The translations under genes and the position numbers were made by a program. From assembly GCA_029573715.1 (NCBI GenBank), contig JAKQDR010000105.1, forward strand, positions 1 through 64,000: DNA of 64,000 nucleotides, read 5' to 3'. The notes below the pieces were generated by a model. That model saw only the letters and a list, made by a program, of their open reading frames with translations. It made no database searches and had not been told where the DNA came from. This document shows, piece by piece, positions 1 to 64,000 of this stretch. The DNA comes from a bacterium. Its GTDB lineage: Bacteria; Patescibacteriota; Microgenomatia; UBA1406; GWC2-37-13. How positions within the stretch are numbered: position 1 is the first letter of the stretch; every line of letters starts with the position of its first letter.

Positions 1-1
1 A

Positions 2-196
2 TGGGTGTCATCGGGTGGCGATGATAAAAAGCTAAGCTCCGCCAGAGGTAAGATCATTAATGCTATCATCGGGCTTGTGGTGATGGTTGCAGTGCTCACA
101 CTGGTCATACTGCTTGAACAAGTAGTATTTGGCGGCAAGGTGTGTTTGGGTATCAGCTGTCCGATTAATATGGGTGATTTGCGTATTATTCGGTAA
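2..196 (+). CDS. T4SS pilin-like protein, 5'-truncated by window edge
   Basis: The window opens inside this gene; the reading frame is open from base 2 and only about the last 64 residues are visible. They contain the W-V-S-S-G-G-D-D signature followed by a basic stretch and one hydrophobic helix (residues roughly 20-40 of the visible part), ending in a short Cys-containing tail (GKVCLGISCP). This is the C-terminal half of the two-helix VirB2/TrbC-like pilin fold common in CPR genomes. It is almost a copy of the corresponding part of the next gene (263-1168), so the two are tandem paralogues. A strong hairpin terminator follows 18 bases after the stop. The N-terminus, including any signal peptide, lies outside the window. 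Confidence 0.75.
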   Translation, partial: WVSSGGDDKKLSSARGKIINAIIGLVVMVAVLTLVILLEQVVFGGKVCLGISCPINMGDLRIIR

Positions 197-214
197 CTTA
201 AGTGAAAAAAATAC

Positions 215-249
215 AAAAACCCGTCCCGATATATATGGGGCGGGTTTTT
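215..249 (+). terminator. Rho-independent terminator after the first pilin-like gene
   Basis: A 13-bp stem (215-227 with 237-249, one G-T pair) encloses a 9-nt AT loop and ends in TTTTT. It also begins with AAAAA, so it could work in both directions. It separates the first pilin-like gene from its paralogue. Confidence 0.85.
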
Positions 250-262
250 GGTATGATGGGGT

Positions 263-1168
263 ATGCGTCTGCGCGAAATTCTATTAATCGCACTTTTCTC
301 TTTCTTCGGATTGATGTATTTGTTTGGCCCACTCAGCTCATCTGCCCATGCTACCTGCAAGTGCATTGCCTCAGACAGTGCCACGCTTGGTGGCAAGACG
401 GGCGTATGGCAAACGGTTGAAGATGGAGGCATCGCCTGTGACAGTGTGGGGAAATATAGGGAAGGCGCATTGTGTGACCCACTTACTGAATCATATATTG
501 ACTTGTGGTTTTGTGTGCCGACACTCCAAGATCTTATCGGCAGTCTTATTCGCATCATATTTTTTGTAGCGGGGATGGTGGCGCTCGTGCTCCTCCTATT
601 AGGTGGATTTGAATGGGTGTCATCCGGCGGTGATGACGGGAAGCTTAAGGCCGCGCGTGGCAAAATTATTCATGCAGTGATCGGGCTTGTTGTGATGGTT
701 TCTATTATGACACTCGTGGTGCTTATCGAACAGCTCATATTTGGCGGAAAAATATGTTTGGGCATTAGTTGCCCCTTGAATATGGGGCAATATGCGCTTA
801 TCGAAAACACCTCACCTGGTGGTCGTGCATCGTGTTTTGGGCCAGACGGATGGTTTGGATCATCAGCACAGTCAGGAGTCGCAGGCCAAGACGCCACCCC
901 CACTGCTGGGCTCACTCCCATTGGTACTGGCTCGGCCCACCTCACTCCCATAGAAACCAAAAAGCCATCACTTATCACGGCAACACCAATGGCAGGATCT
1001 CCCTCAGGAAAGTTTACTTTGCCCACAACACCTCCATCAGGGCAAACAGTCATCGTATTGCCTTACGGAGCGCTTGACGCAACAGCCACACCACCTATTG
1101 TTCTTCCGGGAAGTGGCGGTGGCGGGGGGACCGGAGTGCCTCGCCCGACTGTTCCACCGTTGGAGTAG
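263..1168 (+). CDS. T4SS pilin-like protein with long Pro/Thr-rich tail
   Basis: 301 residues. A signal-peptide-like N-terminus (about residues 1-30, ending S-A-H-A) precedes a Cys-rich segment, then two hydrophobic helices (about 90-115 and 130-152) joined by the GGFEWVSSGGDD loop typical of VirB2/TrbC-like pilins of CPR bacteria. After the second helix comes the same Cys motif as in the upstream paralogue (GKICLGISCP). The last 120 residues are an extension rich in Pro, Thr, Ser and Gly, which looks like a disordered cell-wall-spanning or surface stalk. Pilins of this family are usually 80-130 residues, so the tail is an addition. A -10-like TATGAT (252-257) lies 5 nt before the ATG. Likely an envelope protein linked to a T4SS- or conjugation-like machine; the family function in CPR is not established. 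Confidence 0.75.
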   Translation: MRLREILLIALFSFFGLMYLFGPLSSSAHATCKCIASDSATLGGKTGVWQTVEDGGIACDSVGKYREGALCDPLTESYIDLWFCVPTLQDLIGSLIRIIFFVAGMVALVLLLLGGFEWVSSGGDDGKLKAARGKIIHAVIGLVVMVSIMTLVVLIEQLIFGGKICLGISCPLNMGQYALIENTSPGGRASCFGPDGWFGSSAQSGVAGQDATPTAGLTPIGTGSAHLTPIETKKPSLITATPMAGSPSGKFTLPTTPPSGQTVIVLPYGALDATATPPIVLPGSGGGGGTGVPRPTVPPLE

Positions 1169-1225
1169 CACGTATTCTCTCACCACATATGCACCTTACT
1201 TCAGTAATCGTATTATGATGCTTAA

Positions 1226-1410
1226 TATATAGCTCACCAAACACCTTTTTCAAAAAGCGTTGAGAGTCCGGTAACACAATACGCTTTCTTAATGTACAGA
1301 GTATAAATCAGAGGACGCTCACTTAAGTGAGTATTCAAGAAGCCATGGGTTTACCCCACCGCTCACGTAAGGACGAACGTCTCTTTGAAAAGGGTGTGGT
1401 GAGCGCAATA
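1226..1410 (+). ncRNA. Structured RNA candidate, copy 1 (unknown class)
   Basis: This non-coding stretch has a paralogue at 36451-36638 with about three-quarters identity over 174 nt. A closing stem joins 1232-1254 to 1383-1404 (gctcacc with ggtgagc, then acacctttttc with gaaaagggtgt). Base changes in copy 2 keep the pairing. Inside are a conserved gtcc/ggac pairing, a hairpin ctcac/gtgag whose loop differs between copies (ttaa here), and a hairpin gacg-aa-cgtc near the 3' end. The plus strand is favoured because ATGATG, part of a -10-like TATGAT (1214-1219), is conserved just upstream of both copies. It does not match tmRNA, SRP RNA or RNase P RNA features. A 6S-like role is possible but unproven. 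Confidence 0.7.
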
Positions 1411-1492
1411 TATGGACGGATTGAATATCGTAAAAGTCGTGGGAAAACAATGCAGGATTTCACCTAATCTGGGAGTTTGCTATACTGAAGTT

Positions 1493-1918
1493 ATGCGTAT
1501 GTCACACATTCTCCATAAAGCCCGCCCTTTATGTATAGCTTTTGTGATAATTATGTTTCGCATGGCGCCGGTACATGCGCAAATTCAAGATTGGGGTTCA
1601 ACTCCGGGCCAGGATAATTATTGTGTGGTGGATGGTGTCCCTACGCTCAAGTGTTTGGAAATCGTGTATGGCAATTTACTGTATGTGTCATCGGCTGTGA
1701 TTTTGCTGGTGCTTTTTATTATGATCGTTTATGGGGGTTATACGTTTCTGACTTCAATGGGTGAATCAAGCAAAGTTCAAAAAGGCCAAAAAGTCCTCAC
1801 CTGGGCGCTCATCGGCATTGCGGTATACGCCGCAAGCTACATTATTTTGCTGGTCATAGACGTTGCGTTTATGGGAGGAGAAGGGAAGATCTTCCGTTTT
1901 GAACTGCCCGGCCCTTAG
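1493..1918 (+). CDS. T4SS pilin-like two-helix membrane protein
   Basis: 141 residues from the chosen ATG, preceded by a TATACT box at 1481-1486 with a 6-nt gap; the frame is open further upstream to 1412, but that extension runs towards the structured RNA and lacks a promoter. A signal peptide (to about residue 30, ending VHAQ) is followed by a short Cys-containing segment and two hydrophobic helices. The loop between them, YGGYTFLTSMGESSKVQKGQ, matches the VirB2/TrbC-like pilin pattern of CPR bacteria (small-residue pair, aromatic, SxG, then a basic K-x-x-K stretch). It belongs to the same family as the two upstream genes but is more distant from them and has no PT-rich tail. Likely an inner-membrane pilin subunit or a small channel-like protein. 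Confidence 0.75.
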   Translation: MRMSHILHKARPLCIAFVIIMFRMAPVHAQIQDWGSTPGQDNYCVVDGVPTLKCLEIVYGNLLYVSSAVILLVLFIMIVYGGYTFLTSMGESSKVQKGQKVLTWALIGIAVYAASYIILLVIDVAFMGGEGKIFRFELPGP

Positions 1919-2076
1919 TTTGCAGGCGTGATGCGCACTCCTTCAACAGGAACTTCATCGGGCACGGGGGAGAGCATACGCTTTGGGGTGGTTGCTCGTA
2001 CAAAAATAATAAATGCGAGAATGGCAAGGCCCGATGCGACAAGCATGATCCCGATATATCGTATAAGTTTCGACAT
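1915..2076 (-). CDS. Small single-pass membrane protein
   Basis: 53 residues from the ATG at 2076; a TTG start at 2106 would overlap the upstream glycosyltransferase. One hydrophobic helix (about residues 5-27) is followed by a short basic then Pro-rich tail. The gene lies 19 nt downstream of the glycosyltransferase on the same strand and is probably co-transcribed with it. Its stop overlaps the stop of the convergent pilin-like gene by a few bases. No family recognised; an accessory membrane subunit for the glycosyltransferase is a guess. Confidence 0.5.
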   Translation of the reverse strand: MSKLIRYIGIMLVASGLAILAFIIFVRATTPKRMLSPVPDEVPVEGVRITPAN

Positions 2077-2095
2077 AGAAGTGCGAAGTAATGGC

Positions 2096-3040
2096 TTAAC
2101 GCTCAATGTTTACTGTTTCATCAACCAGATAGAGCGGTCTACCCTGTGTTTGCGTGAATATACGTCCGATATATTCACCAATTACTCCAAGAATAACTAT
2201 TTGCACCCCCGAGAAAAAGGTGATAGAAACAAAAAGTGCCGTCCAGCCGGTCACCCAATATTCATGAGGCAATAAGAATCGGCGGATAAATGCATAAAAC
2301 ATCCCCATAAGCCCAAGCGTTGCAATAATAAATCCGAAGTAAATAACCACACGCAGTGGCTTTGTTGAAAAGGCAGTAATTCCGGTGACTGCAAAACTTA
2401 TCATTTTGCGCAGTGGATAGTGGGTAGTGCCACTGTGGCGGGGTGACCGATCGAAGCTCACATATCCGGTGAGGTAGCCACTCCACGCAACGAGCCCCCT
2501 CAAAAAGCGCGCATATTCGGGAAGATCATTCAGATAGCGCACCACCTTTTTGTCGATGAGTCGATAGTCACCTACTTCGGTAGGAATAGGTACTTCAGAC
2601 ACTTGATTAATAAACCAATAAAAGAGGCGTGCGGTGAGTCGTTTAAAGACAGATTCTTTGGTTCTGCTTTTACGATGCGCATAAACGATATGCAAGCCCT
2701 TTTGCCATGCATCGATCATCTGGTCAATGAGCTCTGGCGGATCTTGTAAATCTGCATCAATGCTCACCACGCAATCTCCTTTCGCAAAGTTGTATCCGGC
2801 AGAAAGGGCATTTTGATGGCCAAAATTGCGACTAAAGCGTACGAGCTTGATGTGTGGATTATGAGCGCATTCATCTTTAATTTCCTGAATGGTGGTATCA
2901 GTTGATCCATCATCAACAAATATGATTTCGTATCGATACTTGTCCACGGTTTGCATCAAGCGGGTGAGCAGGGGCTGAATGTTGCCCGCTTCATTAAACA
3001 CGGGAATGACAACAGAAAGGTGGAAGTCACGAGTAGTCAT
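2096..3040 (-). CDS. Polyprenyl-phosphate glycosyltransferase, GT2 (DPM1/GtrB-like)
   Basis: 314 residues from the ATG at 3040 (a GTG at 3064 is also possible). The N-terminal GT-A domain opens with LSVVIPVFNEAGNI and contains the nucleotide-binding FVDDGSTD and the metal-binding S-I-D-A-D-L-Q-D-P-P motif typical of the dolichol/undecaprenyl-phosphate mannosyl- or glucosyltransferase branch of GT2. Two C-terminal hydrophobic helices (about 225-250 and 260-290) are as in GtrB/ArnC-type enzymes. It is expected to load a sugar from an NDP-sugar onto a polyprenyl phosphate at the inner face of the membrane, supplying donors to membrane enzymes such as the GT39-type protein at 50015. The sugar cannot be predicted. 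A small membrane gene follows on the same strand. Confidence 0.88.
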   Translation of the reverse strand: MTTRDFHLSVVIPVFNEAGNIQPLLTRLMQTVDKYRYEIIFVDDGSTDTTIQEIKDECAHNPHIKLVRFSRNFGHQNALSAGYNFAKGDCVVSIDADLQDPPELIDQMIDAWQKGLHIVYAHRKSRTKESVFKRLTARLFYWFINQVSEVPIPTEVGDYRLIDKKVVRYLNDLPEYARFLRGLVAWSGYLTGYVSFDRSPRHSGTTHYPLRKMISFAVTGITAFSTKPLRVVIYFGFIIATLGLMGMFYAFIRRFLLPHEYWVTGWTALFVSITFFSGVQIVILGVIGEYIGRIFTQTQGRPLYLVDETVNIER

Positions 3041-3074
3041 AGATGATGTGCCGAAAATCCTCACACAATTATAT

Positions 3075-3147
3075 TGGTTGCGGAGCTTGGAATCGAACCA
3101 AGTCTAGGAGATTATGAGCCTCCTGTGCTACCGTACACTACCCCGCA
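3075..3147 (-). tRNA. tRNA with CAT anticodon (Met or Ile2)
   Basis: Read on the minus strand, a full cloverleaf forms: 7-bp acceptor TGCGGGG/CTCCGCA, D-arm GTGT/GCAC, anticodon stem GGAGG/TCTCC with loop CTCATAA, and T-stem CTTGG/CCAAG around TTCGATT. The CCA end is encoded (3075-3077). The anticodon CAT fits Met; the lack of a first-pair mismatch argues against an initiator. A lysidine-modified tRNA-Ile2 cannot be excluded. Confidence 0.93.
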
Positions 3148-3219
3148 TAAGGGTGATGATAAGTATACCACGTATCAAGCGCTATTCCGGCACCAGAACG
3201 CATGAGAGTCAAGATGTGG

Positions 3220-3519
3220 CTAGTTGGTGGGAGTGGGGGTTGGGGTAGGTTCCGCAGAGTTGGGCAGCACGATGACCCGCTCATTTTCCTTAATAAGCCC
3301 CAATTGATCACGCAGAAGCTTCTCGGTCTCAAATGGATCTTTGGCACGGGCCGCATCGAGTTTTAACTTTTCATTTCGTGCCTGCTCAGCTTCATAATCA
3401 GCCTTGAGCCGGTCATAAAACGGCATATTATGAAAGGTATTAGTGCCGTTTCGAATGAGGGAGGTGGCGAGTGCAAAAACCAAAAAACCCAACAATGCGT
3501 GGTGCAGCTTAATTGTCAT
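3220..3519 (-). CDS. ftsB: FtsB/DivIC-like septum formation initiator
   Basis: 99 residues from the ATG at 3519. A short basic N-terminus, one membrane helix (about 6-23), then a charged heptad-like coiled coil (about 30-75) and a C-terminal block EKLLRDQLGLIKENERVIVL that matches the conserved end of the FtsB/DivIC family, in which the coiled coil is followed by R-x-x-l-g-l-v-k-p-g-E. The tail is Pro/Thr-rich. FtsB-type proteins bridge FtsL and FtsQ in the divisome, outside the membrane. It is transcribed divergently from the FKBP gene with very short spacing. Family assignment is fairly safe; the symbol is by fold only. Confidence 0.75.
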   Translation of the reverse strand: MTIKLHHALLGFLVFALATSLIRNGTNTFHNMPFYDRLKADYEAEQARNEKLKLDAARAKDPFETEKLLRDQLGLIKENERVIVLPNSAEPTPTPTPTN

Positions 3520-3525
3520 ACAATC

Positions 3526-3563
3526 TATAGTATGATATGGGTACATGACTTTTACAAGTCATG
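3526..3563. promoter_or_regulatory. Divergent overlapping -10 region and inverted repeat before FKBP gene
   Basis: Between ftsB and the FKBP gene, TATGAT (3531-3536, plus) overlaps TACTAT (3532-3527, minus). The minus box is 7 nt from the ftsB ATG. On the plus side a perfect 8-bp inverted repeat (3544-3551 with 3556-3563) begins where a leaderless transcript would begin. It may be an operator or a 5' hairpin controlling the FKBP gene. Confidence 0.45.
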
Positions 3564-3595
3564 AGTTTTCAGTTATTTTCGTTATCTATGAATAA
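3545..3595 (+). CDS. Possible 16-codon leader ORF before FKBP gene
   Basis: An ATG 8 nt after the TATGAT box starts a 16-codon frame whose TAA (3593-3595) overlaps the preferred FKBP start at 3588. Its first codons lie in the 8-bp inverted repeat. The layout would allow translational coupling. There is no direct evidence of translation. Confidence 0.25.
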   Translation: MTFTSHEFSVIFVIYE

Positions 3596-4058
3596 ATTTA
3601 TTTTCGTTGGCGCTTTGGTGATTTTTGCAATTGCGTTATACATTTTCTTTCGTCCCGCCCCAGATACGCCCATTGTAAATTTACCCGAAGTTATGCAAGA
3701 ACCAACCGTCGAACCAACACCTGCGCTCAGTTTTGATGATGTTATCGTTGAAGATATTGTGATTGGTACGGGTGATGTTGCAGAGCCAGGTAAGCAAGTT
3801 GCTGTCCAGTATAAGGGCACCCTTCTTGATGGCACTGAGTTTGATTCATCCTACAGCCGTGATAGTGAACCGCTTGTTTTTGTGGTTGATGCCGGCCAAA
3901 TGATTCCGGGATTTGATTTTGGTGTGCAGGGCATGCGTGTCGGAGGGACGAGAAAAATAACCCTTCCTCCCGAGCTTGGATATGGTGCTCGCGAGGTCGG
4001 CTCAATACCTGCAAATTCAACTCTTGTCTTTGAGGTTGTGCTTGAAAGCGTAGAATAA
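3588..4058 (+). CDS. Membrane-anchored FKBP-type peptidyl-prolyl isomerase
   Basis: 156 residues from ATG 3588 (an in-frame ATG at 3561 is the alternative). An N-terminal membrane helix (about 3-20) and a short Pro/Thr linker lead to a single FKBP domain (about 47-156). Visible hallmarks are VQYKGTLLDGTEFDSSY, the V-x-x-G-Q-M-I-P-G-F-D motif, G-M-x-V-G-G-x-R-K-I-T-L-P, the GYG turn and the closing LVFEVVLESV. These make up the active-site pocket of the family, which catalyses cis-trans isomerisation of Xaa-Pro bonds. The single anchor predicts an extracytoplasmic location, where it could help fold the Pro-rich surface proteins seen in this window. Confidence 0.92.
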   Translation: MNKFIFVGALVIFAIALYIFFRPAPDTPIVNLPEVMQEPTVEPTPALSFDDVIVEDIVIGTGDVAEPGKQVAVQYKGTLLDGTEFDSSYSRDSEPLVFVVDAGQMIPGFDFGVQGMRVGGTRKITLPPELGYGAREVGSIPANSTLVFEVVLESVE

Positions 4059-4087
4059 GAGCAGGAGTTTATATTGTCCCGACAAAC

Positions 4088-4810
4088 ATGATTCGCATAC
4101 TTTCATACAATGTGCGCTATGGCAGAAAACTGAGCCAGATTCTTGCGTGGCTGCAGGAACGATATATGCAGTACGATGTGATTTGTCTTCAAGAATATCC
4201 TCAAGACAAACAAAAAGATATCAGGGGGCATTTTGCTTCACACTATCAGCATGTGTTCTCGCATGGGTTTAGTACCAAGAAAGGAAGTTTCGGACAAGTC
4301 ACTCTGTATGACACCATACGGCTGAAAACGCATGGTTCTCGAGTGTTGACACTGGGCAAAAACGCCATAGAAGACATCGTGCATGGAATAAAAGGAGAGC
4401 GTACCGCTTTGATCACTAAACTGAAAAACGGCGAAGGATCATTGTCACTCATCAATACACATCTTGCATGTCTAGCTGGCAATGGTGCGCGCCGAAAACA
4501 ACTCAAAATGATCCTTGATGAGTTAAAACATGACAAAGCTCACGCTGCAAGTGGGCAGGTGGTTGTTGGTGATTTTAATTACACATCACTGTTACGTCAG
4601 CGTTCGTTATTGAGTTTTATGACTGATCACCATTTCATTAATGCATACAAAAAAAGCACCCACCGACTTTTTTTTGTGAAGCATCAACTCGATTATGCAT
4701 TCTATCGGCAGTGTGCCATACGTAATGTTATGGTCGAACGATTAAAGTACTCAGATCACTATCCTGTTTCATTTGAAGTTCATTTTCCGCATGCTAAAAA
4801 TAACGAATAG
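4088..4810 (+). CDS. Endonuclease/exonuclease/phosphatase family protein
   Basis: 240 residues with the motifs of the EEP (DNase I/ExoIII-like) superfamily in order: LSYNVRYG (substrate Asn), C-L-Q-E-Y (metal-binding Glu), INTHLAC, VVGDFNY (Asp/Asn pair) and YSDHYPVSF (catalytic Asp-His). There is no signal peptide or membrane segment. Members cleave phosphodiester bonds in nucleic acids, lipids or inositol phosphates, so the substrate is not predictable. It differs from the clear exonuclease III at 37772. The 3' end overlaps the smpB start by 20 nt, suggesting co-transcription with smpB. Confidence 0.8.
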   Translation: MIRILSYNVRYGRKLSQILAWLQERYMQYDVICLQEYPQDKQKDIRGHFASHYQHVFSHGFSTKKGSFGQVTLYDTIRLKTHGSRVLTLGKNAIEDIVHGIKGERTALITKLKNGEGSLSLINTHLACLAGNGARRKQLKMILDELKHDKAHAASGQVVVGDFNYTSLLRQRSLLSFMTDHHFINAYKKSTHRLFFVKHQLDYAFYRQCAIRNVMVERLKYSDHYPVSFEVHFPHAKNNE

Positions 4811-5243
4811 AAAATATTTTCATACCTATCAAGAGATTGAGACGATGGAGGCGGGGATAGCACTGCTTGGATCTGAAGTGAAACAAATAAAATCGGGCAA
4901 TGTAAAGCTTGAAGATTCTTTCGTGAAGATTCTTGATGATGGAGTCTATCTGATCAATGCTGAAATTCCAAACTACAAGTTTTCGTTCCCGCAAGGATAT
5001 GATCCGCGCAGATCAAGGCGCCTGCTTTTGCATAAGAAGCAGATACTACGACTGGTGATGAAGATGAGGCGAGGAGGAAACCATACGCTTGCGCCAAAAT
5101 CATGCTACACCAAAGGTCAACTCATAAAGATAGAGGTGGGACTTGTTCGTGGCCGAAAAGATATTGAACGAAAAGTCATACAGAAAAGACGTGAGGTTGC
5201 ACGTAGTCAGCAAATGGAAGCGCGAGAAGCTATGAAAGGATGA
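4791..5243 (+). CDS. smpB: SsrA-binding protein SmpB
   Basis: 150 residues from the ATG at 4791; an upstream in-frame ATG at 4773 would lengthen the overlap with the preceding gene. SmpB hallmarks are the N-terminal N-R-K-Y-F-H-x-Y-x-I, the G-I-x-L-x-G-S-E-V-K-x-I block, N-A-x-I, the R-S-R-R-L-L-L-H-K-K-Q-I segment and the basic G-R-G-K-K-like tail G-L-V-R-G-R-K-D with a long helical C-terminus. It binds tmRNA and brings it to stalled ribosomes in trans-translation. Its RNA partner, ssrA, begins 30 nt downstream, so the protein and RNA partners lie side by side, with the RNA on its own promoter. Confidence 0.96.
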   Translation: MLKITNRKYFHTYQEIETMEAGIALLGSEVKQIKSGNVKLEDSFVKILDDGVYLINAEIPNYKFSFPQGYDPRRSRRLLLHKKQILRLVMKMRRGGNHTLAPKSCYTKGQLIKIEVGLVRGRKDIERKVIQKRREVARSQQMEAREAMKG

Positions 5244-5254
5244 ACAGAGCCTGC

Positions 5255-5260
5255 TATAAT
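5255..5260 (+). promoter_or_regulatory. -10 box of the tmRNA gene
   Basis: A perfect TATAAT ends 12 nt before the first base of the mature tmRNA acceptor stem (5273), so transcription should start a few bases upstream of the mature 5' end. Confidence 0.75.
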
Positions 5261-5272
5261 ACGCATACAAAC

Positions 5273-5696
5273 GGGGATGACAGGCTTCGACGGAAAGCAC
5301 TTTTACATGCTGGTACAGGCGCATCTATGCGCAACTAGAAAATCTTAATTGCAACTTCATTTGAAGACGCAGTTGCTGATCTCAAGGCCTTTGCTGCAGA
5401 AATTGTGGGCGCTCAATACGCACGCAACTATGCATACGCAGCATAATGCTGGGTACTAAAGACTTGAGCATTAGACGGATATACCAAGTTCCCTCGTCGT
5501 GTAGGTATATCTGAAAACCAAGGCGGGGTGCGACGTCGTAAGGTTTGTTGGATGTAGCGACGCCTAAGATACAAACAACCCTCTCATACAAGGTGTGGTG
5601 ATGTGCCATGATGGGAGGTATCAAACATCATCTTATCCTGTACAAAACGGCATATAAGGCACTTTTCGGACCCGGGTTCAAATCCCGGCATCTCCA
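5273..5696 (+). ncRNA. ssrA: Transfer-messenger RNA (tmRNA)
   Basis: The 5' end GGGGATG pairs with CATCTCC at 5689-5695 to make the acceptor stem. The T-arm CCGGG/CCCGG around TTCAAAT is intact. The 5' half has the conserved GACAGGCTTCGACGG. CCA is not encoded. A tag frame runs 5351-5443 before TAA: starting at GCA (preceded by TAATT, like the TAGTC before the E. coli resume codon) it gives 31 residues ending ARNYAYAA, which is long for a tag. The 3' end is the insertion point of a GIY-YIG element. It works with SmpB, encoded directly upstream, to rescue stalled ribosomes. Confidence 0.96.
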
Positions 5697-5698
5697 CA
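5680..5698 (+). repeat. Left 19-bp direct repeat (tmRNA 3' end)
   Basis: The last 17 nt of tmRNA (3' strand of the T-stem and acceptor) plus 2 nt. It is identical to 6078-6096. This is the arrangement left by site-specific insertion into a tRNA or tmRNA 3' end. Confidence 0.9.
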
Positions 5699-5740
5699 TT
5701 CTACTAAAATACCCCCCTTTTGGGGGGTATTTTAGTAGAA
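5699..5740. terminator. Long perfect hairpin after tmRNA
   Basis: A 19-bp perfect stem (5699-5717 with 5722-5740) with a TTTT loop and a C6/G6 core next to AT-rich arms. It can act as a bidirectional terminator for tmRNA, although the 3' side ends in TAGTAGAA rather than a clean T-run. It also forms the left boundary of the mini-element. Confidence 0.7.
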
Positions 5741-5780
5741 TCAGGGAAGGCTGGGGGGCATACCCGTTTGTTTTTTCAAA

Positions 5781-6062
5781 ATGCATTTCGTATATATTCT
5801 CAAAAGCACGAAAGATCACACTCATTATATTGGCTACACAAAAGACGTCTATGGGAGACTTAAAACACATAATGCTGGCAAAGTAAGGTGTACAAAAGGA
5901 CACGCTCCATATATTTTGGTATATCGTGAAGAGCATAATAGTTTGCGGGATGCAAAGAACAGGGAGAAATACATTAAGTCACTCAAAAATACGGCTTATT
6001 TTTTGAAAAAACAACGGGTTCCCCCGATGGCTAACGTCAGCCATCGGGACTGGTCCCGATAA
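5781..6062 (+). CDS. Single-domain GIY-YIG nuclease-like protein (element-borne)
   Basis: 93 residues. The GIY-YIG signature appears as F-V-Y-I-L-K-S then HYIGYT, with the basic Arg in DVYGRLKTHNAGK, and the downstream Glu in the N-R-E-K-Y-I-K-S-L helix, so the catalytic Tyr-Tyr-Arg-Glu set looks complete. The domain covers residues 1-75; the last 20 residues are encoded by a DNA hairpin (6023-6048) and look like read-through. Small proteins of this UvrC-N/YhbQ-like group are common in CPR genomes and their role is unclear. Here the gene is the only cargo of an element between copies of the tmRNA 3' end, which hints at a homing function. No -10 box is close to the start. Confidence 0.85.
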   Translation: MHFVYILKSTKDHTHYIGYTKDVYGRLKTHNAGKVRCTKGHAPYILVYREEHNSLRDAKNREKYIKSLKNTAYFLKKQRVPPMANVSHRDWSR

Positions 6063-6076
6063 GTATTCTTATCGGG
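6023..6076. repeat. Three overlapping inverted repeats at the right end of the mini-element
   Basis: Perfect stems: 6023-6032 with 6039-6048 (10 bp), 6043-6050 with 6053-6060 (8 bp), and 6055-6063 with 6068-6076 (9 bp). Neighbouring hairpins share arms, so they cannot all form at once. They cover the end of the GIY-YIG frame and abut the right direct repeat. Confidence 0.85.
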
Positions 6077-6077
6077 G

Positions 6078-6096
6078 AAATCCCGGCATCTCCACA
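6078..6096 (+). repeat. Right 19-bp direct repeat (tmRNA 3' end copy)
   Basis: Identical over 19 nt to 5680-5698. It carries only the 3' strand of the T-stem and acceptor, with no 5' tmRNA half nearby, so it is an orphan copy of the tmRNA end. Confidence 0.9.
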
Positions 6097-6180
6097 CTTC
6101 GCTCTTTTTTGCAAAGAGCTTCGCGTGGCAGGCCACAAAATTCATAGGAACCATCTGCATTGGTTATGGGGCGAAGTGTG
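6093..6180. other. Intergenic region with several nested stems
   Basis: Between the two GIY-YIG genes. cacacttcgc (6093-6102) can pair with gcgaagtgtg (6171-6180). Inside are gctcttt/aaagagc (6101-6107 with 6113-6119), GTGG-cagg-CCAC (6125-6136) and AACCA/TGGTT flanking a 7-nt loop. A second cttcgc (6119-6124) competes for the same 3' arm. It could be a small structured RNA or a leader for the gene at 6226; no family recognised. Confidence 0.4.
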
Positions 6181-6225
6181 TGGCGCGTAGTCTTGACGAA
6201 GTGCCACTTTTGATACAATATTTGT

Positions 6226-6510
6226 GTGTATTACGTATATATCTTAAAACTAGAAAACCACTCATTTTACATAGGTTATACTGCGGATCTTAGAAAACGA
6301 ATAGTACTTCATAAAAGAGGAATGGTTAAATCAACAAGGAAATTTAAGTCGATATCACTCGCTTACTACTCGGCTTTTGTTGCAAGGAAAAAAGCGGTTG
6401 ATTTTGAGAAGTACCTCAAATCTTCATCCGGTTTTGCATTTCGTAATAAGCATCTGGTTGAACCGATTTGCACACAAACTCCCCCATCACTACATCACCT
6501 CAAAAGTTGA
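6226..6510 (+). CDS. Second single-domain GIY-YIG nuclease-like protein
   Basis: 94 residues from a GTG start; a TACAAT box (6214-6219) ends 6 nt before it, fitting the leaderless pattern of this genome. The signature is Y-V-Y-I-L-K-L then FYIGYTADLRKRIVLHKRG, followed by A-V-D-F-E-K-Y-L-K-S as the Glu-bearing helix. It is related to, but clearly different from, the element-borne gene at 5781, so it is not a recent duplicate. The C-terminus (last 20 residues) is encoded in the zone that overlaps the convergent gene at 6490 by 21 nt. The substrate is unknown. Confidence 0.82.
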   Translation: MYYVYILKLENHSFYIGYTADLRKRIVLHKRGMVKSTRKFKSISLAYYSAFVARKKAVDFEKYLKSSSGFAFRNKHLVEPICTQTPPSLHHLKS

Positions 6511-7167
6511 GATGATGGCTTCAACTTGTTGCTCAGCTTCCACACTGTAGCTATCGTAGGCGACTTCGATGAGTTGATATACGCCTTCAATTTCGGCACC
6601 ATAAGATACACGGATTGCATCTCCTTCTTTATCAAAATAGGTACGATCCCATTGTATTGTACCGAGCGCGATTGTATCTTTTTTCTCGACCATTGCACCG
6701 CGACCGCCCGCCTCAGGATATATGCTTACCGTTGTTTCTGTGAAGTCGCATTCTAAAAATTGAGAAAATAATTCATTTGCTGCCATAGTACATGTGGCAG
6801 GTGGATATAGTCGAAATGAACCATTGGTTGATCCTTCTGGCGCGTATATACTGCGCCCCTCATAATATCCCCCGACACCGCTTTCAGATTCCGGACACGG
6901 TGCAAATTCGCAAGTAGGTGGGATTCTACCAACCGCTGTTCCATCGGGACATATCTTCGCATCCATTGTGCAGGCGACACCATCTTGGGGAGTATTTGTC
7001 GGTGATATCAAAATAGGAGATGGCACGTAAGGCGACTCTAGAGTTAGACGCGATTGATACTGAACGCCGAGCAAAAATCCCACAAAAGGAAGAGTGATAA
7101 ACAGAATCATCGCGAGTATTTTAGAAAATGTGGTGACCTGGGTAAATTGTGGAGGAAATTTTATCAT
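6490..7167 (-). CDS. Secreted or anchored protein with Cys-rich CPDG motif
   Basis: 225 residues from the ATG at 7167; a TACCAT box lies 6 nt upstream. One N-terminal membrane helix (about 14-35) acts as anchor or signal. It is followed by a Pro-rich linker and a compact Cys motif, C-x-x-D-A-K-I-C-P-D-G-T-A-V-G-R-x-P-P-x-C-E-F-A-P-C-P, which resembles a short disulfide-rich module common in CPR exported proteins. The C-terminal 130 residues are a soluble domain with no motif I recognise. It is probably on the cell surface. It converges with and slightly overlaps the GIY-YIG gene. Confidence 0.6.
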   Translation of the reverse strand: MIKFPPQFTQVTTFSKILAMILFITLPFVGFLLGVQYQSRLTLESPYVPSPILISPTNTPQDGVACTMDAKICPDGTAVGRIPPTCEFAPCPESESGVGGYYEGRSIYAPEGSTNGSFRLYPPATCTMAANELFSQFLECDFTETTVSIYPEAGGRGAMVEKKDTIALGTIQWDRTYFDKEGDAIRVSYGAEIEGVYQLIEVAYDSYSVEAEQQVEAIISTFEVM

Positions 7168-7265
7168 GCACATATGGTAGCACATTTGGGATTGTCAAAC
7201 GAAGACTTTGCTGTCATGCGAACAAGCAAAAGTTAAAGTTTGATAAACTGCTATACTTGGCATAG

Positions 7266-8063
7266 ATGAATAGCGACATTCAAGATCCAACGCAATCAAC
7301 TAACGACGCAGATGATATTTTGGAATCAACTCAATCTGCTCCTCAAACCTTTTTCGAATTGGTGCGCGTTCGTATTGCCGGTAAGGAACCGCTCGTCATA
7401 CTGCTTTCAATTTTAACGGTTATTACATTAGTCATCTTCGGGATAACCATTCTAAATGCCGGGCAAGCGAAAAATAAAGCCAACTCTCCTGCGGAAATAT
7501 CTCCTACCGGCACTCGAACTACACCGACCAAGTCGATAACTGAAAAACCCACCAAGACCGCGACACCAACCCTAAAAAATCAACAGAAATCTACTCTTAA
7601 TCCAACAGTCTCCGCGACCATATCGCCCACGTCTGCAAAAGCTCCACCCACTATTACTTTGACATCTACTCCACAACCAACTCCAACAACCGTTGATACA
7701 CAGCCACCCACCACAAATATTACTTACCCTCAAACGAATGGAGAAATCACATACAAAATAGATTCGAAGGTATGTGTGATAATGTCTGCTCCAACAGACA
7801 ATGTTTCTTCAGCGTCCGAAATTGTTACGCATTTTGCTTTCGACTCTGACGGGTATTCGCAAGTCTCAGGCACAGGATATTTATGCAGATATGAGCTCTT
7901 GAATGGCTCTCATACGCTTCGTTATAAATCTCAAGACAGGGCAGGGAACATGGAAGCAGAAAGAACTCTGTCATTCGCCGTTAACATACCAGACAACACA
8001 TTACCGACCCCCACATCAACAATTACACCGACCGTAGAACCGCCAACTCCAACCCAAGAATAG
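7266..8063 (+). CDS. Membrane-anchored PT-rich protein with Ig-like domain
   Basis: 265 residues. A TATACT box (7252-7257) ends 8 nt before the ATG. The acidic cytoplasmic N-terminus (1-40) precedes one membrane helix (about 43-63). A Thr/Pro/Ser-rich stalk (70-140) leads to an Ig-like domain (about 142-245) beginning DTQPPTTNITYPQTNGEI and containing SQDRAGN, a pattern of the bacterial Ig-like/Big fold with two Cys. A second PT stretch ends the protein. This is the layout of a stalked surface protein with inside-to-outside topology. The gene at 10434 has the same plan without the folded domain. No specific function can be assigned. Confidence 0.6.
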   Translation: MNSDIQDPTQSTNDADDILESTQSAPQTFFELVRVRIAGKEPLVILLSILTVITLVIFGITILNAGQAKNKANSPAEISPTGTRTTPTKSITEKPTKTATPTLKNQQKSTLNPTVSATISPTSAKAPPTITLTSTPQPTPTTVDTQPPTTNITYPQTNGEITYKIDSKVCVIMSAPTDNVSSASEIVTHFAFDSDGYSQVSGTGYLCRYELLNGSHTLRYKSQDRAGNMEAERTLSFAVNIPDNTLPTPTSTITPTVEPPTPTQE

Positions 8064-8119
8064 GGCCTTGGTCATTATTTTAAGGAGAGCCAAATGAAGC
8101 GACCAGCTTTGTTACGCAC

Positions 8120-9241
8120 CTATCGCGTTACCTGAAACGATTTGACTTGCTCAACAAGTGCACGCGCTTGAGCATTATGCTCAAAATGGGCCCGAACGGG
8201 GGCGAGAAGCGCATTAAGCGCTTTGATAACAGCGAGCTTAAGGTCTTGCGGGTGCAATGCATTCGTCTCAAATGCTTTCTCCAGTTCTGTATACGTCGCA
8301 AATGTCAGATTACCTCCCCACTTTTCGGGTCGCTCAATCACAAACGCATCAGTATTTAGTCGATCAAATGACTCGAAAATAATGTATTTGCAATACTCAA
8401 GAATCGGGTTTTCTTTGACAACACCCTCCGGACAATATGCCTTATTGATTTTGCGTGCAATATCATCAGGCGAGTCGGTCATAAAGATGGCAGAGTCGGG
8501 ATTTGATTTAGACATTTTTCTTTTAATTGCCCGTTGTATCGCACTTGATTCATGTGCAGCATCCGCATCGGTCATTGTTTTACCCAGCCCCATCAGCATA
8601 TGATTGCTCACCACCACCGGTTTCCAAAATCCAAGTTGGGGGCCTATTTCACGAGCCAACATATTAAGCTTGCGCTGATCCATACCCAGCTGAGTTATTT
8701 GAGCTCCAAGTATGAAAATATCAGCAACCTGCATACAGGAATACATGATGTTTGCGGCGGTAAGTTTCTCAAGTGATTCTTCGCGTCCCATCATCTCGGC
8801 AGTACGTATGAAACGCTTGAGAACATTCGTTTTACCCACTTGCACCACTAATTTCCAGTAGTCTGAATTTTTCGCCATGTCAGACGCCCATACAAATTCA
8901 ACGCGCGACAAATCCATCCCACATGCCCTCCACACCTCTATGAAGTATTTCCCCACTGTTTGTATTTTCTCAAGATCCCCACCCATCTTATTGTTTGCAA
9001 GCGCGTGCCAATCGGCGACAAGCATTTTAAATCGAACGCCGGCACGCGTCATCTTGTTTATGTTTATGGCACGCATCAAACCTTGTGCAATATGGATTTG
9101 TCCCGATGGCTCAAAACCATCATATGCCACAAGCGGTGTGCCGGATTCAAATAGAGTCGAAAGCTCGTCAAGCCCCACGATCTCTTCTCCAACCTCTTGG
9201 ACGAGTTGAAGTTTTTTATCGAGTGAAATATTGTCGTTCAT
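8120..9241 (-). CDS. tyrS: Tyrosyl-tRNA synthetase, archaeal/eukaryotic type
   Basis: 373 residues. The class I Rossmann domain starts with YDGFEPSGQIHIAQG (residues 40-54), whose SGQIH is the HIGH-equivalent; GFEPSG-I-H is characteristic of archaeal TyrRS rather than the bacterial type. The tyrosine-pocket region has MYSCMQVADI and QLGMDQRK, and the KMSKS loop is at 242-246, followed by S-N-P-D-S-A-I-F as in archaeal enzymes. The protein is near the archaeal/eukaryotic catalytic-core length and lacks the S4-like tail of bacterial TyrRS. It charges tRNA-Tyr with tyrosine. A TATAAT box (minus, 9255-9250) sits 8 nt before the ATG. Confidence 0.9.
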   Translation of the reverse strand: MNDNISLDKKLQLVQEVGEEIVGLDELSTLFESGTPLVAYDGFEPSGQIHIAQGLMRAININKMTRAGVRFKMLVADWHALANNKMGGDLEKIQTVGKYFIEVWRACGMDLSRVEFVWASDMAKNSDYWKLVVQVGKTNVLKRFIRTAEMMGREESLEKLTAANIMYSCMQVADIFILGAQITQLGMDQRKLNMLAREIGPQLGFWKPVVVSNHMLMGLGKTMTDADAAHESSAIQRAIKRKMSKSNPDSAIFMTDSPDDIARKINKAYCPEGVVKENPILEYCKYIIFESFDRLNTDAFVIERPEKWGGNLTFATYTELEKAFETNALHPQDLKLAVIKALNALLAPVRAHFEHNAQARALVEQVKSFQVTR

Positions 9242-9309
9242 ATGTCTGTATTATACCTAGACATCAAGCACATAAGGTATTGAACTTGTGATAATAATAC
9301 GATATCCTG

Positions 9310-10047
9310 ATGGTGTTATTATTGTTTTTTCCTATGACCAAAGCTTTACTCATGGAGTTTATTGGAACGTTTTTTTTGATGCTTGTTGTAGCCATATCGG
9401 GCAATGCCATTGCTGCAGCACTCATGTTGACGCTTATGATCTACATTGGCGTGCATGTCTCAGGCGGTCAATACAACCCTGCAGTGACATTTGCTTTGTT
9501 TGTCGCAGGTAAACTTGCTCATGAACGCATGATTCCATACATTATTGTGCAGTTTTTGGCTGGTATAGCAGCGATGGGGGTATTTGCGTTTATGGGGGGG
9601 AAGAATTTTATGGTCCGACCTGCTGAAAACGCACTCTTTCTTCAGGCAGTGATCGCCGAGATCTTATTCACCTTTACACTGGTGCTCACGGTGTTTATGA
9701 CGATGATCGACAAAAAGTCACAAGGCAATTCATACTTTGGCTTAGCGGTGGGTCTTAATGTCGTACTCGGTGCATTTGCTGTAGGAGGCTTATCGGGCGG
9801 GGTATTTAATCCTGTTGTAGGTATCGCGCCTCAACTTTTTCGGATTTTCACCGGAAACACCGTGGTGCTTGAGGCCGTTGCCTTGTACGCAGTCGCCCCG
9901 GTAATTGGTGGGCTTATGGCCGCAGTAGCGTATAAGATGTTAGTTCATCAAGAAGTCGAGCACCATGAAAAAAAGGAAGATACCAAAAATAAACATCATC
10001 ACGCAAGTGATCTTGATGTTGAGGCCCTTATTTCCTCTGCAAGCTAA
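9310..10047 (+). CDS. MIP-family (aquaporin-like) channel with altered second NPA motif
   Basis: 245 residues, six hydrophobic helices. The first half carries the canonical SGGQYNPAVT motif (about residue 57). The second half has G-G-V-F-N-P-V-V-G in place of N-P-A-R-S/G, so the second NPA is NPV and the Arg of the selectivity filter is missing. The C-terminus (215-245) is soluble, charged and His-rich. Families of this fold pass water, glycerol or small neutral solutes; loss of the Arg usually widens or alters the filter. An in-frame ATG at 9334 could be the true start, since the first helix begins right after it. The direction of transport and solute are unknown. Confidence 0.8.
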   Translation: MVLLLFFPMTKALLMEFIGTFFLMLVVAISGNAIAAALMLTLMIYIGVHVSGGQYNPAVTFALFVAGKLAHERMIPYIIVQFLAGIAAMGVFAFMGGKNFMVRPAENALFLQAVIAEILFTFTLVLTVFMTMIDKKSQGNSYFGLAVGLNVVLGAFAVGGLSGGVFNPVVGIAPQLFRIFTGNTVVLEAVALYAVAPVIGGLMAAVAYKMLVHQEVEHHEKKEDTKNKHHHASDLDVEALISSAS

Positions 10048-10065
10048 CAATATTGCTTACCGTGT

Positions 10066-10398
10066 ATGGCCATTATATTCACGAAACATGCGCTCACACG
10101 GCTTGACGAAAGACTCTTTCCGGGGCTCATGGTAGAAAAAACAATACAGAAACCGGATGGCGTGAAGTCGGGCAAAACTCCCGGCACACTTGAGTATCAT
10201 AAGAAGTTTGATACTCAAACGGTAACGGCAATCGTGAATAAAACAGATACAGGTGAAGATTTGGTGCTTTCATGTTGGGTTGATCCACCTATGTATGGCA
10301 CGAAAGATTTTCAGAAACAACAACGATACCGCGCATATCAAAAAGCAAGTCTATGGGAAAAGATAAAAATGGACATCCTCTCTGCATTTGGTCTGTAA
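10066..10398 (+). CDS. Small protein, DUF4258-like
   Basis: 110 residues, soluble, basic. The N-terminal FTKHALTRLDERLF resembles the H-A-x-x-R-x-x-x-R start of DUF4258 and related small RelE/BrnT-like folds, followed by a beta-rich middle (TVTAIVNKTDTGEDLVLSCW) and a helical tail. It starts 18 nt after the aquaporin stop on the same strand and may be co-transcribed. No antitoxin-like partner is adjacent, so a toxin role is not supported. The family call is weak. Confidence 0.45.
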   Translation: MAIIFTKHALTRLDERLFPGLMVEKTIQKPDGVKSGKTPGTLEYHKKFDTQTVTAIVNKTDTGEDLVLSCWVDPPMYGTKDFQKQQRYRAYQKASLWEKIKMDILSAFGL

Positions 10399-10433
10399 AA
10401 ATGAATACTCATTGAGTATGATAGTCTTCGCGT

Positions 10434-10985
10434 ATGAATGAAATAAACTACACCCCAATTGATGTAGATAGCGTGAGCGACTTTGTTCAGACACCAAAAC
10501 TATTAGATTATGCGCGAACACACAAGCCCCTGGTGTTTATGGTGAGTTCGCTCACGGTGCTTACCGTATTGGTTTTGGGTATTTTCGTTTTTTCCACCGT
10601 CCGTGAGCGACAAATTGCTCGTGGCATTGCACCGCGTGATGCTCAAACCACTAAGGTCAATGCTCCCGAGGTTCGCTCTGCAGAAGATAGCCGCACCACT
10701 CTTTCTCCTGTCGCATCCGCTTCAGCCACGCTCACTCGCCCCCCCACCCGGACTCCGACAACCACTCGCACACCAACTCCTTCCTTGATACGGCCACCCA
10801 CTCACACACCAACGATTGTGCCTCCAAGCACCTCCACACCGGTTCCCGAACCAACAGCCACTTATACTCCAGTGCCACCTACCGCCACTTTCACGCCCAC
10901 ATATACCCACACACCTACTCCCACCGATTCCCCAATTATAGTTACCGAACCAACTGAAACACCCACGTCGACTCCAACACCATAA
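10434..10985 (+). CDS. Membrane-anchored Pro/Thr-rich stalk protein
   Basis: 183 residues. A -10-like TATGAT (10417-10422) lies 11 nt before the ATG. The cytoplasmic N-terminus (1-38) and a membrane helix (about 39-59) are followed by 115 residues dominated by Thr, Pro and Ser in short T-P-T-x-T-P units with no folded domain. It shares its plan with the gene at 7266. Such low-complexity stalks usually span the cell wall and are often glycosylated, which would fit the two sugar-transferase genes in this window; that link is inference. Confidence 0.6.
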   Translation: MNEINYTPIDVDSVSDFVQTPKLLDYARTHKPLVFMVSSLTVLTVLVLGIFVFSTVRERQIARGIAPRDAQTTKVNAPEVRSAEDSRTTLSPVASASATLTRPPTRTPTTTRTPTPSLIRPPTHTPTIVPPSTSTPVPEPTATYTPVPPTATFTPTYTHTPTPTDSPIIVTEPTETPTSTPTP

Positions 10986-11014
10986 AACTCAAAAGAGCAT
11001 CAATTCAACCCCTC

Positions 11015-11563
11015 ATGACCACCCTTCATACAGCCTTTTTGATATTTGAACTTGGACTGGCGATCGCCGTTGTCATATACTTACATTCAAGCACCATATC
11101 CCTTTGGCGTGGTGCGCCATTTGTTCCGACGCGCACCAAAGCAATCAGACAGATTTTAAAGAAGGCTAATCTTCAGAAGGGCATGAAGTTTTTAGAGTTG
11201 GGGTGTGGTGATGGGCGCGTAGTGTGTCAGGCAGTGAAAGAGTTTAACATCACAGGCCAAGGAGTCGATGTAAGCAGGTTATGGCTCTGGATAGCCTCAC
11301 TTCGTGCATGGCGTTTGGGCATAGGTAATAGGGTAAAGTTCAAACACCAAAACATTCTCCAAACAGATTTGTCCTCTGCCGATATTATCTATATATATAT
11401 GATGCCACGTTTTCTCGATGCACATGGTGACATTTTTCACAAAGCCATTGAAGAGGGAGCTTTAGTCATATCTCATACATTCGAAATCAAAACCCTTCAA
11501 AGATATGAGCAGAGTGTAGTAAATCATGGGAACAGCTTCACGTATTTTTATCAACGAACTTAG
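11015..11563 (+). CDS. Membrane-anchored SAM-dependent methyltransferase (FAM173-like)
   Basis: 182 residues. A single N-terminal membrane helix (about 5-25) precedes a class I methyltransferase fold. The segment GAPFVPT just before the fold and the SAM-binding motif I FLELGCGDGRVV (about 66-77) match the FAM173/ATPSCKMT-like lysine methyltransferase group. GVDVSRLWLW is the post-I acidic region. The domain is complete but short. The substrate is unknown; relatives in mitochondria methylate a membrane ATP-synthase subunit, so a membrane-protein target is plausible. The stop overlaps the stop of the convergent transporter gene by 4 nt. Confidence 0.72.
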   Translation: MTTLHTAFLIFELGLAIAVVIYLHSSTISLWRGAPFVPTRTKAIRQILKKANLQKGMKFLELGCGDGRVVCQAVKEFNITGQGVDVSRLWLWIASLRAWRLGIGNRVKFKHQNILQTDLSSADIIYIYMMPRFLDAHGDIFHKAIEEGALVISHTFEIKTLQRYEQSVVNHGNSFTYFYQRT

Positions 11564-12471
11564 CCCATGAAAATAGCGGCTATGGTCATGATGGAAATAA
11601 TCACCATCTTTCTCACCACGACCACCGGTCGCACATCTTCCCGTACTATGCGAGGGAGCAGTGCGGTAAGCACCATCCCATATACAAATACAAACACAGG
11701 CTGAAATCCTCCCACAATCCACACGAGTGTTACCGGCATCATTAAGGAAACAGCGTTAAAGGTTATTTTTCCCACGATGTTTACGATTTCATTTATTGCG
11801 TTTAGTCCAAGAACCCGCTTTTTATTCACGTGAAATACACTCAAAAATTCCTGACGATATGGGCGTACGAAAGTAAACAACATTAAAGCAACAGATGCGA
11901 AACCCACATACTCATAAAAACTCGTCGTCCAAAATGGTGTTTCTATGGCAAACACCTTAAACATGAGCGCATTTGTCGCAAAAAGAAAGGAAGATGTCGC
12001 CATAAGCTTAAGCGAGTGTGTTTTGATGCGGGCCCCTCCCCGCTCCAGCATGTCACTTGAAAGTGTGAACGCAGAAAGAACAATTATTATTCCAGCAGTG
12101 AGTTGTGTTTGACTGATAAGAGTACCAAGCACGACCCACTCCAGTAAAAATGAAAAGACGGGAGTGAGCTGAAAAAGCGGTATTACATTTGAAACATCAT
12201 CGCGTTGTAGGGCATAAAGATAGGGAAGTATTGCCAACACGTAGAGTGTGCCGTTTGCGGTAATTGCAAGAGCGGTTGATGCATTAATCTGCAACACTTC
12301 AGGGTGGATCATTAATATACCCAAAGCTATAAACACCCCAATGACTGATGAGAAAATCATCAGTGCTCCCACTCCGCCCGATCGAAAATATTTGGTGACG
12401 AGATACTTATCAATATGATTGACTGCGGCAAATATTGCGGGAGGTACGAGCGCGAGGACTAAAGAGATCAT
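11560..12471 (-). CDS. EamA/DMT-family membrane transporter
   Basis: 303 residues with about ten evenly spaced hydrophobic helices and two internally related halves, as in the drug/metabolite transporter superfamily (EamA). The N-terminal NHIDKYLVTKYF and the helix-3/4 region PYLYALQRDDVSNVIPLFQLTPVF match the EamA pattern in which a short charged loop precedes a Pro-containing helix. The start overlaps the upstream lysyltransferase-like gene by 4 nt (12468-12471), so the two are translated from one mRNA. Members export amino acids, nucleotide sugars or metabolites; the substrate is not predictable. Coupling with the LPG-synthase-like gene may point to envelope modification. Confidence 0.78.
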   Translation of the reverse strand: MISLVLALVPPAIFAAVNHIDKYLVTKYFRSGGVGALMIFSSVIGVFIALGILMIHPEVLQINASTALAITANGTLYVLAILPYLYALQRDDVSNVIPLFQLTPVFSFLLEWVVLGTLISQTQLTAGIIIVLSAFTLSSDMLERGGARIKTHSLKLMATSSFLFATNALMFKVFAIETPFWTTSFYEYVGFASVALMLFTFVRPYRQEFLSVFHVNKKRVLGLNAINEIVNIVGKITFNAVSLMMPVTLVWIVGGFQPVFVFVYGMVLTALLPRIVREDVRPVVVVRKMVIISIMTIAAIFMG

Positions 12472-13412
12472 ATCTTTGTGTGATTTATAATAGTCGCCTT
12501 TTGTGTTATTGTTCCCTTTTCCAAGAATTTACATGGTTTATAAGAAAGTTTCGATCTTCTCAGGTTTAATATACCTAGATCTTGCTGAAGGTTAAGGTAT
12601 TTACATCCGAATTTTTCATGCATATATCGTGCTGTTTCATATTCAAGAAAACTATATATGCCCGGGAATGATTTGTCGGCTTTTCCAAAGTGACCCATGT
12701 ACGTGTCTTTTTGCACAAGTTCGTTAATGGTGAACGCACGAAGCTTCCCCCCAATAAATATTCCAAAATCTATTGTTTTGAAGTCATGCGCGTGACTGAG
12801 TAGTTTGCGTATCGCGTCAACATCATCATGTTCGGGTGATTTTATTCCGTTTGCTGACCAATGTTTCACCAGGTTCATGATGTGCCCACGGTCTTGAGAA
12901 GAATGAATCTTTAATAATCGTGATTCATACTCATGATTTTGCGTCAAGAATTTTTTTATGTCGCCCCGTTTTGATTTGAATGTGTTGCCTGATAACTTTA
13001 TGAACTTCGTTACATCAATAATGTAATCAAAGTTGTCTCTATCCAGAACAAAATGAAATTGCTGATGTTTTTGCAGACTGTCCTGAACCATTCGAGCAGG
13101 TACAAGCCTGACTTCTTTGGGTAATTGGGTTGTTCGCAAGTATTTAAATAGTTGAGTCAGAGTGTTGGGAATATCGTTTTCACCAAGCATCGCTAGAAAC
13201 GGTTCATGGGTTTTGTAGTCGACCATCTGAAAGACCAGGTTACCGTTGAGTTTGCTTATTTGGCATTTATGCCCCATATACGACCACAAGCTCACAAAGT
13301 TGAAGTCCGAAAACGACTCAAATTGCCCCATGTATGCCACGTAGTCTTTATACATGCCAAGCGTCAGGGGGGTAAAAGAGGGGAACAAACGCACACTTGA
13401 CATGAACCTCAT
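12468..13412 (-). CDS. DUF2156 / lysylphosphatidylglycerol synthase C-domain-like protein
   Basis: 314 residues, soluble. The C-terminal half carries the GNAT-like signature of the MprF catalytic domain family: FKSKRGDIKKFL (about 150), I-F-I-G-G-K-L-R-A-F-T-I-N-E, and C-K-Y-L-N-L-Q-Q-D-L-G-I-x-N-L-R-R-S-K-L-S-Y-x-P. These domains transfer aminoacyl groups from aminoacyl-tRNA, for MprF to phosphatidylglycerol. It lacks the multi-helix flippase half of full MprF; the EamA-type transporter translated with it might supply a membrane function, which is inference. It starts from a -10 shared with the divergent sensor-like gene. Confidence 0.75.
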   Translation of the reverse strand: MRFMSSVRLFPSFTPLTLGMYKDYVAYMGQFESFSDFNFVSLWSYMGHKCQISKLNGNLVFQMVDYKTHEPFLAMLGENDIPNTLTQLFKYLRTTQLPKEVRLVPARMVQDSLQKHQQFHFVLDRDNFDYIIDVTKFIKLSGNTFKSKRGDIKKFLTQNHEYESRLLKIHSSQDRGHIMNLVKHWSANGIKSPEHDDVDAIRKLLSHAHDFKTIDFGIFIGGKLRAFTINELVQKDTYMGHFGKADKSFPGIYSFLEYETARYMHEKFGCKYLNLQQDLGILNLRRSKLSYKPCKFLEKGTITQKATIINHTKI

Positions 13413-13418
13413 AGATTT

Positions 13419-13426
13419 ACTATACT
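13419..13426. promoter_or_regulatory. Shared symmetric -10 for divergent genes
   Basis: The palindrome TTTACTATACTAAA contains TATACT on the plus strand (13421-13426, 9 nt before ATG 13436) and TATAGT on the minus strand (13424-13419, 6 nt before ATG 13412). One AT-rich element therefore appears to start both genes, each leaderless. Confidence 0.65.
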
Positions 13427-13435
13427 AAATGATAT

Positions 13436-14269
13436 ATGAAAGACAAGAGCGACCTGCACCAGGTGTTGCTTCGTTTGCCAAAAACAATAGTCTTTCTTTT
13501 TGCGATATATGCACTATTGATGCTTTGGGGGATTGTTGTTAATTTGCTAAATCTTCCTGAGGACCATGACCTTAGAATATGGTTTGCCGACCTATATTGG
13601 GTTCTTCCATTTGGAGGGGCAATTTATGGCTTTTCAAGTAGTAGACAGTGGGGTGGCCACACCAGTGCTCTTGGCAAATCCATCTTGTTGTTTGCAGGAG
13701 GAATGTTACTTCAAGCTCTCGGCCAGATTTTCTATTCGATTTACGCTCATGTATTTTTTGTTGAAGCACCGTACCCCTCACTTGGTGACATTGGTTTCTT
13801 TGGAAGCATACCGCTTTATATTGGAGGGCTTTGGTATCTTGGCAAGGTGCTCAATCTATCTAAGTCTCTTAAGCTGACCAAAAACTTTCTCTTAGTTGTG
13901 GGAGTGATAACACTTCTTCTGTCGTCGTCTTACTTTATCTTTCTCAAAGATTACGACATTGCTGAGATAAGCGTCTTACAATCTGTGCTCGATTTTGGAT
14001 ACCCACTTGGACAATCGCTCTATGTAGGTATGGCGTCACTGGTGTATATGTTATCTGTTGGTATGTTGGGTGGCAAATTGAGAAGTAGAGTTCTTCTTTT
14101 GTTGTTGGCACTCTTCACTCAATACCTTGCAGATTTTATTTTCCTATTTCGCATAAGCAGGGATATATTTGTTGTTGGTGGGATTAGTGACATGTTATAT
14201 TTGACCGCATATTTTTTGATGGCTGTCAGTCTCGTATTATTTAATCCTCGTGAAGAAGCTTTAAAATAA
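13436..14269 (+). CDS. Multi-helix membrane protein, likely sensory input module
   Basis: 277 residues with seven or eight hydrophobic helices and a short cytoplasmic tail. The motif YPSLGDIGFFGSIPLYIGGLW between helices 3 and 4 resembles the membrane-embedded N-terminal region of some GGDEF/EAL and histidine-kinase proteins, where a P-S-x-x-D stretch precedes a helix. It has no kinase or cyclase domain of its own. The gene is followed by a small gene, a soluble histidine kinase and a lone receiver, all on the same strand within 1.5 kb. I infer that it is the sensor subunit of a split two-component system. The ligand is unknown. Confidence 0.55.
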   Translation: MKDKSDLHQVLLRLPKTIVFLFAIYALLMLWGIVVNLLNLPEDHDLRIWFADLYWVLPFGGAIYGFSSSRQWGGHTSALGKSILLFAGGMLLQALGQIFYSIYAHVFFVEAPYPSLGDIGFFGSIPLYIGGLWYLGKVLNLSKSLKLTKNFLLVVGVITLLLSSSYFIFLKDYDIAEISVLQSVLDFGYPLGQSLYVGMASLVYMLSVGMLGGKLRSRVLLLLLALFTQYLADFIFLFRISRDIFVVGGISDMLYLTAYFLMAVSLVLFNPREEALK

Positions 14270-14272
14270 GCC

Positions 14273-14548
14273 ATGGATCTTTACGCTGAAATAACTAAAA
14301 AAATTATATTTGCCCAAAAAGCTATACTGGGGCCGGTGGCCGTGTCTATTGCATCCAAAACACCGGGACTTGACATGCACGACACCAATCACCCTTCATT
14401 CAGTTCAGATCCCAAAGAAGTGCTGGTGCAACTCGTGAAAAACTACTCGGAATTTTTCGGAGATATTTCGATAGAGGTTTGCAAAGAAGCTGCGCATGAC
14501 GCGCTCAAACAAGGAGAGAGCATCGACCTTCCCGACGTGTTGAAATAA
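14273..14548 (+). CDS. Small acidic protein in sensory cluster, unknown
   Basis: 91 residues, mostly helical, no membrane segment. It begins 3 nt after the membrane-sensor stop, so translation is probably coupled. The sequence has an N-terminal helix with K-K-I-I-F-A-Q-K and a conserved-looking D-M-H-D-T-N-H-P-S-F-S-S loop; no known domain was recognised. Its place between a membrane sensor and a soluble kinase suggests a linker or adaptor, possibly in place of a domain fused elsewhere. Confidence 0.5.
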   Translation: MDLYAEITKKIIFAQKAILGPVAVSIASKTPGLDMHDTNHPSFSSDPKEVLVQLVKNYSEFFGDISIEVCKEAAHDALKQGESIDLPDVLK

Positions 14549-14579
14549 CCAAAACATTTAGGCATAATACGGCTTCTCT

Positions 14580-15380
14580 ATGTCTTCATCACAAACCACA
14601 CCCAAGCATGTCGTTGACATGGAAGATCTTCGAAAGGTTGCTCAATCAGTTTATGCGCGCAACGCCGAGCTGGTGAAATTAGACAAAATGAAAGATGAGT
14701 TCGTTGCGCTGGCATCGCATGAACTGCGCACTCCACTTACCATCGTCAAAAACTATTTATGGCTTGCGCTTCATGAGAAAGACGAGCCCTTGGGTTCAAA
14801 TACGACGAAATATATTGATATTGCAGCCGAAACAGTAGACAGGCTTATGTTTTTGGTGGAAGATATCCTTACCATTTCCCGTATTGAAAACGGTCGAGTA
14901 ACGCTCGCAAAAGAAGATGTAGATATGGTGCCATTTGTGCGTGGCTTAGTTGAATCCTATCAGGTGAAGGCACAAGAGAAACAAATTCGACTCTCGTTTG
15001 AATCGTCGGTTGATTCTCAATTGGTGACTTTTGACAAAAATCGATTCACACAGGTGGTGATAAATATACTCGGCAATGCACTCAAGTTTACCCCTGTCGG
15101 AGGCGCCGTGCGTGTTTCAGTTGACATTGAGGATGGGGCGATATGTATGGTGCGGGTTTCTGATACGGGCCCCGGCGTAGCATCAGATAAGCAAGCGAGT
15201 CTCTTTACGAAATTTGGGAAAATCGATGATTCCTATGCAAATTTGCCCAATGTTAATGGTACAGGGCTGGGCCTCTACATTTCCAAAGAAATTATGCATC
15301 TGCATGAAGGAACTCTGACCGCTGAGTCAGTATGGGGCAAAGGCTCGACATTTATTGCATCTTTACCAATTACCAAGTAG
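14580..15380 (+). CDS. Soluble sensor histidine kinase (HisKA + HATPase_c)
   Basis: 266 residues and no membrane helix. A short helical lead-in (1-40) enters the HisKA dimerisation domain with phospho-acceptor His47 in ALASHELRTPL. The HATPase_c domain shows the N-box NILGNALKFT, the G1 box VSDTGPGVA, an F-box LFTKFGK and the G2 box GTGLGLYISKEI. All catalytic motifs are intact. There is no PAS or other sensory domain, so input probably comes from the membrane protein encoded two genes upstream. The partner is likely the receiver at 15390, which begins 9 nt after this stop. Confidence 0.93.
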   Translation: MSSSQTTPKHVVDMEDLRKVAQSVYARNAELVKLDKMKDEFVALASHELRTPLTIVKNYLWLALHEKDEPLGSNTTKYIDIAAETVDRLMFLVEDILTISRIENGRVTLAKEDVDMVPFVRGLVESYQVKAQEKQIRLSFESSVDSQLVTFDKNRFTQVVINILGNALKFTPVGGAVRVSVDIEDGAICMVRVSDTGPGVASDKQASLFTKFGKIDDSYANLPNVNGTGLGLYISKEIMHLHEGTLTAESVWGKGSTFIASLPITK

Positions 15381-15389
15381 AATTAGGAT

Positions 15390-15770
15390 ATGGATGACTT
15401 CACCAAAACCATATTACTAGCAGAAGATGAATCCGCTCTTCGCGACCTGTACAAGAATTTATTGGTAAAAGAAGGATATGATGTCACTGCGGTAGACAAT
15501 GGCCAAGCAGCATATGATCAGCTCATATCACGCAAGTTTGACTTGTTGCTTCTTGACATTCTAATGCCCAAACTTTCAGGTTTGGATCTTTTGGAACGTT
15601 TGCAAAAAGAAGACAAATTAGGAGCTGCAGTTCGTACGGTCATGCTTACCAATCTTTCTGACGATTCAAAAATCGCAGAAGCCCTCAAATATGGTATACG
15701 AGGATACATGGTAAAAAGCAACTATACGCCAGATACATTCATAGAAGAAGTGCGACACTACTTGGAATAG
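15390..15770 (+). CDS. Single-domain response regulator (receiver only)
   Basis: 126 residues, a complete receiver domain and nothing else. Acidic pocket residues Glu12/Asp13, phospho-acceptor Asp56 in LLLLDILMPK, the Thr in V-M-L-T-N-L-S and the Lys in YMVKS are all present. With no output domain it must act by protein contact, like CheY or Spo0F, possibly relaying to another kinase or regulator outside the window. It is paired with the histidine kinase directly upstream and converges with the ATPase gene at 15776. Confidence 0.93.
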   Translation: MDDFTKTILLAEDESALRDLYKNLLVKEGYDVTAVDNGQAAYDQLISRKFDLLLLDILMPKLSGLDLLERLQKEDKLGAAVRTVMLTNLSDDSKIAEALKYGIRGYMVKSNYTPDTFIEEVRHYLE

Positions 15771-15775
15771 CCATT

Positions 15776-18139
15776 TTATAGTTTTGCGCGTTGTGCAATT
15801 TCTGCTTCTATTATATCTCGTGGTTTCCCGTGCTTAAGCCGTGAGAGTTGAATGACCGCCTGAGCGACTTTTTCACCTTTTGCTTTTTCTTCAAGATGCT
15901 TCGCATAGTCTTTGGTCAAGTCAACTGAAAATGGAGGCACCGGCTCGTTGTTTACTATGGTTTTCATGTATGCATGGAAGCGTTCTTGATTCACAATATC
16001 ATTTTCATTGAATATAGGTTGAAATTCTCTTTGAATAAATGATGCATCAGTTACTCCAGTTCGAAGCACCATCATGGTACCTACGTTACCGAAAACGGCA
16101 TTCTTCACCTCTTCATCCATCTGTCCGATAAATTGGTTAGCTACCGTCAATGCCAGTTTATATTTTCGAGCTTCAGATAGTATGGTTGCGAAATCAGGTG
16201 TGGCGAAGTTTTGAAACTCATCGACATAGAGGAAAAATTCTCGTCGTTTTTCTATAGGTGTGTCGACGCGACTCATGGCAGCAGCGAGTATCTTGGGAAC
16301 AATAAGGAGTCCTAAGAAAGTTGAGTTTTCTTCACCCACTTTTCCTTTTGATAAATTGATTAATAATATTTTGCCGTCATCCATGACGGATCGAAAATCA
16401 AATGCTGATTTACTCTGGCCAATGATGTTGCGCATCATTTTGTTGGTCACAAAACGTCCGAATTTTGAAACGATATAGTCAAGGACTTCTGATTTATGAA
16501 AGTCTGATGTTTGTGCTATTTGATCTGTCCAATAGCGACGAATAATGGGGTCTTGCACCTTGGGCAAAAGTTCTTGTACAAATTTTTGATCTGTCATAAC
16601 TCGGACAATCTCTATGAATGTAGATCCGGGTTCGCACATGATGGTGAGCATGGCGTTTCGCACCGCATGTTCAAATCGAGGGCCGATGATACCTGTTCGT
16701 TGAGGGTCATAGAGTTTGTACATCAGGTTGATTATGGCGCCCGTGATAAAATGTTTCTGCTCTTCGGTCTGGGATTCAAGTAGATTGAGCCCAATGGGAC
16801 GCTCGGTATCTGAAGGGTCAAAGAGAATGACATCTTCTGCCCGCTGAGGGGGGATAAAGCGCAAGGCGTCTTCGATGAGGTCGCCGTGAGGGTCGATAAC
16901 GCACACGCCGTAACCTGCACGAATATCTTGTTTGATCATTTCAACCAAAAGCTCCGATTTTCCCGTACCGGTTCGTCCGATGATATATGCATGACGCATA
17001 CGATCTTTAAGCATCAGATGCACTGGTCTTTTGACACCGCGATAATGTGCAAATCCCATAAGCGTTCCGCCTTCAGTCGGCACCTCTGCATGCACGGGTG
17101 CTGTTTTAGCTTTGAGCCATACAATATGTGGGGTCTCAACCGTTTTATTTGGAAAGTGGTAAATACTTGCCAATTCTTCAGTGGAGAGCACCGAGATGAG
17201 CTTCCCGAACGGAATAAGCTCTGCCATCGGGAAAAATTTATAAATGAAGTTAGTCATAAAGCCACCTTTCCATACAATCTTTGGGGAGCTCAGCGTATTT
17301 TGATCAGAGTTAAACTGTGAAAATGCCGCTTTAATATTGCGCACGTGCACGTCAGCGCTCTGCTTGGTCGGTGAACACACGACATAACGAATCATTACTT
17401 CGTATAAGGGCCGGGTAATTTTTTCATCGACTTTTTCAAGCATTTTGTGGTCTGTTCTAAATGTGGCTTTATCAGGATTTGACTCCTGTTTTTTATTGCT
17501 TGATATGTATGATTTACCCATATGTCGCCATTTTTTAGTAGTGGGCCGTATAAGTATTTGTATGATGGCACCTTCCTCATCGCCCATTTTGGTGAGTGCA
17601 GAAACAGTTGAGGATAAACTATCGGTGGGGAGGTCTCGATACGTCTTAAGCGGCATGAATTTTTTGTTTTTCTGTGCGAGACATCCGTAAGAGATTTTTC
17701 CTTCTTGAGTGAAAATATTTGGTTCATCAACTTTGCGTATACTCGCCTGGGGATAATAGCTATACACCGTCTTCTCGACAAGATCTATAAGTCTGTTTGG
17801 TGCTGAAACATAAAAGCGTATCTCTCCTTTCTTTCCTACTATTTCAAAGGCAAGCACATCTTCAATCTCAAGAAATGAGAAAAATCCGGTTTTTTTCAGC
17901 CCTGCAAATGAAGCAAACATTTGCTCCGCGGCATCGATTTTTATTTCATTATCTTTGGTAAGTTGCACCTCAAGCGTGGACATTTCCAAAGATACGTGCA
18001 TTCGTTTGCGAAGTCGCATGATAAATATCAAGATGTATCCAAAAATCGTAGTTAGTCCCACCGCAAAAAAAATAAGGAACACAATAAGCAACATGCTAGT
18101 AATTTGGTCCACAAACCCCCCATAAGACGTCTGATTCAT
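15776..18139 (-). CDS. VirD4/TraD-like T4SS ATPase (DNA-binding domain family)
   Basis: 787 residues from the ATG at 18139, which has a TACAAT box just upstream; a longer frame to 18190 has none. One N-terminal membrane helix (about 10-38) is followed by an unassigned region and a RecA-like motor: Walker A IIGRTGTGKSELL near residue 400, D-P-H-G-D-L, and Walker B FFLYVDEFQNF. The C-terminal Q-F-I-G-Q-M sensor-like motif matches TraD/VirD4/TraG and HerA-related ATPases. It is probably an inner-membrane hexamer that moves DNA or protein. The pilin-like genes at the window start may belong to the same type IV-like apparatus. The rest of a T4SS is not in the window. Confidence 0.82.
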   Translation of the reverse strand: MNQTSYGGFVDQITSMLLIVFLIFFAVGLTTIFGYILIFIMRLRKRMHVSLEMSTLEVQLTKDNEIKIDAAEQMFASFAGLKKTGFFSFLEIEDVLAFEIVGKKGEIRFYVSAPNRLIDLVEKTVYSYYPQASIRKVDEPNIFTQEGKISYGCLAQKNKKFMPLKTYRDLPTDSLSSTVSALTKMGDEEGAIIQILIRPTTKKWRHMGKSYISSNKKQESNPDKATFRTDHKMLEKVDEKITRPLYEVMIRYVVCSPTKQSADVHVRNIKAAFSQFNSDQNTLSSPKIVWKGGFMTNFIYKFFPMAELIPFGKLISVLSTEELASIYHFPNKTVETPHIVWLKAKTAPVHAEVPTEGGTLMGFAHYRGVKRPVHLMLKDRMRHAYIIGRTGTGKSELLVEMIKQDIRAGYGVCVIDPHGDLIEDALRFIPPQRAEDVILFDPSDTERPIGLNLLESQTEEQKHFITGAIINLMYKLYDPQRTGIIGPRFEHAVRNAMLTIMCEPGSTFIEIVRVMTDQKFVQELLPKVQDPIIRRYWTDQIAQTSDFHKSEVLDYIVSKFGRFVTNKMMRNIIGQSKSAFDFRSVMDDGKILLINLSKGKVGEENSTFLGLLIVPKILAAAMSRVDTPIEKRREFFLYVDEFQNFATPDFATILSEARKYKLALTVANQFIGQMDEEVKNAVFGNVGTMMVLRTGVTDASFIQREFQPIFNENDIVNQERFHAYMKTIVNNEPVPPFSVDLTKDYAKHLEEKAKGEKVAQAVIQLSRLKHGKPRDIIEAEIAQRAKL

Positions 18140-18237
18140 GCCACCATTGTAGTGTTTTAAGCCATGTGAATGCAAGAGTATTTGGTACACACAACCTCCT
18201 TTCTTATCGCACCGCTATTATGTATACTCCACTTGAT

Positions 18238-18672
18238 ATGAAACTCACGTCCATTCGATTGAAACATATTTTTGAGGGTGTTTTCTTGTCTCTTTTGATT
18301 ATCTGGTTACTTATATCTGTTGGTTTGGCGGTATGGTTTGGGCCTTCAAACTTTCGATTGATTGGGTCAGACAATCGATCGCACACTGCATATTTGCGGG
18401 CAGCAGTTGAGCTTGGTGATACACATCTTATTAATGAAGTTTTTTTTGATTCGCTTGTTCAGCAATACCCATTAGTATTTGGAGCGTATTTGAAGCAAGA
18501 TGAGTGGGTTGAGCGACTAAATGATCTTGAGGCACGATCTGCTCAAAGTCGTGACGTACTTGTTGCACTCGCTGTTTTGCATGAGCGTATGGGTGAAGCA
18601 CTGACAGCAGCAACATATTGGGAGCGTGTTGGGCTTATAGATCCAAACTATGTGCGCGCTGATGTCCGGTGA
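18238..18672 (+). CDS. Membrane-anchored protein with helical repeat-like domain
   Basis: 144 residues. TATACT (18223-18228) ends 9 nt before this ATG, which decides the start over in-frame upstream Mets. A single membrane helix (about 12-36) is followed by an alpha-helical outside domain. The segment A-V-L-H-E-R-M-G-E-A-L-T-A-A-T-Y-W-E-R-V-G near the C-terminus looks like one TPR-like hairpin. Its stop overlaps the upstream part of the mscL frame, but mscL has its own -10. The function is unknown; TPR-like units usually mediate protein contacts. Confidence 0.55.
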   Translation: MKLTSIRLKHIFEGVFLSLLIIWLLISVGLAVWFGPSNFRLIGSDNRSHTAYLRAAVELGDTHLINEVFFDSLVQQYPLVFGAYLKQDEWVERLNDLEARSAQSRDVLVALAVLHERMGEALTAATYWERVGLIDPNYVRADVR

Positions 18673-18704
18673 TTGATCTGACGATTTCAAAGTATAATTT
18701 TCTT

Positions 18705-19070
18705 ATGCATAAGCTTATAAAAGAGCCACAAAAACAAGTGGTATCTGTACTTGCAGATTTTGCCAACTTCATCCGAAAACAGAATGTTGTGGGGCTTGCA
18801 GTTGGCATTATTCTTGGTTCATCGGCAAAAGCTGTTGTGGACGCATTGGTGACTGACATTTTTAACCCTTTGATTGGACTTTTGATGGGAGGCATTGACT
18901 TGAGTGAACAAGCTTTTTGTCTTAGTAGGGTGGGTGAGGTTTGTCAGAATAAGCTTGCGTGGGGACATTTTGTTACGGTGCTTATTCAGTTTGTTATCGT
19001 GGCGGCTGTCGTGTACGTGGTGATAGAAAAGACCATGAGATTTTTTATGAACGAGGATAAAAAGAAATAA
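18705..19070 (+). CDS. mscL: Large-conductance mechanosensitive channel
   Basis: 121 residues from the ATG at 18705; TATAAT (18693-18698) ends 6 nt upstream. The family signature is clear: F-A-N-F-I-R-K-Q-N-V-V-G-L-A-V-G-I-I-L-G-S in helix 1, the D-I-F-N-P-L-I-G-L stretch, a short outer loop with two Cys (CLSRVGEVC), and a second helix followed by the E-K-T-M-R-F cytoplasmic segment. The pentameric channel opens on membrane tension to release osmolytes. The loop cysteines are unusual and might form a disulfide. Length is slightly below the E. coli protein (136). Confidence 0.93.
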   Translation: MHKLIKEPQKQVVSVLADFANFIRKQNVVGLAVGIILGSSAKAVVDALVTDIFNPLIGLLMGGIDLSEQAFCLSRVGEVCQNKLAWGHFVTVLIQFVIVAAVVYVVIEKTMRFFMNEDKKK

Positions 19071-19102
19071 TTCTTCACATGAACTCTTTTTTCGCGTTTC
19101 TT

Positions 19103-19132
19103 TATATTCACATATATTCACATATATTCACA
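19103..19132. repeat. 10-bp tandem repeat in AT-rich intergenic DNA
   Basis: Three near-perfect copies of a 10-bp TATATTCACA-type unit, followed by alternating AT. It lies in the 130-bp gap before the giant surface-protein gene. Helical-period AT repeats can bend DNA or vary in length by slippage. Confidence 0.7.
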
Positions 19133-19200
19133 CACATATATATATACTATCTTTACATTCTCTTGCTTTTTCTTCTTGTTTTGTACTACATTGAGCTTCA

Positions 19201-22200
19201 ATGGATAGTGTACACATCAAACCGTTTTGGAAACGGAGGACGTTCTTTTTATGGCTTCGCAGAGCCCTGTCGTTTGGGATGATGTGTTTTATCCTGCTTC
19301 AGGGATCTCGATTAATTACCTCACTTGCTGCGCCGGTTCCTTACGTATGGGATTTTACGACTCCTGCAGATTATGTTGTTTCAGATTCAGCATCGGTCGA
19401 GGTGAACTCAAATACTGCTCGGCTCAAGGTTCAAAATTACAGCGTTGATGCAAACACCAAACTACTTCTCCATTTGGATGAATCAACTGGAAACCCTATT
19501 GATTCATCCGGCACCCCTCACTCTGTCACCGCAACTGATATCAGTTATGCGTCTGGTCGACTCAATAACGCCGCTGTATTTGACGGTGTTGGCTCGCAGC
19601 TTACAGTGCCTGATTCGACAGGCATTTCTCTAAGCACCAGCCATACAATTGAAGCATGGGTGAGCTTGGCAAGCGCGTTTTCAGCACACAGCAGCTACAC
19701 TAGACAACCCATTTTTGATAAAGGTTCGCACCAACTCTATTTTGAAAGAGACACAGGGGAGTTGGTATACGAGCTTGCCCGCGCTGATCAAACTACATGG
19801 CAGCATGTGGCAGGTCCAATCACAAGTGACACCCCAGGTTCGGAGGCAGAAAGCACTTCCGGGGTTGGTGGAGGGACGTGGGATTATGATGGAAAATCCG
19901 CGATCTCATCTATGATCCATATTGGAAGCAATATGTATGTGGGCACAGGCGCTGGTTTATCAGATGCAGAAGTGTGGCGATGGAACGGAGTAAGTTGGAC
20001 CATGATAGGGGGCGATGGAATAAGAGGGAGTTGGGTTAATCAAAAATACGAGATAGTTTCAGCTATGGCAAACGATGGGAATATCCTTTATGTAGGTTTG
20101 GGTTCAACGACACTCGGTAACGACGGTGATGCTGAGGTGTGGAGTATGGATACATCTAGCGACAGCAACAATTGGGTGAAGATTGGTGGCGATGGAGTAA
20201 ATGGAAGCTGGAATTATGTTTTGACCACTCAAGGTCCGTTTGAGATTGTCAATACACTGCATTTTGTCGCGGGAGCTTTATATGCGGGGCTTGGCAACAC
20301 CTCTGCGTCAACTTCAAATTCAGACGGTGAAGTGTGGCGCTTTAGCAGTGGCACTTGGACCAAGGTTGGAGGTGATTCTGGACAGGACGGATATGGTTGG
20401 ACCACGGCTGCACGACAAGAAGAGGTGGTCAGCTTAACATCGGACGGGACATATTTATATGCGGGACTTGGGGCAAGTGCTGGAGATGGTGATGTCTGGC
20501 GAGCTACATTAGAATCCCTTGCTGCAACACCAAGTTGGGAAAAGATAGGTGGTGATGGAACTGGATGGGGCGCCTCCACATTTGAAAAGGTGAGTGCTTT
20601 GTATGCGCAGGGAGGATATATTTATGCAGGTCTTGGTACGAGCGCCGCAGGTGATGGAGAAGTATGGCGCTATAACGGCAGTTCTTGGACGAAAATCGGC
20701 GAATGTCCTTCGACCAGTAACTGCACTACGCAAGGATGGCGAAATAATCTATACGAACAAATCTGGTCCATTACCGGTGACGGTACAAATGTATATGTGA
20801 GTATGGGTAACACAGCGAGTGATAATGATGTGTGGCGATTTGATGATGCCGGAACTGAGGCGACAGCTGATGATGTGTGGACAATGATTGCGGGAAGCAC
20901 GGGAGCAACTGATATAGGCAACACGCACCACATTGCGCGCGTTGTGTACCACGACGGTACAGATTTGTACGTGGGACTGCAGCAAACAAGCAATACGTTT
21001 CCTGGTGAAGTATGGAAATGGACAGGAACTCAGTATATATGGACAATAATCGGAGGTAACTTTATCAATGATAGTTGGGGGTTCTACCCCATATCACGAG
21101 TTGAGACCATGTTGAGCACCGGTGATAAGCTGTATGTGGGATTAGGTGCTACAGGCAACGGAAGATATGGTGGGGGCCATGTATATGAATTCGATGGAGT
21201 AGCATGGGACAGAATTGGTGGCATGGGCAAACAAAATAGTTGGAATGGAGTGTTTTCACCTCTTGCTAATTATGAAAGTGTTCCTTCTCTTGCCGAATAT
21301 GAGGGCAAGTTGTATGCAGGGTTGGGCAGCAGTGCGGGTGATGGGGAGGTTTGGGGGTATGGTGTAGTTGAGAATGATCAATGGACAAGGATAGGAGGGG
21401 ATGCCAATACGATGGTTGCTGTTGCGGAGAGTGGTACCAATAATCGCATTATGTCAACGGGGAATGGAACCACCTGGACCTCTCGCACCAATCCAGATGA
21501 CAACGATTGGACAGGCTTAGTCCATGCAAACGATCAGTATGTCGCCGTCGCCTCAAGCGGCACGGGTAATCGCGTGATGACATCACCAGATGGTATTACG
21601 TGGACAATACGTACAAGCGCCGCTGACAATGATTGGCGCTCAGTTACGTATGGAAAAGGTCTATTTGTCGCCGTCGCCTCAAGCGGCACGGGTAATCGCG
21701 TGATGACATCACCAGATGGTATTACGTGGACAATACGTACAAGCGCCGCTGACATATCGTGGAATTCTATAACATATGGGAATGGAGTTTTTGTGGCAGT
21801 TGCCAATGATGGAGTGGTGGAGAGTGTCATGACATCATCCGATGGACTCAGCTGGACAATCCAATCAGCCGCGAATAGTAATGCTTGGGAAGCAGTATCG
21901 TTTGGAAACAATACGTTTGTCGCGGTAGCTTCAACAGGTACCAATAATAGAGCCATGACCTCTCCGGATGGTGCTACTTGGACTATTCGGACAACTCCAA
22001 GTAGTAATACCAATACTTGGACCGCCGTAGCATTTCATCAAAGTTACAACAGCAATAATGGTTTATTTGTCGCGGTGGCCGACACTGGCACGACTTCACG
22101 TGTCATGAGTTCGACTAATAATGGTGCCACGTGGACATTGCGCGCGACACCATTTAGTAATGCTTGGGCTGCCGTTGCAACGCCGACCGGTTGGTCGAGT

Positions 22201-25200
22201 GGGGCTGGCATAGAGGTTATTGCATCAATGTCAACATATACTTGTCCCAACGCAACAACATCCTGTTTGTATGTGGGCACGGGAATTTCTGCCAATGATG
22301 GGAAGGTCTTTGTGTATGATCAAAGTTCATGGCAGCAGATTGCTGGTAATGGCACCATTGGTAGTTGGGAAGGGTTAGGCATCGAATCAGTGAATGCGCT
22401 CACTGTTTACAACAGTAAACTGTATGCTGCTTTAGGCAACACGGCTCCTTCTGCGTCAAATGGCGATGCCGAGATTTGGGAATACACAGGTAATGGTACT
22501 GCCTGGAACAAGGTCGCCGGTGACGGCATAAATGATAGCTGGAATTATTCTGGGGCCATAGCTTATGGCCCCTATGAAAGCATCAATGCCACAGCCGTGT
22601 ACGATGGATACTTTTATGTGGGCCTTGGCAACAGTGCTGACGGATCTTCATTTGCAGACTCTGAAGTATGGAGGTGGGACGGTTTGGCAAGTTGGGAAAA
22701 GGTGGGTGGGGATGGATTAAATGGTAGCTGGGATGACAGTCAAAACTTTGAAGCAGTCCGATCAATGACGGTATACAACGGAGAATTATATGTTGGTCTG
22801 GGAGATACCGCTGCCGTAGGACTTGTAGATGGTGAGGTGTGGAAATGGAACGGAGTCACATGGACACTTATTGGAGGCGAAGACTCTGTAAATAGTAGTT
22901 GGTCTGATTCAGTGACTCCCCGGAAAGAACAGGTTTATAGCCTTGCGACATTTAATGGAAGACTGTACGCAGGTTTAGGGAATAGTGTGGGGGACGCTGC
23001 GATTTGGGCTTATGGTCGCAATCAGATAGTGCGGACTACCTCTGATGTATCGCATACCACTGATTGGATGCATGTAGCGGCAGTATATGATCAATCTCTC
23101 GGTTCTGACCAATTAAAACTGTACATTAACGGAGTCGAGAAGGGTGTCACGAGCGCTTCTGTGAATACGGTCGATAACTCGCTGCCGCTTCTTGTTGGGT
23201 CAGAATATGGTACTCGCTATCAGGGTGATCGACATGGTTATTATACGGGAAGGCTGGACGAAATTCGCTTTTCAAACAATGTTCGAACTACATTTAATCT
23301 AACTCCTTATTCAAACCAACCCCATGCTGTGGCACCGAATGTGCCACAGTTCACATCGGGTGTTAAAGAGTGGGCGAGTTTTGATACAAGTGGGGCCGTT
23401 GAGGGTCAGGGGATACGATACCGACTTTCAGTAGATGGAGGTAACACATGGAAATACTGGAATACGGGTTCATCAGCGTGGGCAACATCAACTATCAATT
23501 TCGCGACCGACGATGAGGCGACTATTCTTTCTCGTGTAAATGACAAAGCTACCATTGACGCAAATATTGCATCGCTTGTTGCCGGTTCGGGAGGAATAAG
23601 CTGGCAGGCGATATTAAATGGTGACGGTGATACACAAGTTACGTTAAATTCAGTCACCATAACTGCAGAACCAGACACAGATTCTCCTTCAAATCCAACT
23701 GTTATAAATGCGCTTTCCGCCTCAAGCGGAGGTATCCCCATTGATTCAGACACATGGTATGCTCATACCAATCCTCACTTTACCTGGTCAGGGGCTGATG
23801 ATGGGGATGGATCAGGGGTTGCCGGATATTTTGTGGTGTTTGAGCAGGCGACCAAAATCGCCATTACGCCAACTCCTCCATCCACAGAAGCATTTTCGTA
23901 TGTATGTGATGATGACCCTGAGCTGCACGGCATGCCTCAAGCGTCACCGACCTACACTGCGTCTGGACTGACTTCAGGTGAAGTGTATTGTCTTCGAATT
24001 AAAACATACGATTATGCAGGCAATAAATCGGGAGTCCTCAGCGCATTTATTTATAAATTTGATAACGTAAACGGTGTGGCGCCCACACTCAATCCTCCCG
24101 CGCCTGCAGGATACGCTCCAGAAGACAATTACACGTTTAGTTGGCTTCCCATTGCTCTTTCAGCTAATGGCGCACCCATCGTGAAGTTGCAGTATAAGAC
24201 AGGTGCGACTGTGGGTGGTCGAGGCGACGCGTATGCCGACTGGCAAGACCTTGCGCCGACGCTCACGAGTGTTTATTTAACAGATGCATCATATCAAGAC
24301 GAAGAAAACATATTTTATTTACGCACAGTCGACGCAGCCGGCAATGCGAGTATCACTGCTTCACGCAGTTTCTATTATGCTGGCGACGGCGCATCACCCC
24401 CACAGGCACTCACGGTGAACAACACCACAAGCACAACATGTTCATTCACATTTTCATGGCAGGCGCCGGAAACTTATCTGGGTAGTAACGCGAGTCAGCT
24501 TACCTACTGTTACACGGTGAACATTCAGCCAAATGCGAACTTATGTAATGGTCGTTTTACCGCAAACGGCATTACTTCTGCCTCAAACTATTGTGACCAG
24601 AACATGAGAAATGGCATCAATACATTCTATGTAGTTGCGAAAAATCCTGAGTCACAGGGGGGCACAGTCAATTATGGAGCATATTCATCTACATCGTTTA
24701 CGCTCAACACTTCCTCACCGGGGGTGCCTGCGAATGTTGAAGTGGGTGACATATCAGTAAAAAGCCTTGAACAGTGGAAGCTCACCGTTTCATGGCTTAA
24801 GCCAACGCTTAATGGTGATGCTGTAGACAGCTATGAAGTTTGGAGATCGGAGGATGGGATTACGTTCGAGAAAATTGGAGAAACGGGTAAGCGAGGCACT
24901 GCTTATGTTGACGCAGATCTAGAACAAAAAACATATTACTATCAAGTAAACGCTTGTGATGTAGTGAAAAACTGTGGTCCTTATTCAGAAACAGTGGAGA
25001 AATATCCAACCGGCAAGTTTACAGAACCTGCCAATTTGGTGTCAGGCCCGGCGTCAAGTGATATTACCACCAAGAAAGCAACCATCACGTGGGGCACAGA
25101 CAGGGTCTCTGACTCTAAGGTGCAGTTTGGTACCGAAGCGGGTAAATATTTCACCGAAGAACCCTCAAACTCAACCCAGGTCACTGATCATGAAATCATG

Positions 25201-26271
25201 CTTAACAATCTCTCCCCCGGGACGACATACTATTACAAAGCAAAATGGACAGACGAAGATGGAAACACGGGGATCTCGCCTGAAAAATCTTTCACCACGG
25301 AGCCGGCACCTACCATTAAGGATGTGTTAGCAACAAAAGTAGGTATTGACAATGCGTTTATCACATTTACGGTGACTGGCGGAAGCAGGGTTAAACTGTA
25401 TTATGGTGATACTGCCTCGTTTGGAAGCATCAAAACAATATATGTAGGAGCTTCTGAGACGACAGAGTCGGTTGAGCTTGCTGAACTTCAAGACGACACA
25501 AAATATTATTACAAAGTAAACGGCGTTGACGCCGATGGAGTTGAGTATGACGGAACGACACTGAGTTTTTCCACGGTGCCACGACCGAAGGTAAGCGGCG
25601 TACGCTTGCAACAGATAGTTGGAACTGCTCAGCCTGCCGTGCTTGTCTCATGGGAATCAAATACCAGCATCTCTTCTATTGTGACATACTATCCCACGCG
25701 CAATCCATCTGATGTGCGTGATGAAATAAGCGTAGAGCTTACTCCAGGACTTCATCAAATGGTTCTTCGAGGTTTACTTCCCGATACTGAGTATGCACTT
25801 ATGGTGAGTGGCCGAGATAGAACAGGAAATGAAGCGCGTTCTGAAAGACAGACTTTCACGACAGCGACAGACACACGCCCTCCCCGTGTTACTAATCTCA
25901 AGATAGAATCAAGCACCACGAAAGTGAGTGCTGGCTCAAATGATAAGCTCGCACAACTGGTGGTTTCTTGGACAACAGATGAACCGGCAACAAGCCAGGT
26001 GGAATATGGCGAGGGCACCGGTGCAACTTACCCTCAAAAAAGTCAAGAAGATACTCAACTCAAGCTTAATCACTTAGTGATTATCTCAAATCTTCCAACT
26101 TCTCGCGTGTATCATTTACGCGCGCTCTCGACAGATTTTGCAGGTAATGTCGGACCATCTCAAGACACGGTGACCATTACACCAAAGGGCAGTGATGATG
26201 CGCTGGATTTGGTTATGCGGAATTTGGTCGAATCGTTTGGATTTTTACGAGAGGTTTTGCCATCAAGATAA
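19201..26271 (+). CDS. Giant secreted/surface protein: split LamG, propeller-type repeats, FN3 domains
   Basis: 2356 residues. Signal region: basic start then a hydrophobic stretch (about 22-45) ending near SLAA. Residues about 87-205 look like the first half of a LamG/concanavalin domain (LLLHLDES, AAVFDGVGSQLTV, HTIEAWVSL). About 14 repeats of the form YxGLGxSxxDGEVWxxxG follow in two blocks (9 and 5), around six Asp-box/BNR-like units (SPDGITW). At about 1285-1375 comes what looks like the second half of the LamG fold (WMHVAAVYDQS, LKLYINGVEKG, GRLDEIRFSN). The rest to 2300 is beta-rich, with fibronectin type III-like modules, the last four resembling the FN3-like N-domain of purple acid phosphatases. 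No sorting motif or membrane anchor is seen at the C-terminus. It is probably an adhesin or glycan-binding surface protein. A MacB-type ABC pair follows directly. Confidence 0.8.
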   Translation: MDSVHIKPFWKRRTFFLWLRRALSFGMMCFILLQGSRLITSLAAPVPYVWDFTTPADYVVSDSASVEVNSNTARLKVQNYSVDANTKLLLHLDESTGNPIDSSGTPHSVTATDISYASGRLNNAAVFDGVGSQLTVPDSTGISLSTSHTIEAWVSLASAFSAHSSYTRQPIFDKGSHQLYFERDTGELVYELARADQTTWQHVAGPITSDTPGSEAESTSGVGGGTWDYDGKSAISSMIHIGSNMYVGTGAGLSDAEVWRWNGVSWTMIGGDGIRGSWVNQKYEIVSAMANDGNILYVGLGSTTLGNDGDAEVWSMDTSSDSNNWVKIGGDGVNGSWNYVLTTQGPFEIVNTLHFVAGALYAGLGNTSASTSNSDGEVWRFSSGTWTKVGGDSGQDGYGWTTAARQEEVVSLTSDGTYLYAGLGASAGDGDVWRATLESLAATPSWEKIGGDGTGWGASTFEKVSALYAQGGYIYAGLGTSAAGDGEVWRYNGSSWTKIGECPSTSNCTTQGWRNNLYEQIWSITGDGTNVYVSMGNTASDNDVWRFDDAGTEATADDVWTMIAGSTGATDIGNTHHIARVVYHDGTDLYVGLQQTSNTFPGEVWKWTGTQYIWTIIGGNFINDSWGFYPISRVETMLSTGDKLYVGLGATGNGRYGGGHVYEFDGVAWDRIGGMGKQNSWNGVFSPLANYESVPSLAEYEGKLYAGLGSSAGDGEVWGYGVVENDQWTRIGGDANTMVAVAESGTNNRIMSTGNGTTWTSRTNPDDNDWTGLVHANDQYVAVASSGTGNRVMTSPDGITWTIRTSAADNDWRSVTYGKGLFVAVASSGTGNRVMTSPDGITWTIRTSAADISWNSITYGNGVFVAVANDGVVESVMTSSDGLSWTIQSAANSNAWEAVSFGNNTFVAVASTGTNNRAMTSPDGATWTIRTTPSSNTNTWTAVAFHQSYNSNNGLFVAVADTGTTSRVMSSTNNGATWTLRATPFSNAWAAVATPTGWSSGAGIEVIASMSTYTCPNATTSCLYVGTGISANDGKVFVYDQSSWQQIAGNGTIGSWEGLGIESVNALTVYNSKLYAALGNTAPSASNGDAEIWEYTGNGTAWNKVAGDGINDSWNYSGAIAYGPYESINATAVYDGYFYVGLGNSADGSSFADSEVWRWDGLASWEKVGGDGLNGSWDDSQNFEAVRSMTVYNGELYVGLGDTAAVGLVDGEVWKWNGVTWTLIGGEDSVNSSWSDSVTPRKEQVYSLATFNGRLYAGLGNSVGDAAIWAYGRNQIVRTTSDVSHTTDWMHVAAVYDQSLGSDQLKLYINGVEKGVTSASVNTVDNSLPLLVGSEYGTRYQGDRHGYYTGRLDEIRFSNNVRTTFNLTPYSNQPHAVAPNVPQFTSGVKEWASFDTSGAVEGQGIRYRLSVDGGNTWKYWNTGSSAWATSTINFATDDEATILSRVNDKATIDANIASLVAGSGGISWQAILNGDGDTQVTLNSVTITAEPDTDSPSNPTVINALSASSGGIPIDSDTWYAHTNPHFTWSGADDGDGSGVAGYFVVFEQATKIAITPTPPSTEAFSYVCDDDPELHGMPQASPTYTASGLTSGEVYCLRIKTYDYAGNKSGVLSAFIYKFDNVNGVAPTLNPPAPAGYAPEDNYTFSWLPIALSANGAPIVKLQYKTGATVGGRGDAYADWQDLAPTLTSVYLTDASYQDEENIFYLRTVDAAGNASITASRSFYYAGDGASPPQALTVNNTTSTTCSFTFSWQAPETYLGSNASQLTYCYTVNIQPNANLCNGRFTANGITSASNYCDQNMRNGINTFYVVAKNPESQGGTVNYGAYSSTSFTLNTSSPGVPANVEVGDISVKSLEQWKLTVSWLKPTLNGDAVDSYEVWRSEDGITFEKIGETGKRGTAYVDADLEQKTYYYQVNACDVVKNCGPYSETVEKYPTGKFTEPANLVSGPASSDITTKKATITWGTDRVSDSKVQFGTEAGKYFTEEPSNSTQVTDHEIMLNNLSPGTTYYYKAKWTDEDGNTGISPEKSFTTEPAPTIKDVLATKVGIDNAFITFTVTGGSRVKLYYGDTASFGSIKTIYVGASETTESVELAELQDDTKYYYKVNGVDADGVEYDGTTLSFSTVPRPKVSGVRLQQIVGTAQPAVLVSWESNTSISSIVTYYPTRNPSDVRDEISVELTPGLHQMVLRGLLPDTEYALMVSGRDRTGNEARSERQTFTTATDTRPPRVTNLKIESSTTKVSAGSNDKLAQLVVSWTTDEPATSQVEYGEGTGATYPQKSQEDTQLKLNHLVIISNLPTSRVYHLRALSTDFAGNVGPSQDTVTITPKGSDDALDLVMRNLVESFGFLREVLPSR
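21540..21754 (+). repeat. Pair of identical 89-bp repeats inside the giant gene
   Basis: 21540-21628 and 21666-21754 are identical; the period of 126 bp equals 42 codons, one BNR-like unit. Neighbouring units are clearly diverged, so this is a recent in-frame duplication or a gene-conversion event. Confidence 0.93.
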
Positions 26272-26281
26272 ACAATAAATT

Positions 26282-27121
26282 ATGAAAAACAATACCGATA
26301 ATTCGCCAAAACTCGAAAGAAATAGGGTTGAACCAAATAAAACAGGTGATGTTCTTATTGATATACGTAACATTCATAAAAGTTTTTGGGTGGGGGGCCA
26401 GGAAGTCAAGGTGCTGAAAGATCTTTCGGCGCAAGTACACCAAGGCGACTACTTGGTTATTGTGGGACCTTCTGGCTCAGGTAAATCGACGCTCCTTCAC
26501 ACTCTCTTGGGACTTGAAATTCCAACATCAGGCCAACTTTTATTTTTGGGAAAGGACTTGTATAAAGACACAACAGAAGATATTCGAAGTGAGTTTCGTA
26601 AACAACATGTGGGCATGGTCTATCAGCAACCAAACTGGATCAAGTCAATGTCGGTACTTGAAAACGTGGCGTTTCCGCTTATTTTGCGTGGATATCGTAA
26701 AGAATTGGCAGATGAGATTGCGCTGAGCGCTCTGAAAGAAGTTCGTATGGATATGCATGCGCACCAACCACCTACTGAACTTTCTGGAGGTCAACAGCAA
26801 CGGGTATCGCTTGCGCGATGCATAGTGCACAATCCTGAAATTGTGGTTGCCGATGAACCAACCGGTAATCTTGACTATGAATCAGGTCAGGAGGTTATGC
26901 AGCTTCTTCAATCAATGAATGTAAAAGACAAGAAAACCATTATTATGGTAACGCATGATATTGAATACATTCGGTATGCAAATTGTGCGGTACATATATT
27001 TGACGGTTCAATTGCCGGGTACTACGACAAGGAACACTTAGGCGATTTTGTATCAAAGCTTCACACGAAGCGCATTACGCCAGTTGACCCCATTAATTCA
27101 CCACAGGTATATGTTCAATAA
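26282..27121 (+). CDS. ABC transporter ATP-binding protein, MacB/LolD type
   Basis: 279 residues. The ATPase has Walker A GPSGSGKS, Q-loop Y-Q-Q-P-N, signature LSGGQQQR, Walker B I-V-V-A-D-E-P-T-G-N-L-D and the switch His in V-T-H-D. The T-G-N-L-D motif and overall length place it in the MacB/LolD/FtsE branch, whose partners have an FtsX-type permease. An extra 35 residues at the N-terminus and 40 at the C-terminus are unassigned. It lies 10 nt after the giant surface-protein gene and overlaps the permease gene, so all three may form one transcription unit. Confidence 0.93.
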   Translation: MKNNTDNSPKLERNRVEPNKTGDVLIDIRNIHKSFWVGGQEVKVLKDLSAQVHQGDYLVIVGPSGSGKSTLLHTLLGLEIPTSGQLLFLGKDLYKDTTEDIRSEFRKQHVGMVYQQPNWIKSMSVLENVAFPLILRGYRKELADEIALSALKEVRMDMHAHQPPTELSGGQQQRVSLARCIVHNPEIVVADEPTGNLDYESGQEVMQLLQSMNVKDKKTIIMVTHDIEYIRYANCAVHIFDGSIAGYYDKEHLGDFVSKLHTKRITPVDPINSPQVYVQ

Positions 27122-29192
27122 GGTACCAAATCGAGTTTTGAGCGTTATGAAAGAGCTCTTATTCTTTATGTGGCATTCAGCCCGATTTGTAGTACGCAAG
27201 CAAAGAATATTATTTCTCATTGTGGTGTACAGTGTGTATGCAATATTAACACGCATTGCCCGAATGCCGATATTTGCTCGCATCACCAACAAACTACTAC
27301 ATAAACCCATTGAGCTTCTTTCAAATGTTTTGTATCAAATTCGCATTGATCAATCGGGAATGGACAGCGTCAACCTGATTACCATGGGGCTAAAGAATAT
27401 TTCTCATAAAAAGGCACGATCATTTATCACCATTGGAGGCATGGCCGTGGGGATAGGATCTATTGTATTTCTTCTCTCAATTGGCTACGGACTTCAACGG
27501 CTTGTGGTCAATAGAGTGGCGCGGCTTGATGAACTTAAGCAAGCGAATATCACAAGTCAGCCAGGAAGCAGAGTGCGGATTAACGATGAACAATTGGCTA
27601 AAATTAAAAGCTTTCAAAACGTTGAAGCAGTGCTCCCGCTTATCAGTGTGGTCGGCCGAGTGAACTATCAGAATTCGGTAGTTGATTTGGCAGTATATGG
27701 TGTGACATCGCGTTATCTTGCAGAATCCGCAGAAAAGCCAGTGCAAGGAGTCCTTTTTGAAAGCGACGAACTTGCGCGGATTATCACCAACACATCGGCA
27801 GAAGAAGTGGCCGGTGCCTCAATTCGGAGAATTCGTGGTGTATATGGGGACACTATAGGGTCAATCAACTATACCATCGACCCTGAAGTGTGGGTTAAGG
27901 TGTATAAAGAACCATCTCGAGATTCCTCTGTATTAGGATTTATCCGCCGAAGTGAAGGACAGGCAGTGGGCACACTGATTATTGGAGCGCCATATGCGGT
28001 CACCAGATATCCCGAAATTGAAGTATACGGTCAGGATGCTGAACGCACTTCCAAAGCAGGTCAGTGGCTGAAAGATGAGTTCGCATTATGGGAAGAGTTT
28101 ACTTGTGATCCGGTAAATGTGGGATGCGATGCAACAGGTGAGTACAAAAGGCGTGAAAATGAGGATGGATCTATGATGCAACAAGAAGGATATATTGATT
28201 TAAACGCGACCACTCTTATTAAGGCACCCTTGGCAGAGGTGGGGCAAGTGCTCGGGCTTGAGGCACGAATAAATGCAGGAATTGAAACCATAGATATTCG
28301 CGAAATAAGCGCCTCTGCCTCGGCATTGGCAGCGCTTGCAGAGATTGCATCAGAATCGGCATCACTGGTTTCTGCAGTTAAAAATGTAGACATCTCTGAC
28401 GTGTCAAGCCGTGAGGCGGTTGTTAATCGAGCGATGCTTTCGGTGCTGGGAATTGCGGAGTCTCAGGCAGTTGGAAAGGAGTTTGAAACGACTTTTGTAG
28501 TTACCGGAGATCTGTTGAACGAAGTAGATTCTAAGGTTGAGTCAACCCCTGTAAAGTATAAAATTATTGGAGTAGTATCGCAAAACACTACCCCATTTTT
28601 CTATGTTCCATTTATTGATCTTCGATCACTTGGAGTAGAAAATTTCTCGCAAGCAAAACTCATTGCGAAATCTGAGGACCAACTCAATAAGATACGTCAA
28701 CAGATTGAAGGTCTTGGATTTAGCACAGCATCGGCACTGGACACCGTACAACAAATAGATACTTTATTTCAGACTATGAGAGTAGCGCTTTTAGCACTGG
28801 GCATTATTGCGTTGAGTGTTGCAGCGATGGGGATGTTTAACACACTCACTGTATCACTTTTGGAGCGTACACATGAAGTAGGTTTAATGAAAACGATGGG
28901 TATGAAATCCAATGAAATTGAAAATTTATTTTTGGTTGAATCTATTATGATGGGAACGCTTGGTGGTATCGCGGGTTTGGCGCTCGGATTTGTGGCAGGA
29001 AAACTGGTGAGCATACTGCTTACGCTTTTAGCTTTCAGAAGCGGGCTGGGTGTCATAGACATTGCCTATATACCATGGAGTTTGGTATTTTTCATAGTTA
29101 TTCTCTCACTCGGAGTAGGATTTGTGACCGGGATTTATCCAGCACAGCGAGCAAAACGCATATCAGCGCTCAACGCTCTTCACTACGAATAG
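27111..29192 (+). CDS. ABC transporter permease, MacB/FtsX type
   Basis: About 694 residues from the ATG at 27111, overlapping the ATPase gene by 11 nt; the ATG at 27147 is an alternative. Two hydrophobic stretches occur near the N-terminus (about 20-40, and about 110-130 within the G-M-A-V-G-I-G-S-I-V-F-L-L-S-I-G-Y-G segment), then a large extracytoplasmic region of about 420 residues, and three C-terminal helices with the FtsX-domain pattern L-G-I-I-A-L-S-V-A-A-M-G-M-F-N-T-L and E-R-T-H-E-V-G-L-M-K-T-M-G. This is the mechanotransmission design of MacB/LolCDE, which drive export or release from outside the membrane without moving substrate through the permease. Confidence 0.9.
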   Translation: MFNKVPNRVLSVMKELLFFMWHSARFVVRKQRILFLIVVYSVYAILTRIARMPIFARITNKLLHKPIELLSNVLYQIRIDQSGMDSVNLITMGLKNISHKKARSFITIGGMAVGIGSIVFLLSIGYGLQRLVVNRVARLDELKQANITSQPGSRVRINDEQLAKIKSFQNVEAVLPLISVVGRVNYQNSVVDLAVYGVTSRYLAESAEKPVQGVLFESDELARIITNTSAEEVAGASIRRIRGVYGDTIGSINYTIDPEVWVKVYKEPSRDSSVLGFIRRSEGQAVGTLIIGAPYAVTRYPEIEVYGQDAERTSKAGQWLKDEFALWEEFTCDPVNVGCDATGEYKRRENEDGSMMQQEGYIDLNATTLIKAPLAEVGQVLGLEARINAGIETIDIREISASASALAALAEIASESASLVSAVKNVDISDVSSREAVVNRAMLSVLGIAESQAVGKEFETTFVVTGDLLNEVDSKVESTPVKYKIIGVVSQNTTPFFYVPFIDLRSLGVENFSQAKLIAKSEDQLNKIRQQIEGLGFSTASALDTVQQIDTLFQTMRVALLALGIIALSVAAMGMFNTLTVSLLERTHEVGLMKTMGMKSNEIENLFLVESIMMGTLGGIAGLALGFVAGKLVSILLTLLAFRSGLGVIDIAYIPWSLVFFIVILSLGVGFVTGIYPAQRAKRISALNALHYE

Positions 29193-29211
29193 CACGAGAA
29201 ATCGATCCGTC

Positions 29212-30540
29212 CTAACCTTCTACCACTTTAAATGTTCCACTAAACATCCCCATACTACAGGAAAAGTTAATGTAACCCACTTCTTCAGGTATAAACTCAA
29301 ATTCATTTTCTCCCTCTTTCAGATAGGTGATTTGTATACCCGCCTGTGGCGCCTGTAGCGAGCCCTGACACCCGTATATGTCTTTACCATCGACTGTCCA
29401 CTTCACGGGAATTCCTTTTTTCACAATAAATTGGTTGGGAGTGTAACCTATTGCAGATGCGGTCATGTGAACATACTGCTTGCCGTTTACTATTTCAGCT
29501 GTCACACCATCAAACTGTTTGTCACTGACAGTGTTTGAGGGGAGGAGTCCATTTACTGATAATGCAGTCCATACATAACTGAGTCCTATCGCAATAATCA
29601 TAACCCCTACTACCTTTAAAAAATACTGATAGAACGTATTATTTCGAATATGTGCGAGGACAGTTAAAAAAATGAGAGATGGAATGGTGCCCAGAGCAAA
29701 GGCAGTCATAATCTGACTGCTGTAGAGCGGATTGCCGGTGCTGAGGGCGTATGCCAATGTGCTTATGGTGAATCCACAGGGGAGAAAAAATGTGACAAAT
29801 CCCAGACCAAATGCACCGGTATTAATTATTCCTGATCGTTTGCCCAGGCTAAACCACTGAGTTGGATAAATTTTTAATATATCGAGAATTTGTGAGAGCG
29901 AAACAAGCTTGAGCATATCAAGACCAGCGATAATAAGAAAGCCGGCGACCATAAGATTGAGTATAGCGCCCCACGAAGTCACATAGCCTAATCCTTGTCC
30001 AAACAGACCAAACACATATCCAAATAGAGCATAACTCATAAGCCGCCCTGCCATAAATAGGAGAGCTAGTCGAGGAGCTTGGCCCTTTTCCTTTTGCTTG
30101 TGTAAGAAGCTAGTGAAAAGAGCTCCTGTGGTAGCCATGCATGTTGACGCTGAAGCAACAAGCCCCAGTATAAATGCTCCCCAAATACTTGAAACGGCAC
30201 CACCCATCGTGTCGGGCAATAATTTAAATTCAACGGCGAAGTAGTAAAGAATGGCAAGTATACCGGCAACGACTAAAGCGTCTGTCAACCGCTTCATAAA
30301 AGGTTGCTCGTCGACAGTGTCGCCTAATTCTTTCACTTCGTACCCATATTGACAGAGTGCAGTATTTAATTGGTTGTGAGATAGTTTCCCGTGATGATAA
30401 ATCGTAACGATGTTTTGTTTATGATCAGGTTCGACTCTGACAATATGCCCCATATCTTCGAGCTTTGTTTTTACCAAAATGTCACAACTTGGACAATGCA
30501 TGCCGCTCACTTTAATTTTTGAGATATTTATTTTATCCAT
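29212..30540 (-). CDS. HMA + TauE/SafE-like membrane domain + cupredoxin-like fusion (copper handling)
   Basis: 442 residues. An N-terminal heavy-metal-associated domain has the M-H-C-P-S-C motif (Cys16, Cys19). Next is a region of about 110-330 with six or more helices of the DsbD/TauE-SafE-like type, containing a G-F-G-x-G-x-x-T-F-F-L-P-C-G-F motif whose Cys may carry metal or electrons. The C-terminal 100 residues form a cupredoxin-like domain with candidate ligands in DIYGCQG and NFSCSMGMF. All three parts are linked to copper, so the protein probably binds copper inside, moves it and hands it to an outer domain. A TATAAT lies 9 nt before the ATG, separate from the upstream CsoR-like gene. 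Confidence 0.82.
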   Translation of the reverse strand: MDKINISKIKVSGMHCPSCDILVKTKLEDMGHIVRVEPDHKQNIVTIYHHGKLSHNQLNTALCQYGYEVKELGDTVDEQPFMKRLTDALVVAGILAILYYFAVEFKLLPDTMGGAVSSIWGAFILGLVASASTCMATTGALFTSFLHKQKEKGQAPRLALLFMAGRLMSYALFGYVFGLFGQGLGYVTSWGAILNLMVAGFLIIAGLDMLKLVSLSQILDILKIYPTQWFSLGKRSGIINTGAFGLGFVTFFLPCGFTISTLAYALSTGNPLYSSQIMTAFALGTIPSLIFLTVLAHIRNNTFYQYFLKVVGVMIIAIGLSYVWTALSVNGLLPSNTVSDKQFDGVTAEIVNGKQYVHMTASAIGYTPNQFIVKKGIPVKWTVDGKDIYGCQGSLQAPQAGIQITYLKEGENEFEFIPEEVGYINFSCSMGMFSGTFKVVEG

Positions 30541-30570
30541 AGGCTTGTCATTATACTCTTCGCATATAAA

Positions 30571-30596
30571 AAAAACGCAGGGATAAACCTGCGTTT
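30571..30596 (-). terminator. Terminator of the CsoR-like gene
   Basis: On the minus strand a 9-bp stem (30596-30588 with 30581-30573) is followed by a run of eight or more T. It separates the CsoR-like gene from the downstream copper gene, which has its own promoter. Confidence 0.85.
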
Positions 30597-30615
30597 CAAC
30601 ACGAAAGCAAGGTGA

Positions 30616-30882
30616 TTATTTGGTTGTATACGTGTAGAGCTTTTGAAGCTCTGTCACAAGCCGTTTATTGTTTTTTGACTGTTTAACCACTTGCTCAAGA
30701 TGCTGATTCATAAGTACTTTTTTAGCAGATTGTGCAAGCCCAATCGCCGCATCGATTTGTTGAATGACCGCACCATAATTTTTTCCATGTGCAATAAGCT
30801 CACTAACCTTATCTAACGTCCCCATGGATTTGCGTACAGCTAAAACCGCAGGAGGGGTCCCCACCTTTTTTTGAATTTTCAT
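30616..30882 (-). CDS. CsoR/RcnR-family metal-sensing repressor lacking the ligand cysteines
   Basis: 88 residues from the ATG at 30882. The all-helical pattern V-R-K-S-M-G-T-L-D-K-V-S-E-L-I-A then Q-Q-I-D-A-A-I-G-L-A-Q-S-A-K-K-V-L-M-N-Q-H-L-E-Q-V-V fits the CsoR/RcnR family (PF02583). The His of the metal site is kept (N-Q-H), but the two Cys of the usual C-x24-H-x3-C copper site are replaced (by G or A, and V). It stands next to the copper-handling fusion gene, its likely target. The sensing mode may differ from CsoR, or the protein may have lost metal binding. Confidence 0.65.
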   Translation of the reverse strand: MKIQKKVGTPPAVLAVRKSMGTLDKVSELIAHGKNYGAVIQQIDAAIGLAQSAKKVLMNQHLEQVVKQSKNNKRLVTELQKLYTYTTK

Positions 30883-31021
30883 ACCGAATAAATAAATAAT
30901 AAAAAACCTGTAACGTAGGATAATGGTAATTAATTTTATGACCCATGTCAACTATATCAAACTATATGATACAAAAATACCCCCGCATGATAAGCGACGC
31001 CACGTATGCGGGGGATAAGGG

Positions 31022-31432
31022 TTAGTTTGTGCTTTTTACAGCAATCTTTTTTGGTTTTGCGGCTTCGGCCACTTTGGCTTTGACATACACGACACCGTTT
31101 TTCACTTCTGCTTCGATACTTTTTTCGTCAATTGCAGTGGGCATAGAAGTGGTGTATTCAAAGGACGACTCTCGTTGCATCTTGTACACAACCTTTTTAT
31201 TGTTTTTTTCTTCTTCTTTTTCTTCAGTTTTTGCACTAATGTGCAACTGTCCGTCACTATATGTTACGTCCACTTTGTCTGCAGGCACTCCAGGCACAGG
31301 TGCCTCAACATACACCACCCCTTCCTTAGTGTATACATTGATACCCGCTGACACGACGTCTTCATCCAACTCTTTGTCAAAAGGCGCCATCATGGGCATA
31401 TACCATGGCCGCATGCGAATTAATTGAACCAT
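31022..31432 (-). CDS. Small heat-shock protein (Hsp20/alpha-crystallin)
   Basis: 136 residues with a short N-arm and a full alpha-crystallin domain (about 28-120): VYTKEGVVYVEAPVPGVPADKVDVTY at the start and the final strand region EAEVKNGVVYVKAK, where the usual A-x-x-x-n-G-V-L is N-G-V-V. The C-terminal I-A-V supplies the I-x-V tail that binds neighbouring dimers. It is an ATP-independent holdase that binds unfolding proteins. Its promoter has perfect spacing and two CIRCE-like operators, so HrcA control at heat stress is expected. Confidence 0.93.
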   Translation of the reverse strand: MVQLIRMRPWYMPMMAPFDKELDEDVVSAGINVYTKEGVVYVEAPVPGVPADKVDVTYSDGQLHISAKTEEKEEEKNNKKVVYKMQRESSFEYTTSMPTAIDEKSIEAEVKNGVVYVKAKVAEAAKPKKIAVKSTN

Positions 31433-31456
31433 ACTGTAGATATAATTTATAACTGA

Positions 31457-31483
31457 TTAGCAGTATAACTATTTCAGTGCTAA
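31457..31483. promoter_or_regulatory. CIRCE-like operator 1 of hsp20
   Basis: TTAGCAGTA-N9-CAGTGCTAA on the plus strand matches the HrcA operator TTAGCACTC-N9-GAGTGCTAA at 15 of 18 arm positions, with the exact 9-9-9 geometry. It covers the hsp20 -10 box, so a bound repressor would block RNA polymerase. Confidence 0.75.
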
Positions 31484-31490
31484 CTGTCAA
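31462..31490 (-). promoter_or_regulatory. hsp20 promoter
   Basis: On the minus strand TTGACA (31490-31485), a 17-nt spacer and TATACT (31467-31462), a near-ideal housekeeping sigma promoter. The mRNA would start about 20 nt before the ATG. Confidence 0.85.
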
Positions 31491-31497
31491 GAGCAAT

Positions 31498-31524
31498 TCA
31501 GCACTTAATGGTAGTGAGTGCCAA
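31498..31524. promoter_or_regulatory. CIRCE-like operator 2 of hsp20
   Basis: TCAGCACTT-N9-GAGTGCCAA also matches the CIRCE consensus at 15 of 18 arm positions with the 9-nt spacer. It lies just upstream of the -35 box. Centre-to-centre distance from operator 1 is 41 bp, about four helical turns. Confidence 0.65.
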
Positions 31525-31622
31525 TATTCATGAAAACGGCGCATTTGAAGCGCTTCACTTAGCAAATGTTGCTATAATACCGATGTATTGATTGGTTCAC
31601 ATTCCAATTCATTTTTATACTT

Positions 31623-32588
31623 ATGCTTACCATACTGCGCAATATCATAAGGGCTTGTTATGACAAATCGTTTTATCAGGAAAATGAAAACGATTCATTC
31701 GGACGTCGGTACGCGCATTTGTATGTGCTGTTTATGGTTGTTGTATCTGTGTTTGTCGTCCAGATGGTTGGCTTTTATTTTACTAACAGGTCACAAATTG
31801 AAGATCTGCCCCCAAAGATTAATACATTCCTAGACAATGCCTATCCGGAAGATTTGACGCTACGATTTGAAGATAGTCAGCTTTCAATCAATCAACCCGA
31901 ACCATATGTGTTGGGAGAAGATATCTTCGCTTTACTTTTGTCGGATGAAGCAAACAGTGATCTTGCTGAGCTATCAGAGCAGAGTTTTTCATCTCAAGCG
32001 GCGCTTCTCACCATAGATACCACAGCATCAATTGACGACTTTGATACATATGAGACAGCAATACTAGCAATGAAAAATGGCCTTGCCATCAAGCAGTCAG
32101 AGCGGGGAGAAGTGCGGTATTATCCGTATGCGGATATGTTGCAGGAAGTACCACAACCGCTGACCTTTGACAATGTTTCGTATGGTCAGATAGTAAATAG
32201 AGTCAGGCCATTTATTGATCAGATTCCCAGCTTCGTATTGTATTTTGTTACTGCAGGTGCAATCCTCATGATTCTTTTAGGCCCGCTTTTCCTCACCTCA
32301 GGCGTACTCTTGAACATTGTTTTTCTAGCGGTACTAGGATACTTTGTGGCACGAGTAATTGGCAGGCCTCATTCGTATATATATATTTATAAACTTGGTA
32401 TGTATGCAGCTATACCGGTTATCGTGCTCCAACAAATCACCATGCTTTTGGCATTCGATGGCTTAAGTGGAGCTTGGTGGCTTATCGCACTGCTTATTCT
32501 TGTGCTATTTATTCCGCGAACTGGAGGAGCATTAGTGAAACGGTCTGACTGCCCGCTGGGTCCAACCGATCCGCCAAAAATTGCATAA
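31623..32588 (+). CDS. Multi-pass membrane protein, DUF1189-like
   Basis: 321 residues. One N-terminal helix (about 37-57), an outside domain of about 140 residues, then four or five C-terminal helices. The plan, together with S-F-Y-Q at the start, L-P-P-K-I-N-T-F and R-P-H-S-Y-I-Y-I-Y-K-L-G-M-Y-A-A-I-P in the second half, resembles DUF1189 proteins of Gram-positive bacteria, though identity is low. The gene is divergent from hsp20; a TATAAT box near 31574 would give a leader of about 40 nt. No biochemical role is known for the family. Confidence 0.5.
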   Translation: MLTILRNIIRACYDKSFYQENENDSFGRRYAHLYVLFMVVVSVFVVQMVGFYFTNRSQIEDLPPKINTFLDNAYPEDLTLRFEDSQLSINQPEPYVLGEDIFALLLSDEANSDLAELSEQSFSSQAALLTIDTTASIDDFDTYETAILAMKNGLAIKQSERGEVRYYPYADMLQEVPQPLTFDNVSYGQIVNRVRPFIDQIPSFVLYFVTAGAILMILLGPLFLTSGVLLNIVFLAVLGYFVARVIGRPHSYIYIYKLGMYAAIPVIVLQQITMLLAFDGLSGAWWLIALLILVLFIPRTGGALVKRSDCPLGPTDPPKIA

Positions 32589-32609
32589 GCATCAAGTAAC
32601 AATCTTGAG

Positions 32610-33809
32610 TTACAGCGCAAACTGTCCGTTTGTATAAATGACCATTTTAGTCCCATTTTGCAATGTAGCCGTTACCGTGCGATTGGTGGTTGAAACAATG
32701 TCCGTATGCACAGAAGAATCGTTATAGCCCATTGCGCTCCATTTCTCTTCATCAACCATCTTGGGATCGTGAGCATAACTATCCCGGTATGCAGAGCCAA
32801 GCGCTATATGAGTGTTTCCAAAAGGCCCACCTACGTTTTCATCATACAACGTCTCACCCATAAATTTGGTAATGCGAGAATGGCGTTTGTCCGTAAGTGA
32901 GAACTCACCAATTTTATTGGCGTTGGGTACTGCAATCATATCAACAAGAACCTGCTCATTTTTTCGAGCATGAGCTTTGGTTACGAGTCCATTTTGAAAT
33001 GTTAACTCTACCCCTTCAATCAGGTTGCCATAACGGTATAAAGGTTGATTAAATCGTATCCATCCTTCAGTGCCCCTCCAGTCTGGGGAAATGAACAGTT
33101 CAAAACTGGGGATATTTCGTCCACTGCCACCAAGCCATAGCCGGTCTTCGCCCACGGTAATAATCAGATCAGCATCTTCTCCTTTGATGTGGAGTGAGCG
33201 TATCGGTAATTGGTTAAGTTTGTTTTTGATTGACTCGATCGTATCAGATACTGTTCGCCAGGTACTAATAGGATCTGCTTCATCTAAATAGCATGCGTCG
33301 ATGATTTGTTTCCAATACTCTTCTTCTGACAGTCCCACCTCTTTCGCCATGGCGGGTGTTCCATAAAGTCCCAATGTCCACGTTAACATACCCTTGTCTT
33401 CTTTGCGTCTTCGCGCATCAAGATAAAACTTCATAAGTTCACCGCGCCGCATGATTTTCTTGCTGTCTATGCCTTCGAGCTCGTGTTTGTCTGTCTCGGA
33501 AATGATGCTAACAAAGTGTGTGGCAAGTTTGACGCGTTCCAACAAATATGGCTTGGGTACAAAATCGATTTGCTCGGTGTTTGCCCTTTCGTAAAAGTCG
33601 CGGGTGAGTCCATCTGGCTGGTAGTTGAGCATCATATGTGCTCCCGACTCAAGAATTGAACGTTGGATGTGGGGGAGTAAGGGTCGAGCAGATTCATTGA
33701 GCGTCACAAATATTACGTCACCAGGTTGCGCCCCTTTACCCGACCACAGCGCGAATTTAATGAGTACATCTGAATACTTTTTGAGAATTTCTGAAGGTGG
33801 GGTATACAT
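32610..33809 (-). CDS. M29-family aminopeptidase (AmpS-like)
   Basis: 399 residues, soluble, the usual length of the thermophilic aminopeptidase family M29. Recognisable parts are the N-terminal A-L-W-S-G-K-G-A-Q-P-G-D-V-I-F-V, the conserved I-P-S-F-E-L-F-I-S-P-D-W (metal-binding Glu), the E-G-V-E-L-T-F-Q-N-G-L-V core, and G-E-F-S-L-T-D and G-N-T-H-I-A-L-G-S-A-Y near the C-terminus with the metal-site Glu, His and Asp residues. These two-metal enzymes remove N-terminal amino acids from peptides. A role in recycling peptides in the cytoplasm is likely for a cell with few biosynthetic genes. Confidence 0.9.
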   Translation of the reverse strand: MYTPPSEILKKYSDVLIKFALWSGKGAQPGDVIFVTLNESARPLLPHIQRSILESGAHMMLNYQPDGLTRDFYERANTEQIDFVPKPYLLERVKLATHFVSIISETDKHELEGIDSKKIMRRGELMKFYLDARRRKEDKGMLTWTLGLYGTPAMAKEVGLSEEEYWKQIIDACYLDEADPISTWRTVSDTIESIKNKLNQLPIRSLHIKGEDADLIITVGEDRLWLGGSGRNIPSFELFISPDWRGTEGWIRFNQPLYRYGNLIEGVELTFQNGLVTKAHARKNEQVLVDMIAVPNANKIGEFSLTDKRHSRITKFMGETLYDENVGGPFGNTHIALGSAYRDSYAHDPKMVDEEKWSAMGYNDSSVHTDIVSTTNRTVTATLQNGTKMVIYTNGQFAL

Positions 33810-33929
33810 AAATGAGCGAGAGATAATGAATAAAGAACGGGCGATATTTGAATCAATAGTGTATCAGGAAAACGGGCCATGTCATGGTCTTTGTAGATTA
33901 TAATAAAGACCCCGCACTCGTACACACTT

Positions 33930-35720
33930 ATGCAAAACATCAGCAAGATTATCAAACTGGCTAAACCGCTCCATGGTGGGTTTTTGCTCATATCCCTTCT
34001 CATCATTCTCGGCTCACTTTTAGAGCTTGCCATGCCGCTTCTATTAAAGACGATTGTCGATATAGTCACCTCATCTTCTCAAAGTCTGGGCACATGGGCG
34101 GATTTGACCAAACACCCATTCACTTCAGTTGGTGCATTGCTTATTCTTATGCTTGCTCTCAACCTATCGTCGCAGGCACTCACCAATATCTCAAGCAGGC
34201 TGGGTGACCATTATGCTGCTCGACTGCGAAAATTTCTCACCGAGACCTTTTTTCGTAAAGCCTTAACGCTGTCTCAAACCTATTACGATGGGGAATTGTC
34301 GGGAAAGATCATCAATCAGTTGAATCGAGGTGTGCAGGTCATTACTGACTTTTTTAATACCTCGACAAATTTTATTGTCCCTTCATTCCTCCAATCGTTT
34401 GTCACCATAGGGCTTCTCGCCTACTACAATCTTCCAACCGCCTTTTTCATGACTTTGCTTTTCCCTATATACATTTATTTTAGCGCAGCCTCAACCAAAC
34501 ACTGGTCCGGCTATCAGCAAAAACGCAACGTATTCGAAGATATCGTGCGGGGCAGGCTCAGCGAGAGTATTATAAATATACGACTTGTTCGCGGGTTTAA
34601 CAATCAATTGCGCGAAATGCGCACTATCGCAGATGGTTTGACCCAATCAAACGTGTATTTCGCCAAACAAAGTTCTACGTTTCATTTGTACGACTTTATT
34701 CGAAATGCCTGCTTGTATCTTGTGCTTTTTGGTGTGTATCTGTTTACCTTTATTAAAACCTTGCAAGGACAGGGATCCATAGGGGAGTTGGTCCTTATTA
34801 TTCAGTTAGTAAACCAAATACGTCGGCCGCTATTTGCCATGTCGTTTGTTCTTGGCCGGATTCAAGAAGCGGAAAATGGATCCAAAGACTATTTCTCGAT
34901 ACTTGATCTGCCTTCGCGTGAAACGATTGAAGATAATTCCAAACCAACGCGTATACCCGTTCACTCTGTTCGATTTGATAATGTCTCATTTCGGTATGAC
35001 CCACAGAGTAAACTCGCGCTTGAGGATGTGAGCTTTGAGATAAAACGTGATGAAGTGGTGGCGCTTGTTGGTAAAAGTGGTGCTGGTAAAACCACCATTA
35101 CCAATATGCTTATGAAATTTTACGACCCAACAAAAGGCACGATATATTTAGATGATCGTACGTATGCAGATTTCACTGTCACACAGCTTCGTCATCAAAT
35201 AGCGCTTGTGTTTCAGGATCATGAGTTGTTTTCTACATCTATTCGCGATAACGTCGCTTATGGCATCGAAGCAACAGATGCCCAAGTTCAGTCAGCCCTT
35301 GAGAAAGCGCATGCGTGGAATTTTGTAAGCGAGCTCCCTCAGGGGTTGCATAGTGAGATTGGCGAACGGGGTGTGCGCCTATCAGGTGGTCAAAAACAGC
35401 GTATCCAAATTGCACGCGCCATCTTAAAAGATGCGCCTATTCTCATTTTAGATGAAGCGACCAGTAGTCTTGATGCGCAAAGCGAGCTTGAAGTTCAGAA
35501 AGCGCTTGAAGTGCTTATGAAAAATAGAATCGCTTTAGTGATTGCTCATCGTTTCTCAACCATTCAAAATGCAGACAAAATCATTGTTATTGATGCAGGG
35601 CGTGTGGTGGATCAAGGTTCTCCCGGTGAGCTGTCTCATCGTGCCGGGATATATCAAGATTTGCTCAGATTTCAGATAGAAGGTAATCAAAAGCTATTAG
35701 CATCATTTGAATTGAGATAA
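33930..35720 (+). CDS. ABC exporter with fused membrane and ATPase domains (MsbA-like)
   Basis: 596 residues. Six-helix type IV exporter domain (about 15-315) and C-terminal ATPase with Walker A GKSGAGKT, Q-loop V-F-Q-D-H, signature LSGGQKQR, Walker B I-L-I-L-D-E-A-T-S-S-L-D and switch His in I-A-H-R. As a half-transporter it must dimerise, as a homodimer since no second half lies nearby. Members of this group flip lipids or export peptides and drugs; the substrate is not predictable. The gene ends 7 nt before a hydrolase gene, so the two are probably co-transcribed. Confidence 0.93.
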   Translation: MQNISKIIKLAKPLHGGFLLISLLIILGSLLELAMPLLLKTIVDIVTSSSQSLGTWADLTKHPFTSVGALLILMLALNLSSQALTNISSRLGDHYAARLRKFLTETFFRKALTLSQTYYDGELSGKIINQLNRGVQVITDFFNTSTNFIVPSFLQSFVTIGLLAYYNLPTAFFMTLLFPIYIYFSAASTKHWSGYQQKRNVFEDIVRGRLSESIINIRLVRGFNNQLREMRTIADGLTQSNVYFAKQSSTFHLYDFIRNACLYLVLFGVYLFTFIKTLQGQGSIGELVLIIQLVNQIRRPLFAMSFVLGRIQEAENGSKDYFSILDLPSRETIEDNSKPTRIPVHSVRFDNVSFRYDPQSKLALEDVSFEIKRDEVVALVGKSGAGKTTITNMLMKFYDPTKGTIYLDDRTYADFTVTQLRHQIALVFQDHELFSTSIRDNVAYGIEATDAQVQSALEKAHAWNFVSELPQGLHSEIGERGVRLSGGQKQRIQIARAILKDAPILILDEATSSLDAQSELEVQKALEVLMKNRIALVIAHRFSTIQNADKIIVIDAGRVVDQGSPGELSHRAGIYQDLLRFQIEGNQKLLASFELR

Positions 35721-35727
35721 TATTACT

Positions 35728-36393
35728 ATGCAAAAGTATATGTGGGTCTTGCGGGAGTATGCGGCGATACTTAAGGCGCACACCTTAGACAAGTTGTATC
35801 ACCATCCCCCAAAAGCCTGGCAGAGTGGTCAGCGGGGCGATGTTGTTATTGTCCATGGATACAACGACACAGGCATGCGCCATCGAAAGCTTGCGAGCAC
35901 TCTCAATGCGTTAGGATACAAAATACATTTGGTGCCTGAACTTGATGGCCAACGGTTTCCTGTCAAAGTGGCATCACGCAAACTTGCAGATCATATACGA
36001 CGAAAAGAATTAAAGAACTATTTCATCATCGCTCATAGTAAAGGATGTTTGGTGACCAAATATGCGGTGTATCGTGAGGACATTCCCATGCCTCAGAAGA
36101 TCTTTAGTATTGCACCACCCTTTGGTGGCTCGGTGTTTGGCCATCTTAGACTATTATCTTTGCATGAGATGAAACCAGCCTCTCCACTACTTCAAGAGCT
36201 GAGAAAATTGACTGATAAAAATCACCTATTTGTCAGTTTATACCCTGCAATTGATAATATGATTCTGGTGCGCGGAAGCTCATATCTTGAAGGCGCGGAA
36301 AACATTCAGCTTGATGTGAATGGCCACACTCTTGTCATTGAAGATGATCGCATGATCCGCGAAATTGTTGACCGTATAGTCGCAGAGAGTTGA
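35728..36393 (+). CDS. Alpha/beta hydrolase (lipase-like)
   Basis: 221 residues, soluble. The fold is indicated by V-V-I-V-H-G-Y-N-D-T (oxyanion-hole region with H-G) and the nucleophile elbow I-I-A-H-S-K-G-C with Ser104. The usual G-x-S-x-G is here H-S-K-G. A late His in N-G-H-T-L-V-I (about 203) and an Asp upstream complete a plausible triad. It resembles small alpha/beta hydrolases that act on lipid or acyl esters. It is probably co-transcribed with the ABC exporter upstream, so a role in tailoring an exported lipid is possible but unproven. Confidence 0.72.
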   Translation: MQKYMWVLREYAAILKAHTLDKLYHHPPKAWQSGQRGDVVIVHGYNDTGMRHRKLASTLNALGYKIHLVPELDGQRFPVKVASRKLADHIRRKELKNYFIIAHSKGCLVTKYAVYREDIPMPQKIFSIAPPFGGSVFGHLRLLSLHEMKPASPLLQELRKLTDKNHLFVSLYPAIDNMILVRGSSYLEGAENIQLDVNGHTLVIEDDRMIREIVDRIVAES

Positions 36394-36450
36394 ACTCATT
36401 TTTACCTTCCCTATACATGCCCGAAATAATGCAATAATCTCATGATGTCG

Positions 36451-36638
36451 TATATAGCTCACCAAACATCCGTTTCAAAAAGCGTTGAGCGTCCGCCCAA
36501 ACAAAGTACTCTCTTCATGTACATAGTATGAATCAGAGGACGCTCACCGAGTGAGTATCCAAGAAGCCATAGATTTATCCGCATGACTCAAGTATAGACG
36601 AACGTCTTTTATGAAACGGGTGTGGTGAGCTGTGTATG
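36451..36638 (+). ncRNA. Structured RNA candidate, copy 2 (unknown class)
   Basis: Paralogue of 1226-1410. The closing stem joins 36457-36476 with 36611-36630. Compared with copy 1 it has acatccgtttca against tgaaacgggtgt, so the C-G pair next to the GTTTC run replaces a T-A type pair of copy 1 and pairing is kept. It also has tgagcgtcc (36485-36493) fully complementary to ggacgctca (36537-36545), a ctcac-cga-gtgag hairpin and agacg-aa-cgtct. The core is 174 nt against 173 nt in copy 1. ATGATG lies just upstream as in copy 1. It sits between a hydrolase and a protease gene, a different context from copy 1, which favours a free-standing RNA over a cis-element. Confidence 0.7.
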
Positions 36639-36641
36639 TAC

Positions 36642-36665
36642 GTGCATTGAGCGGGGAGCATGCAC
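36642..36665 (+). terminator. Weak hairpin downstream of RNA copy 2
   Basis: A 6-bp stem GTGCAT/ATGCAC with a 12-nt loop, followed by a broken T-rich stretch. It could end the RNA transcript, but there is no clean T-run. Confidence 0.3.
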
Positions 36666-36742
36666 ACATTGATTTTCGCGAGAGTCTGGAAAGAATAAGT
36701 CTATCTACCACTCCATAGGGTTTTATGTTACGATGTGATGGT

Positions 36743-37534
36743 ATGTCAGAAGACGCCTACGCACATGCAAACAGACTGCCGGAAGAACTTCAAGAGCAAG
36801 TTGCTCAGGAAGATACCACCATAAAGACCATCGTTGTCACTTTTTTAGTGGGGCTTATCGCGGGCGGAGCGATTCTGGTGACCTTTATGAGTTTGTGGCG
36901 TATGCATCTTAAGTCACAAAAAGAAGCAGAGATCGCAAGCGCATCGCTTACTAATGCGCGCGCCGGATGCAGTATGGGTGAAACAGTCTATGCCACTAAG
37001 CGATGTGCCTATGTCATCATCCAAGAGCGTGCTCATGGCACGGGGATTAGCTTGGGACAAGGGTTTATCGTTACCAATCGTCATGTCGTGCAAGGGGGCA
37101 CCACTTTTACCACACGCGTGGGCGACAGAGAAATCCCCCTTGAACTTCTGCACACATCAACAGACTACGATATTGCATTGCTTAAGGCTTCAGAGTCACT
37201 TCCTACGTGCCCGTTTTTCACAAGCGATAAATTGGCACAAGCAGAGGAACTTTTTGCAGTAGGCTGGCCCAAAGAAAGAGATCAACCAGAGCCGGCATTC
37301 ACACGTGGTGTATTTTCTCGATTCAACACTCAAACAGACACCATCAAGTATATTCAAACAGATGCGGCAATTAATCCGGGGAATTCAGGAGGGCCGCTTA
37401 TCAATGAGTGTGGCATTGTCGGGATGAATACGGCAAAATTCAGTTGGTTTGATAAGGAAACCCCCATCGAAGGCTTGGGCCTTGCAATGCCCATTGAACT
37501 TGTTCTTGAGCTTGTGAAAGATCTCCAAAAATAA
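36743..37534 (+). CDS. HtrA/DegP-like membrane-anchored serine protease without PDZ
   Basis: 263 residues from the ATG at 36743. A cytoplasmic N-terminus and one membrane helix (about 28-50) precede an S1C trypsin-fold domain. The triad is His114 (TNRHVV), Asp143 (DYDIALL) and Ser215 (NPGNSGGPL). There is no C-terminal PDZ domain, so substrate selection by PDZ, usual for DegP/HtrA, is absent. Two Cys pairs in the outside domain may form disulfides. It likely acts outside the membrane on misfolded or surface proteins. A TACGAT box close before the ATG fits a short-leader mRNA separate from the structured RNA upstream. Confidence 0.9.
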   Translation: MSEDAYAHANRLPEELQEQVAQEDTTIKTIVVTFLVGLIAGGAILVTFMSLWRMHLKSQKEAEIASASLTNARAGCSMGETVYATKRCAYVIIQERAHGTGISLGQGFIVTNRHVVQGGTTFTTRVGDREIPLELLHTSTDYDIALLKASESLPTCPFFTSDKLAQAEELFAVGWPKERDQPEPAFTRGVFSRFNTQTDTIKYIQTDAAINPGNSGGPLINECGIVGMNTAKFSWFDKETPIEGLGLAMPIELVLELVKDLQK

Positions 37535-37633
37535 AAGCGCTCGGGGAATAGATGGAAAATAACGATTCTTCTTCTCTGGTGAGGGCAATTTAGGTATGAA
37601 AAATGTTAATTCCCGTCCTCACGTGAAAACGAT

Positions 37634-37712
37634 GGAGGTATGAAGATTGTTAATATTCCCCTCCTCAGTTGAGGAGGGGGTAGGGGGTGGTTGCAATTTA
37701 TTAACTACCTCC
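37634..37712. repeat. Nested inverted repeat (cruciform-like) in a 237-bp intergenic gap
   Basis: Three nested stems share one axis: GGAGGTA/TACCTCC (37634-37640, 37706-37712), GTTAATA/TATTAAC (37649-37655, 37699-37705) and a perfect 10-bp hairpin CCCCTCCTCA/TGAGGAGGGG (37658-37679). The following GTAGGGGGTGGTT resembles REP-like elements I associate with DUF559-type repeats in other bacteria. A degraded related unit lies at about 37575-37620. No gene is present between 37535 and 37771. Confidence 0.7.
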
Positions 37713-37771
37713 CCGTGCTTCGCCCGGTACTCCTTCTTATTCAAGGAGAAGTAAATATGTGTGATATTGTT

Positions 37772-38575
37772 CTATAGTTGTAAAGTAATACTGACCGGAC
37801 AATGATCTGAGCCCCTCACCTCAGGATGAATCCTTGCGTCGATGATATTGTTTTTGAGTTTTGAGGAAACAAGCACATAGTCAATGCGCCATCCGACATT
37901 TCGTGCGCGAGCGCCTCCCCATGGCGCCCACCACGTATAGTGTCCCGGGCCTTGATGGAACATCCGCAACGTATCAACAAATCCTGCATCAATATAGTTT
38001 TGAAACCCTTCCCGCTCTTCTTTGGTATATCCTTTATTTCCCTCATTTTCTTTGGGTCGAGCGAGATCATGTGCTGTATGTGCTACATTGAAATCTCCAC
38101 AATAGACGACAGGCTTATCTTGTTCTAATTCTTTGCAGTATGCCAGGCATGCCGGATCCCATTTTTCATGACGGAGGGGAAGGCGTGATAAATCGTCTTT
38201 AGCATTGGGCGTGTATGAGTTAACCACAAAAAAGTCGACGTATTCAGCAGTAAGTATGCGACCTTCTCGGTTTGGATCGCCATACCCATCATCAGTTAAT
38301 TTGAATTGTTTCACAATGTGTGGAGGCAGATTGTGGCGTATTGAGAGTGGTTTGGCTTTACTAAAGATAGCAGTGCCTGCGTATCCTTTGCGGGTAGCAG
38401 AATTCCAGTGTTCATCATAATCTGCGAAATCAATAGGAAGCTCTTGAGGATCTGCTTTTGTTTCTTGTAGACACACAATATCAGGTGAATATTGCTTCAC
38501 AAATAATTGCAAAGCGCCTTTTCTAATGACAGAGCGGATGCCATTCACATTCCAAGAGAAGATGGATAGAGACAT
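37772..38575 (-). CDS. xth: Exodeoxyribonuclease III
   Basis: 267 residues from the ATG at 38575; the frame continues upstream into a tandem repeat and is not likely coding there. EEP-fold motifs are all present: FSWNVNGIRS, LQETKAD (metal Glu), Y-C-G-D-F-N-V-A-H-T, R-I-D-Y-V-L-V-S and GSDHCPVSI (catalytic Asp-His). Length fits ExoIII/XthA. It acts as an AP endonuclease and 3' exonuclease in base-excision repair. A TACTAT box before the ATG lies in the tandem-repeat region. Confidence 0.95.
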   Translation of the reverse strand: MSLSIFSWNVNGIRSVIRKGALQLFVKQYSPDIVCLQETKADPQELPIDFADYDEHWNSATRKGYAGTAIFSKAKPLSIRHNLPPHIVKQFKLTDDGYGDPNREGRILTAEYVDFFVVNSYTPNAKDDLSRLPLRHEKWDPACLAYCKELEQDKPVVYCGDFNVAHTAHDLARPKENEGNKGYTKEEREGFQNYIDAGFVDTLRMFHQGPGHYTWWAPWGGARARNVGWRIDYVLVSSKLKNNIIDARIHPEVRGSDHCPVSITLQL

Positions 38576-38584
38576 GGAGGATAT

Positions 38585-38612
38585 AGTACAAAGTACAGAG
38601 TACAAAGTACAG
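38585..38612. repeat. 14-bp perfect tandem duplication
   Basis: Two adjacent copies of AGTACAAAGTACAG, itself built from AGTAC units, in the short gap between clpB and xth. It overlaps the probable xth promoter, so changes in copy number could affect xth expression. Confidence 0.9.
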
Positions 38613-38622
38613 GGCACTGCAA

Positions 38623-40761
38623 TTAATTTCTCGCTTTCTGAGATATTACGATTCCTTTTGCCGTATGGTCTACGATGATTTGTTGGTTTTGCTGCACCGC
38701 GCCCTCTACAATCATTGATGCTACTTCATCAAGCACTTCTTCATTTATTACCCGTTTAAGAGGGCGCGCGCCATACACAGGGTCAAACCCTTTCTCCTGT
38801 AGATACGCTTCAAGTTTTGGTGTGTATCGAAATCCATATCCCGCTTTTTCTAGTCGTTTCTCAACCATTGCTAGTTGTAGTTTTACAATTTCTTTCATCA
38901 TCTCTTCTGTCAAGGAATTAAAGACAACCATGCTATCGAGCCGGTTGATAAATTCGGGCTTAAAGAACGCACGCACTGTGTCTATAACCTTAAGCTCCAC
39001 CATCTCACGTGTGTATTTCTCCACTCCATAAGCGTCTGATCCCAGGTTTGAAGTCATAATAATAATGGTGTTTCGGAAGTTTACCGTCTTACCTTTGCCG
39101 TCGGTGAGTCTGCCGTCATCAAATATTTGCAGAAATGTGTTAAATATTTGTGGATGAGCTTTTTCAATTTCATCAAGTAGTATCACGCTGTATGGTTTGC
39201 GACGAACTGCCTCAGTGAGCTGCCCACCTTCTTCATATCCGACGTAGCCGGGAGGTGAACCAATAAGCCGCGCCACCGAGTGGGCTTCTGAATACTCGCT
39301 CATATCAATGCGAATCATGTTTTTTTCATCATTAAAAAGGCTTGCGGCGAGAGCGCGTGCCGTTTCGGTCTTGCCGACACCGGTCGGGCCAAGAAATAGA
39401 AATGATCCAATGGGCTTGCTCTCATCAGAAAGTCCTGCGCGTGATCGCTTAATTGCGCCTACAATTTTTTCTATTGCCTCATCTTGTCCCACCACTCGTG
39501 TTTTCATTTCAGTGTCCAGATGTGCCACTTTCTCTGATTCTGTGGCCAGGAGACGAGTCTGAGGAATATTAGTCCATTTTGCAACAATGGATGCAACATC
39601 AACATCAGACACTTTTTCGCGAAGCACCTTGTTGGCATCTGGGATTGTGTCCCATTGTTTTTGCAGGGCTTCAATTTCTTTTTGAATGTGGGGGATATCA
39701 CCGTATTTAATTTGTGCTGCTTCGTTGAGCATAACATCGCGCTCTGCCTTTTCAAGATCGATTTTTTTCTTATCAAGGCGTATTCGTGCTTCTTGCAGTT
39801 TGCTGATAATTTCTTTTTGCGCCATCCACTTGGTGTGAATGGCATCAAACTGCTCCTGCAGTTTTGCTCGCTCTGTGCTCAACTCTTTTTGTTTTTCTTT
39901 TGCGTTTTCCTCGCGTTTTAATGCTGCGAGTTCAATATCAATTCGAATAATTTGCCGTTTAAGCTCATCCAGTTCTGCAGGCATACTGTCAACTTCAATC
40001 TTGGCGACTGCCGATGCCTCATCAATAAGATCAATTGCCTTATCTGGCAAAAACCTATCAGCGATATAGCGGGTTGAGAGATTGACTGCAGCGATCACTG
40101 CATCATCGGCTATTTTGATACCATGATGCACCTCATATTTTTCTTTAATGCCTCGAAGTATTGCAACACTGTCTTCAATGCTTGGTTCTTCGATAAAGAC
40201 CGGTTGAAATCGGCGTTCAAGCGCAGGGTCTTTTTCTATGTGCATTCGGTATTCACGGACAGTAGTTGCACCTATTGCATGAAGCATACCCCGCGCTAGT
40301 GCGGGCTTAAGCATGTTGCCTGCATCTACCGCCCCCTCGGCGGCACCCGCCCCGACAATGGTGTGGAGTTCATCGATGAATAGAATGTACTTCCCCTCAG
40401 ATTTTTCAATAGCCTCAAGCACGGCTTTAAGCCGTTTTTCAAATTCACCTCTAAATGATGCGCCTGCAAGCAGAGCGGGCAAGTCGATGGAAAGCAGTGA
40501 TTTATTGCGAAGTGAAGTGGGGACATCCCCGTCAATGATGCGCTGAGCAAGCCCTTCAACAATTGCTGTTTTTCCCACGCCAGGATCACCCAATAGCACG
40601 GGGTTATTTTTGGTTCGTCGGGATAGTATTTGTATAACCCGACGCACCTCGGAATCTCGCCCAATGACCGGGTCGAGTTTGCCGGATTGAGCCATCTGAG
40701 TGAGATCGACAGTAAATTTTTCGAGCGGGTTTTGTATTGGTTTATCAAAAGGATTATCCAT
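38623..40761 (-). CDS. clpB: ClpB-type disaggregase lacking the N-terminal domain
   Basis: 712 residues. It begins directly with the linker and first AAA+ domain: Walker A GDPGVGKT at 58-65, I-L-F-I-D-E-L-H, and the pore motif. The M-domain coiled coil characteristic of ClpB (about 270-400) is present, followed by the second AAA+ domain ([19 protein letters not shown]) and the C-terminal small domain. There is no I-G-L/F tripeptide loop for ClpP, so this is ClpB, not ClpA/C. The usual about 150-residue Clp_N repeat domain is missing, similar to the short internal-start form of E. coli ClpB. It extracts proteins from aggregates with DnaK. It has a CIRCE-like operator directly before the start codon. 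Confidence 0.93.
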
Positions 40762-40763
40762 AA

Positions 40764-40790
40764 TTAGCAGACAAATGGTTTATCTGCTAA
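40764..40790. promoter_or_regulatory. CIRCE-like operator of clpB
   Basis: TTAGCAGAC-N9-ATCTGCTAA, with the 9-9-9 layout and outer six bases of each arm identical to CIRCE. It lies between the -10 box and the ATG, over the expected transcription start. The inner bases differ from the classic consensus in a way similar to the hsp20 sites, hinting at a lineage-specific HrcA site. Confidence 0.7.
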
Positions 40791-40792
40791 CT

Positions 40793-40821
40793 ATTGTAAT
40801 AGCCAATATTCATCCTGTCAA
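40793..40821 (-). promoter_or_regulatory. clpB promoter
   Basis: On the minus strand TTGACA (40821-40816), a 17-nt spacer and TACAAT (40798-40793). The layout matches the hsp20 promoter. Confidence 0.85.
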
Positions 40822-40871
40822 GTGATGGGTGCGCGAGTCATTGCATTCAAAGGAGTTTTATATCATAATCT

Positions 40872-41996
40872 ATGATACGGTACCTCCGTACCACGTTTCC
40901 TATGCGTGTATTTATTTCACCGCTCAAAAAATCTGTTGTCGTCTGTGCCGTATTTATTTTGCTTTCTATTGCTTCACAAAAAACGGTGTGGGCAAAGGAT
41001 GATTTCCACTCAGTCACAGTCAAAGAGATTGTGAACACCGAGCAAGTTCGGGTAGAAACAAATAATCTTCAGGGCCCTAAGGAAGAGTTCGTAGTTAATA
41101 CACTTGCTGAAAAATATATTTCAAGTCCCACATATGCGGTGGGCGATAGGCTTATTGTGTCAGTTACCACCGTCGGCGGTGAGCGCATCGCTTCAATCAT
41201 AGAGCGCGACAGAACTGTGCCATATATCATTCTTGCACTTCTTTTTGTGGTGGTGGTGATTGCGATTGGCAGATTACAAGGGGCATTAGCCATTGTGGCA
41301 ATGGGAGTATCTTTTGCACTGCTCACCACCGTCACCATACCTCAAGTCATTGAAGGTTCTGACCCGATTGTGATTTCCATTCTCACCGCGCTTATCATCG
41401 TCCCATTAATGTTTTATGTGAGTCATGGGTTTAATCAGAAAACGACTCTTGCGGTGATTACTACTATGATTGCACTTGTGGCAACTGGTTTGCTTTCCGC
41501 ACTATTCACCTCACTTACCTACATTTCCGGATATGCTTCCGAGGAAGCGGCTGCAGTCACCTTTCGATTTGGGGAGACACTCAAACTTTCAAACCTCATT
41601 ATTGCAGGCATGATAATTAGCGCTATGGGTGTTCTTGATGATGTGACGGTATCTCAAATTGGTATTGTACAGTCGTTAAGTAAGGCAAAACCTGATATGC
41701 GCACGCCCCAACTATTTGTTGAAGCGATGAAACTGGGTCGAGATCATATTGCATCGCTTGTGAACACTTTGGTGCTTGTGTATGTGGGTGCTGCGCTCCC
41801 TATGTTTTTGCTAATATACAAAACAGATGTGCCGCTGTGGGTGGTGGTGCAGCGCGAGCTTATCGCAGAAGAAATAGTGCGCACACTTGTTTCAAGCATA
41901 GGCATAATTCTTGCGGTACCCATTGCAACCATGTTTGGCATTCGCTGGGGCAGAGCGAAAGTAGGATATTTACAGCGAGAAAAGCTATTCTCTTAA
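40872..41996 (+). CDS. YibE/F-like multi-pass membrane protein
   Basis: 374 residues, or 364 if the ATG at 40902 is used. A signal-like N-terminal helix ends near V-W-A-K, then comes an OB-like outer domain of about 75 residues and seven or eight helices. YibE/F family hallmarks are G-V-L-D-D-V-T-V-S-Q, H-I-A-S-L-V-N-T-L-V-L-V-Y-V-G-A-A-L-P and R-E-L-I-A-E-E-I-V-R-T-L-V-S-S-I-G. The family has no settled function but is related to transport. Two small perfect hairpins (TATCATA/TATGATA at 40861-40877, GGTAC/GTACC at 40879-40892) cover the start region, so translation may be controlled there, and the start choice is uncertain. Confidence 0.82.
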   Translation: MIRYLRTTFPMRVFISPLKKSVVVCAVFILLSIASQKTVWAKDDFHSVTVKEIVNTEQVRVETNNLQGPKEEFVVNTLAEKYISSPTYAVGDRLIVSVTTVGGERIASIIERDRTVPYIILALLFVVVVIAIGRLQGALAIVAMGVSFALLTTVTIPQVIEGSDPIVISILTALIIVPLMFYVSHGFNQKTTLAVITTMIALVATGLLSALFTSLTYISGYASEEAAAVTFRFGETLKLSNLIIAGMIISAMGVLDDVTVSQIGIVQSLSKAKPDMRTPQLFVEAMKLGRDHIASLVNTLVLVYVGAALPMFLLIYKTDVPLWVVVQRELIAEEIVRTLVSSIGIILAVPIATMFGIRWGRAKVGYLQREKLFS

Positions 41997-42000
41997 TAAG

Positions 42001-42588
42001 TTACCATCGAAATTTCTCCCTATCACATGTTCCCCATAAGCCCTTTTTGTTTTGAATCGCCTCTTGCTGTAATGCCGCAATCTTTTGTTTGTATGTTTGA
42101 TTAGGTTCAAGCGCATATGCTCTGGCAAACCCCTCTCCCACCATATATGCATTCACAGAAAGATATCTTGTTGGATTACCCCTGTCGGGAACAAACACAA
42201 AGCGCAGTCGTCGATTGTAATGGTCGACGTCTTTTTGGTCTTTAAAAAGATAAACATATGTATTAGCTAGGAGTTGTTTTAATCGAAGGCTCGCGTCTTT
42301 CCCAAAACATTCTTCTTTGATGAAGATTTCGGGATGTGCAAGCTCGGGTGTATCAATGCCCATGAGGCGCACATCGTACGATTCATCAATGGTAAGCGTG
42401 TCGCCATCAGATATGTTGGTGACCAAACCATATTCAGTAAATCTCGATGGATTAAGCATCTCATAGTACTTGTCATCTATTGTGCTTGGTGGGTTAAGCC
42501 ATGTAAGTGTTGGCGATCGAATGATGTACACAATTATGATAAGCGACCACATGATAAGAATGGGAGTGCGTATTTCGTGCAGGAATGA
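42001..42588 (-). CDS. Membrane-anchored thermonuclease (SNase-like)
   Basis: 195 residues from the ATG at 42588; a TATAAT box (minus, 42603-42598) is 9 nt upstream. One N-terminal membrane helix (about 8-27) and an SNase domain (about 55-190) with V-T-N-I-S-D-G-D-T-L-T-I (Ca-binding Asp), V-R-L-M-G-I-D-T-P-E (catalytic Arg and Asp), and the Y-N-R-R-L-R-F-V-F-V segment corresponding to the second half of the active site, where the catalytic Glu-Arg region is only loosely matched. Outside-facing nucleases of this kind may degrade environmental DNA or RNA for nucleotide uptake, which is plausible for an organism of reduced metabolism. Confidence 0.87.
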   Translation of the reverse strand, partial: SFLHEIRTPILIMWSLIIIVYIIRSPTLTWLNPPSTIDDKYYEMLNPSRFTEYGLVTNISDGDTLTIDESYDVRLMGIDTPELAHPEIFIKEECFGKDASLRLKQLLANTYVYLFKDQKDVDHYNRRLRFVFVPDRGNPTRYLSVNAYMVGEGFARAYALEPNQTYKQKIAALQQEAIQNKKGLWGTCDREKFRW

Positions 42589-42698
42589 CATGAGTAGATT
42601 ATAGCTTCTTGTAGTGTTACAATAGCGCAAAATCAATGTAGGAACGAGATATGGTGGGTGGTAGGAGAATAAGATATGACGTTTGAGTAGTTACATTT

Positions 42699-42771
42699 CG
42701 GGACGTAGTTCAGATGGTAGAACGTACGCTTTGGGAGCGTAAGGTCGTGAGTTCAAGTCTCACCGTCCCGA
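42699..42771 (+). tRNA. tRNA-Pro (anticodon TGG)
   Basis: Acceptor CGGGACG/CGTCCCG, D-arm GTTC/GAAC, anticodon stem TACGC/GCGTA with loop TTTGGGA (anticodon TGG), T-stem GTGAG/CTCAC around TTCAAGT. CCA is not encoded, unlike the CAT-anticodon tRNA at 3075, so a CCA-adding enzyme is needed. Confidence 0.95.
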
Positions 42772-42808
42772 CTTAATAAAATTTATCAGATTGATTTATA
42801 CTCTCCGC

Positions 42809-44185
42809 ATGAGTATTGCCCCCATTCACCCTCAGAGAGTTCGCCAACTTGGTCAAAAAACAACTAAGAAAAATGGCCCGATCATCTACTGGATGAGCCG
42901 CGATCAGCGCGTGCATGATAATTGGGCCCTTACACATGCACAATATTTGGCGTACACTCAGCGCAAACCGATGGTGGTACTGTTTGTATTAAGCCCTTCG
43001 TTTTTAGGTGCGTCTTCTCGCTCATATGATTTTATGCTTCAAGGGTTGCGTCAGGTAGAGAAAGATCTGGCTCACTTGCAAATACCTTTTTTTATTCTGG
43101 TAGGTAACCCTCCCCAAACGATTGCAAAATCGGTAAAGGAGTGGAATGCATCAGTTGTGGTGACAGATTTTTCTCCATTGCGCATTAAACGCCAGTGGGA
43201 AAGTGAGCTCATTTCAAAAATAAATGTGCCACTGCATGTGGTGGATGCGCATAACGTGGTGCCCTGTTGGTATGCATCAGATAAGCGTGAATATGGTGCA
43301 TACACCATACGCCCAAAAATCCATAGACTGCTCAAAGAGTTTGAGGGAATCCCTCCCACGCCTCATAAACAACTAAACACATGGCAGATGAGTGTGCTAA
43401 AAATCGATTGGGAAGGTTTGAACAAGAGTTTGTCTATTGATAGTAGTATTTCTGCGGTTACTTGGGTCGCTCCCGGATCTGTGAATGCAGGCAAAAAGCT
43501 CAGCCATTTCATCAATTTGAAACTTGAAACATATGCGCAAACTCGAAACGATCCAACGATGGACGGACAGTCTGATCTTTCGCCATATCTTCATTTTGGT
43601 CATATCTATGCATCTCGGGTGATGCAAGAGGTAGTGGCTTCATCTGCAAATATCGAATCAAAAAAAGCTTTTCTTGAAGAGCTTGTTGTTCGTCGAGAGC
43701 TTTCGGACAACTTTTGCTGGTACACCCCCCATTATGATGATCCGCTGGGGTTCCCGGCTTGGGCAAAAGTATCACATGAAAAGCATAGTCATGATAGTCG
43801 CTCATACGTATACACTTTGGAGCAATGTGAACAAGCTCAAACACATGATCCACTTTGGAATGCAGCTCACAATCAAATGGTGCGCACCGGCAAGATGCAT
43901 GGATATATGCGTATGTATTGGGCTAAGAAAATACTGGAATGGACACCTGCAGTAGATGAGGCGATGCGTATCGCTATATATCTAAATGATCGTTTCGAGC
44001 TAGACGGTCGAGATCCAAACGGCTATGCGGGCATTGCATGGTGTTTGGGTGGAGTCCACGATAGGCCATGGTTTACTCGGCCCATATTCGGAAAAATACG
44101 TTTTATGAGTGCGAGCGGAGCACAAAAAAAGTTTGATGTCGATGTATACATCAAACAACATTCTCCTTCTCGTTTATTCTCGTGA
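42809..44185 (+). CDS. Deoxyribodipyrimidine photolyase, class II
   Basis: 458 residues from the ATG at 42809. N-terminal Rossmann domain (to about 155) and FAD-binding helical domain with class II signatures: L-S-P-Y-L-H-F-G-H-I, E-E-L-V-V-R-R-E-L-S-D-N-F-C, M-R-M-Y-W-A-K-K-I-L-E-W, and D-G-R-D-P-N-G-Y-A-G. The WAKKILEW and RDPNGY blocks are specific for class II rather than class I/III enzymes. It uses blue light to split cyclobutane pyrimidine dimers. Its presence, with SOD and ferritin, suggests exposure to light and oxygen. The 3' end overlaps the convergent ferritin gene by 12 nt. Confidence 0.95.
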   Translation: MSIAPIHPQRVRQLGQKTTKKNGPIIYWMSRDQRVHDNWALTHAQYLAYTQRKPMVVLFVLSPSFLGASSRSYDFMLQGLRQVEKDLAHLQIPFFILVGNPPQTIAKSVKEWNASVVVTDFSPLRIKRQWESELISKINVPLHVVDAHNVVPCWYASDKREYGAYTIRPKIHRLLKEFEGIPPTPHKQLNTWQMSVLKIDWEGLNKSLSIDSSISAVTWVAPGSVNAGKKLSHFINLKLETYAQTRNDPTMDGQSDLSPYLHFGHIYASRVMQEVVASSANIESKKAFLEELVVRRELSDNFCWYTPHYDDPLGFPAWAKVSHEKHSHDSRSYVYTLEQCEQAQTHDPLWNAAHNQMVRTGKMHGYMRMYWAKKILEWTPAVDEAMRIAIYLNDRFELDGRDPNGYAGIAWCLGGVHDRPWFTRPIFGKIRFMSASGAQKKFDVDVYIKQHSPSRLFS

Positions 44186-44662
44186 CCCGAGTTCCTTATC
44201 GAGGATAAGGAGTGCTGGATCGTGATTTTTCGTGAGTGTCACTCTGTCGATAAGCTCTGTCATAAGCGCTTCTTCCTCAACCTGTTCTTCAATAAACCAA
44301 TGTAAAAATACCTCGGTTGCATAATCTCCATGTTTGCGTGCAAGCTCAAAGATGCTATTGATGTTTGCAGTATTTTGCTGTTCGGCGGCCAATCCCCCTT
44401 CAGCAATATCAAGTGGTGTTTTCCAAACTGATTGAGCAACAGGAATATCGGTAAGAGCTACGGAGCCGCCTCGCTCCAAAACAAAATGATAAAACTTCAT
44501 GGCATGCTCATGCTCTTCGTCAGCTTGTTTTTTAAACCACTTGGCAAACCCTTTGAGGCTTTTCGCTTCAAGCCACGCTGCCATGCTCAAATATGTCATT
44601 TGAGCTGAGAGTTCGACAATGATTTGTTTATTTATCGCATGTGCGATTGATGTGTGTAGCAT
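44174..44662 (-). CDS. Ferritin (non-haem)
   Basis: 162 residues from the ATG at 44662. A four-helix ferritin with diiron-site residues Glu17 (I-V-E-L-S-A-Q), Glu50 and His53 (A-D-E-E-H-E-H-A), and later E-E-Q-V-E-E-E. The Y-L-S-M-A-A-W-L motif is typical of bacterial FtnA rather than Dps or bacterioferritin; there is no haem Met pattern. It oxidises and stores iron as a 24-mer, limiting Fenton damage. The convergent overlap with the photolyase gene makes mutual antisense effects possible. Confidence 0.93.
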   Translation of the reverse strand: MLHTSIAHAINKQIIVELSAQMTYLSMAAWLEAKSLKGFAKWFKKQADEEHEHAMKFYHFVLERGGSVALTDIPVAQSVWKTPLDIAEGGLAAEQQNTANINSIFELARKHGDYATEVFLHWFIEEQVEEEALMTELIDRVTLTKNHDPALLILDKELGSRE

Positions 44663-44733
44663 ATACCCACAGTATAGCACAGGTGATTTGTGTTGTTATA
44701 ATGCTGAGTTTGTGCCAAGCTTTATATAGCACT

Positions 44734-45840
44734 ATGATTCCATTGTATCCACACAATATCGTTCCATATCTTTCATGGAGCAAACATCGCAACATTCGCA
44801 CTGATATCGATTCGATAGATTATTTGTCATGGGAAGATGGTCTGTGGGCTCTTTTAGAGGTGCACCGTATACCAAGTGGATCGGTTGCGCTTGCGCCAAG
44901 TTTTTGGTGTATCGATGTAATGAATAATATGCGAGCGCATGGGCTGCAGGTGGAGGTTTATCCAGTTGATACATCTTTCCAGACTGATACGCAGACTCTC
45001 CAGGCCCATATATCCAAACATAATCCAATAATTCTTGTGGTATTTCATGCAGTAGGCATCCGAAACACGTTATTAGATCAAGACACATTTTGGCAAACCC
45101 TTACGACGAGAGATTGCATTGTGATAGAAGATTGTGCTCATCAGATTGTGGACGTTAACACCCTTCACTTGCGCCACCCTCACCACTTTGTTCTTGATAG
45201 TTGGCGCAAAGTGCTGCCGCTTCAGGGCTCGAGGTTATATGGTAATCTACAAAATATTCACATGATTAAGATGAGTGTTCGCCAGGTGTGGAGTTGGGAT
45301 GTTATTTACATTATCTGGTATTGGCTTCTTATGCATGTATGTCTGTATGCTCAATCTATTCCATTACCGAAAATATCTTCGTTATGTGGTGAATGGGCAG
45401 AGAAGTGCATGCTCAAAGGATATGACAGAATCGGAGATTCTATGAGGCCACTGCAGACACTCAAGCTATTTAGTTGGCTTCGGTCTTACGTGGATAGGGA
45501 TACCATTGCACAAGTGAAAGCCACACAAGTCGTGCTGTATGACAATCTAATAGGCGATATAATTCAAAATGATAATCGACTCTTTTCTGTAAAGCGCAAC
45601 TCGCATGATGGTTTTCATATGTGTGCGTATCCCGTTGGTTTGCGGATGCCGGAAGCACCACAAATTATCACTTCTTTGCGTGCACATGGCCTTCTCGTTC
45701 GAGCAGAGCTTGACGGATGTGAGTGGGCTCAAGACAAGAGTGTAATTTACTTACCACTTGGCATGCATATTCAGCATCATGATATTCATGCCATATGTAA
45801 GGTCTTTCGAACTTGTGTGGGCTCCTCTGCTCTGGGATAA
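44734..45840 (+). CDS. DegT/DnrJ/EryC1-like PLP-fold protein
   Basis: About 368 residues from the ATG at 44734; TATAAT at 44697-44702 gives a leader of about 25 nt, and a start at 44701 is possible. The N-terminal W-S-K-H-R-N-I and the P-S-F-W-C-I-D-V-M-N-N-M-R-A-H-G-L-Q-V segment match the cofactor-binding half of sugar aminotransferases of the DegT family, and I-V-I-E-D-C-A-H-Q is the Asp site for the PLP ring. The expected Schiff-base Lys lies in D-S-W-R-K-V-L-P-L-Q-G. Identity is low and two large inserts are present, so activity on a sugar or other ketone is uncertain. Confidence 0.6.
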   Translation: MIPLYPHNIVPYLSWSKHRNIRTDIDSIDYLSWEDGLWALLEVHRIPSGSVALAPSFWCIDVMNNMRAHGLQVEVYPVDTSFQTDTQTLQAHISKHNPIILVVFHAVGIRNTLLDQDTFWQTLTTRDCIVIEDCAHQIVDVNTLHLRHPHHFVLDSWRKVLPLQGSRLYGNLQNIHMIKMSVRQVWSWDVIYIIWYWLLMHVCLYAQSIPLPKISSLCGEWAEKCMLKGYDRIGDSMRPLQTLKLFSWLRSYVDRDTIAQVKATQVVLYDNLIGDIIQNDNRLFSVKRNSHDGFHMCAYPVGLRMPEAPQIITSLRAHGLLVRAELDGCEWAQDKSVIYLPLGMHIQHHDIHAICKVFRTCVGSSALG

Positions 45841-45855
45841 TCTTATAAGCGCAGT

Positions 45856-46920
45856 ATGAAACATACTTTCAAAAAACTGACACACGTGATGCTTGTGTAT
45901 TTTTTGTTTTTGTTGCCTGTGATATTGTGGAGCATATACAACAAATATGTTGTGCTCATTCCGTTTTCCGTGGGCCAATCTCTTTGGCCAACTGCTTCTG
46001 CGCTTTTTTCATTGTTTGAAGGGGTGGACCCTCTGGTGTTTTTGTTTTTCATGGAAACCATACCCATCGCACTACTGCTTGTCATTACGTATCTGGTAAT
46101 AATTCGTTTGATAGTGATTCGAAAGTCGCAGATACACAGTGCTCTTGTTTTTGCACTTCTCACTCTGGCGCTTATCGGGTTTGTACCACCCCTGACATCA
46201 GGCTATTCCCAGTTCATGGATGCAAATTTTCAACAGATCGAACGATTTCGCTCACGGTTTTCAATCGTCAGGGGCACTGAGATGCTGAGGTGCTCATTAG
46301 TTTCAACTGATAAAAGTATGGATTGGTCATATCCATCGGCGAATGCCACCGATGTTTCGACATACAGCCCAATAGTAATACGTTTTAATAAACGTGTGGA
46401 GAGGGTAGATTCTTGTAGTGTTTTCGATGGCACGGGCGCGCATGCAGGTTCGAAGCATCAAATGCTTGGAAGCGATAGGAATGGTAATTATGTAGTGCTT
46501 CCACCAGGCGCTTTGGGCATAGACGAATTTCAATATTTACAAAAAATCAGCCTGAGTGATATGGATAGTTTCATCAGTAATGGCGCGTGGGCGAGTGACA
46601 CGCAGCATACGGTGCAATGTGTATTGCATATCAATGGATGCAACAAACAGGCGAATTTTTCTTTTAAGACAGGCAACGATAGTATGGTGAAAACCCCCAC
46701 CATCCGTCGTGACATTCCCACATTTAAGCTTGACCCTCAGGTGATTGCGCCTCCAAGAAACGAAAATACTTACGAAATCATGTACCCGACGCCTGGCATA
46801 TATCCAGGCGCTGTGCGTCTTCAACTTACACCGCCTTCCGATTTTCCTGTATACCATATACAACCCTCTGATGGTAAAACAGAAGGATTGGATGTTGAAA
46901 TGCAAGAAAATACTCCGTAA
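45856..46920 (+). CDS. Membrane protein with Ig-like outer domain, unknown
   Basis: 354 residues. Three hydrophobic helices (about 10-32, 62-85, 93-113) are followed by about 235 residues outside. The segment T-Y-S-P-I-V-I-R-F-N-K-R-V resembles the start of bacterial Ig-like (Big_5-type) domains, and four Cys are spaced for disulfides. The C-terminal part is Pro-rich. It starts 16 nt after the DegT-like gene and may be co-transcribed. No family is recognised with confidence. Confidence 0.5.
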   Translation: MKHTFKKLTHVMLVYFLFLLPVILWSIYNKYVVLIPFSVGQSLWPTASALFSLFEGVDPLVFLFFMETIPIALLLVITYLVIIRLIVIRKSQIHSALVFALLTLALIGFVPPLTSGYSQFMDANFQQIERFRSRFSIVRGTEMLRCSLVSTDKSMDWSYPSANATDVSTYSPIVIRFNKRVERVDSCSVFDGTGAHAGSKHQMLGSDRNGNYVVLPPGALGIDEFQYLQKISLSDMDSFISNGAWASDTQHTVQCVLHINGCNKQANFSFKTGNDSMVKTPTIRRDIPTFKLDPQVIAPPRNENTYEIMYPTPGIYPGAVRLQLTPPSDFPVYHIQPSDGKTEGLDVEMQENTP

Positions 46921-46994
46921 GTTATTCTGTTTTTCATGAGCGAATGTGCTCAAAATACAAACGGTAGGCTTAGCTTCGGTGATACAATGACGTC

Positions 46995-49994
46995 ATGAAA
47001 CACAAAAATGACCAATTTCATAAACAGTATCAGAAGCTCAACTCACAGCAGAAAGTAGCCGTAGATACGATTGAAGGGCCCGTCATGGTTATTGCAGGCC
47101 CTGGCACCGGCAAGACTCAAATCCTCACATTACGCATAGCGCACATTTTGCGTCAAACGCAGGTAAATCCAGGTAATATTTTGGCGCTGACTTTCACGCA
47201 AGCTGCGGCACTCAACATGCGCGAGCGACTACTCAATATTATTGGCAGTGATGCCTATCGAGTGAACATATTTACGTTTCATGCGTTTTGCGCATTTCTT
47301 ATCGAACAAAACCCTGATGATTTTTGGGATATTCTTGGTATGAAGCTTGCCGATGAAGTGCAAAAAGTGCAAATTCTCGAAGGCATATTTGACACCCATT
47401 CGTTTTCTCACATAAAACCATTTGGCAAACCACACCATTATGTGAAAGATGCTTTAGGTTCATTTAGCGAGCTGAAACGAGAAGGAGTGAGCCCCGAAGA
47501 ATTAAAAATTCTAATTGATCAGGAAAGATTGGTATTTGAGAGTACTCCCAACAAAGAAAGCAAAATATCAAAGGGAAAATTAAAAACAAAATTTCAAAAA
47601 AAGCTCAAAAACATTGAAAAAAACAATGAGATCCTGACAGCGTATTCTGCGTACCAACGTGCGTTGCGTGAAGTTGATTTGTATGACTATGATGATCTGA
47701 TTATGTCAGTGCTGGGGAAACTACAACGCGATGAAGACTTCAGACTTCGTCAGATGGAGCACTATCAATACATTCTGGTAGATGAACATCAAGACTCAAA
47801 CAACGCGCAAAATAAAATAATTCAATTACTCACCTCTTTTCACAAAAACCCCAACATATTTGTGGTTGGCGATGAGAAGCAAGCGATATTTCGATTTCAA
47901 GGTGCATCTGTTGAAAACTTTAGAAAGTTCACCAAATTGTATCCGGGTGCGAAGCTTATTACCCTCACCAATAACTACCGATCAACCCAAACCATACTTG
48001 ATAATGCCATAGAACTACTCGATGTACCCGAGCAAAAGCTAACCGCGCATGCTGGTCACACAGAAAAACCAATACGTGTCATTATAGCCGACACAATTGG
48101 TGAGGAATTACAGGCGGTTGCGAGCGAGATAAAAAAATTAATACAAGATGGGACGGCCCCGCACGAGCTGGCGGTCCTTGTGCGCAAACGAGCGCACATT
48201 GCTCCGATTGCACAGGCATCGGTCAAAGCAGACTTTCCGGTGTTAGTGATGCTAGAAGAAGATGTATTTAAGAGTGAAGTTGTACAGACACTGCTTACGA
48301 TGCTTGAAGCAGTGGAGTATTATGCACAAGAAGAATACCTTTTCCGAGCGTTGCACCTTAAACTGTGGGATGTAAACCCACTCGATTTATACACGCTCAC
48401 CCAATCGGTCAGTCGGCGACGCATTGAGCTCTCTCATGCGCTTGCAGATATGCAGCTGCTCCAAAAAATAGGCATCAATGACTCTGAAAAACTCCACACG
48501 TGGTTTGTGCGATTAGGGCAATGGTATCTTAAGTCAAAGGAAATTCCATGTGATGAATTTATTCATACGGTAGTTGAAGAGAGTGGTTTATTGAAGCATA
48601 TTTTGGCGTGCGAAAACCCGATTTTTGCTGTTGCGCCACTTCGTGAACTATATGACAATATCGCGCTTCTTGACACAGAGCATACATGGAAACTCACTGA
48701 TTTTTTCACGTATGTTGAAAAGATGCGAAAGCACAATATTTCACTCAAAATAAAAATTAAAACAGATAGTACTGGAAAGGTTCAACTTATGACGGCACAT
48801 GGAGCAAAAGGCCTTGAATTTGATCATGTGTTTATTCCCCATGTCCAAGACACCGTCTGGGGAGGAAGAAAAAAACCCAAACTTATCACGTTACCAGATG
48901 CTGTATATGAGGCAGAAGCAATAGAGGATCATGATCCGGATGAACGCAGACTCTTTTTTGTTGCACTTACGCGCGCACGCAAACAAGTTCATATCTCATA
49001 TGCTAAAACGCGCCCCGATGGCGCTCAAGCTCTGCCGAGTCCGTACCTTGAGGATATCAAGCCCGAACTTATGGCACGTAGCGATGTGCCATCAATGCAG
49101 TTAGCGCTTGCTCCATCTCTGTCATCACAAAAGATGCTGGTTGATTCATTTAACGAATTTGTACGCGCAACATTCAGTCAATATGGACTTTCGGTGAGCG
49201 CCCTCAACAACTATATCCAGTGTCCGTGGAAATATTTTTATGTGAACCTGGTTCGCGTGCCATCGGGGAAGGATAAGGTGCTAATGTTTGGTAATGCGGT
49301 ACACAATGCTCTCACCATTTTCTTCAGTCACTATAAGGAATCGGGTGAAAAATCCTGCGACTATTTGCTTTCAGCGTTTGAAAAATCCGCACAACGTGAG
49401 CAATTTACCAAGATGGAAATTAGCGATGCGCTCGTGCGAGGAAAACAAATTCTAATGGATTACTTCAAAACGTACGAAGATACGCTTAGTCGCAACATTC
49501 AAGTCAAAGTGCGTATTCCTGAAGTGCAACACACTCTGCAAGAGAATGCATTTTTGTCGTCGGTAAAGCTCACTGGTGAAATTGATATGGTGGAATACAT
49601 GGGCGGAAGTTTGCAAACTGTTTCGGTTATTGATTTCAAAACAGGCAAACCCAAAAGTAGAAACGACATCATGGGAAAAACGAAATATGGTGACGGAAAC
49701 TACTTTCGGCAATTGGTGTTTTACAAACTACTTCTGAAACATTTTCGTCCTACATGGAAAATGCAAAGTGGGGTGCTTGACTTTGTTCAATCAGATGAGA
49801 AGGGCAAGCATCATCGTGAGATGTTTGATATAACCGATGAAGATGTGCAGACACTTGAGAAGTCTATACAAACTGCGGTAACAGACATTTTATCTCTTGG
49901 GTTTTGGGAGCGTTTTTGTGACGATCCCGAATGCCAGTGGTGTCACCTTCGCAAATCTCTTGACACCAAAGAATTTGAAGGAGGCTTGTTTTAG
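46995..49994 (+). CDS. UvrD/PcrA-type helicase fused to a PD-(D/E)XK nuclease
   Basis: 999 residues. Helicase motifs: Walker A GPGTGKTQ (35-42), A-L-T-F-T-Q-A-A-A, V-D-E-H-Q-D (motif II, normally D-E-F-Q-D), G-D-E-K-Q-A-I-F-R-F-Q-G-A, and T-A-H-G-A-K-G-L-E-F in motif V. The last about 260 residues are a PDDEXK_1 domain (G-E-I-D-M and V-I-D-F-K-T-G-K) with Cys743 and Cys975, Cys980, Cys983 arranged like the iron-sulphur staple of AddB or Cas4. Together this resembles a single-chain AddA-like enzyme for processing double-strand ends. TACAAT lies 6 nt before the ATG. Confidence 0.92.
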   Translation: MKHKNDQFHKQYQKLNSQQKVAVDTIEGPVMVIAGPGTGKTQILTLRIAHILRQTQVNPGNILALTFTQAAALNMRERLLNIIGSDAYRVNIFTFHAFCAFLIEQNPDDFWDILGMKLADEVQKVQILEGIFDTHSFSHIKPFGKPHHYVKDALGSFSELKREGVSPEELKILIDQERLVFESTPNKESKISKGKLKTKFQKKLKNIEKNNEILTAYSAYQRALREVDLYDYDDLIMSVLGKLQRDEDFRLRQMEHYQYILVDEHQDSNNAQNKIIQLLTSFHKNPNIFVVGDEKQAIFRFQGASVENFRKFTKLYPGAKLITLTNNYRSTQTILDNAIELLDVPEQKLTAHAGHTEKPIRVIIADTIGEELQAVASEIKKLIQDGTAPHELAVLVRKRAHIAPIAQASVKADFPVLVMLEEDVFKSEVVQTLLTMLEAVEYYAQEEYLFRALHLKLWDVNPLDLYTLTQSVSRRRIELSHALADMQLLQKIGINDSEKLHTWFVRLGQWYLKSKEIPCDEFIHTVVEESGLLKHILACENPIFAVAPLRELYDNIALLDTEHTWKLTDFFTYVEKMRKHNISLKIKIKTDSTGKVQLMTAHGAKGLEFDHVFIPHVQDTVWGGRKKPKLITLPDAVYEAEAIEDHDPDERRLFFVALTRARKQVHISYAKTRPDGAQALPSPYLEDIKPELMARSDVPSMQLALAPSLSSQKMLVDSFNEFVRATFSQYGLSVSALNNYIQCPWKYFYVNLVRVPSGKDKVLMFGNAVHNALTIFFSHYKESGEKSCDYLLSAFEKSAQREQFTKMEISDALVRGKQILMDYFKTYEDTLSRNIQVKVRIPEVQHTLQENAFLSSVKLTGEIDMVEYMGGSLQTVSVIDFKTGKPKSRNDIMGKTKYGDGNYFRQLVFYKLLLKHFRPTWKMQSGVLDFVQSDEKGKHHREMFDITDEDVQTLEKSIQTAVTDILSLGFWERFCDDPECQWCHLRKSLDTKEFEGGLF

Positions 49995-50014
49995 CAACAG
50001 CATAACCACAGTAC

Positions 50015-51622
50015 ATGCTCACATTCAAACACATCATACGAAATATGCAGTCGATGGTCAATGAACGCGCCACACATATTGTGCGAATGCTCCTTACTTT
50101 AGTACTTGCAATTTGTGTGGCGTTTGCGGCAATCACTGCCATTAGAGGCAACATTCTTTTTCATACCGACATTGCCCGAGATTTGTTGCTTATCGAAAAT
50201 ATTGTCGAAAACCAAAAACTTACCTTGCTGGGGCCACGCGCAGGTGGCATTCCGGGGATTTTTCATGGACCGCTTTGGTTGTATATAAATCTGCCATTTT
50301 ATCTATTGGGTAATGGAGATCCATCAATTATAGGCATGGGGTGGTTTGTTCTTTGGATGGTGTCCCTATGTTTTGTGTGGTATGCGTCATTGCGCATTAC
50401 GTCAGAATCTTTTATTGCGTTAGTTGTGGTTACGTGGTATGCACTTCTCACATTCTCGTGGACCATAAATTATCTCAATCCTTCTGGGGCATATTTGGTT
50501 GTTCCGCTTTGGTTCGCCTCACTTGTTTTGTATCATCGATTCACACGCCTACGATACATAATGAGTTCGTATTTTTTGCTCGGCATCATAATTCAGTTTC
50601 AAATGGCGCTTGGGGCACCTCTTGTTGTACTCACAACCTTTATATTGATGGAGCAGATAATCCGAAATAAGAAATGGCTTCATATCACATCAGTATTGGC
50701 GATTACCCCATTTCTTCTGACATTCATTGTGTTTGAGTTGCGACATGATTTTTTACAAACAAACTCCACGATACGGTATGTATTTGGTGAGGTGACACAT
50801 GGTAAGTCGACGGAGCCATTAGTGTCGTTTATGCGTGAACGTCTTGTGTCAAGCGGACGAGAATTGATTCAAATGCTTGCACGTGGTGCCCTCACATATT
50901 CAGTCATCCTGATCTTAATTGGGTTTGCACTGGGGAGACACTCTATACAGATATCGGTGAAAAAGTTAAACATCAAAGATTTATTACCAGATTATGTGTG
51001 GTTTGCTTTGTATGTGTGGGTTGGATATTGGATTGTTACTTTACCTTATAAAGGAGTGATGTGGGGGTACTATTTTGGACCATTGCTTCCCGTTGTTGTC
51101 ATAGGCTTTGTGGGTTTTCTTATGCATGTGTTTCGTACCCGAGTGGTATTCATAGTTGCCATATGCATCTTCCTTATGTTTCCGTTTGGTTGGTTGACTT
51201 CAATTTGGAAGTCGCAACTAGTTGCATCAATGAGCATGGGAGACTGGGCTTTTGTGGAGTACAAACTCGAGCAAACACTTTTTGCATCAGATGCCCCCAA
51301 AGAATTTGGATACTATGTGTTTACTCGCGATCAACTTGGATATAGTCAACTATACGCGTTGCAGTATCTGGGCAGAAAGCATCAAGGATTTACATTGCAT
51401 CCACTCACTAAACAAAAAGTCACCTATCTACTTGTTGAGACAGAGCCGCATCATGTGGCTAATAGTGATTATTGGAGAAAAGAGCAGGTTGGCATAAGCC
51501 GTCCTTCGGATAAGGTATACAATATCAGCAGATATTTCCAGATCGAACGATATGATTTGTCTGAAGATGAGATGGAAGTGCCCTCAGACCCTCATTTAAA
51601 TCAAAATCTTATTTTTCGATAA
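50015..51622 (+). CDS. GT39/ArnT-type membrane glycosyltransferase
   Basis: 535 residues with about eleven hydrophobic helices and an outer C-terminal domain of about 100 residues. The first outer loop carries the conserved acidic dyad pattern D-I-A-R-D-L-L-L-I-E, followed by L-L-G-P-R-A-G-G-I-P-G-I-F-H-G-P-L-W, as in the PMT/ArnT-like lineage of GT-C enzymes widespread in CPR. These take a sugar from polyprenyl phosphate (made by GT2 enzymes such as the one at 2096) and attach it to proteins or envelope polymers outside the membrane. The PT-rich stalk proteins in this window are possible acceptors, which is inference. Confidence 0.78.
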   Translation: MLTFKHIIRNMQSMVNERATHIVRMLLTLVLAICVAFAAITAIRGNILFHTDIARDLLLIENIVENQKLTLLGPRAGGIPGIFHGPLWLYINLPFYLLGNGDPSIIGMGWFVLWMVSLCFVWYASLRITSESFIALVVVTWYALLTFSWTINYLNPSGAYLVVPLWFASLVLYHRFTRLRYIMSSYFLLGIIIQFQMALGAPLVVLTTFILMEQIIRNKKWLHITSVLAITPFLLTFIVFELRHDFLQTNSTIRYVFGEVTHGKSTEPLVSFMRERLVSSGRELIQMLARGALTYSVILILIGFALGRHSIQISVKKLNIKDLLPDYVWFALYVWVGYWIVTLPYKGVMWGYYFGPLLPVVVIGFVGFLMHVFRTRVVFIVAICIFLMFPFGWLTSIWKSQLVASMSMGDWAFVEYKLEQTLFASDAPKEFGYYVFTRDQLGYSQLYALQYLGRKHQGFTLHPLTKQKVTYLLVETEPHHVANSDYWRKEQVGISRPSDKVYNISRYFQIERYDLSEDEMEVPSDPHLNQNLIFR

Positions 51623-51645
51623 TATTTTAAATTTATTTGCTAAGT

Positions 51646-52032
51646 ATGCCGTCTGTGCAAGAGAATAACGAATATAGAAGATTGGGTATAGAGTTCGATG
51701 CACATGTCGATAATGCTGCGCTTGATAATATGCGAAAAATAAGAGAAGCTCGCCGGGGGGAGGTGGATACTGTGAGGGCTGAGTACCAAAGCAGAATGAA
51801 CCGCATGTGTGCCCATGTAAAACATCATGGGATACACGCTGTGCACATTCGTGGCATTGCAGCGACACTTGGTCCATATAATGCGAACACACATACTTAT
51901 GCATTAAGAGGTACAAAAGGGAAGATAACTCGGATTTCTGTAAATCAACTACACATAGAGTTATTTGGTGAAACAGGTATCAGTCCTGATTGCGACTCAC
52001 AATGTGCAGAAATTCTTCACGGCAAGAAATGA
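51646..52032 (+). CDS. Small soluble protein, unknown
   Basis: 128 residues from the ATG at 51646. The first 60 residues are charged and helical; the rest is likely mixed alpha/beta (H-H-G-I-H-A-V-H-I-R-G-I-A-A-T-L-G) with several His, and two Cys near the C-terminus (DCDSQC). No domain was recognised. It lies between the GT39-type gene and bipA. Confidence 0.45.
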   Translation: MPSVQENNEYRRLGIEFDAHVDNAALDNMRKIREARRGEVDTVRAEYQSRMNRMCAHVKHHGIHAVHIRGIAATLGPYNANTHTYALRGTKGKITRISVNQLHIELFGETGISPDCDSQCAEILHGKK

Positions 52033-52080
52033 TACAGTGTGTGCCGTTATATCGCATTATCTGTAGTATAATTGCCCCTT

Positions 52081-53916
52081 ATGCAACAGATTAGAAATAT
52101 TGCCATAATAGCCCACGTCGATCATGGTAAAACAACACTCGTGGATGCGATGCTTAAACAGTCTGGACTTTTCCGTGATAATCAAAAGGAAATGAGTCAG
52201 GATCTTATCATGGATTCTAATGATTTAGAGCGAGAAAAAGGTATCACGATTCTCGCAAAAAACACCTCAGTTTTCTATCACGGCACAAAAATCAATATCA
52301 TCGACACACCCGGTCATGCTGACTTTGGAGGAGAAGTTGAACGCGTGCTCAACATGGCATCCGGCGCCATACTGCTTGTCGATGCTGCAGAGGGACCATT
52401 GCCCCAAACACGCTTTGTACTCAAAAAGGCGCTCGAAAACCATCTGAAAATCATTCTGGTCATAAATAAAATCGATAAAAAAGATGCTCGACCTCGCGCA
52501 GTCATTACTGAAGTAGAGAGTTTATTTTTGGAGCTTGCACATTCTGAAGATGCACTTAACTTTCAAACGCTTTTCGCAGTGGGGCGTGATGGAGTGGCGC
52601 TTACTCATTTGCCCGAAAAGTATGATGGGGAAAAGAAAGGTGATCTGAGCCCGCTCTTTGAAACCATTCTTCGTGAGATTCCCAACGCAGTAGTGAATGA
52701 AGACAAACCATTTCAACTGCTTATTTCAACGCTTGATGCAGATAACTATGTTGGTAAGCTGTGTATTGGGAAAGTTACTCAAGGACACCTGAGCAAGGGT
52801 GAAAAAGTTTCTATCGTAGACGAGGAAGGCATTCGCGGAACATACACTGTGACCAAACTCTATACGAGTAACGGGCTCAAGCGTGATGAGGTCGAGCATG
52901 TATCGGCAGGAGATATTATTGCTATTGCTGGCATTGCAGATTTGACCATTGGCCATACCGTCACCGATCCTGCACATCCGCATGCCCTCACGAGTATCAA
53001 GGTTGAAGACCCTACCATTAAAATCACTATTGGCCCCAATTCTTCTCCGTTTGCGGGCAGAGAAGGAAAATACACAACATCTCGTCAGATTAAAGAAAGA
53101 CTCCTAAAGGAAAAGGAAACCAATCTTGGATTACATATCGAAGAGTCGGAAGCAAGCACGGACTTTGTTGTGTCGGGCAGGGGAGAGCTTCACTTAGCGG
53201 TACTAATTGAAACAATGAGACGCGAGGGGTTTGAGATGCAAATATCGAAGCCTCAAGTAATATACAAGGAAATCGATGGTGTGATGTGCGAACCATATGA
53301 GGAAGTTACCATCGACGTTGCTCAGGAATATGTGGGATCAGTGAATGAAGAGCTTGGTAAGAGAAAAGGAATCATACAAAGCATGCATGGAGATTTGGGT
53401 TCAAGTGCACGACTTGTATTTAAAATCTCATCAGCTAATTTGCTCGGCATTCGAAATATTCTGCTTACCAATACGCGCGGCACCGCCATTATGTCCACAT
53501 ACTTTTTAGGATATGAACCGCGGGGGAGTAGGCTTGAATCTCTTCGAAATGGCGCACTTATTGCAACGCAGTCGGGAACATCAGCCACATATGGACTTGT
53601 CGGAGCGCAAAGTAGAGGAATTCTTTTTATTGGCCCTCAGGTAGCAGTGTATGAGGGAATGGTTGTCGGTGCGGCGAGTAAACCAATGGATATTGAAGTG
53701 AATGTGTGTAAGGAAAAAAAGCTTACCAATAATCGCTCATCTGGTGAGGGTGTATCAGAAAGTTTGACTCCACCCACGACACTTTCACTTGAACAATGCT
53801 TGGATTTTATTGGTGAGGATGAGTTGCTTGAAGTCACTCCCGTAAGCCTTCGCATTCGCAAGAAAGCCCTCACCGATGCGGAGCGCAGAGTTGCAAAGCG
53901 AGCAGACCGTGCATAA
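52081..53916 (+). CDS. typA: Ribosome-associated GTPase TypA/BipA
   Basis: 611 residues from the ATG at 52081; TATAAT (52067-52072) ends 8 nt upstream. The G domain has A-H-V-D-H-G-K-T-T (G1), E-R-E-K-G-I-T-I (switch I), D-T-P-G-H-A-D-F (G3) and N-K-I-D (G4). EF-G-like domains II, III and V follow, and the C-terminus has the BipA-specific G-x-x-E-x-R-x-x-R-L-E-S-L-R-N-G motif and the helical tail. It binds the 70S ribosome and assists 50S assembly and stress adaptation, with no elongation role. Confidence 0.96.
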   Translation: MQQIRNIAIIAHVDHGKTTLVDAMLKQSGLFRDNQKEMSQDLIMDSNDLEREKGITILAKNTSVFYHGTKINIIDTPGHADFGGEVERVLNMASGAILLVDAAEGPLPQTRFVLKKALENHLKIILVINKIDKKDARPRAVITEVESLFLELAHSEDALNFQTLFAVGRDGVALTHLPEKYDGEKKGDLSPLFETILREIPNAVVNEDKPFQLLISTLDADNYVGKLCIGKVTQGHLSKGEKVSIVDEEGIRGTYTVTKLYTSNGLKRDEVEHVSAGDIIAIAGIADLTIGHTVTDPAHPHALTSIKVEDPTIKITIGPNSSPFAGREGKYTTSRQIKERLLKEKETNLGLHIEESEASTDFVVSGRGELHLAVLIETMRREGFEMQISKPQVIYKEIDGVMCEPYEEVTIDVAQEYVGSVNEELGKRKGIIQSMHGDLGSSARLVFKISSANLLGIRNILLTNTRGTAIMSTYFLGYEPRGSRLESLRNGALIATQSGTSATYGLVGAQSRGILFIGPQVAVYEGMVVGAASKPMDIEVNVCKEKKLTNNRSSGEGVSESLTPPTTLSLEQCLDFIGEDELLEVTPVSLRIRKKALTDAERRVAKRADRA

Positions 53917-53988
53917 AAATTCTAATCGTAGAAGCCGATTTGAATTTGTACAAGATTATAAACAAATATAATTGCGATAGTCCAACGC

Positions 53989-54609
53989 TCAAACCAAATA
54001 ATCATCAAGGAGCGCGGTTGCGTTGTGTTGCTTGTACCACTGTCCTAACTTTTTTATGCCCCGATGCTCTCTACTTTTTACCGTTCCTGCAGGTATTCCT
54101 AAGTGATTAGCTGTTTCTGGAATAGACATACCATCGACATGTCTGCAGATTATCACAGCACGGTGTAGGTCATCTAAAGACATGATCGCCTCAGAAAGAT
54201 CATGGTCACGTTCACTGTGTACAGCCAAATGCAAAGGATTATCACTCAAGCTTGATCTAGGTTGGTCGGCATCAGCCTCTACTAGCACTTCCACACTTTC
54301 AGCCTCATCCATTTTTTTCGTATTTTTTCTTCGTGCATAGTCATAAAAGATGTTTCTTGCGCATGTATATATCCATGCTTCTAATTTTGATTCATCAGGT
54401 CTGACATGTGCGCGTTCCGGTTGGGTCAATATTCTATATATATTTAAGAATACTTCTTGAGTCAAATCATCTGCCAAAGCCATATGGTGTGTTAACGTAT
54501 ATAGATACGCCCGAATTTTTTGATAATAATTTATATATATCTCCTCAAATGAAGGAAGCTTGTTTAGATTTTCTTTATCGTGTCCTAGAGTAGAAATCGT
54601 TTCATTCAT
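53989..54609 (-). CDS. ECF-type RNA polymerase sigma factor
   Basis: 206 residues. Sigma-70 region 2 (about 22-95) has Y-Q-K-I-R-A-Y-L-Y-T-L-T, D-D-L-T-Q-E-V-F-L-N-I-Y and A-W-I-Y-T-C-A-R-N-I-F-Y-D-Y-A-R-R. A charged linker of about 45 residues leads to region 4 with a helix-turn-helix G-M-S-I-P-E-T-A-N-H-L-G-I-P-A-G-T-V-K-S-R. There is no region 1 or 3. It is a group 4 (ECF) factor. No anti-sigma gene is adjacent; the next gene, DUF192, is divergent. Confidence 0.93.
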   Translation of the reverse strand: MNETISTLGHDKENLNKLPSFEEIYINYYQKIRAYLYTLTHHMALADDLTQEVFLNIYRILTQPERAHVRPDESKLEAWIYTCARNIFYDYARRKNTKKMDEAESVEVLVEADADQPRSSLSDNPLHLAVHSERDHDLSEAIMSLDDLHRAVIICRHVDGMSIPETANHLGIPAGTVKSREHRGIKKLGQWYKQHNATALLDDYLV

Positions 54610-54722
54610 AAGTTCTTATCTCATTGTACTGTGAAACATACAATCTATCGTCCGATATGATACTGGTAATATAATCCTCTCAAGCCGGTATAACGGGGAA
54701 ATTCTGCTAAAATGCATACACC

Positions 54723-55199
54723 ATGATGAAGTTTCCCATTCGATTATTATCGAGGCGAAATGCGATACTCATATTATTGAGCACAGCATTATGTTTTTTT
54801 GTGGGGGGGCGGTTAATTGGCAGATATCTTGGATCAGATGGTCAATTTTGTTTGGTTAATCGAGAAAACGATACAGATTCATATGCAGTAATCGAAAAAA
54901 CAATCGATGCACGTTCACACACACTCCTTGTCGCAGATACGCCTCAAAAATGGCAGAGAGGACTTATGGACGTAAGAGGCACGGATGATATTTGTGGATA
55001 TGATGGCATGATATTCACCTTTCCACTTGCGACACCTCAAACATTTTGGAATAAAAACACACTCGTCGATTTAGATATATATTGGATGAAAGGAGAGATG
55101 AAAGTAGGACAAAACCAGCTTCCTGCGATAACAAAATCAGGACTTACTACCATCTCATCGCCTATGGCGGTAGATAGGGTCGTAGAGATAATTCGATAA
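54723..55199 (+). CDS. DUF192 family, membrane-anchored
   Basis: 158 residues. One membrane helix (about 15-32) acts as anchor. The DUF192 domain (about 55-155) has T-P-Q-K-W-Q-R-G-L-M-D-V-R (the W-x-x-G-L-M core), G-M-I-F-T-F-P-L and F-W-N-K-N-T-L-V-D-L-D-I-Y-W-M, the usual F-W-M-k-n-T stretch. The family is of unknown function and often exported. A TAAAAT box precedes the ATG by 9 nt. The stop lies 3 nt before the convergent pgk stop. Confidence 0.85.
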   Translation: MMKFPIRLLSRRNAILILLSTALCFFVGGRLIGRYLGSDGQFCLVNRENDTDSYAVIEKTIDARSHTLLVADTPQKWQRGLMDVRGTDDICGYDGMIFTFPLATPQTFWNKNTLVDLDIYWMKGEMKVGQNQLPAITKSGLTTISSPMAVDRVVEIIR

Positions 55200-55201
55200 C
55201 T

Positions 55202-56359
55202 TTATTTCTCCAACGCCTCAATACCAGGCAAGGTACCTTTCTCAATAAGCTCCAACATTGCTCCTCCACCAGTTGATATATGAGTTATCTTATCATGGTC
55301 GGGAAGATGCTTGATGGCTGAGAGAGTGTCTCCACCACCCACTATTGAGGTGGCCTGAGCATTTTCGGTGATACTTTCAAAAATTGATGCCGTGCCCTTG
55401 GCAAATTGTGGATTTTCAAAGTATCCTACCGGGCCGTTCCATATGATCGTGTTGGCTGCCTCAATAATATCTTTGTAATGCTTTTCAGTGGCCGGCCCGA
55501 TGTCAAGCATTTTGTCATCTGAACCGATATGCTCGACGCTTTTTACACGAGGCTCTTCTTGCATCTCTTCGTGTCCGACGCGTGCATCAACGGGAAGCAC
55601 AAGTTTTTCCGCATGCTCACCAAGTGCGAGGAGCTCTTTTGCTTCAGTCAAATGGTCTTCCTCGAATGCTCCTTTGCCAATTTTCCATCCTTTAACTTTA
55701 AAAAAGCTGTTTGCTATGGCACCGCCAATAAGCACCGAGTCGGCAAGTTGCAAAAATTTCGCGATGAGCCCTATCTTTGTTGATATTTTCGCTCCTGCAA
55801 TAACAACCACAACAGGACGTGGCGGGTTGACAATTGCTTTTCGTATCATTTCAACCTCCTCTTTCACTAGAAGCCCGCCAAAGTGAGGGAGCAGTTGCGC
55901 CACGCCGACCACTGAAGCATCGGGCCGATGACAAACGGCAAACGCATCATTCACATACACATCCGCAAGTGACGCAAGCCTCTGTGCAAATTCGGGATCA
56001 TTTTTCTTCTCGCCAGCGTGGAAGCGGATGTTGTCCAACATACACATATCAAATGTATCCAATGGCACATTAAATGGGTCAGCAAAGGGGACAAATGCCA
56101 CTGGTTTGCCAATCAGTTCTTCAAGTCGTGTGGCGACCCGCTCGGTCGTGAGTTTTGCATCGTATCCTTTGGGTTGCCCCAAGTGAGACATGAGCACGAG
56201 CTTATTACCATCTGATAGGAGTTTTTGAATAGTCGGCAGCGCGCGTTTGATGCGTTCATCACTGCGGATAGAACCATCCTCTTTGAGTGATACATTAAAG
56301 TCAACACGCAATAATACTCGTTTATTTTTTATTTCTATTTGGTCGATATAGGTGATCAT
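55202..56359 (-). CDS. pgk: Phosphoglycerate kinase
   Basis: 385 residues, standard for Pgk. Seen are R-V-D-F-N-V-S (substrate loop), L-M-S-H-L-G-Q-P (conserved S-H-x-G-x-P), L-D-N-I-R-F-H, and the nucleotide-binding G-G-G-D-T-L-S with S-T-G-G-G-A-M-L near the end. It converts 1,3-bisphosphoglycerate and ADP to 3-phosphoglycerate and ATP. First gene of a five-gene sugar block transcribed leftwards; its upstream neighbour gap ends 9 nt before this start, so the two are probably one operon. Confidence 0.97.
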   Translation of the reverse strand: MITYIDQIEIKNKRVLLRVDFNVSLKEDGSIRSDERIKRALPTIQKLLSDGNKLVLMSHLGQPKGYDAKLTTERVATRLEELIGKPVAFVPFADPFNVPLDTFDMCMLDNIRFHAGEKKNDPEFAQRLASLADVYVNDAFAVCHRPDASVVGVAQLLPHFGGLLVKEEVEMIRKAIVNPPRPVVVVIAGAKISTKIGLIAKFLQLADSVLIGGAIANSFFKVKGWKIGKGAFEEDHLTEAKELLALGEHAEKLVLPVDARVGHEEMQEEPRVKSVEHIGSDDKMLDIGPATEKHYKDIIEAANTIIWNGPVGYFENPQFAKGTASIFESITENAQATSIVGGGDTLSAIKHLPDHDKITHISTGGGAMLELIEKGTLPGIEALEK

Positions 56360-56368
56360 AAACTGTTT

Positions 56369-57376
56369 TTATATAAATTTGCTCATTTTTACCACCAGAT
56401 CTATTACTCTGCACGAGTATCCCCATTCGTTATCATACCAACCAAATACTTTTACCATCTTGCCCGCGGTGACCTTGGTATAGCGCGGATCAAAGACCGT
56501 CGAATAGGTGCTGCCAATGATGTCAGATGAAACCAAAAGATCTGTGGCATATCCGAGTATCCCCTGCATTGAGTTTTGGGATGCTGCCTGAAATGCCGCG
56601 TTTACTTCATCTGGGGTCACTTCCCGGCTCAGTACCACCGCAAGGTCAGAAGCAGACCCAACAGGAACCGGAACCCGCACTGCAAACACTTCAATTTTTC
56701 CCTTTAAATCGGGCACCACTTTGACGACCGCTTTTGCCGCACCCGAGGATGACGGCACAATATTTGAAACTGCGGAGCGTGAGCGTTCCATTTCTTTGTT
56801 CGCATCATCCATCATGCTTTGCGTCATGGTGTAGGCGTGAATCGTGGTCATTTGTCCCATCACGATACCAAAGGAATCATTAAGCACCTTAAATAGTGGT
56901 GCTGCGCAGTTGGTCGTGCATGATGCGTTTGAGAGCACAGGTGATTTCAGAAGCTCATCAGATTCGTTCACCCCAAGTACTATGGTGGGAGTATCATCTT
57001 TTGCCGGTGCGGTCAGGACAACTCGCTTCACCGTGTCTTTGATATGTTTGGTCAGGTCTTCTGATTTGGTAAATGCTCCTGTGGCATCAACGACTACTTG
57101 CACTCCATATTGCTCCCACGGTATGTTTTCTGGTTTGTCTGCTAGTGTCGTGGCGATTTGCTTGCCATCAACCATCAATCCCTTATCGTTCGCCACAACC
57201 GTTTTGTGATATTTGCGATACACCGTGTCATATTGCAACAGATATGCCATGAGTTCGTTTTTCCCTTTGCGTGTATTTATGGCGACTAGCTCAATGGCGG
57301 GATTATCGAGTGCCAAACGGGCGACGGCTCGTCCAATGCGACCAAATCCATTGATACCAATTTTAATAGGGGACAT
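56369..57376 (-). CDS. gap: Glyceraldehyde-3-phosphate dehydrogenase
   Basis: 335 residues. The NAD(P)-binding G-I-N-G-F-G-R-I-G-R is at the N-terminus and the catalytic S-N-A-S-C-T-T-N-C-A has Cys153. The residue after V-A-I-N in the second strand, Asp in NAD-specific enzymes, is Thr35 here with Arg36 next to it, which predicts NADP or dual cofactor use. It oxidises glyceraldehyde-3-phosphate to 1,3-bisphosphoglycerate, the substrate of Pgk, encoded 9 nt downstream. About 97 bp without a gene separate it from the IMPase-like gene. Confidence 0.97.
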   Translation of the reverse strand: MSPIKIGINGFGRIGRAVARLALDNPAIELVAINTRKGKNELMAYLLQYDTVYRKYHKTVVANDKGLMVDGKQIATTLADKPENIPWEQYGVQVVVDATGAFTKSEDLTKHIKDTVKRVVLTAPAKDDTPTIVLGVNESDELLKSPVLSNASCTTNCAAPLFKVLNDSFGIVMGQMTTIHAYTMTQSMMDDANKEMERSRSAVSNIVPSSSGAAKAVVKVVPDLKGKIEVFAVRVPVPVGSASDLAVVLSREVTPDEVNAAFQAASQNSMQGILGYATDLLVSSDIIGSTYSTVFDPRYTKVTAGKMVKVFGWYDNEWGYSCRVIDLVVKMSKFI

Positions 57377-57473
57377 AGAGAAAAAGGAATAAACTTAAAA
57401 TATTGTTGTGTGACATCTGAACACGTTCATTGTCCACACTATCGGTATATTTGTCAAGTCGGGTGGCCTGATA

Positions 57474-58283
57474 CTATCGATTTATCCTTTTTGTATCAAG
57501 AGTCTTTTGAACAAGATGGAGTAACTGTCGGTGTATGAGGCCATTACTTACCAGTGCGCCTTTGAGTGGATTGTCGTATCGTTGTGATGCTCCCCATAGG
57601 TCGGTCACTGTGCCACCTGCTTCTTCAACAATTATTTTAATTGCGGCAAAATCATGTGCGCCGTCATTGGCATAAATCACCGTTTCCGCCATCCCTGATG
57701 CCACCAGCCCCCCCTCCACCGCACAGCTTCCGATGTTATACACTCGTTTAGTATGTGCGATAAGCATAGGGGCAAGTGCAAGAATGTTGTAGCGTGAGTG
57801 TGGGTTTGATGCGAAGAAACACAAAGCATCTTGCAGTTTATTTTTTTTGCTCACCTTAATGCGATTGCCATTAAGGCATGCGCCTTCTCCTTTAACTGCC
57901 TCATAGAGCTTGTTTGTGTATGGTTCATATATTACTCCAATAACCGGGTTGCCCTGATAGACGAGCGCAAGCGAAAATGCGAATGTTGCAGTGCCCATGG
58001 CAAATTGGCGCGTGCCATCAAGCGGATCACAGACCCACACATATTCACTTGTTTGATTAATACTATTTCCTTCTTCAGCCAAAACACTATGATCGGGATA
58101 GGTATGCGTAATTGTTTCAATTACTTTGGCATTGAGTGCGGTGTCTATAGCAGTGAGGGCGGAGCGATTGTTTTTTGTCGTCATGGGGAAGCCAAACGGG
58201 CCATGATGCTTCATCATGTGCGCACCTGCACTTCGGGCAAGGTGTATAGCAAAGTCTCGATATGCGTGATATGCGTGTGTCAT
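57474..58283 (-). CDS. Inositol monophosphatase-family sugar phosphatase
   Basis: 269 residues. Metal-site motifs: L-A-E-E-G (Glu), W-V-C-D-P-L-D-G-T-R-Q-F (first D-P-L-D-G-T loop) and N-D-G-A-H-D-F-A-A, where the usual W-D-x-A-A is H-D-F-A-A. The family hydrolyses inositol phosphate, histidinol phosphate, PAP or fructose-1,6-bisphosphate (the archaeal FBPase type is in this fold). Its place 6 nt from the aldolase gene, in a block of sugar enzymes, suggests a sugar or inositol phosphate substrate. The exact substrate is undecided. Confidence 0.85.
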   Translation of the reverse strand: MTHAYHAYRDFAIHLARSAGAHMMKHHGPFGFPMTTKNNRSALTAIDTALNAKVIETITHTYPDHSVLAEEGNSINQTSEYVWVCDPLDGTRQFAMGTATFAFSLALVYQGNPVIGVIYEPYTNKLYEAVKGEGACLNGNRIKVSKKNKLQDALCFFASNPHSRYNILALAPMLIAHTKRVYNIGSCAVEGGLVASGMAETVIYANDGAHDFAAIKIIVEEAGGTVTDLWGASQRYDNPLKGALVSNGLIHRQLLHLVQKTLDTKRINR

Positions 58284-58289
58284 ATCATG

Positions 58290-59207
58290 TTAGTTATCAT
58301 GTCTTTGATCTGTATAAATGTTCATCGCCTCGTCAACCGTTTTGCCTTCTACGGTGAGTGCATATATGGCATTGCAAAAGTTCACTGCGTCACTCAGTGA
58401 TTTCTGATGAATGTTTCTGCCCGTCGCATTACCCGCACATCCGGCTATATGTATCTGGTCATAGAGCGTTTGCAAAAATTGTTTGACATTGGTCGATGCA
58501 CCGCCTGCACAGATAACCTTGGTGTTTCCTGCTGCGGCAACCGTTTCTTTTAAAAGGTCGGCAGATATTTTGCCATCGCGCTGGGGTGGATTAACTTTCA
58601 CAAAATCAGCTCCCATACTTGCCGCAATACCAGCAACACCGGCGATAAGGTGTGGGTCACGCTCGTTTGTTACTGCTTTTCCTCGAGGATAGGCCCATAT
58701 GACGCTTACAAGTCCATGCTGATGTGCATCAAAAATATGTTCCGCCGCTTCAGCGTACATTTGTGACTCAAACTCACTGCCGGGAAAGATGGTATATCCA
58801 ACGCCCACCACTTGCAGTCCGCTTTGGTCTTTAAATTGCACCACATCTTCAACCCGTGTCCACGTTGCAGAGTAAGGATCTTTTTGATCTGTTTTGATTA
58901 AATCGCTCTTCGCATTGAGTTTGATAAGATAGGGAACGTTTGGATAGGTGGGGGCATAGCGTGCAATAAGTCCCAGCTGTGCAGCGAACACTCCAATGTT
59001 TGATTGACTTGCGATGCGAAATAAATGCTCGGGATCTGCATCATCGGTTGAAACATCTGGCCCTACAAAATCATTATTTAGGTGTTCAACCTTTTGATCT
59101 CCTGCAAATAAAAATAACTTACCGCTTCCGCACGTCATACGATCCATATTTTTTACAAATACATCATGCATTTCTTTGGGGACGTCAGCTGGGATGGAAT
59201 AGTTCAT
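58290..59207 (-). CDS. Class I fructose-bisphosphate aldolase, archaeal/DhnA type
   Basis: 305 residues from the ATG at 59207. A TIM-barrel of the DhnA/FbaB family (DeoC-LacD superfamily): F-L-F-A-G-D-Q-K-V-E-H (substrate region), V-S-V-I-W-A-Y-P-R-G-K-A-V, the A-D-F-V-K-V-N-P-P strand with the Schiff-base Lys, and V-I-C-A-G-G-A-S-T. It splits fructose-1,6-bisphosphate into triose phosphates. The bacterial class II enzyme is not present here. The 5' frame extends to 59270 into the transaldolase 3' end, but the ATG at 59207 has the better position, 28 nt after the upstream stop. Confidence 0.85.
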   Translation of the reverse strand: MNYSIPADVPKEMHDVFVKNMDRMTCGSGKLFLFAGDQKVEHLNNDFVGPDVSTDDADPEHLFRIASQSNIGVFAAQLGLIARYAPTYPNVPYLIKLNAKSDLIKTDQKDPYSATWTRVEDVVQFKDQSGLQVVGVGYTIFPGSEFESQMYAEAAEHIFDAHQHGLVSVIWAYPRGKAVTNERDPHLIAGVAGIAASMGADFVKVNPPQRDGKISADLLKETVAAAGNTKVICAGGASTNVKQFLQTLYDQIHIAGCAGNATGRNIHQKSLSDAVNFCNAIYALTVEGKTVDEAMNIYTDQRHDN

Positions 59208-59235
59208 AGAAAAAATAAGAAATAATATTTGATGA

Positions 59236-60120
59236 TCATGCCTCAACAACCGCATTCCAATCAGATGCAAATGTGCTCAATCCTTGTGCAAGTAGCCCAT
59301 CAGGGTGTTGGTCGATCGGGTATTGAGCATAGTCATCTACTAATTGTATTGATATATATGGTATGGGTTTGAGGTTTGCAGGTGAAGGTGTGTGCTTTGA
59401 AGCGAAGCGTTCACTGGCCGATTCTTTCCATTGTCGTAAGATTTGCAGCGGTGCGGTAATAATGTCGGCTCCTCGCGCAATTGCACCATGCAGATGCTCC
59501 GTACTTCGCAGTGATGCTGCAAGTATCTGCACGTGGCATTCTACAGAGTCGCGTGACATATCAAACGCATTATACATCGATCTTATATTGCTTATTAAGT
59601 CCAACCCGTTGAACCCTTTGTTTTCCCATCTGCCCACAAATGGCGACACCAAAACGCCTCCGCGGGCATTTTGAGTGGCAACATAAACTGCTGCGGCCTG
59701 CTGTTGGTCAAAAACCAGAGTCATATTAACATTTCCCCCTGAATTTCCAAACTCTTTTGCGGCCTTAAGCCCCTCGGGAATGGTGGGGAATTTAATGTAT
59801 ACGCTGTTGTGCCAGGATTGCATCGTATGAGCTTGTGCAAGCATAGAAGTGCTTGATGTGTGGGCATCTGCATAGACCTCGACAGAAACCGGGCCGTTGG
59901 TGTATGTCACAATTTCGCGGATTGCTTTTTCGTAGAGCGACATGAGCATTTTCTCGGATATTTTCTTACCGCGCGCCACGTAGGATGCGACTTCAGGATT
60001 TTTCACGAGGAGCGTAGGATTGGTGGTTTGTCCATCAATGTGTCCTAAAAGTTTCACTGCTTCCGCAGTTTCTTGAGGATTGCATGAGTCGAGAAATATT
60101 TTACACGTGTGCGTGTTCAT
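59236..60120 (-). CDS. tal: Transaldolase
   Basis: 294 residues. Opens with I-F-L-D-S-C-N-P-Q-E, then D-G-Q-T-T-N-P-T-L and V-S-V-E-V-Y-A; the Schiff-base Lys is in V-Y-I-K-F-P-T-I-P-E-G-L-K-A. N-M-T-L-V-F-D and S-P-F-V-G-R-W-E-N-K-G complete the barrel, with Arg and Glu of the active site. It moves a dihydroxyacetone unit between sugar phosphates in the non-oxidative pentose phosphate path. Length lies between the short (about 215) and long (about 320) subfamilies. It is the first gene of the block on this strand. Confidence 0.92.
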   Translation of the reverse strand: MNTHTCKIFLDSCNPQETAEAVKLLGHIDGQTTNPTLLVKNPEVASYVARGKKISEKMLMSLYEKAIREIVTYTNGPVSVEVYADAHTSSTSMLAQAHTMQSWHNSVYIKFPTIPEGLKAAKEFGNSGGNVNMTLVFDQQQAAAVYVATQNARGGVLVSPFVGRWENKGFNGLDLISNIRSMYNAFDMSRDSVECHVQILAASLRSTEHLHGAIARGADIITAPLQILRQWKESASERFASKHTPSPANLKPIPYISIQLVDDYAQYPIDQHPDGLLAQGLSTFASDWNAVVEA

Positions 60121-60173
60121 ATCACCGTCATTGTAGCGTTCTGAAGTGGCATCTTCAAGTGAGGAGGGAAACG

Positions 60174-60208
60174 AAAACCCCCGGCATCACATATGTGAAA
60201 ACCGAGGG
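60174..60208 (-). terminator. Terminator after the Lys-rich peptide gene
   Basis: On the minus strand CCCTCGG (60208-60202) pairs with CCGGGGG (60184-60178), one G-T pair, and is followed by TTTT. The loop holds the palindrome TCACATATGTGA. Confidence 0.7.
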
Positions 60209-60221
60209 CCAAACGGCAAGG

Positions 60222-60302
60222 TTATTTCTTCTTACCTTTTTTTGCTACTTTCTTTTTCTTAGCCACGACTTTCTTTTTGGTGGCTTTTTTCTTGGCTGCC
60301 AT
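60222..60302 (-). CDS. 26-residue Lys-rich histone-like peptide
   Basis: ATG at 60302, TAA at 60222. Composition: 16 Lys out of 26 residues, with Ala, Val, Thr and Gly filling the gaps (A-A-K-K-K-A-T-K-K-K repeats). It resembles the C-terminal tails of histone H1-like and HU-like bacterial proteins but stands alone. It has its own near-ideal promoter (TTGACA-17-TATTAT) and terminator, both supporting a real gene. It is probably a nucleic-acid-binding peptide. A low-complexity artefact is possible but the flanking signals argue against it. Confidence 0.65.
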   Translation of the reverse strand: MAAKKKATKKKVVAKKKKVAKKGKKK

Positions 60303-60337
60303 ACTATGTTGCAAAATAATTTGTAACAATACACATC

Positions 60338-60366
60338 ATAATAGAGTATTACTATATCACTGTCAA
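60338..60366 (-). promoter_or_regulatory. Promoter of the Lys-rich peptide gene
   Basis: On the minus strand TTGACA (60366-60361), a 17-nt spacer and TATTAT (60343-60338). The start codon is 36 nt past the -10 box. Confidence 0.75.
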
Positions 60367-60374
60367 TACATATG

Positions 60375-60403
60375 TTGACATCATACTAGTAGGATGATAT
60401 GAT
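60375..60403 (+). promoter_or_regulatory. Promoter of the TrpR-like gene with an ACTAGT site
   Basis: TTGACA (60375-60380), a 17-nt spacer and TATGAT (60398-60403). The spacer holds the palindrome ACTAGT (60385-60390), a half-site core known from E. coli TrpR operators, so autorepression is possible. Confidence 0.7.
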
Positions 60404-60426
60404 ATCAAACAGAGTTGTTTAAACAT

Positions 60427-60687
60427 ATGTCAAAAGCACATACTCAAAACATCGCAACACTTTCTCGATTGTTTCTTTCTGCTCGTGGTGTGGCTTCTAT
60501 GGGCAATTTGGTTAAAGGCCTATTTACAGAAAACGAGATCACAGAGCTTGTCCGTCGTGTTGAAATTGTGAAGATGTTGAAACGCGGAATGCCTCATCAT
60601 AAAATCGCACTAACACTTGGGGTTGGGGTAGCAACTGTCACGCGCGGTGCACGAGAGATTAAGATGGGGAGATTTAAAAATGTGTGA
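60427..60687 (+). CDS. TrpR/YerC-family DNA-binding regulator
   Basis: 86 residues from the ATG at 60427. All-helical, with L-F-T-E-N-E-I-T-E-L-V-R-R-V-E-I-V-K-M-L and then the helix-turn-helix H-K-I-A-L-T-L-G-V-G-V-A-T-V-T-R-G, matching TrpR and its YerC/YecD relatives. Relatives in bacteria without tryptophan synthesis are usually of unknown ligand. It is transcribed away from the Lys-rich peptide gene, each with a strong promoter. The promoter contains an ACTAGT site, so it may regulate itself and perhaps its neighbour. Confidence 0.8.
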   Translation: MSKAHTQNIATLSRLFLSARGVASMGNLVKGLFTENEITELVRRVEIVKMLKRGMPHHKIALTLGVGVATVTRGAREIKMGRFKNV

Positions 60688-60702
60688 TGCACACAACAAT
60701 AT

Positions 60703-60909
60703 TCATCTACACCGCATCAGTTGTGTGAGTCCCATTTGCAGACCTCTTACCAATCCATAATCCCTTATTGAATTAATTGTATGCTGTGAGCATGATGGAG
60801 AAAATCGACAAGGGTGATAGGGCAAATGAAAATTGCGCATAATGACATAGCGAAGAGGAAAACTCTTTTGATACAGATGGATAAGCCAAATGATAAAGCG
60901 AGCAATCAT
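60703..60909 (-). CDS. yidD: Membrane protein insertion efficiency factor YidD, short form
   Basis: 68 residues. An amphipathic N-terminal helix (about 3-20) and the signature C-R-F-S-P-S-C-S-Q-H-T with Arg and Cys, then I-R-D-Y-G-L-V-R-G and L-x-R-C-R at the end. The C-terminal G-G-Y-D-P-V-P tail of most YidD proteins is missing. YidD sits at the inner face of the membrane near the YidC insertase and assists insertion. It shares a -10 region with the divergent membrane gene. Confidence 0.87.
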   Translation of the reverse strand: MIARFIIWLIHLYQKSFPLRYVIMRNFHLPYHPCRFSPSCSQHTINSIRDYGLVRGLQMGLTQLMRCR

Positions 60910-60914
60910 ACTGC

Positions 60915-60921
60915 TATAATA
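60915..60921. promoter_or_regulatory. Shared -10 for yidD and the divergent membrane gene
   Basis: TATAAT on the plus strand (60915-60920, 8 nt before ATG 60929) overlaps TATTAT on the minus strand (60921-60916, 6 nt before ATG 60909). Both genes would be leaderless. Confidence 0.65.
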
Positions 60922-60928
60922 CCCTCAT

Positions 60929-61183
60929 ATGCGCCAATTTCAATCATGGTTTGACAAAGCGACCCAAATTTTGCTCCCTATTCTTACGGTAAGCGGCTTC
61001 TTTCTCACCGCCAATAAGATGCCCAAGTATGGGTTTGCCATTGCGGCGCTCTCACAAATCTTTTGGTTATACACTTCGTATCAATCATATAAAAAAGCAG
61101 GTCAAATAGGAATATTTGTCACCACCATCATCATGACATTCATCACATTCTACGGACTATTCAATTGGTGGCTTACCCCATGA
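60929..61183 (+). CDS. Small three-helix membrane protein
   Basis: 84 residues with an amphipathic N-terminus and three hydrophobic helices (about 13-28, 34-50, 60-80). It has aromatic and Lys residues at the helix ends (W-L-Y-T-S-Y-Q-S-Y-K-K). It ends in ATGA shared with the trmD start, so the two are translationally coupled. No family was recognised with confidence; a PnuC-like partial fold or an uncharacterised integral protein is possible. Confidence 0.55.
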   Translation: MRQFQSWFDKATQILLPILTVSGFFLTANKMPKYGFAIAALSQIFWLYTSYQSYKKAGQIGIFVTTIIMTFITFYGLFNWWLTP

Positions 61184-61887
61184 AAATTACCATCATCACG
61201 CTTTTTCCTCATATGTTTGAGGGATATCTCACAGAAAGTATTGTGGGCCGAGCTCGTAAAAGGGGGCAGGTTGAAATATCAATCGTTGATCTGCGTGCAT
61301 TTGCCAAAGATTCATATGGCACGGTTGATGATCGGCCTTATGGCGGAGGGACTGGCATGGTGCTTCGGGTGGATGTTTTGCACGCATGCTTGCAGTCAAT
61401 ACTTGGCGAGGATATGACTGAGCCATCGGTGAATGCGAAGAAATATAGACAAAATGCGCGCGTTCGAGTCATACTCACATCTGCCAAGGGAAAAACATAT
61501 TCACAAGCTGTGGCCGAGAAGTATGCACGGAAGTTCAACCATTTGGTGATTATCGCCGGTCATTACGAAGGGGTGGACGAGCGCATCATGCATTTTGTGG
61601 ATGATGAAGCCTCTATAGGTAAATATATAGTAACAGGAGGAGAATTGCCTGCGAGCATTATTGCCGACTCGGTTGTACGACTTCTTCCGGGAGTGCTTGC
61701 CAAAGCAGATGCGACTCAGCATGAAAGTTACTCGTTGAAAGAACATAAAACCGTTAAAGGTACAACAAAGGTTCGTCGCAAAGAACATCCTCATTACACC
61801 CGCCCTGAGGAATACATGGGCATGAAGGTGCCTGACGTGCTCACGAGCGGAGACCATCAAAAAATTCGCAACTGGAGAGATAGATAA
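61180..61887 (+). CDS. trmD: tRNA (guanine-37-N1) methyltransferase
   Basis: 235 residues from the ATG at 61180, overlapping the previous stop by 4 nt. SPOUT-fold signatures: I-I-T-L-F-P-H-M-F, D-R-P-Y-G-G-G-T-G-M-V, A-G-H-Y-E-G-V-D-E-R, the knot region I-G-K-Y-I-V-T-G-G-E-L-P, and R-R-K-E-H-P-H-Y-T-R-P at the C-terminus. It methylates G37 of tRNAs, such as tRNA-Pro, to prevent +1 frameshifting. The usual rimM-trmD-rplS neighbours are missing here. Confidence 0.96.
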   Translation: MKITIITLFPHMFEGYLTESIVGRARKRGQVEISIVDLRAFAKDSYGTVDDRPYGGGTGMVLRVDVLHACLQSILGEDMTEPSVNAKKYRQNARVRVILTSAKGKTYSQAVAEKYARKFNHLVIIAGHYEGVDERIMHFVDDEASIGKYIVTGGELPASIIADSVVRLLPGVLAKADATQHESYSLKEHKTVKGTTKVRRKEHPHYTRPEEYMGMKVPDVLTSGDHQKIRNWRDR

Positions 61888-61966
61888 AGAACCTTCCCCA
61901 TGCTTTCTGTTGTGCATTAGCAAATTTCATCGTATGATATGCGCGTTGCATATTTAATTCATTATT

Positions 61967-62569
61967 ATGTTCACTCCTTACGCCGTTCAAACATTTTCTC
62001 CGAGTATTTATGAGATGAAAGGAATATCACGAAAAACAGTAGAAGAGCATCTCAAGCTGTATACGGGATATGTAAATAAATATAATGAAATTAATCAAGC
62101 TCTCTCCAAACTCTCTGATGATGATTATGCAAAGGCAAATCAATCGTATTCGCTTATTCGTGAACTGAAGGTAGAGCTCACCTTTGCTTACGGTGGCATT
62201 GTCAATCATGAATTATATTTTGGCCATCTAGGCGGCTCTGGCGGTGCTCCATCGGGCAAACTTCTTATGCACATAGAAAAAGATTTTGGAAGTTTTGATC
62301 GATACATGCAAGATATGAAGGCCACCGGTATTGCAGCGCGCGGATGGGTGTGGACAGCCTGGAATCAGGCTGAAAAGCGTCTATTTAACTACCTGGGCGA
62401 TGCACAAAATACATTCCCTGTGTGGGGTGCGACACCCATTCTTGCCATGGATACCTATGAGCACGCGTACTTTATTGATTTCGGCTCAGCGCGCGCACCT
62501 TACATAGATGCGTTTTTTGAGAATGTGAATTGGACCAATATCGAAGAGTCGTTTGAGACGCTTGCGTAA
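61967..62569 (+). CDS. sod: Fe/Mn superoxide dismutase
   Basis: 200 residues. Metal ligands His28, His81, Asp162 and His166 are all in place (E-E-H-L, V-N-H-E-L-Y, M-D-T-Y-E-H-A). The helical hairpin and the G-W-V-W-T-A-W stretch are normal. Which metal is used cannot be decided from this. It removes superoxide in the cytoplasm, as no signal peptide is seen. With ferritin and photolyase it points to life with oxygen or to oxidative challenge from neighbours. Confidence 0.95.
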   Translation: MFTPYAVQTFSPSIYEMKGISRKTVEEHLKLYTGYVNKYNEINQALSKLSDDDYAKANQSYSLIRELKVELTFAYGGIVNHELYFGHLGGSGGAPSGKLLMHIEKDFGSFDRYMQDMKATGIAARGWVWTAWNQAEKRLFNYLGDAQNTFPVWGATPILAMDTYEHAYFIDFGSARAPYIDAFFENVNWTNIEESFETLA

Positions 62570-62624
62570 TGTACATTATTCACTTGAAAATTTCATCGGC
62601 TGTTGATACAAATGTACCCTTGAT

Positions 62625-63323
62625 ATGATACATCTGACTGAAGTAACCAAATTATTTGAAAAAAAGAAAGCCGTAGACGCGGTGAGCTTTGAAATAAAAA
62701 CGGGTGAGGTGGTAGGGTTTTTAGGCTTAAATGGTGCGGGCAAAACGACCACCATGCGTCTTGTCACCGGCTTCCTCGCACCCTCTCAAGGCGCAGTGCG
62801 GGTTGATGGGCATGATCCTATTGCCGATCACGTGTTAGTATCTCGGAAAATTGGGTATCTTCCAGAAAACAATCCGCTCTATGTTGACATGAAAGTGCGC
62901 GAATATTTAGATTTTATCCGTGATGTGAAGCGGCATGGTGGCTCTATTGAGCGTATTGTTGTCGATGTCGGTCTTGCTGATATGCTTGACAAGAAGATTG
63001 AGCAACTCTCACGAGGGTATAAACAGCGTGTGGGCCTTGCCGCGGCACTGTTGGGCAATCCAAGCATTCTCATACTCGATGAGCCAACATCAGGCCTTGA
63101 TCCCGTTGAGCAGGAAAAGATACGCGCCCTCATCACTGAACTTGCAAAAACAAAGATTATTGTATTCTCCACCCACATTCTTTCGGAAGTCGAAGATGTG
63201 GCGACTCGACTAATCATTATTCACGAAGGGTCTGTGGTTTATGACGGGGAGAAACCGCAGGGGAAAGGATCTGTCGAACGCTTGTTTAAAGAAAAGGTTG
63301 TCAACGCTCAGATTCATTCATAA
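62625..63323 (+). CDS. ABC transporter ATP-binding protein (GldA/NatA-like)
   Basis: 232 residues. ATPase motifs: Walker A G-L-N-G-A-G-K-T-T, Q-loop L-P-E-N-N, signature L-S-R-G-Y-K-Q-R, Walker B I-L-I-L-D-E-P-T-S-G-L-D and switch His in F-S-T-H-I. L-P-E-N-N-P-L-Y is typical for the GldA/NatA-like branch. It lies 6 nt before the permease gene, so both are co-transcribed. The pair resembles gldA-gldF of gliding bacteria but may serve any ABC-2 task. Confidence 0.93.
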   Translation: MIHLTEVTKLFEKKKAVDAVSFEIKTGEVVGFLGLNGAGKTTTMRLVTGFLAPSQGAVRVDGHDPIADHVLVSRKIGYLPENNPLYVDMKVREYLDFIRDVKRHGGSIERIVVDVGLADMLDKKIEQLSRGYKQRVGLAAALLGNPSILILDEPTSGLDPVEQEKIRALITELAKTKIIVFSTHILSEVEDVATRLIIIHEGSVVYDGEKPQGKGSVERLFKEKVVNAQIHS

Positions 63324-63328
63324 CTGAT

Positions 63329-64000
63329 ATGAAACCACTTATCAAAAAAGAAATCGGCCACTTTATCAATAATCCGTTTGGATTTATCTTACTTGTTCTT
63401 TTTGGTGTATTTGTCAATTTTCTCTTTGTGAAAGATTTATTTGTCATTGGCACAGTCAGCATGCGACAATTTTTTGCAACTGTCCCATGGGTTGTGATGC
63501 TTTTTGTGCCAGCCATTGCTATGCGTTCTCTTGCTGAGGAAAGGCGCATAAACACAATAGAGATCTTGCGCACACTTCCCCTTACGGAAGCACAGATTAT
63601 TTTGGGCAAATTTATCGCGCTTTTAAGTGTCGCCATCATTGGGCTTGCGCTTACATTGGGCCTTCCCATAAGTCTTAACATGCTTGGTGCTCAAGCGGGA
63701 AGCGGGCTCTATTTGCCGGAAATATTCGTAGGCTATATTGGCCTTGTTGTATATGTTGCTATGGCACTCGCCATATCCATATTTTATTCCGGGCTCACCA
63801 ACAACCAGGTTGTTGCGCTTCTTCTCTCTTCTATAACGCTTTTTGTGCTTAATCTTATCGGTACTGATTTTGTCGCGACTATTGTTCCCAAAATTGTTCA
63901 GGATGTGTTGGTTGTTTTAAGCCCCATCAATCAACTAGATGTGTTTGTTAAAGGTATTTTGGACGTACGTGCCCTCTTTTATTTTTTAAGTGCGACAACC
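63329..64000 (+). CDS. ABC-2 type permease (GldF-like), 3'-truncated by window edge
   Basis: 224 codons are visible and the frame remains open at the edge. The start ATG is at 63329, 5 nt after the ATPase stop. The visible part has five or six hydrophobic helices; L-A-E-E-R-R-I-N-T-I-E-I-L-R-T-L-P-L-T is the cytoplasmic coupling loop found in ABC-2 permeases of the GldF/NosY type, which contacts the ATPase. The C-terminus is outside the window. Confidence 0.88.
   Translation, partial: MKPLIKKEIGHFINNPFGFILLVLFGVFVNFLFVKDLFVIGTVSMRQFFATVPWVVMLFVPAIAMRSLAEERRINTIEILRTLPLTEAQIILGKFIALLSVAIIGLALTLGLPISLNMLGAQAGSGLYLPEIFVGYIGLVVYVAMALAISIFYSGLTNNQVVALLLSSITLFVLNLIGTDFVATIVPKIVQDVLVVLSPINQLDVFVKGILDVRALFYFLSATT

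Follow-up and report, generated by a model that had tools for sequence, protein, structure and literature searches.

A small, probably mobile repeat with a three-way-junction RNA fold in genomes of the class Microgenomatia

Rickettsia palindromic elements (RPE) are short palindromic mobile repeats that are found between genes and in frame within protein genes. The element described here also lies between genes and in frame within them (in the TGT gene of genome G358 and in an AMP-ligase ORF of G218), and in this it resembles the RPE, although no RPE sequence was compared. It differs in that its copies are mostly intergenic, form a three-way junction with covarying junction pairs and reside in CPR hosts. 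Short intergenic repeats that fold are a known kind of element, and ERIC, BOX, bcr1 and Correia repeats are imperfect intergenic palindromes of ~100-300 bp that occur in multiple copies and both orientations and have folding transcripts (PMC10969869). The present element shares their size, intergenic site, multiple copies and both orientations. However, its arms covary instead of being fixed, its unpaired and tandem G-A motifs are conserved, and its core is recognisable with covariance models across at least seven families. HEARO and omega RNAs (IS200/605-type) are comparable as multi-copy structured RNAs spread with a mobile element, but our element has no Rfam match and its copy-richest host, G372, no detectable Y1 transposase (TnpB and IscB were outside the search). 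Retron ncRNAs are similar in that long inverted arms close internal hairpins, whereas the copies described here are many and have no adjacent reverse transcriptase, and G372 and G003 contain no detectable RVT_1 domain.

The window, that is the whole analysed stretch of 64,000 nucleotides, belongs to genome G000, a fragmented bin (1.79 Mb, 313 contigs, 4.76% contamination). An earlier note on this DNA had reported a recurrent core with a closing stem. Both are confirmed: copy 1 (1226-1404) and copy 2 (36451-36630), each on the plus strand, match pairwise with 82% identity over 181 aligned bp (E 7e-44), and their closing stems read ACACCTTTTTCA/TGAAAAGGGTGT and ACATCCGTTTCA/TGAAACGGGTGT, respectively. 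The RNA core of ~175 bases was located at 1232-1404 (covariance model R3, 172.9 bits, E 1.8e-40; alignments A3 and A8) and 36457-36630 (R3, 192.0 bits, E 2.9e-45), and folding compared to dinucleotide shuffles gave z = -4.9 for copy 1 and z = -7.9 for a sister copy. The span given in the note fits this core only, as the G000 unit extends beyond it to ~300 bp and is bounded by an outer inverted repeat, CTTATTCTCCC...GGGAGAATAAG. An alignment of extended G000 copies and a terminal pattern search place the unit of copy 1 at ~1173-1450, where ~22 bp of the right flank are missing compared to the other copies. The extended-copy alignment places that of copy 2 at 36405-36700, with the right terminal repeat at 36674-36699 in the pattern search. 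A pattern made from one end retrieved the opposite end of several G000 copies and otherwise few or chance matches. The inventory of G000 comprises seven full copies, two partial 5' copies and two partial 3' copies. With a length of ~170-300 bp, inverted ends, no coding sequence and many copies, the element satisfies the general criterion of a MITE (short, non-coding, multi-copy, terminal inverted repeats). Copy 1 is flanked by tandem T4SS-pilin-like genes (PF18895; 1-196, 263-1168 and 1412-1918), the second of which scores under the Pfam cut-off.

The RNA folds as a three-way junction that is closed by a long stem. In copy 1, the closing helix P1 pairs 1232-1258 with 1379-1404, as supported by covariation; a ten-sequence alignment has 13 counted P1 pairs with double changes, and in G372 these affect 9 of 13. 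Hairpin P2 (1261-1269 with 1313-1321) rests on the count of double changes, which affect six of its eight pairs across genera. Its base is nearly invariant (UGAA/UUCA; UGAG/CUCA in G000), and in G288 the entire helix is swapped (TGAAGATTTACC/GGTAAATCTTCA) with pairing intact. The third helix, P3, joins GYGAR on the 3' side of P2 (GTGAG, 1327-1331) to YGARC on the 5' side of P1 (CGAAC, 1374-1378) around a central tandem G-A; a second tandem GA/GA lies within P1 in 15 of the 19 G372 copies. The ctcac/gtgag hairpin of the note is not part of the conserved fold, since across the family as a whole CTC pairs with the 5' GAG in P2, and GTGAG with CGAAC in P3. P3 was found by reading the aligned sequences, and as its pair is present in none of the covariance models, it provides an independent check. 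Of 40 sequences, 24 have U-A at the Y/R pair, 15 have C-G and a single one has C-A, so that 39/40 covary (Fisher p 4e-10). On a tree inferred with the P3 positions masked, Y and R changed state 8 and 7 times. Just three independent pairs of changes fall on well-supported branches, none being contradictory, and a tree-aware sign test is underpowered.

Compensating base changes reveal that evolution kept the three-armed shape. Ten aligned sequences contained 26 double-change pairs compared to 8.6 in shuffles, and 92% of the cells were paired compared to 35-52% after sliding. Aligned by sequence only, 19 copies of G372 gave 11 double-change pairs versus 5.1 in shuffles and 30 cells versus 7.4, with 0/500 shuffles reaching as high. 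Models R1-R3 were grown stepwise from their own matches and the scores of members are therefore not independent; the independent checks are the P3 pair and the sequence-only alignment of G372. Minus-strand model matches on the same copies, which arise because P1 is palindromic, were excluded. The terminal arms of G372 vary among copies and covary as well (GCAGA/TCTGC versus ATTGA/TCAAT). Neighbouring copies differ at 16% of stem and 30% of loop positions, and pairing is kept in 58% of the stem differences versus 33% (p 9e-6), while P1 and P2 contain 35 G-U versus 15 A-C cells; the neighbour counts and the G-U/A-C counts come from a model-fitted alignment and lean towards pairing. The G-U excess, the tandem GA/GA in P1, the conserved junction motifs and the covarying arms suggest that folded RNA, not DNA, is under selection. 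The note had inferred a structured RNA under selection from two copies. For the family this holds, with covariation above shuffles and homologues outside the genome, but two copies were not enough to show it, and even the seven G000 copies alone have covariation near the shuffled level. Within G000, loops are less conserved than stems and junctions, and pairing is kept in 5/14 neighbour differences. Since stem changes in this genome look near neutral, some of its copies may be ageing or dying.

Homologues were reached by covariance models only, a search that the note had proposed and that found them outside G000 in the same class. A first model of the seven G000 cores retrieved a single copy from a different genus within the family, Candidatus Roizmanbacteria RIFCSPLOWO2_01_FULL_41_22 (G003, E 3.4e-12). 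Inclusion of this copy led to a second one in G003 and to one in G288, a member of another family. The following model (R3) matched 12 of 374 genomes of the class, from at least seven families (f1, f4, f8, f9, f18, f25 and f31); the weakest single matches, in G095, G229 and G230 (E 1e-4 to 8e-4), are regarded as tentative members. A phylum sample of 380 genomes yielded two matches only, both inside the same class. Copy numbers range from 1 to ~20 per host genome, with ~20 in the distantly related G372, and the covariance model detected none in G001, which belongs to the same genus as G000 and is merely 69% complete. Blastn over 95 relatives gave nothing, and phage and plasmid collections yielded no copies. 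A hairpin pattern that demanded the C of CTCAC returned 0 outside homologues. Its relaxed version returned only the Roizmanbacteria copy and cyanobacterial and Methylobacterium matches, the latter unconfirmed by the model, and a match on a viral contig (L146) was due to chance. No Rfam 15 family, including tmRNA, SRP, RNase P, 6S, raiA and HEARO, matched the element at E <= 10 in G000, G003, G288, G372 and others, in agreement with the unrecognised class proposed in the note. A class-wide covarying three-way-junction repeat is absent from Rfam 15 and not described in searchable papers, a scope that leaves out subscription journals and preprints.

On the tree, copies group by genome (support 100/100 for G372, 100/100 for G023 and 92/91 for G000), and on this basis amplification was mostly recent relative to the genus splits, or the copies have been homogenised. 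Among 40 copies, 12 lie in sense and 12 in antisense between codirectional genes and 9 between convergent genes. Neighbouring genes are unrelated and share no downstream gene class, and with equal orientations a riboswitch-like placement, in a constant sense position upstream of related genes, was not seen. Copies lie close to stop codons (often 3-37 bp), occupy the intergenic gap and leave promoters unobstructed. The arms of the G288 copy reach into both neighbours, covering one gene's stop codon and the start region of the gene that follows. Flanks are AT-rich, with no consistent target-site duplication observed.

Two of the 40 copies are intragenic and in frame. One is intact and antisense at L136 2781-2942 in G358, inside the minus-strand gene for queuine tRNA-ribosyltransferase (TGT; L136:1860-3287). 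The enzyme carries 65 extra residues, with residues 1-108 and 174 onwards aligning adjacently on solved TGTs, and the insert adjoins the catalytic SGGFQ motif. The other lies in a 931-aa AMP-ligase-like ORF (L138 6086-6254, G218). The galU-rpsB gap measures ~75 bp in G001 and ~195 bp, with a 3' relic, in G000; the element-free state could also be a loss. The DUF4012-recO gap contains a copy in both G000 (L013) and G023 (L131). These copies do not group together on the tree, and their opposite orientations suggest separate insertions, which makes the gap a possible insertion hot spot. The copies at loci L113, L137 and L138, each from a different genome, are directly adjacent to large proteins that are homologous to one another (30-40% identity), a recurrence that may be due to chance. 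On C59 of G000 (~4620-4735, minus strand, L015), nothing but the left end and the first arm of P1 persists, immediately ahead of a Fur-like gene, either as a relic or as a borrowed promoter region.

What we observe is thus a folded element that is dispersed, amplified within genomes, inserted without orientation bias between and occasionally within genes, and missing from one congener site. We consider a small mobile repeat, comparable to a bacterial SINE or MITE and with a conserved three-way-junction RNA as its transcript, to be the best account, with a probability of roughly 55% and without transcription data. The paralogous RNA pair proposed in the note is accordingly real as two copies, but behaves as a dispersed mobile repeat and not as an ordinary pair of ncRNA genes. 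The plus-strand RNA, with its long closing helix P1, hairpin P2 and an arm P3 that opens with GYGAR/YGARC around the tandem G-A, would be recognised in trans by a protein. This is inferred, and the partner is unidentified. Such recognition might let copies spread or persist, by a chemistry of movement that is likewise unidentified. RVT_1 was not detected in G372 (94% complete) or G003, and the sole RVT_1 of G000 is on a contig without any copy (C168). Y1 transposase was not detected in G372 or G003 and occurs in some element-free genomes. A mobiliser of either type is unsupported, as copy-rich G372 has neither detectable, and no autonomous partner was found, including with the G000 terminal pattern. 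With neither enzyme detected in G372, the mobiliser would be an enzyme of another kind, absent from the assembled sequence, or by now extinct. It may tentatively be speculated, against the odds as we see them, that CPR bacteria host a novel class of mobile RNA element, represented by this repeat, whose mobilising machinery recognises the folded RNA itself, as a SINE-like RNA or RNP, without detectable RVT_1 or Y1. If RNA rather than DNA ends were recognised, the element would stand out as unusual among bacterial mobile elements. CPR bacteria have small genomes with densely packed genes and are mostly uncultured, and no described RNA family was matched here; an RNA at about twenty copies that has preserved its shape across family-level distances and can sit in frame in a conserved enzyme gene offers a handle on how these genomes gain mobile DNA.

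The strongest competitor, which we nevertheless regard as improbable, is a family of trans-acting ncRNA genes that is useful to the host, much duplicated and homogenised by gene conversion. Stems and junctions conserved above loops, neighbours that keep their pairing and a DUF4012-recO gap occupied in G000 and G023 alike would all fit such genes. On the other hand, only 12/374 genomes of the class carry the element and congener G001 does not, copy number varies from 1 to ~20, partial copies remain, the recO copies are oppositely oriented and separate on the tree, and two copies sit within genes. Still less probable is a cis-acting mRNA element between genes that serves RNase III-type processing, stability or termination. 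The nearby stop codons and filled gaps would suit it, and Correia and ERIC transcripts are cleaved by RNases (PMC10969869), but the balance of 12 sense, 12 antisense and 9 convergent copies speaks against it, as does the lack of a common downstream gene class, and no U-run terminator was found at copy 1.

A pure MITE, in which a transposase reads the terminal inverted repeats of the DNA and the RNA fold is a by-product, was the initial reading and was lowered by the covariation in G003 and G288. The outer inverted repeat of G000, with a single terminal pattern recovering both ends, and the short, non-coding, intergenic nature of the element agree with it. Yet the terminal arms of G372 differ and covary, unlike a fixed recognition site, the internal helices covary across families and the terminal pattern finds no autonomous element in G000, so that we give this explanation little weight. 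Chance similarity or an assembly artefact, for which the fragmented and partly contaminated bin might be cited, is contradicted by genomes and alignments that are independent of one another and by a covarying pair outside the models; covariation across genomes refutes it, and its likelihood is negligible.

Elsewhere in the window, a tmRNA gene (5273-5697) lies directly 3' of smpB (4773-5243). The tag that ARAGORN reports, ENQGGVRRRKVCWM, seems to be miscalled. A frame located earlier, at ~5352-5447, gives ATSFEDAVADLKAFAAEIVGAQYARNYAYAA, which is unusually long with a typical end. An ORF of 2356 aa spans 19201-26271.
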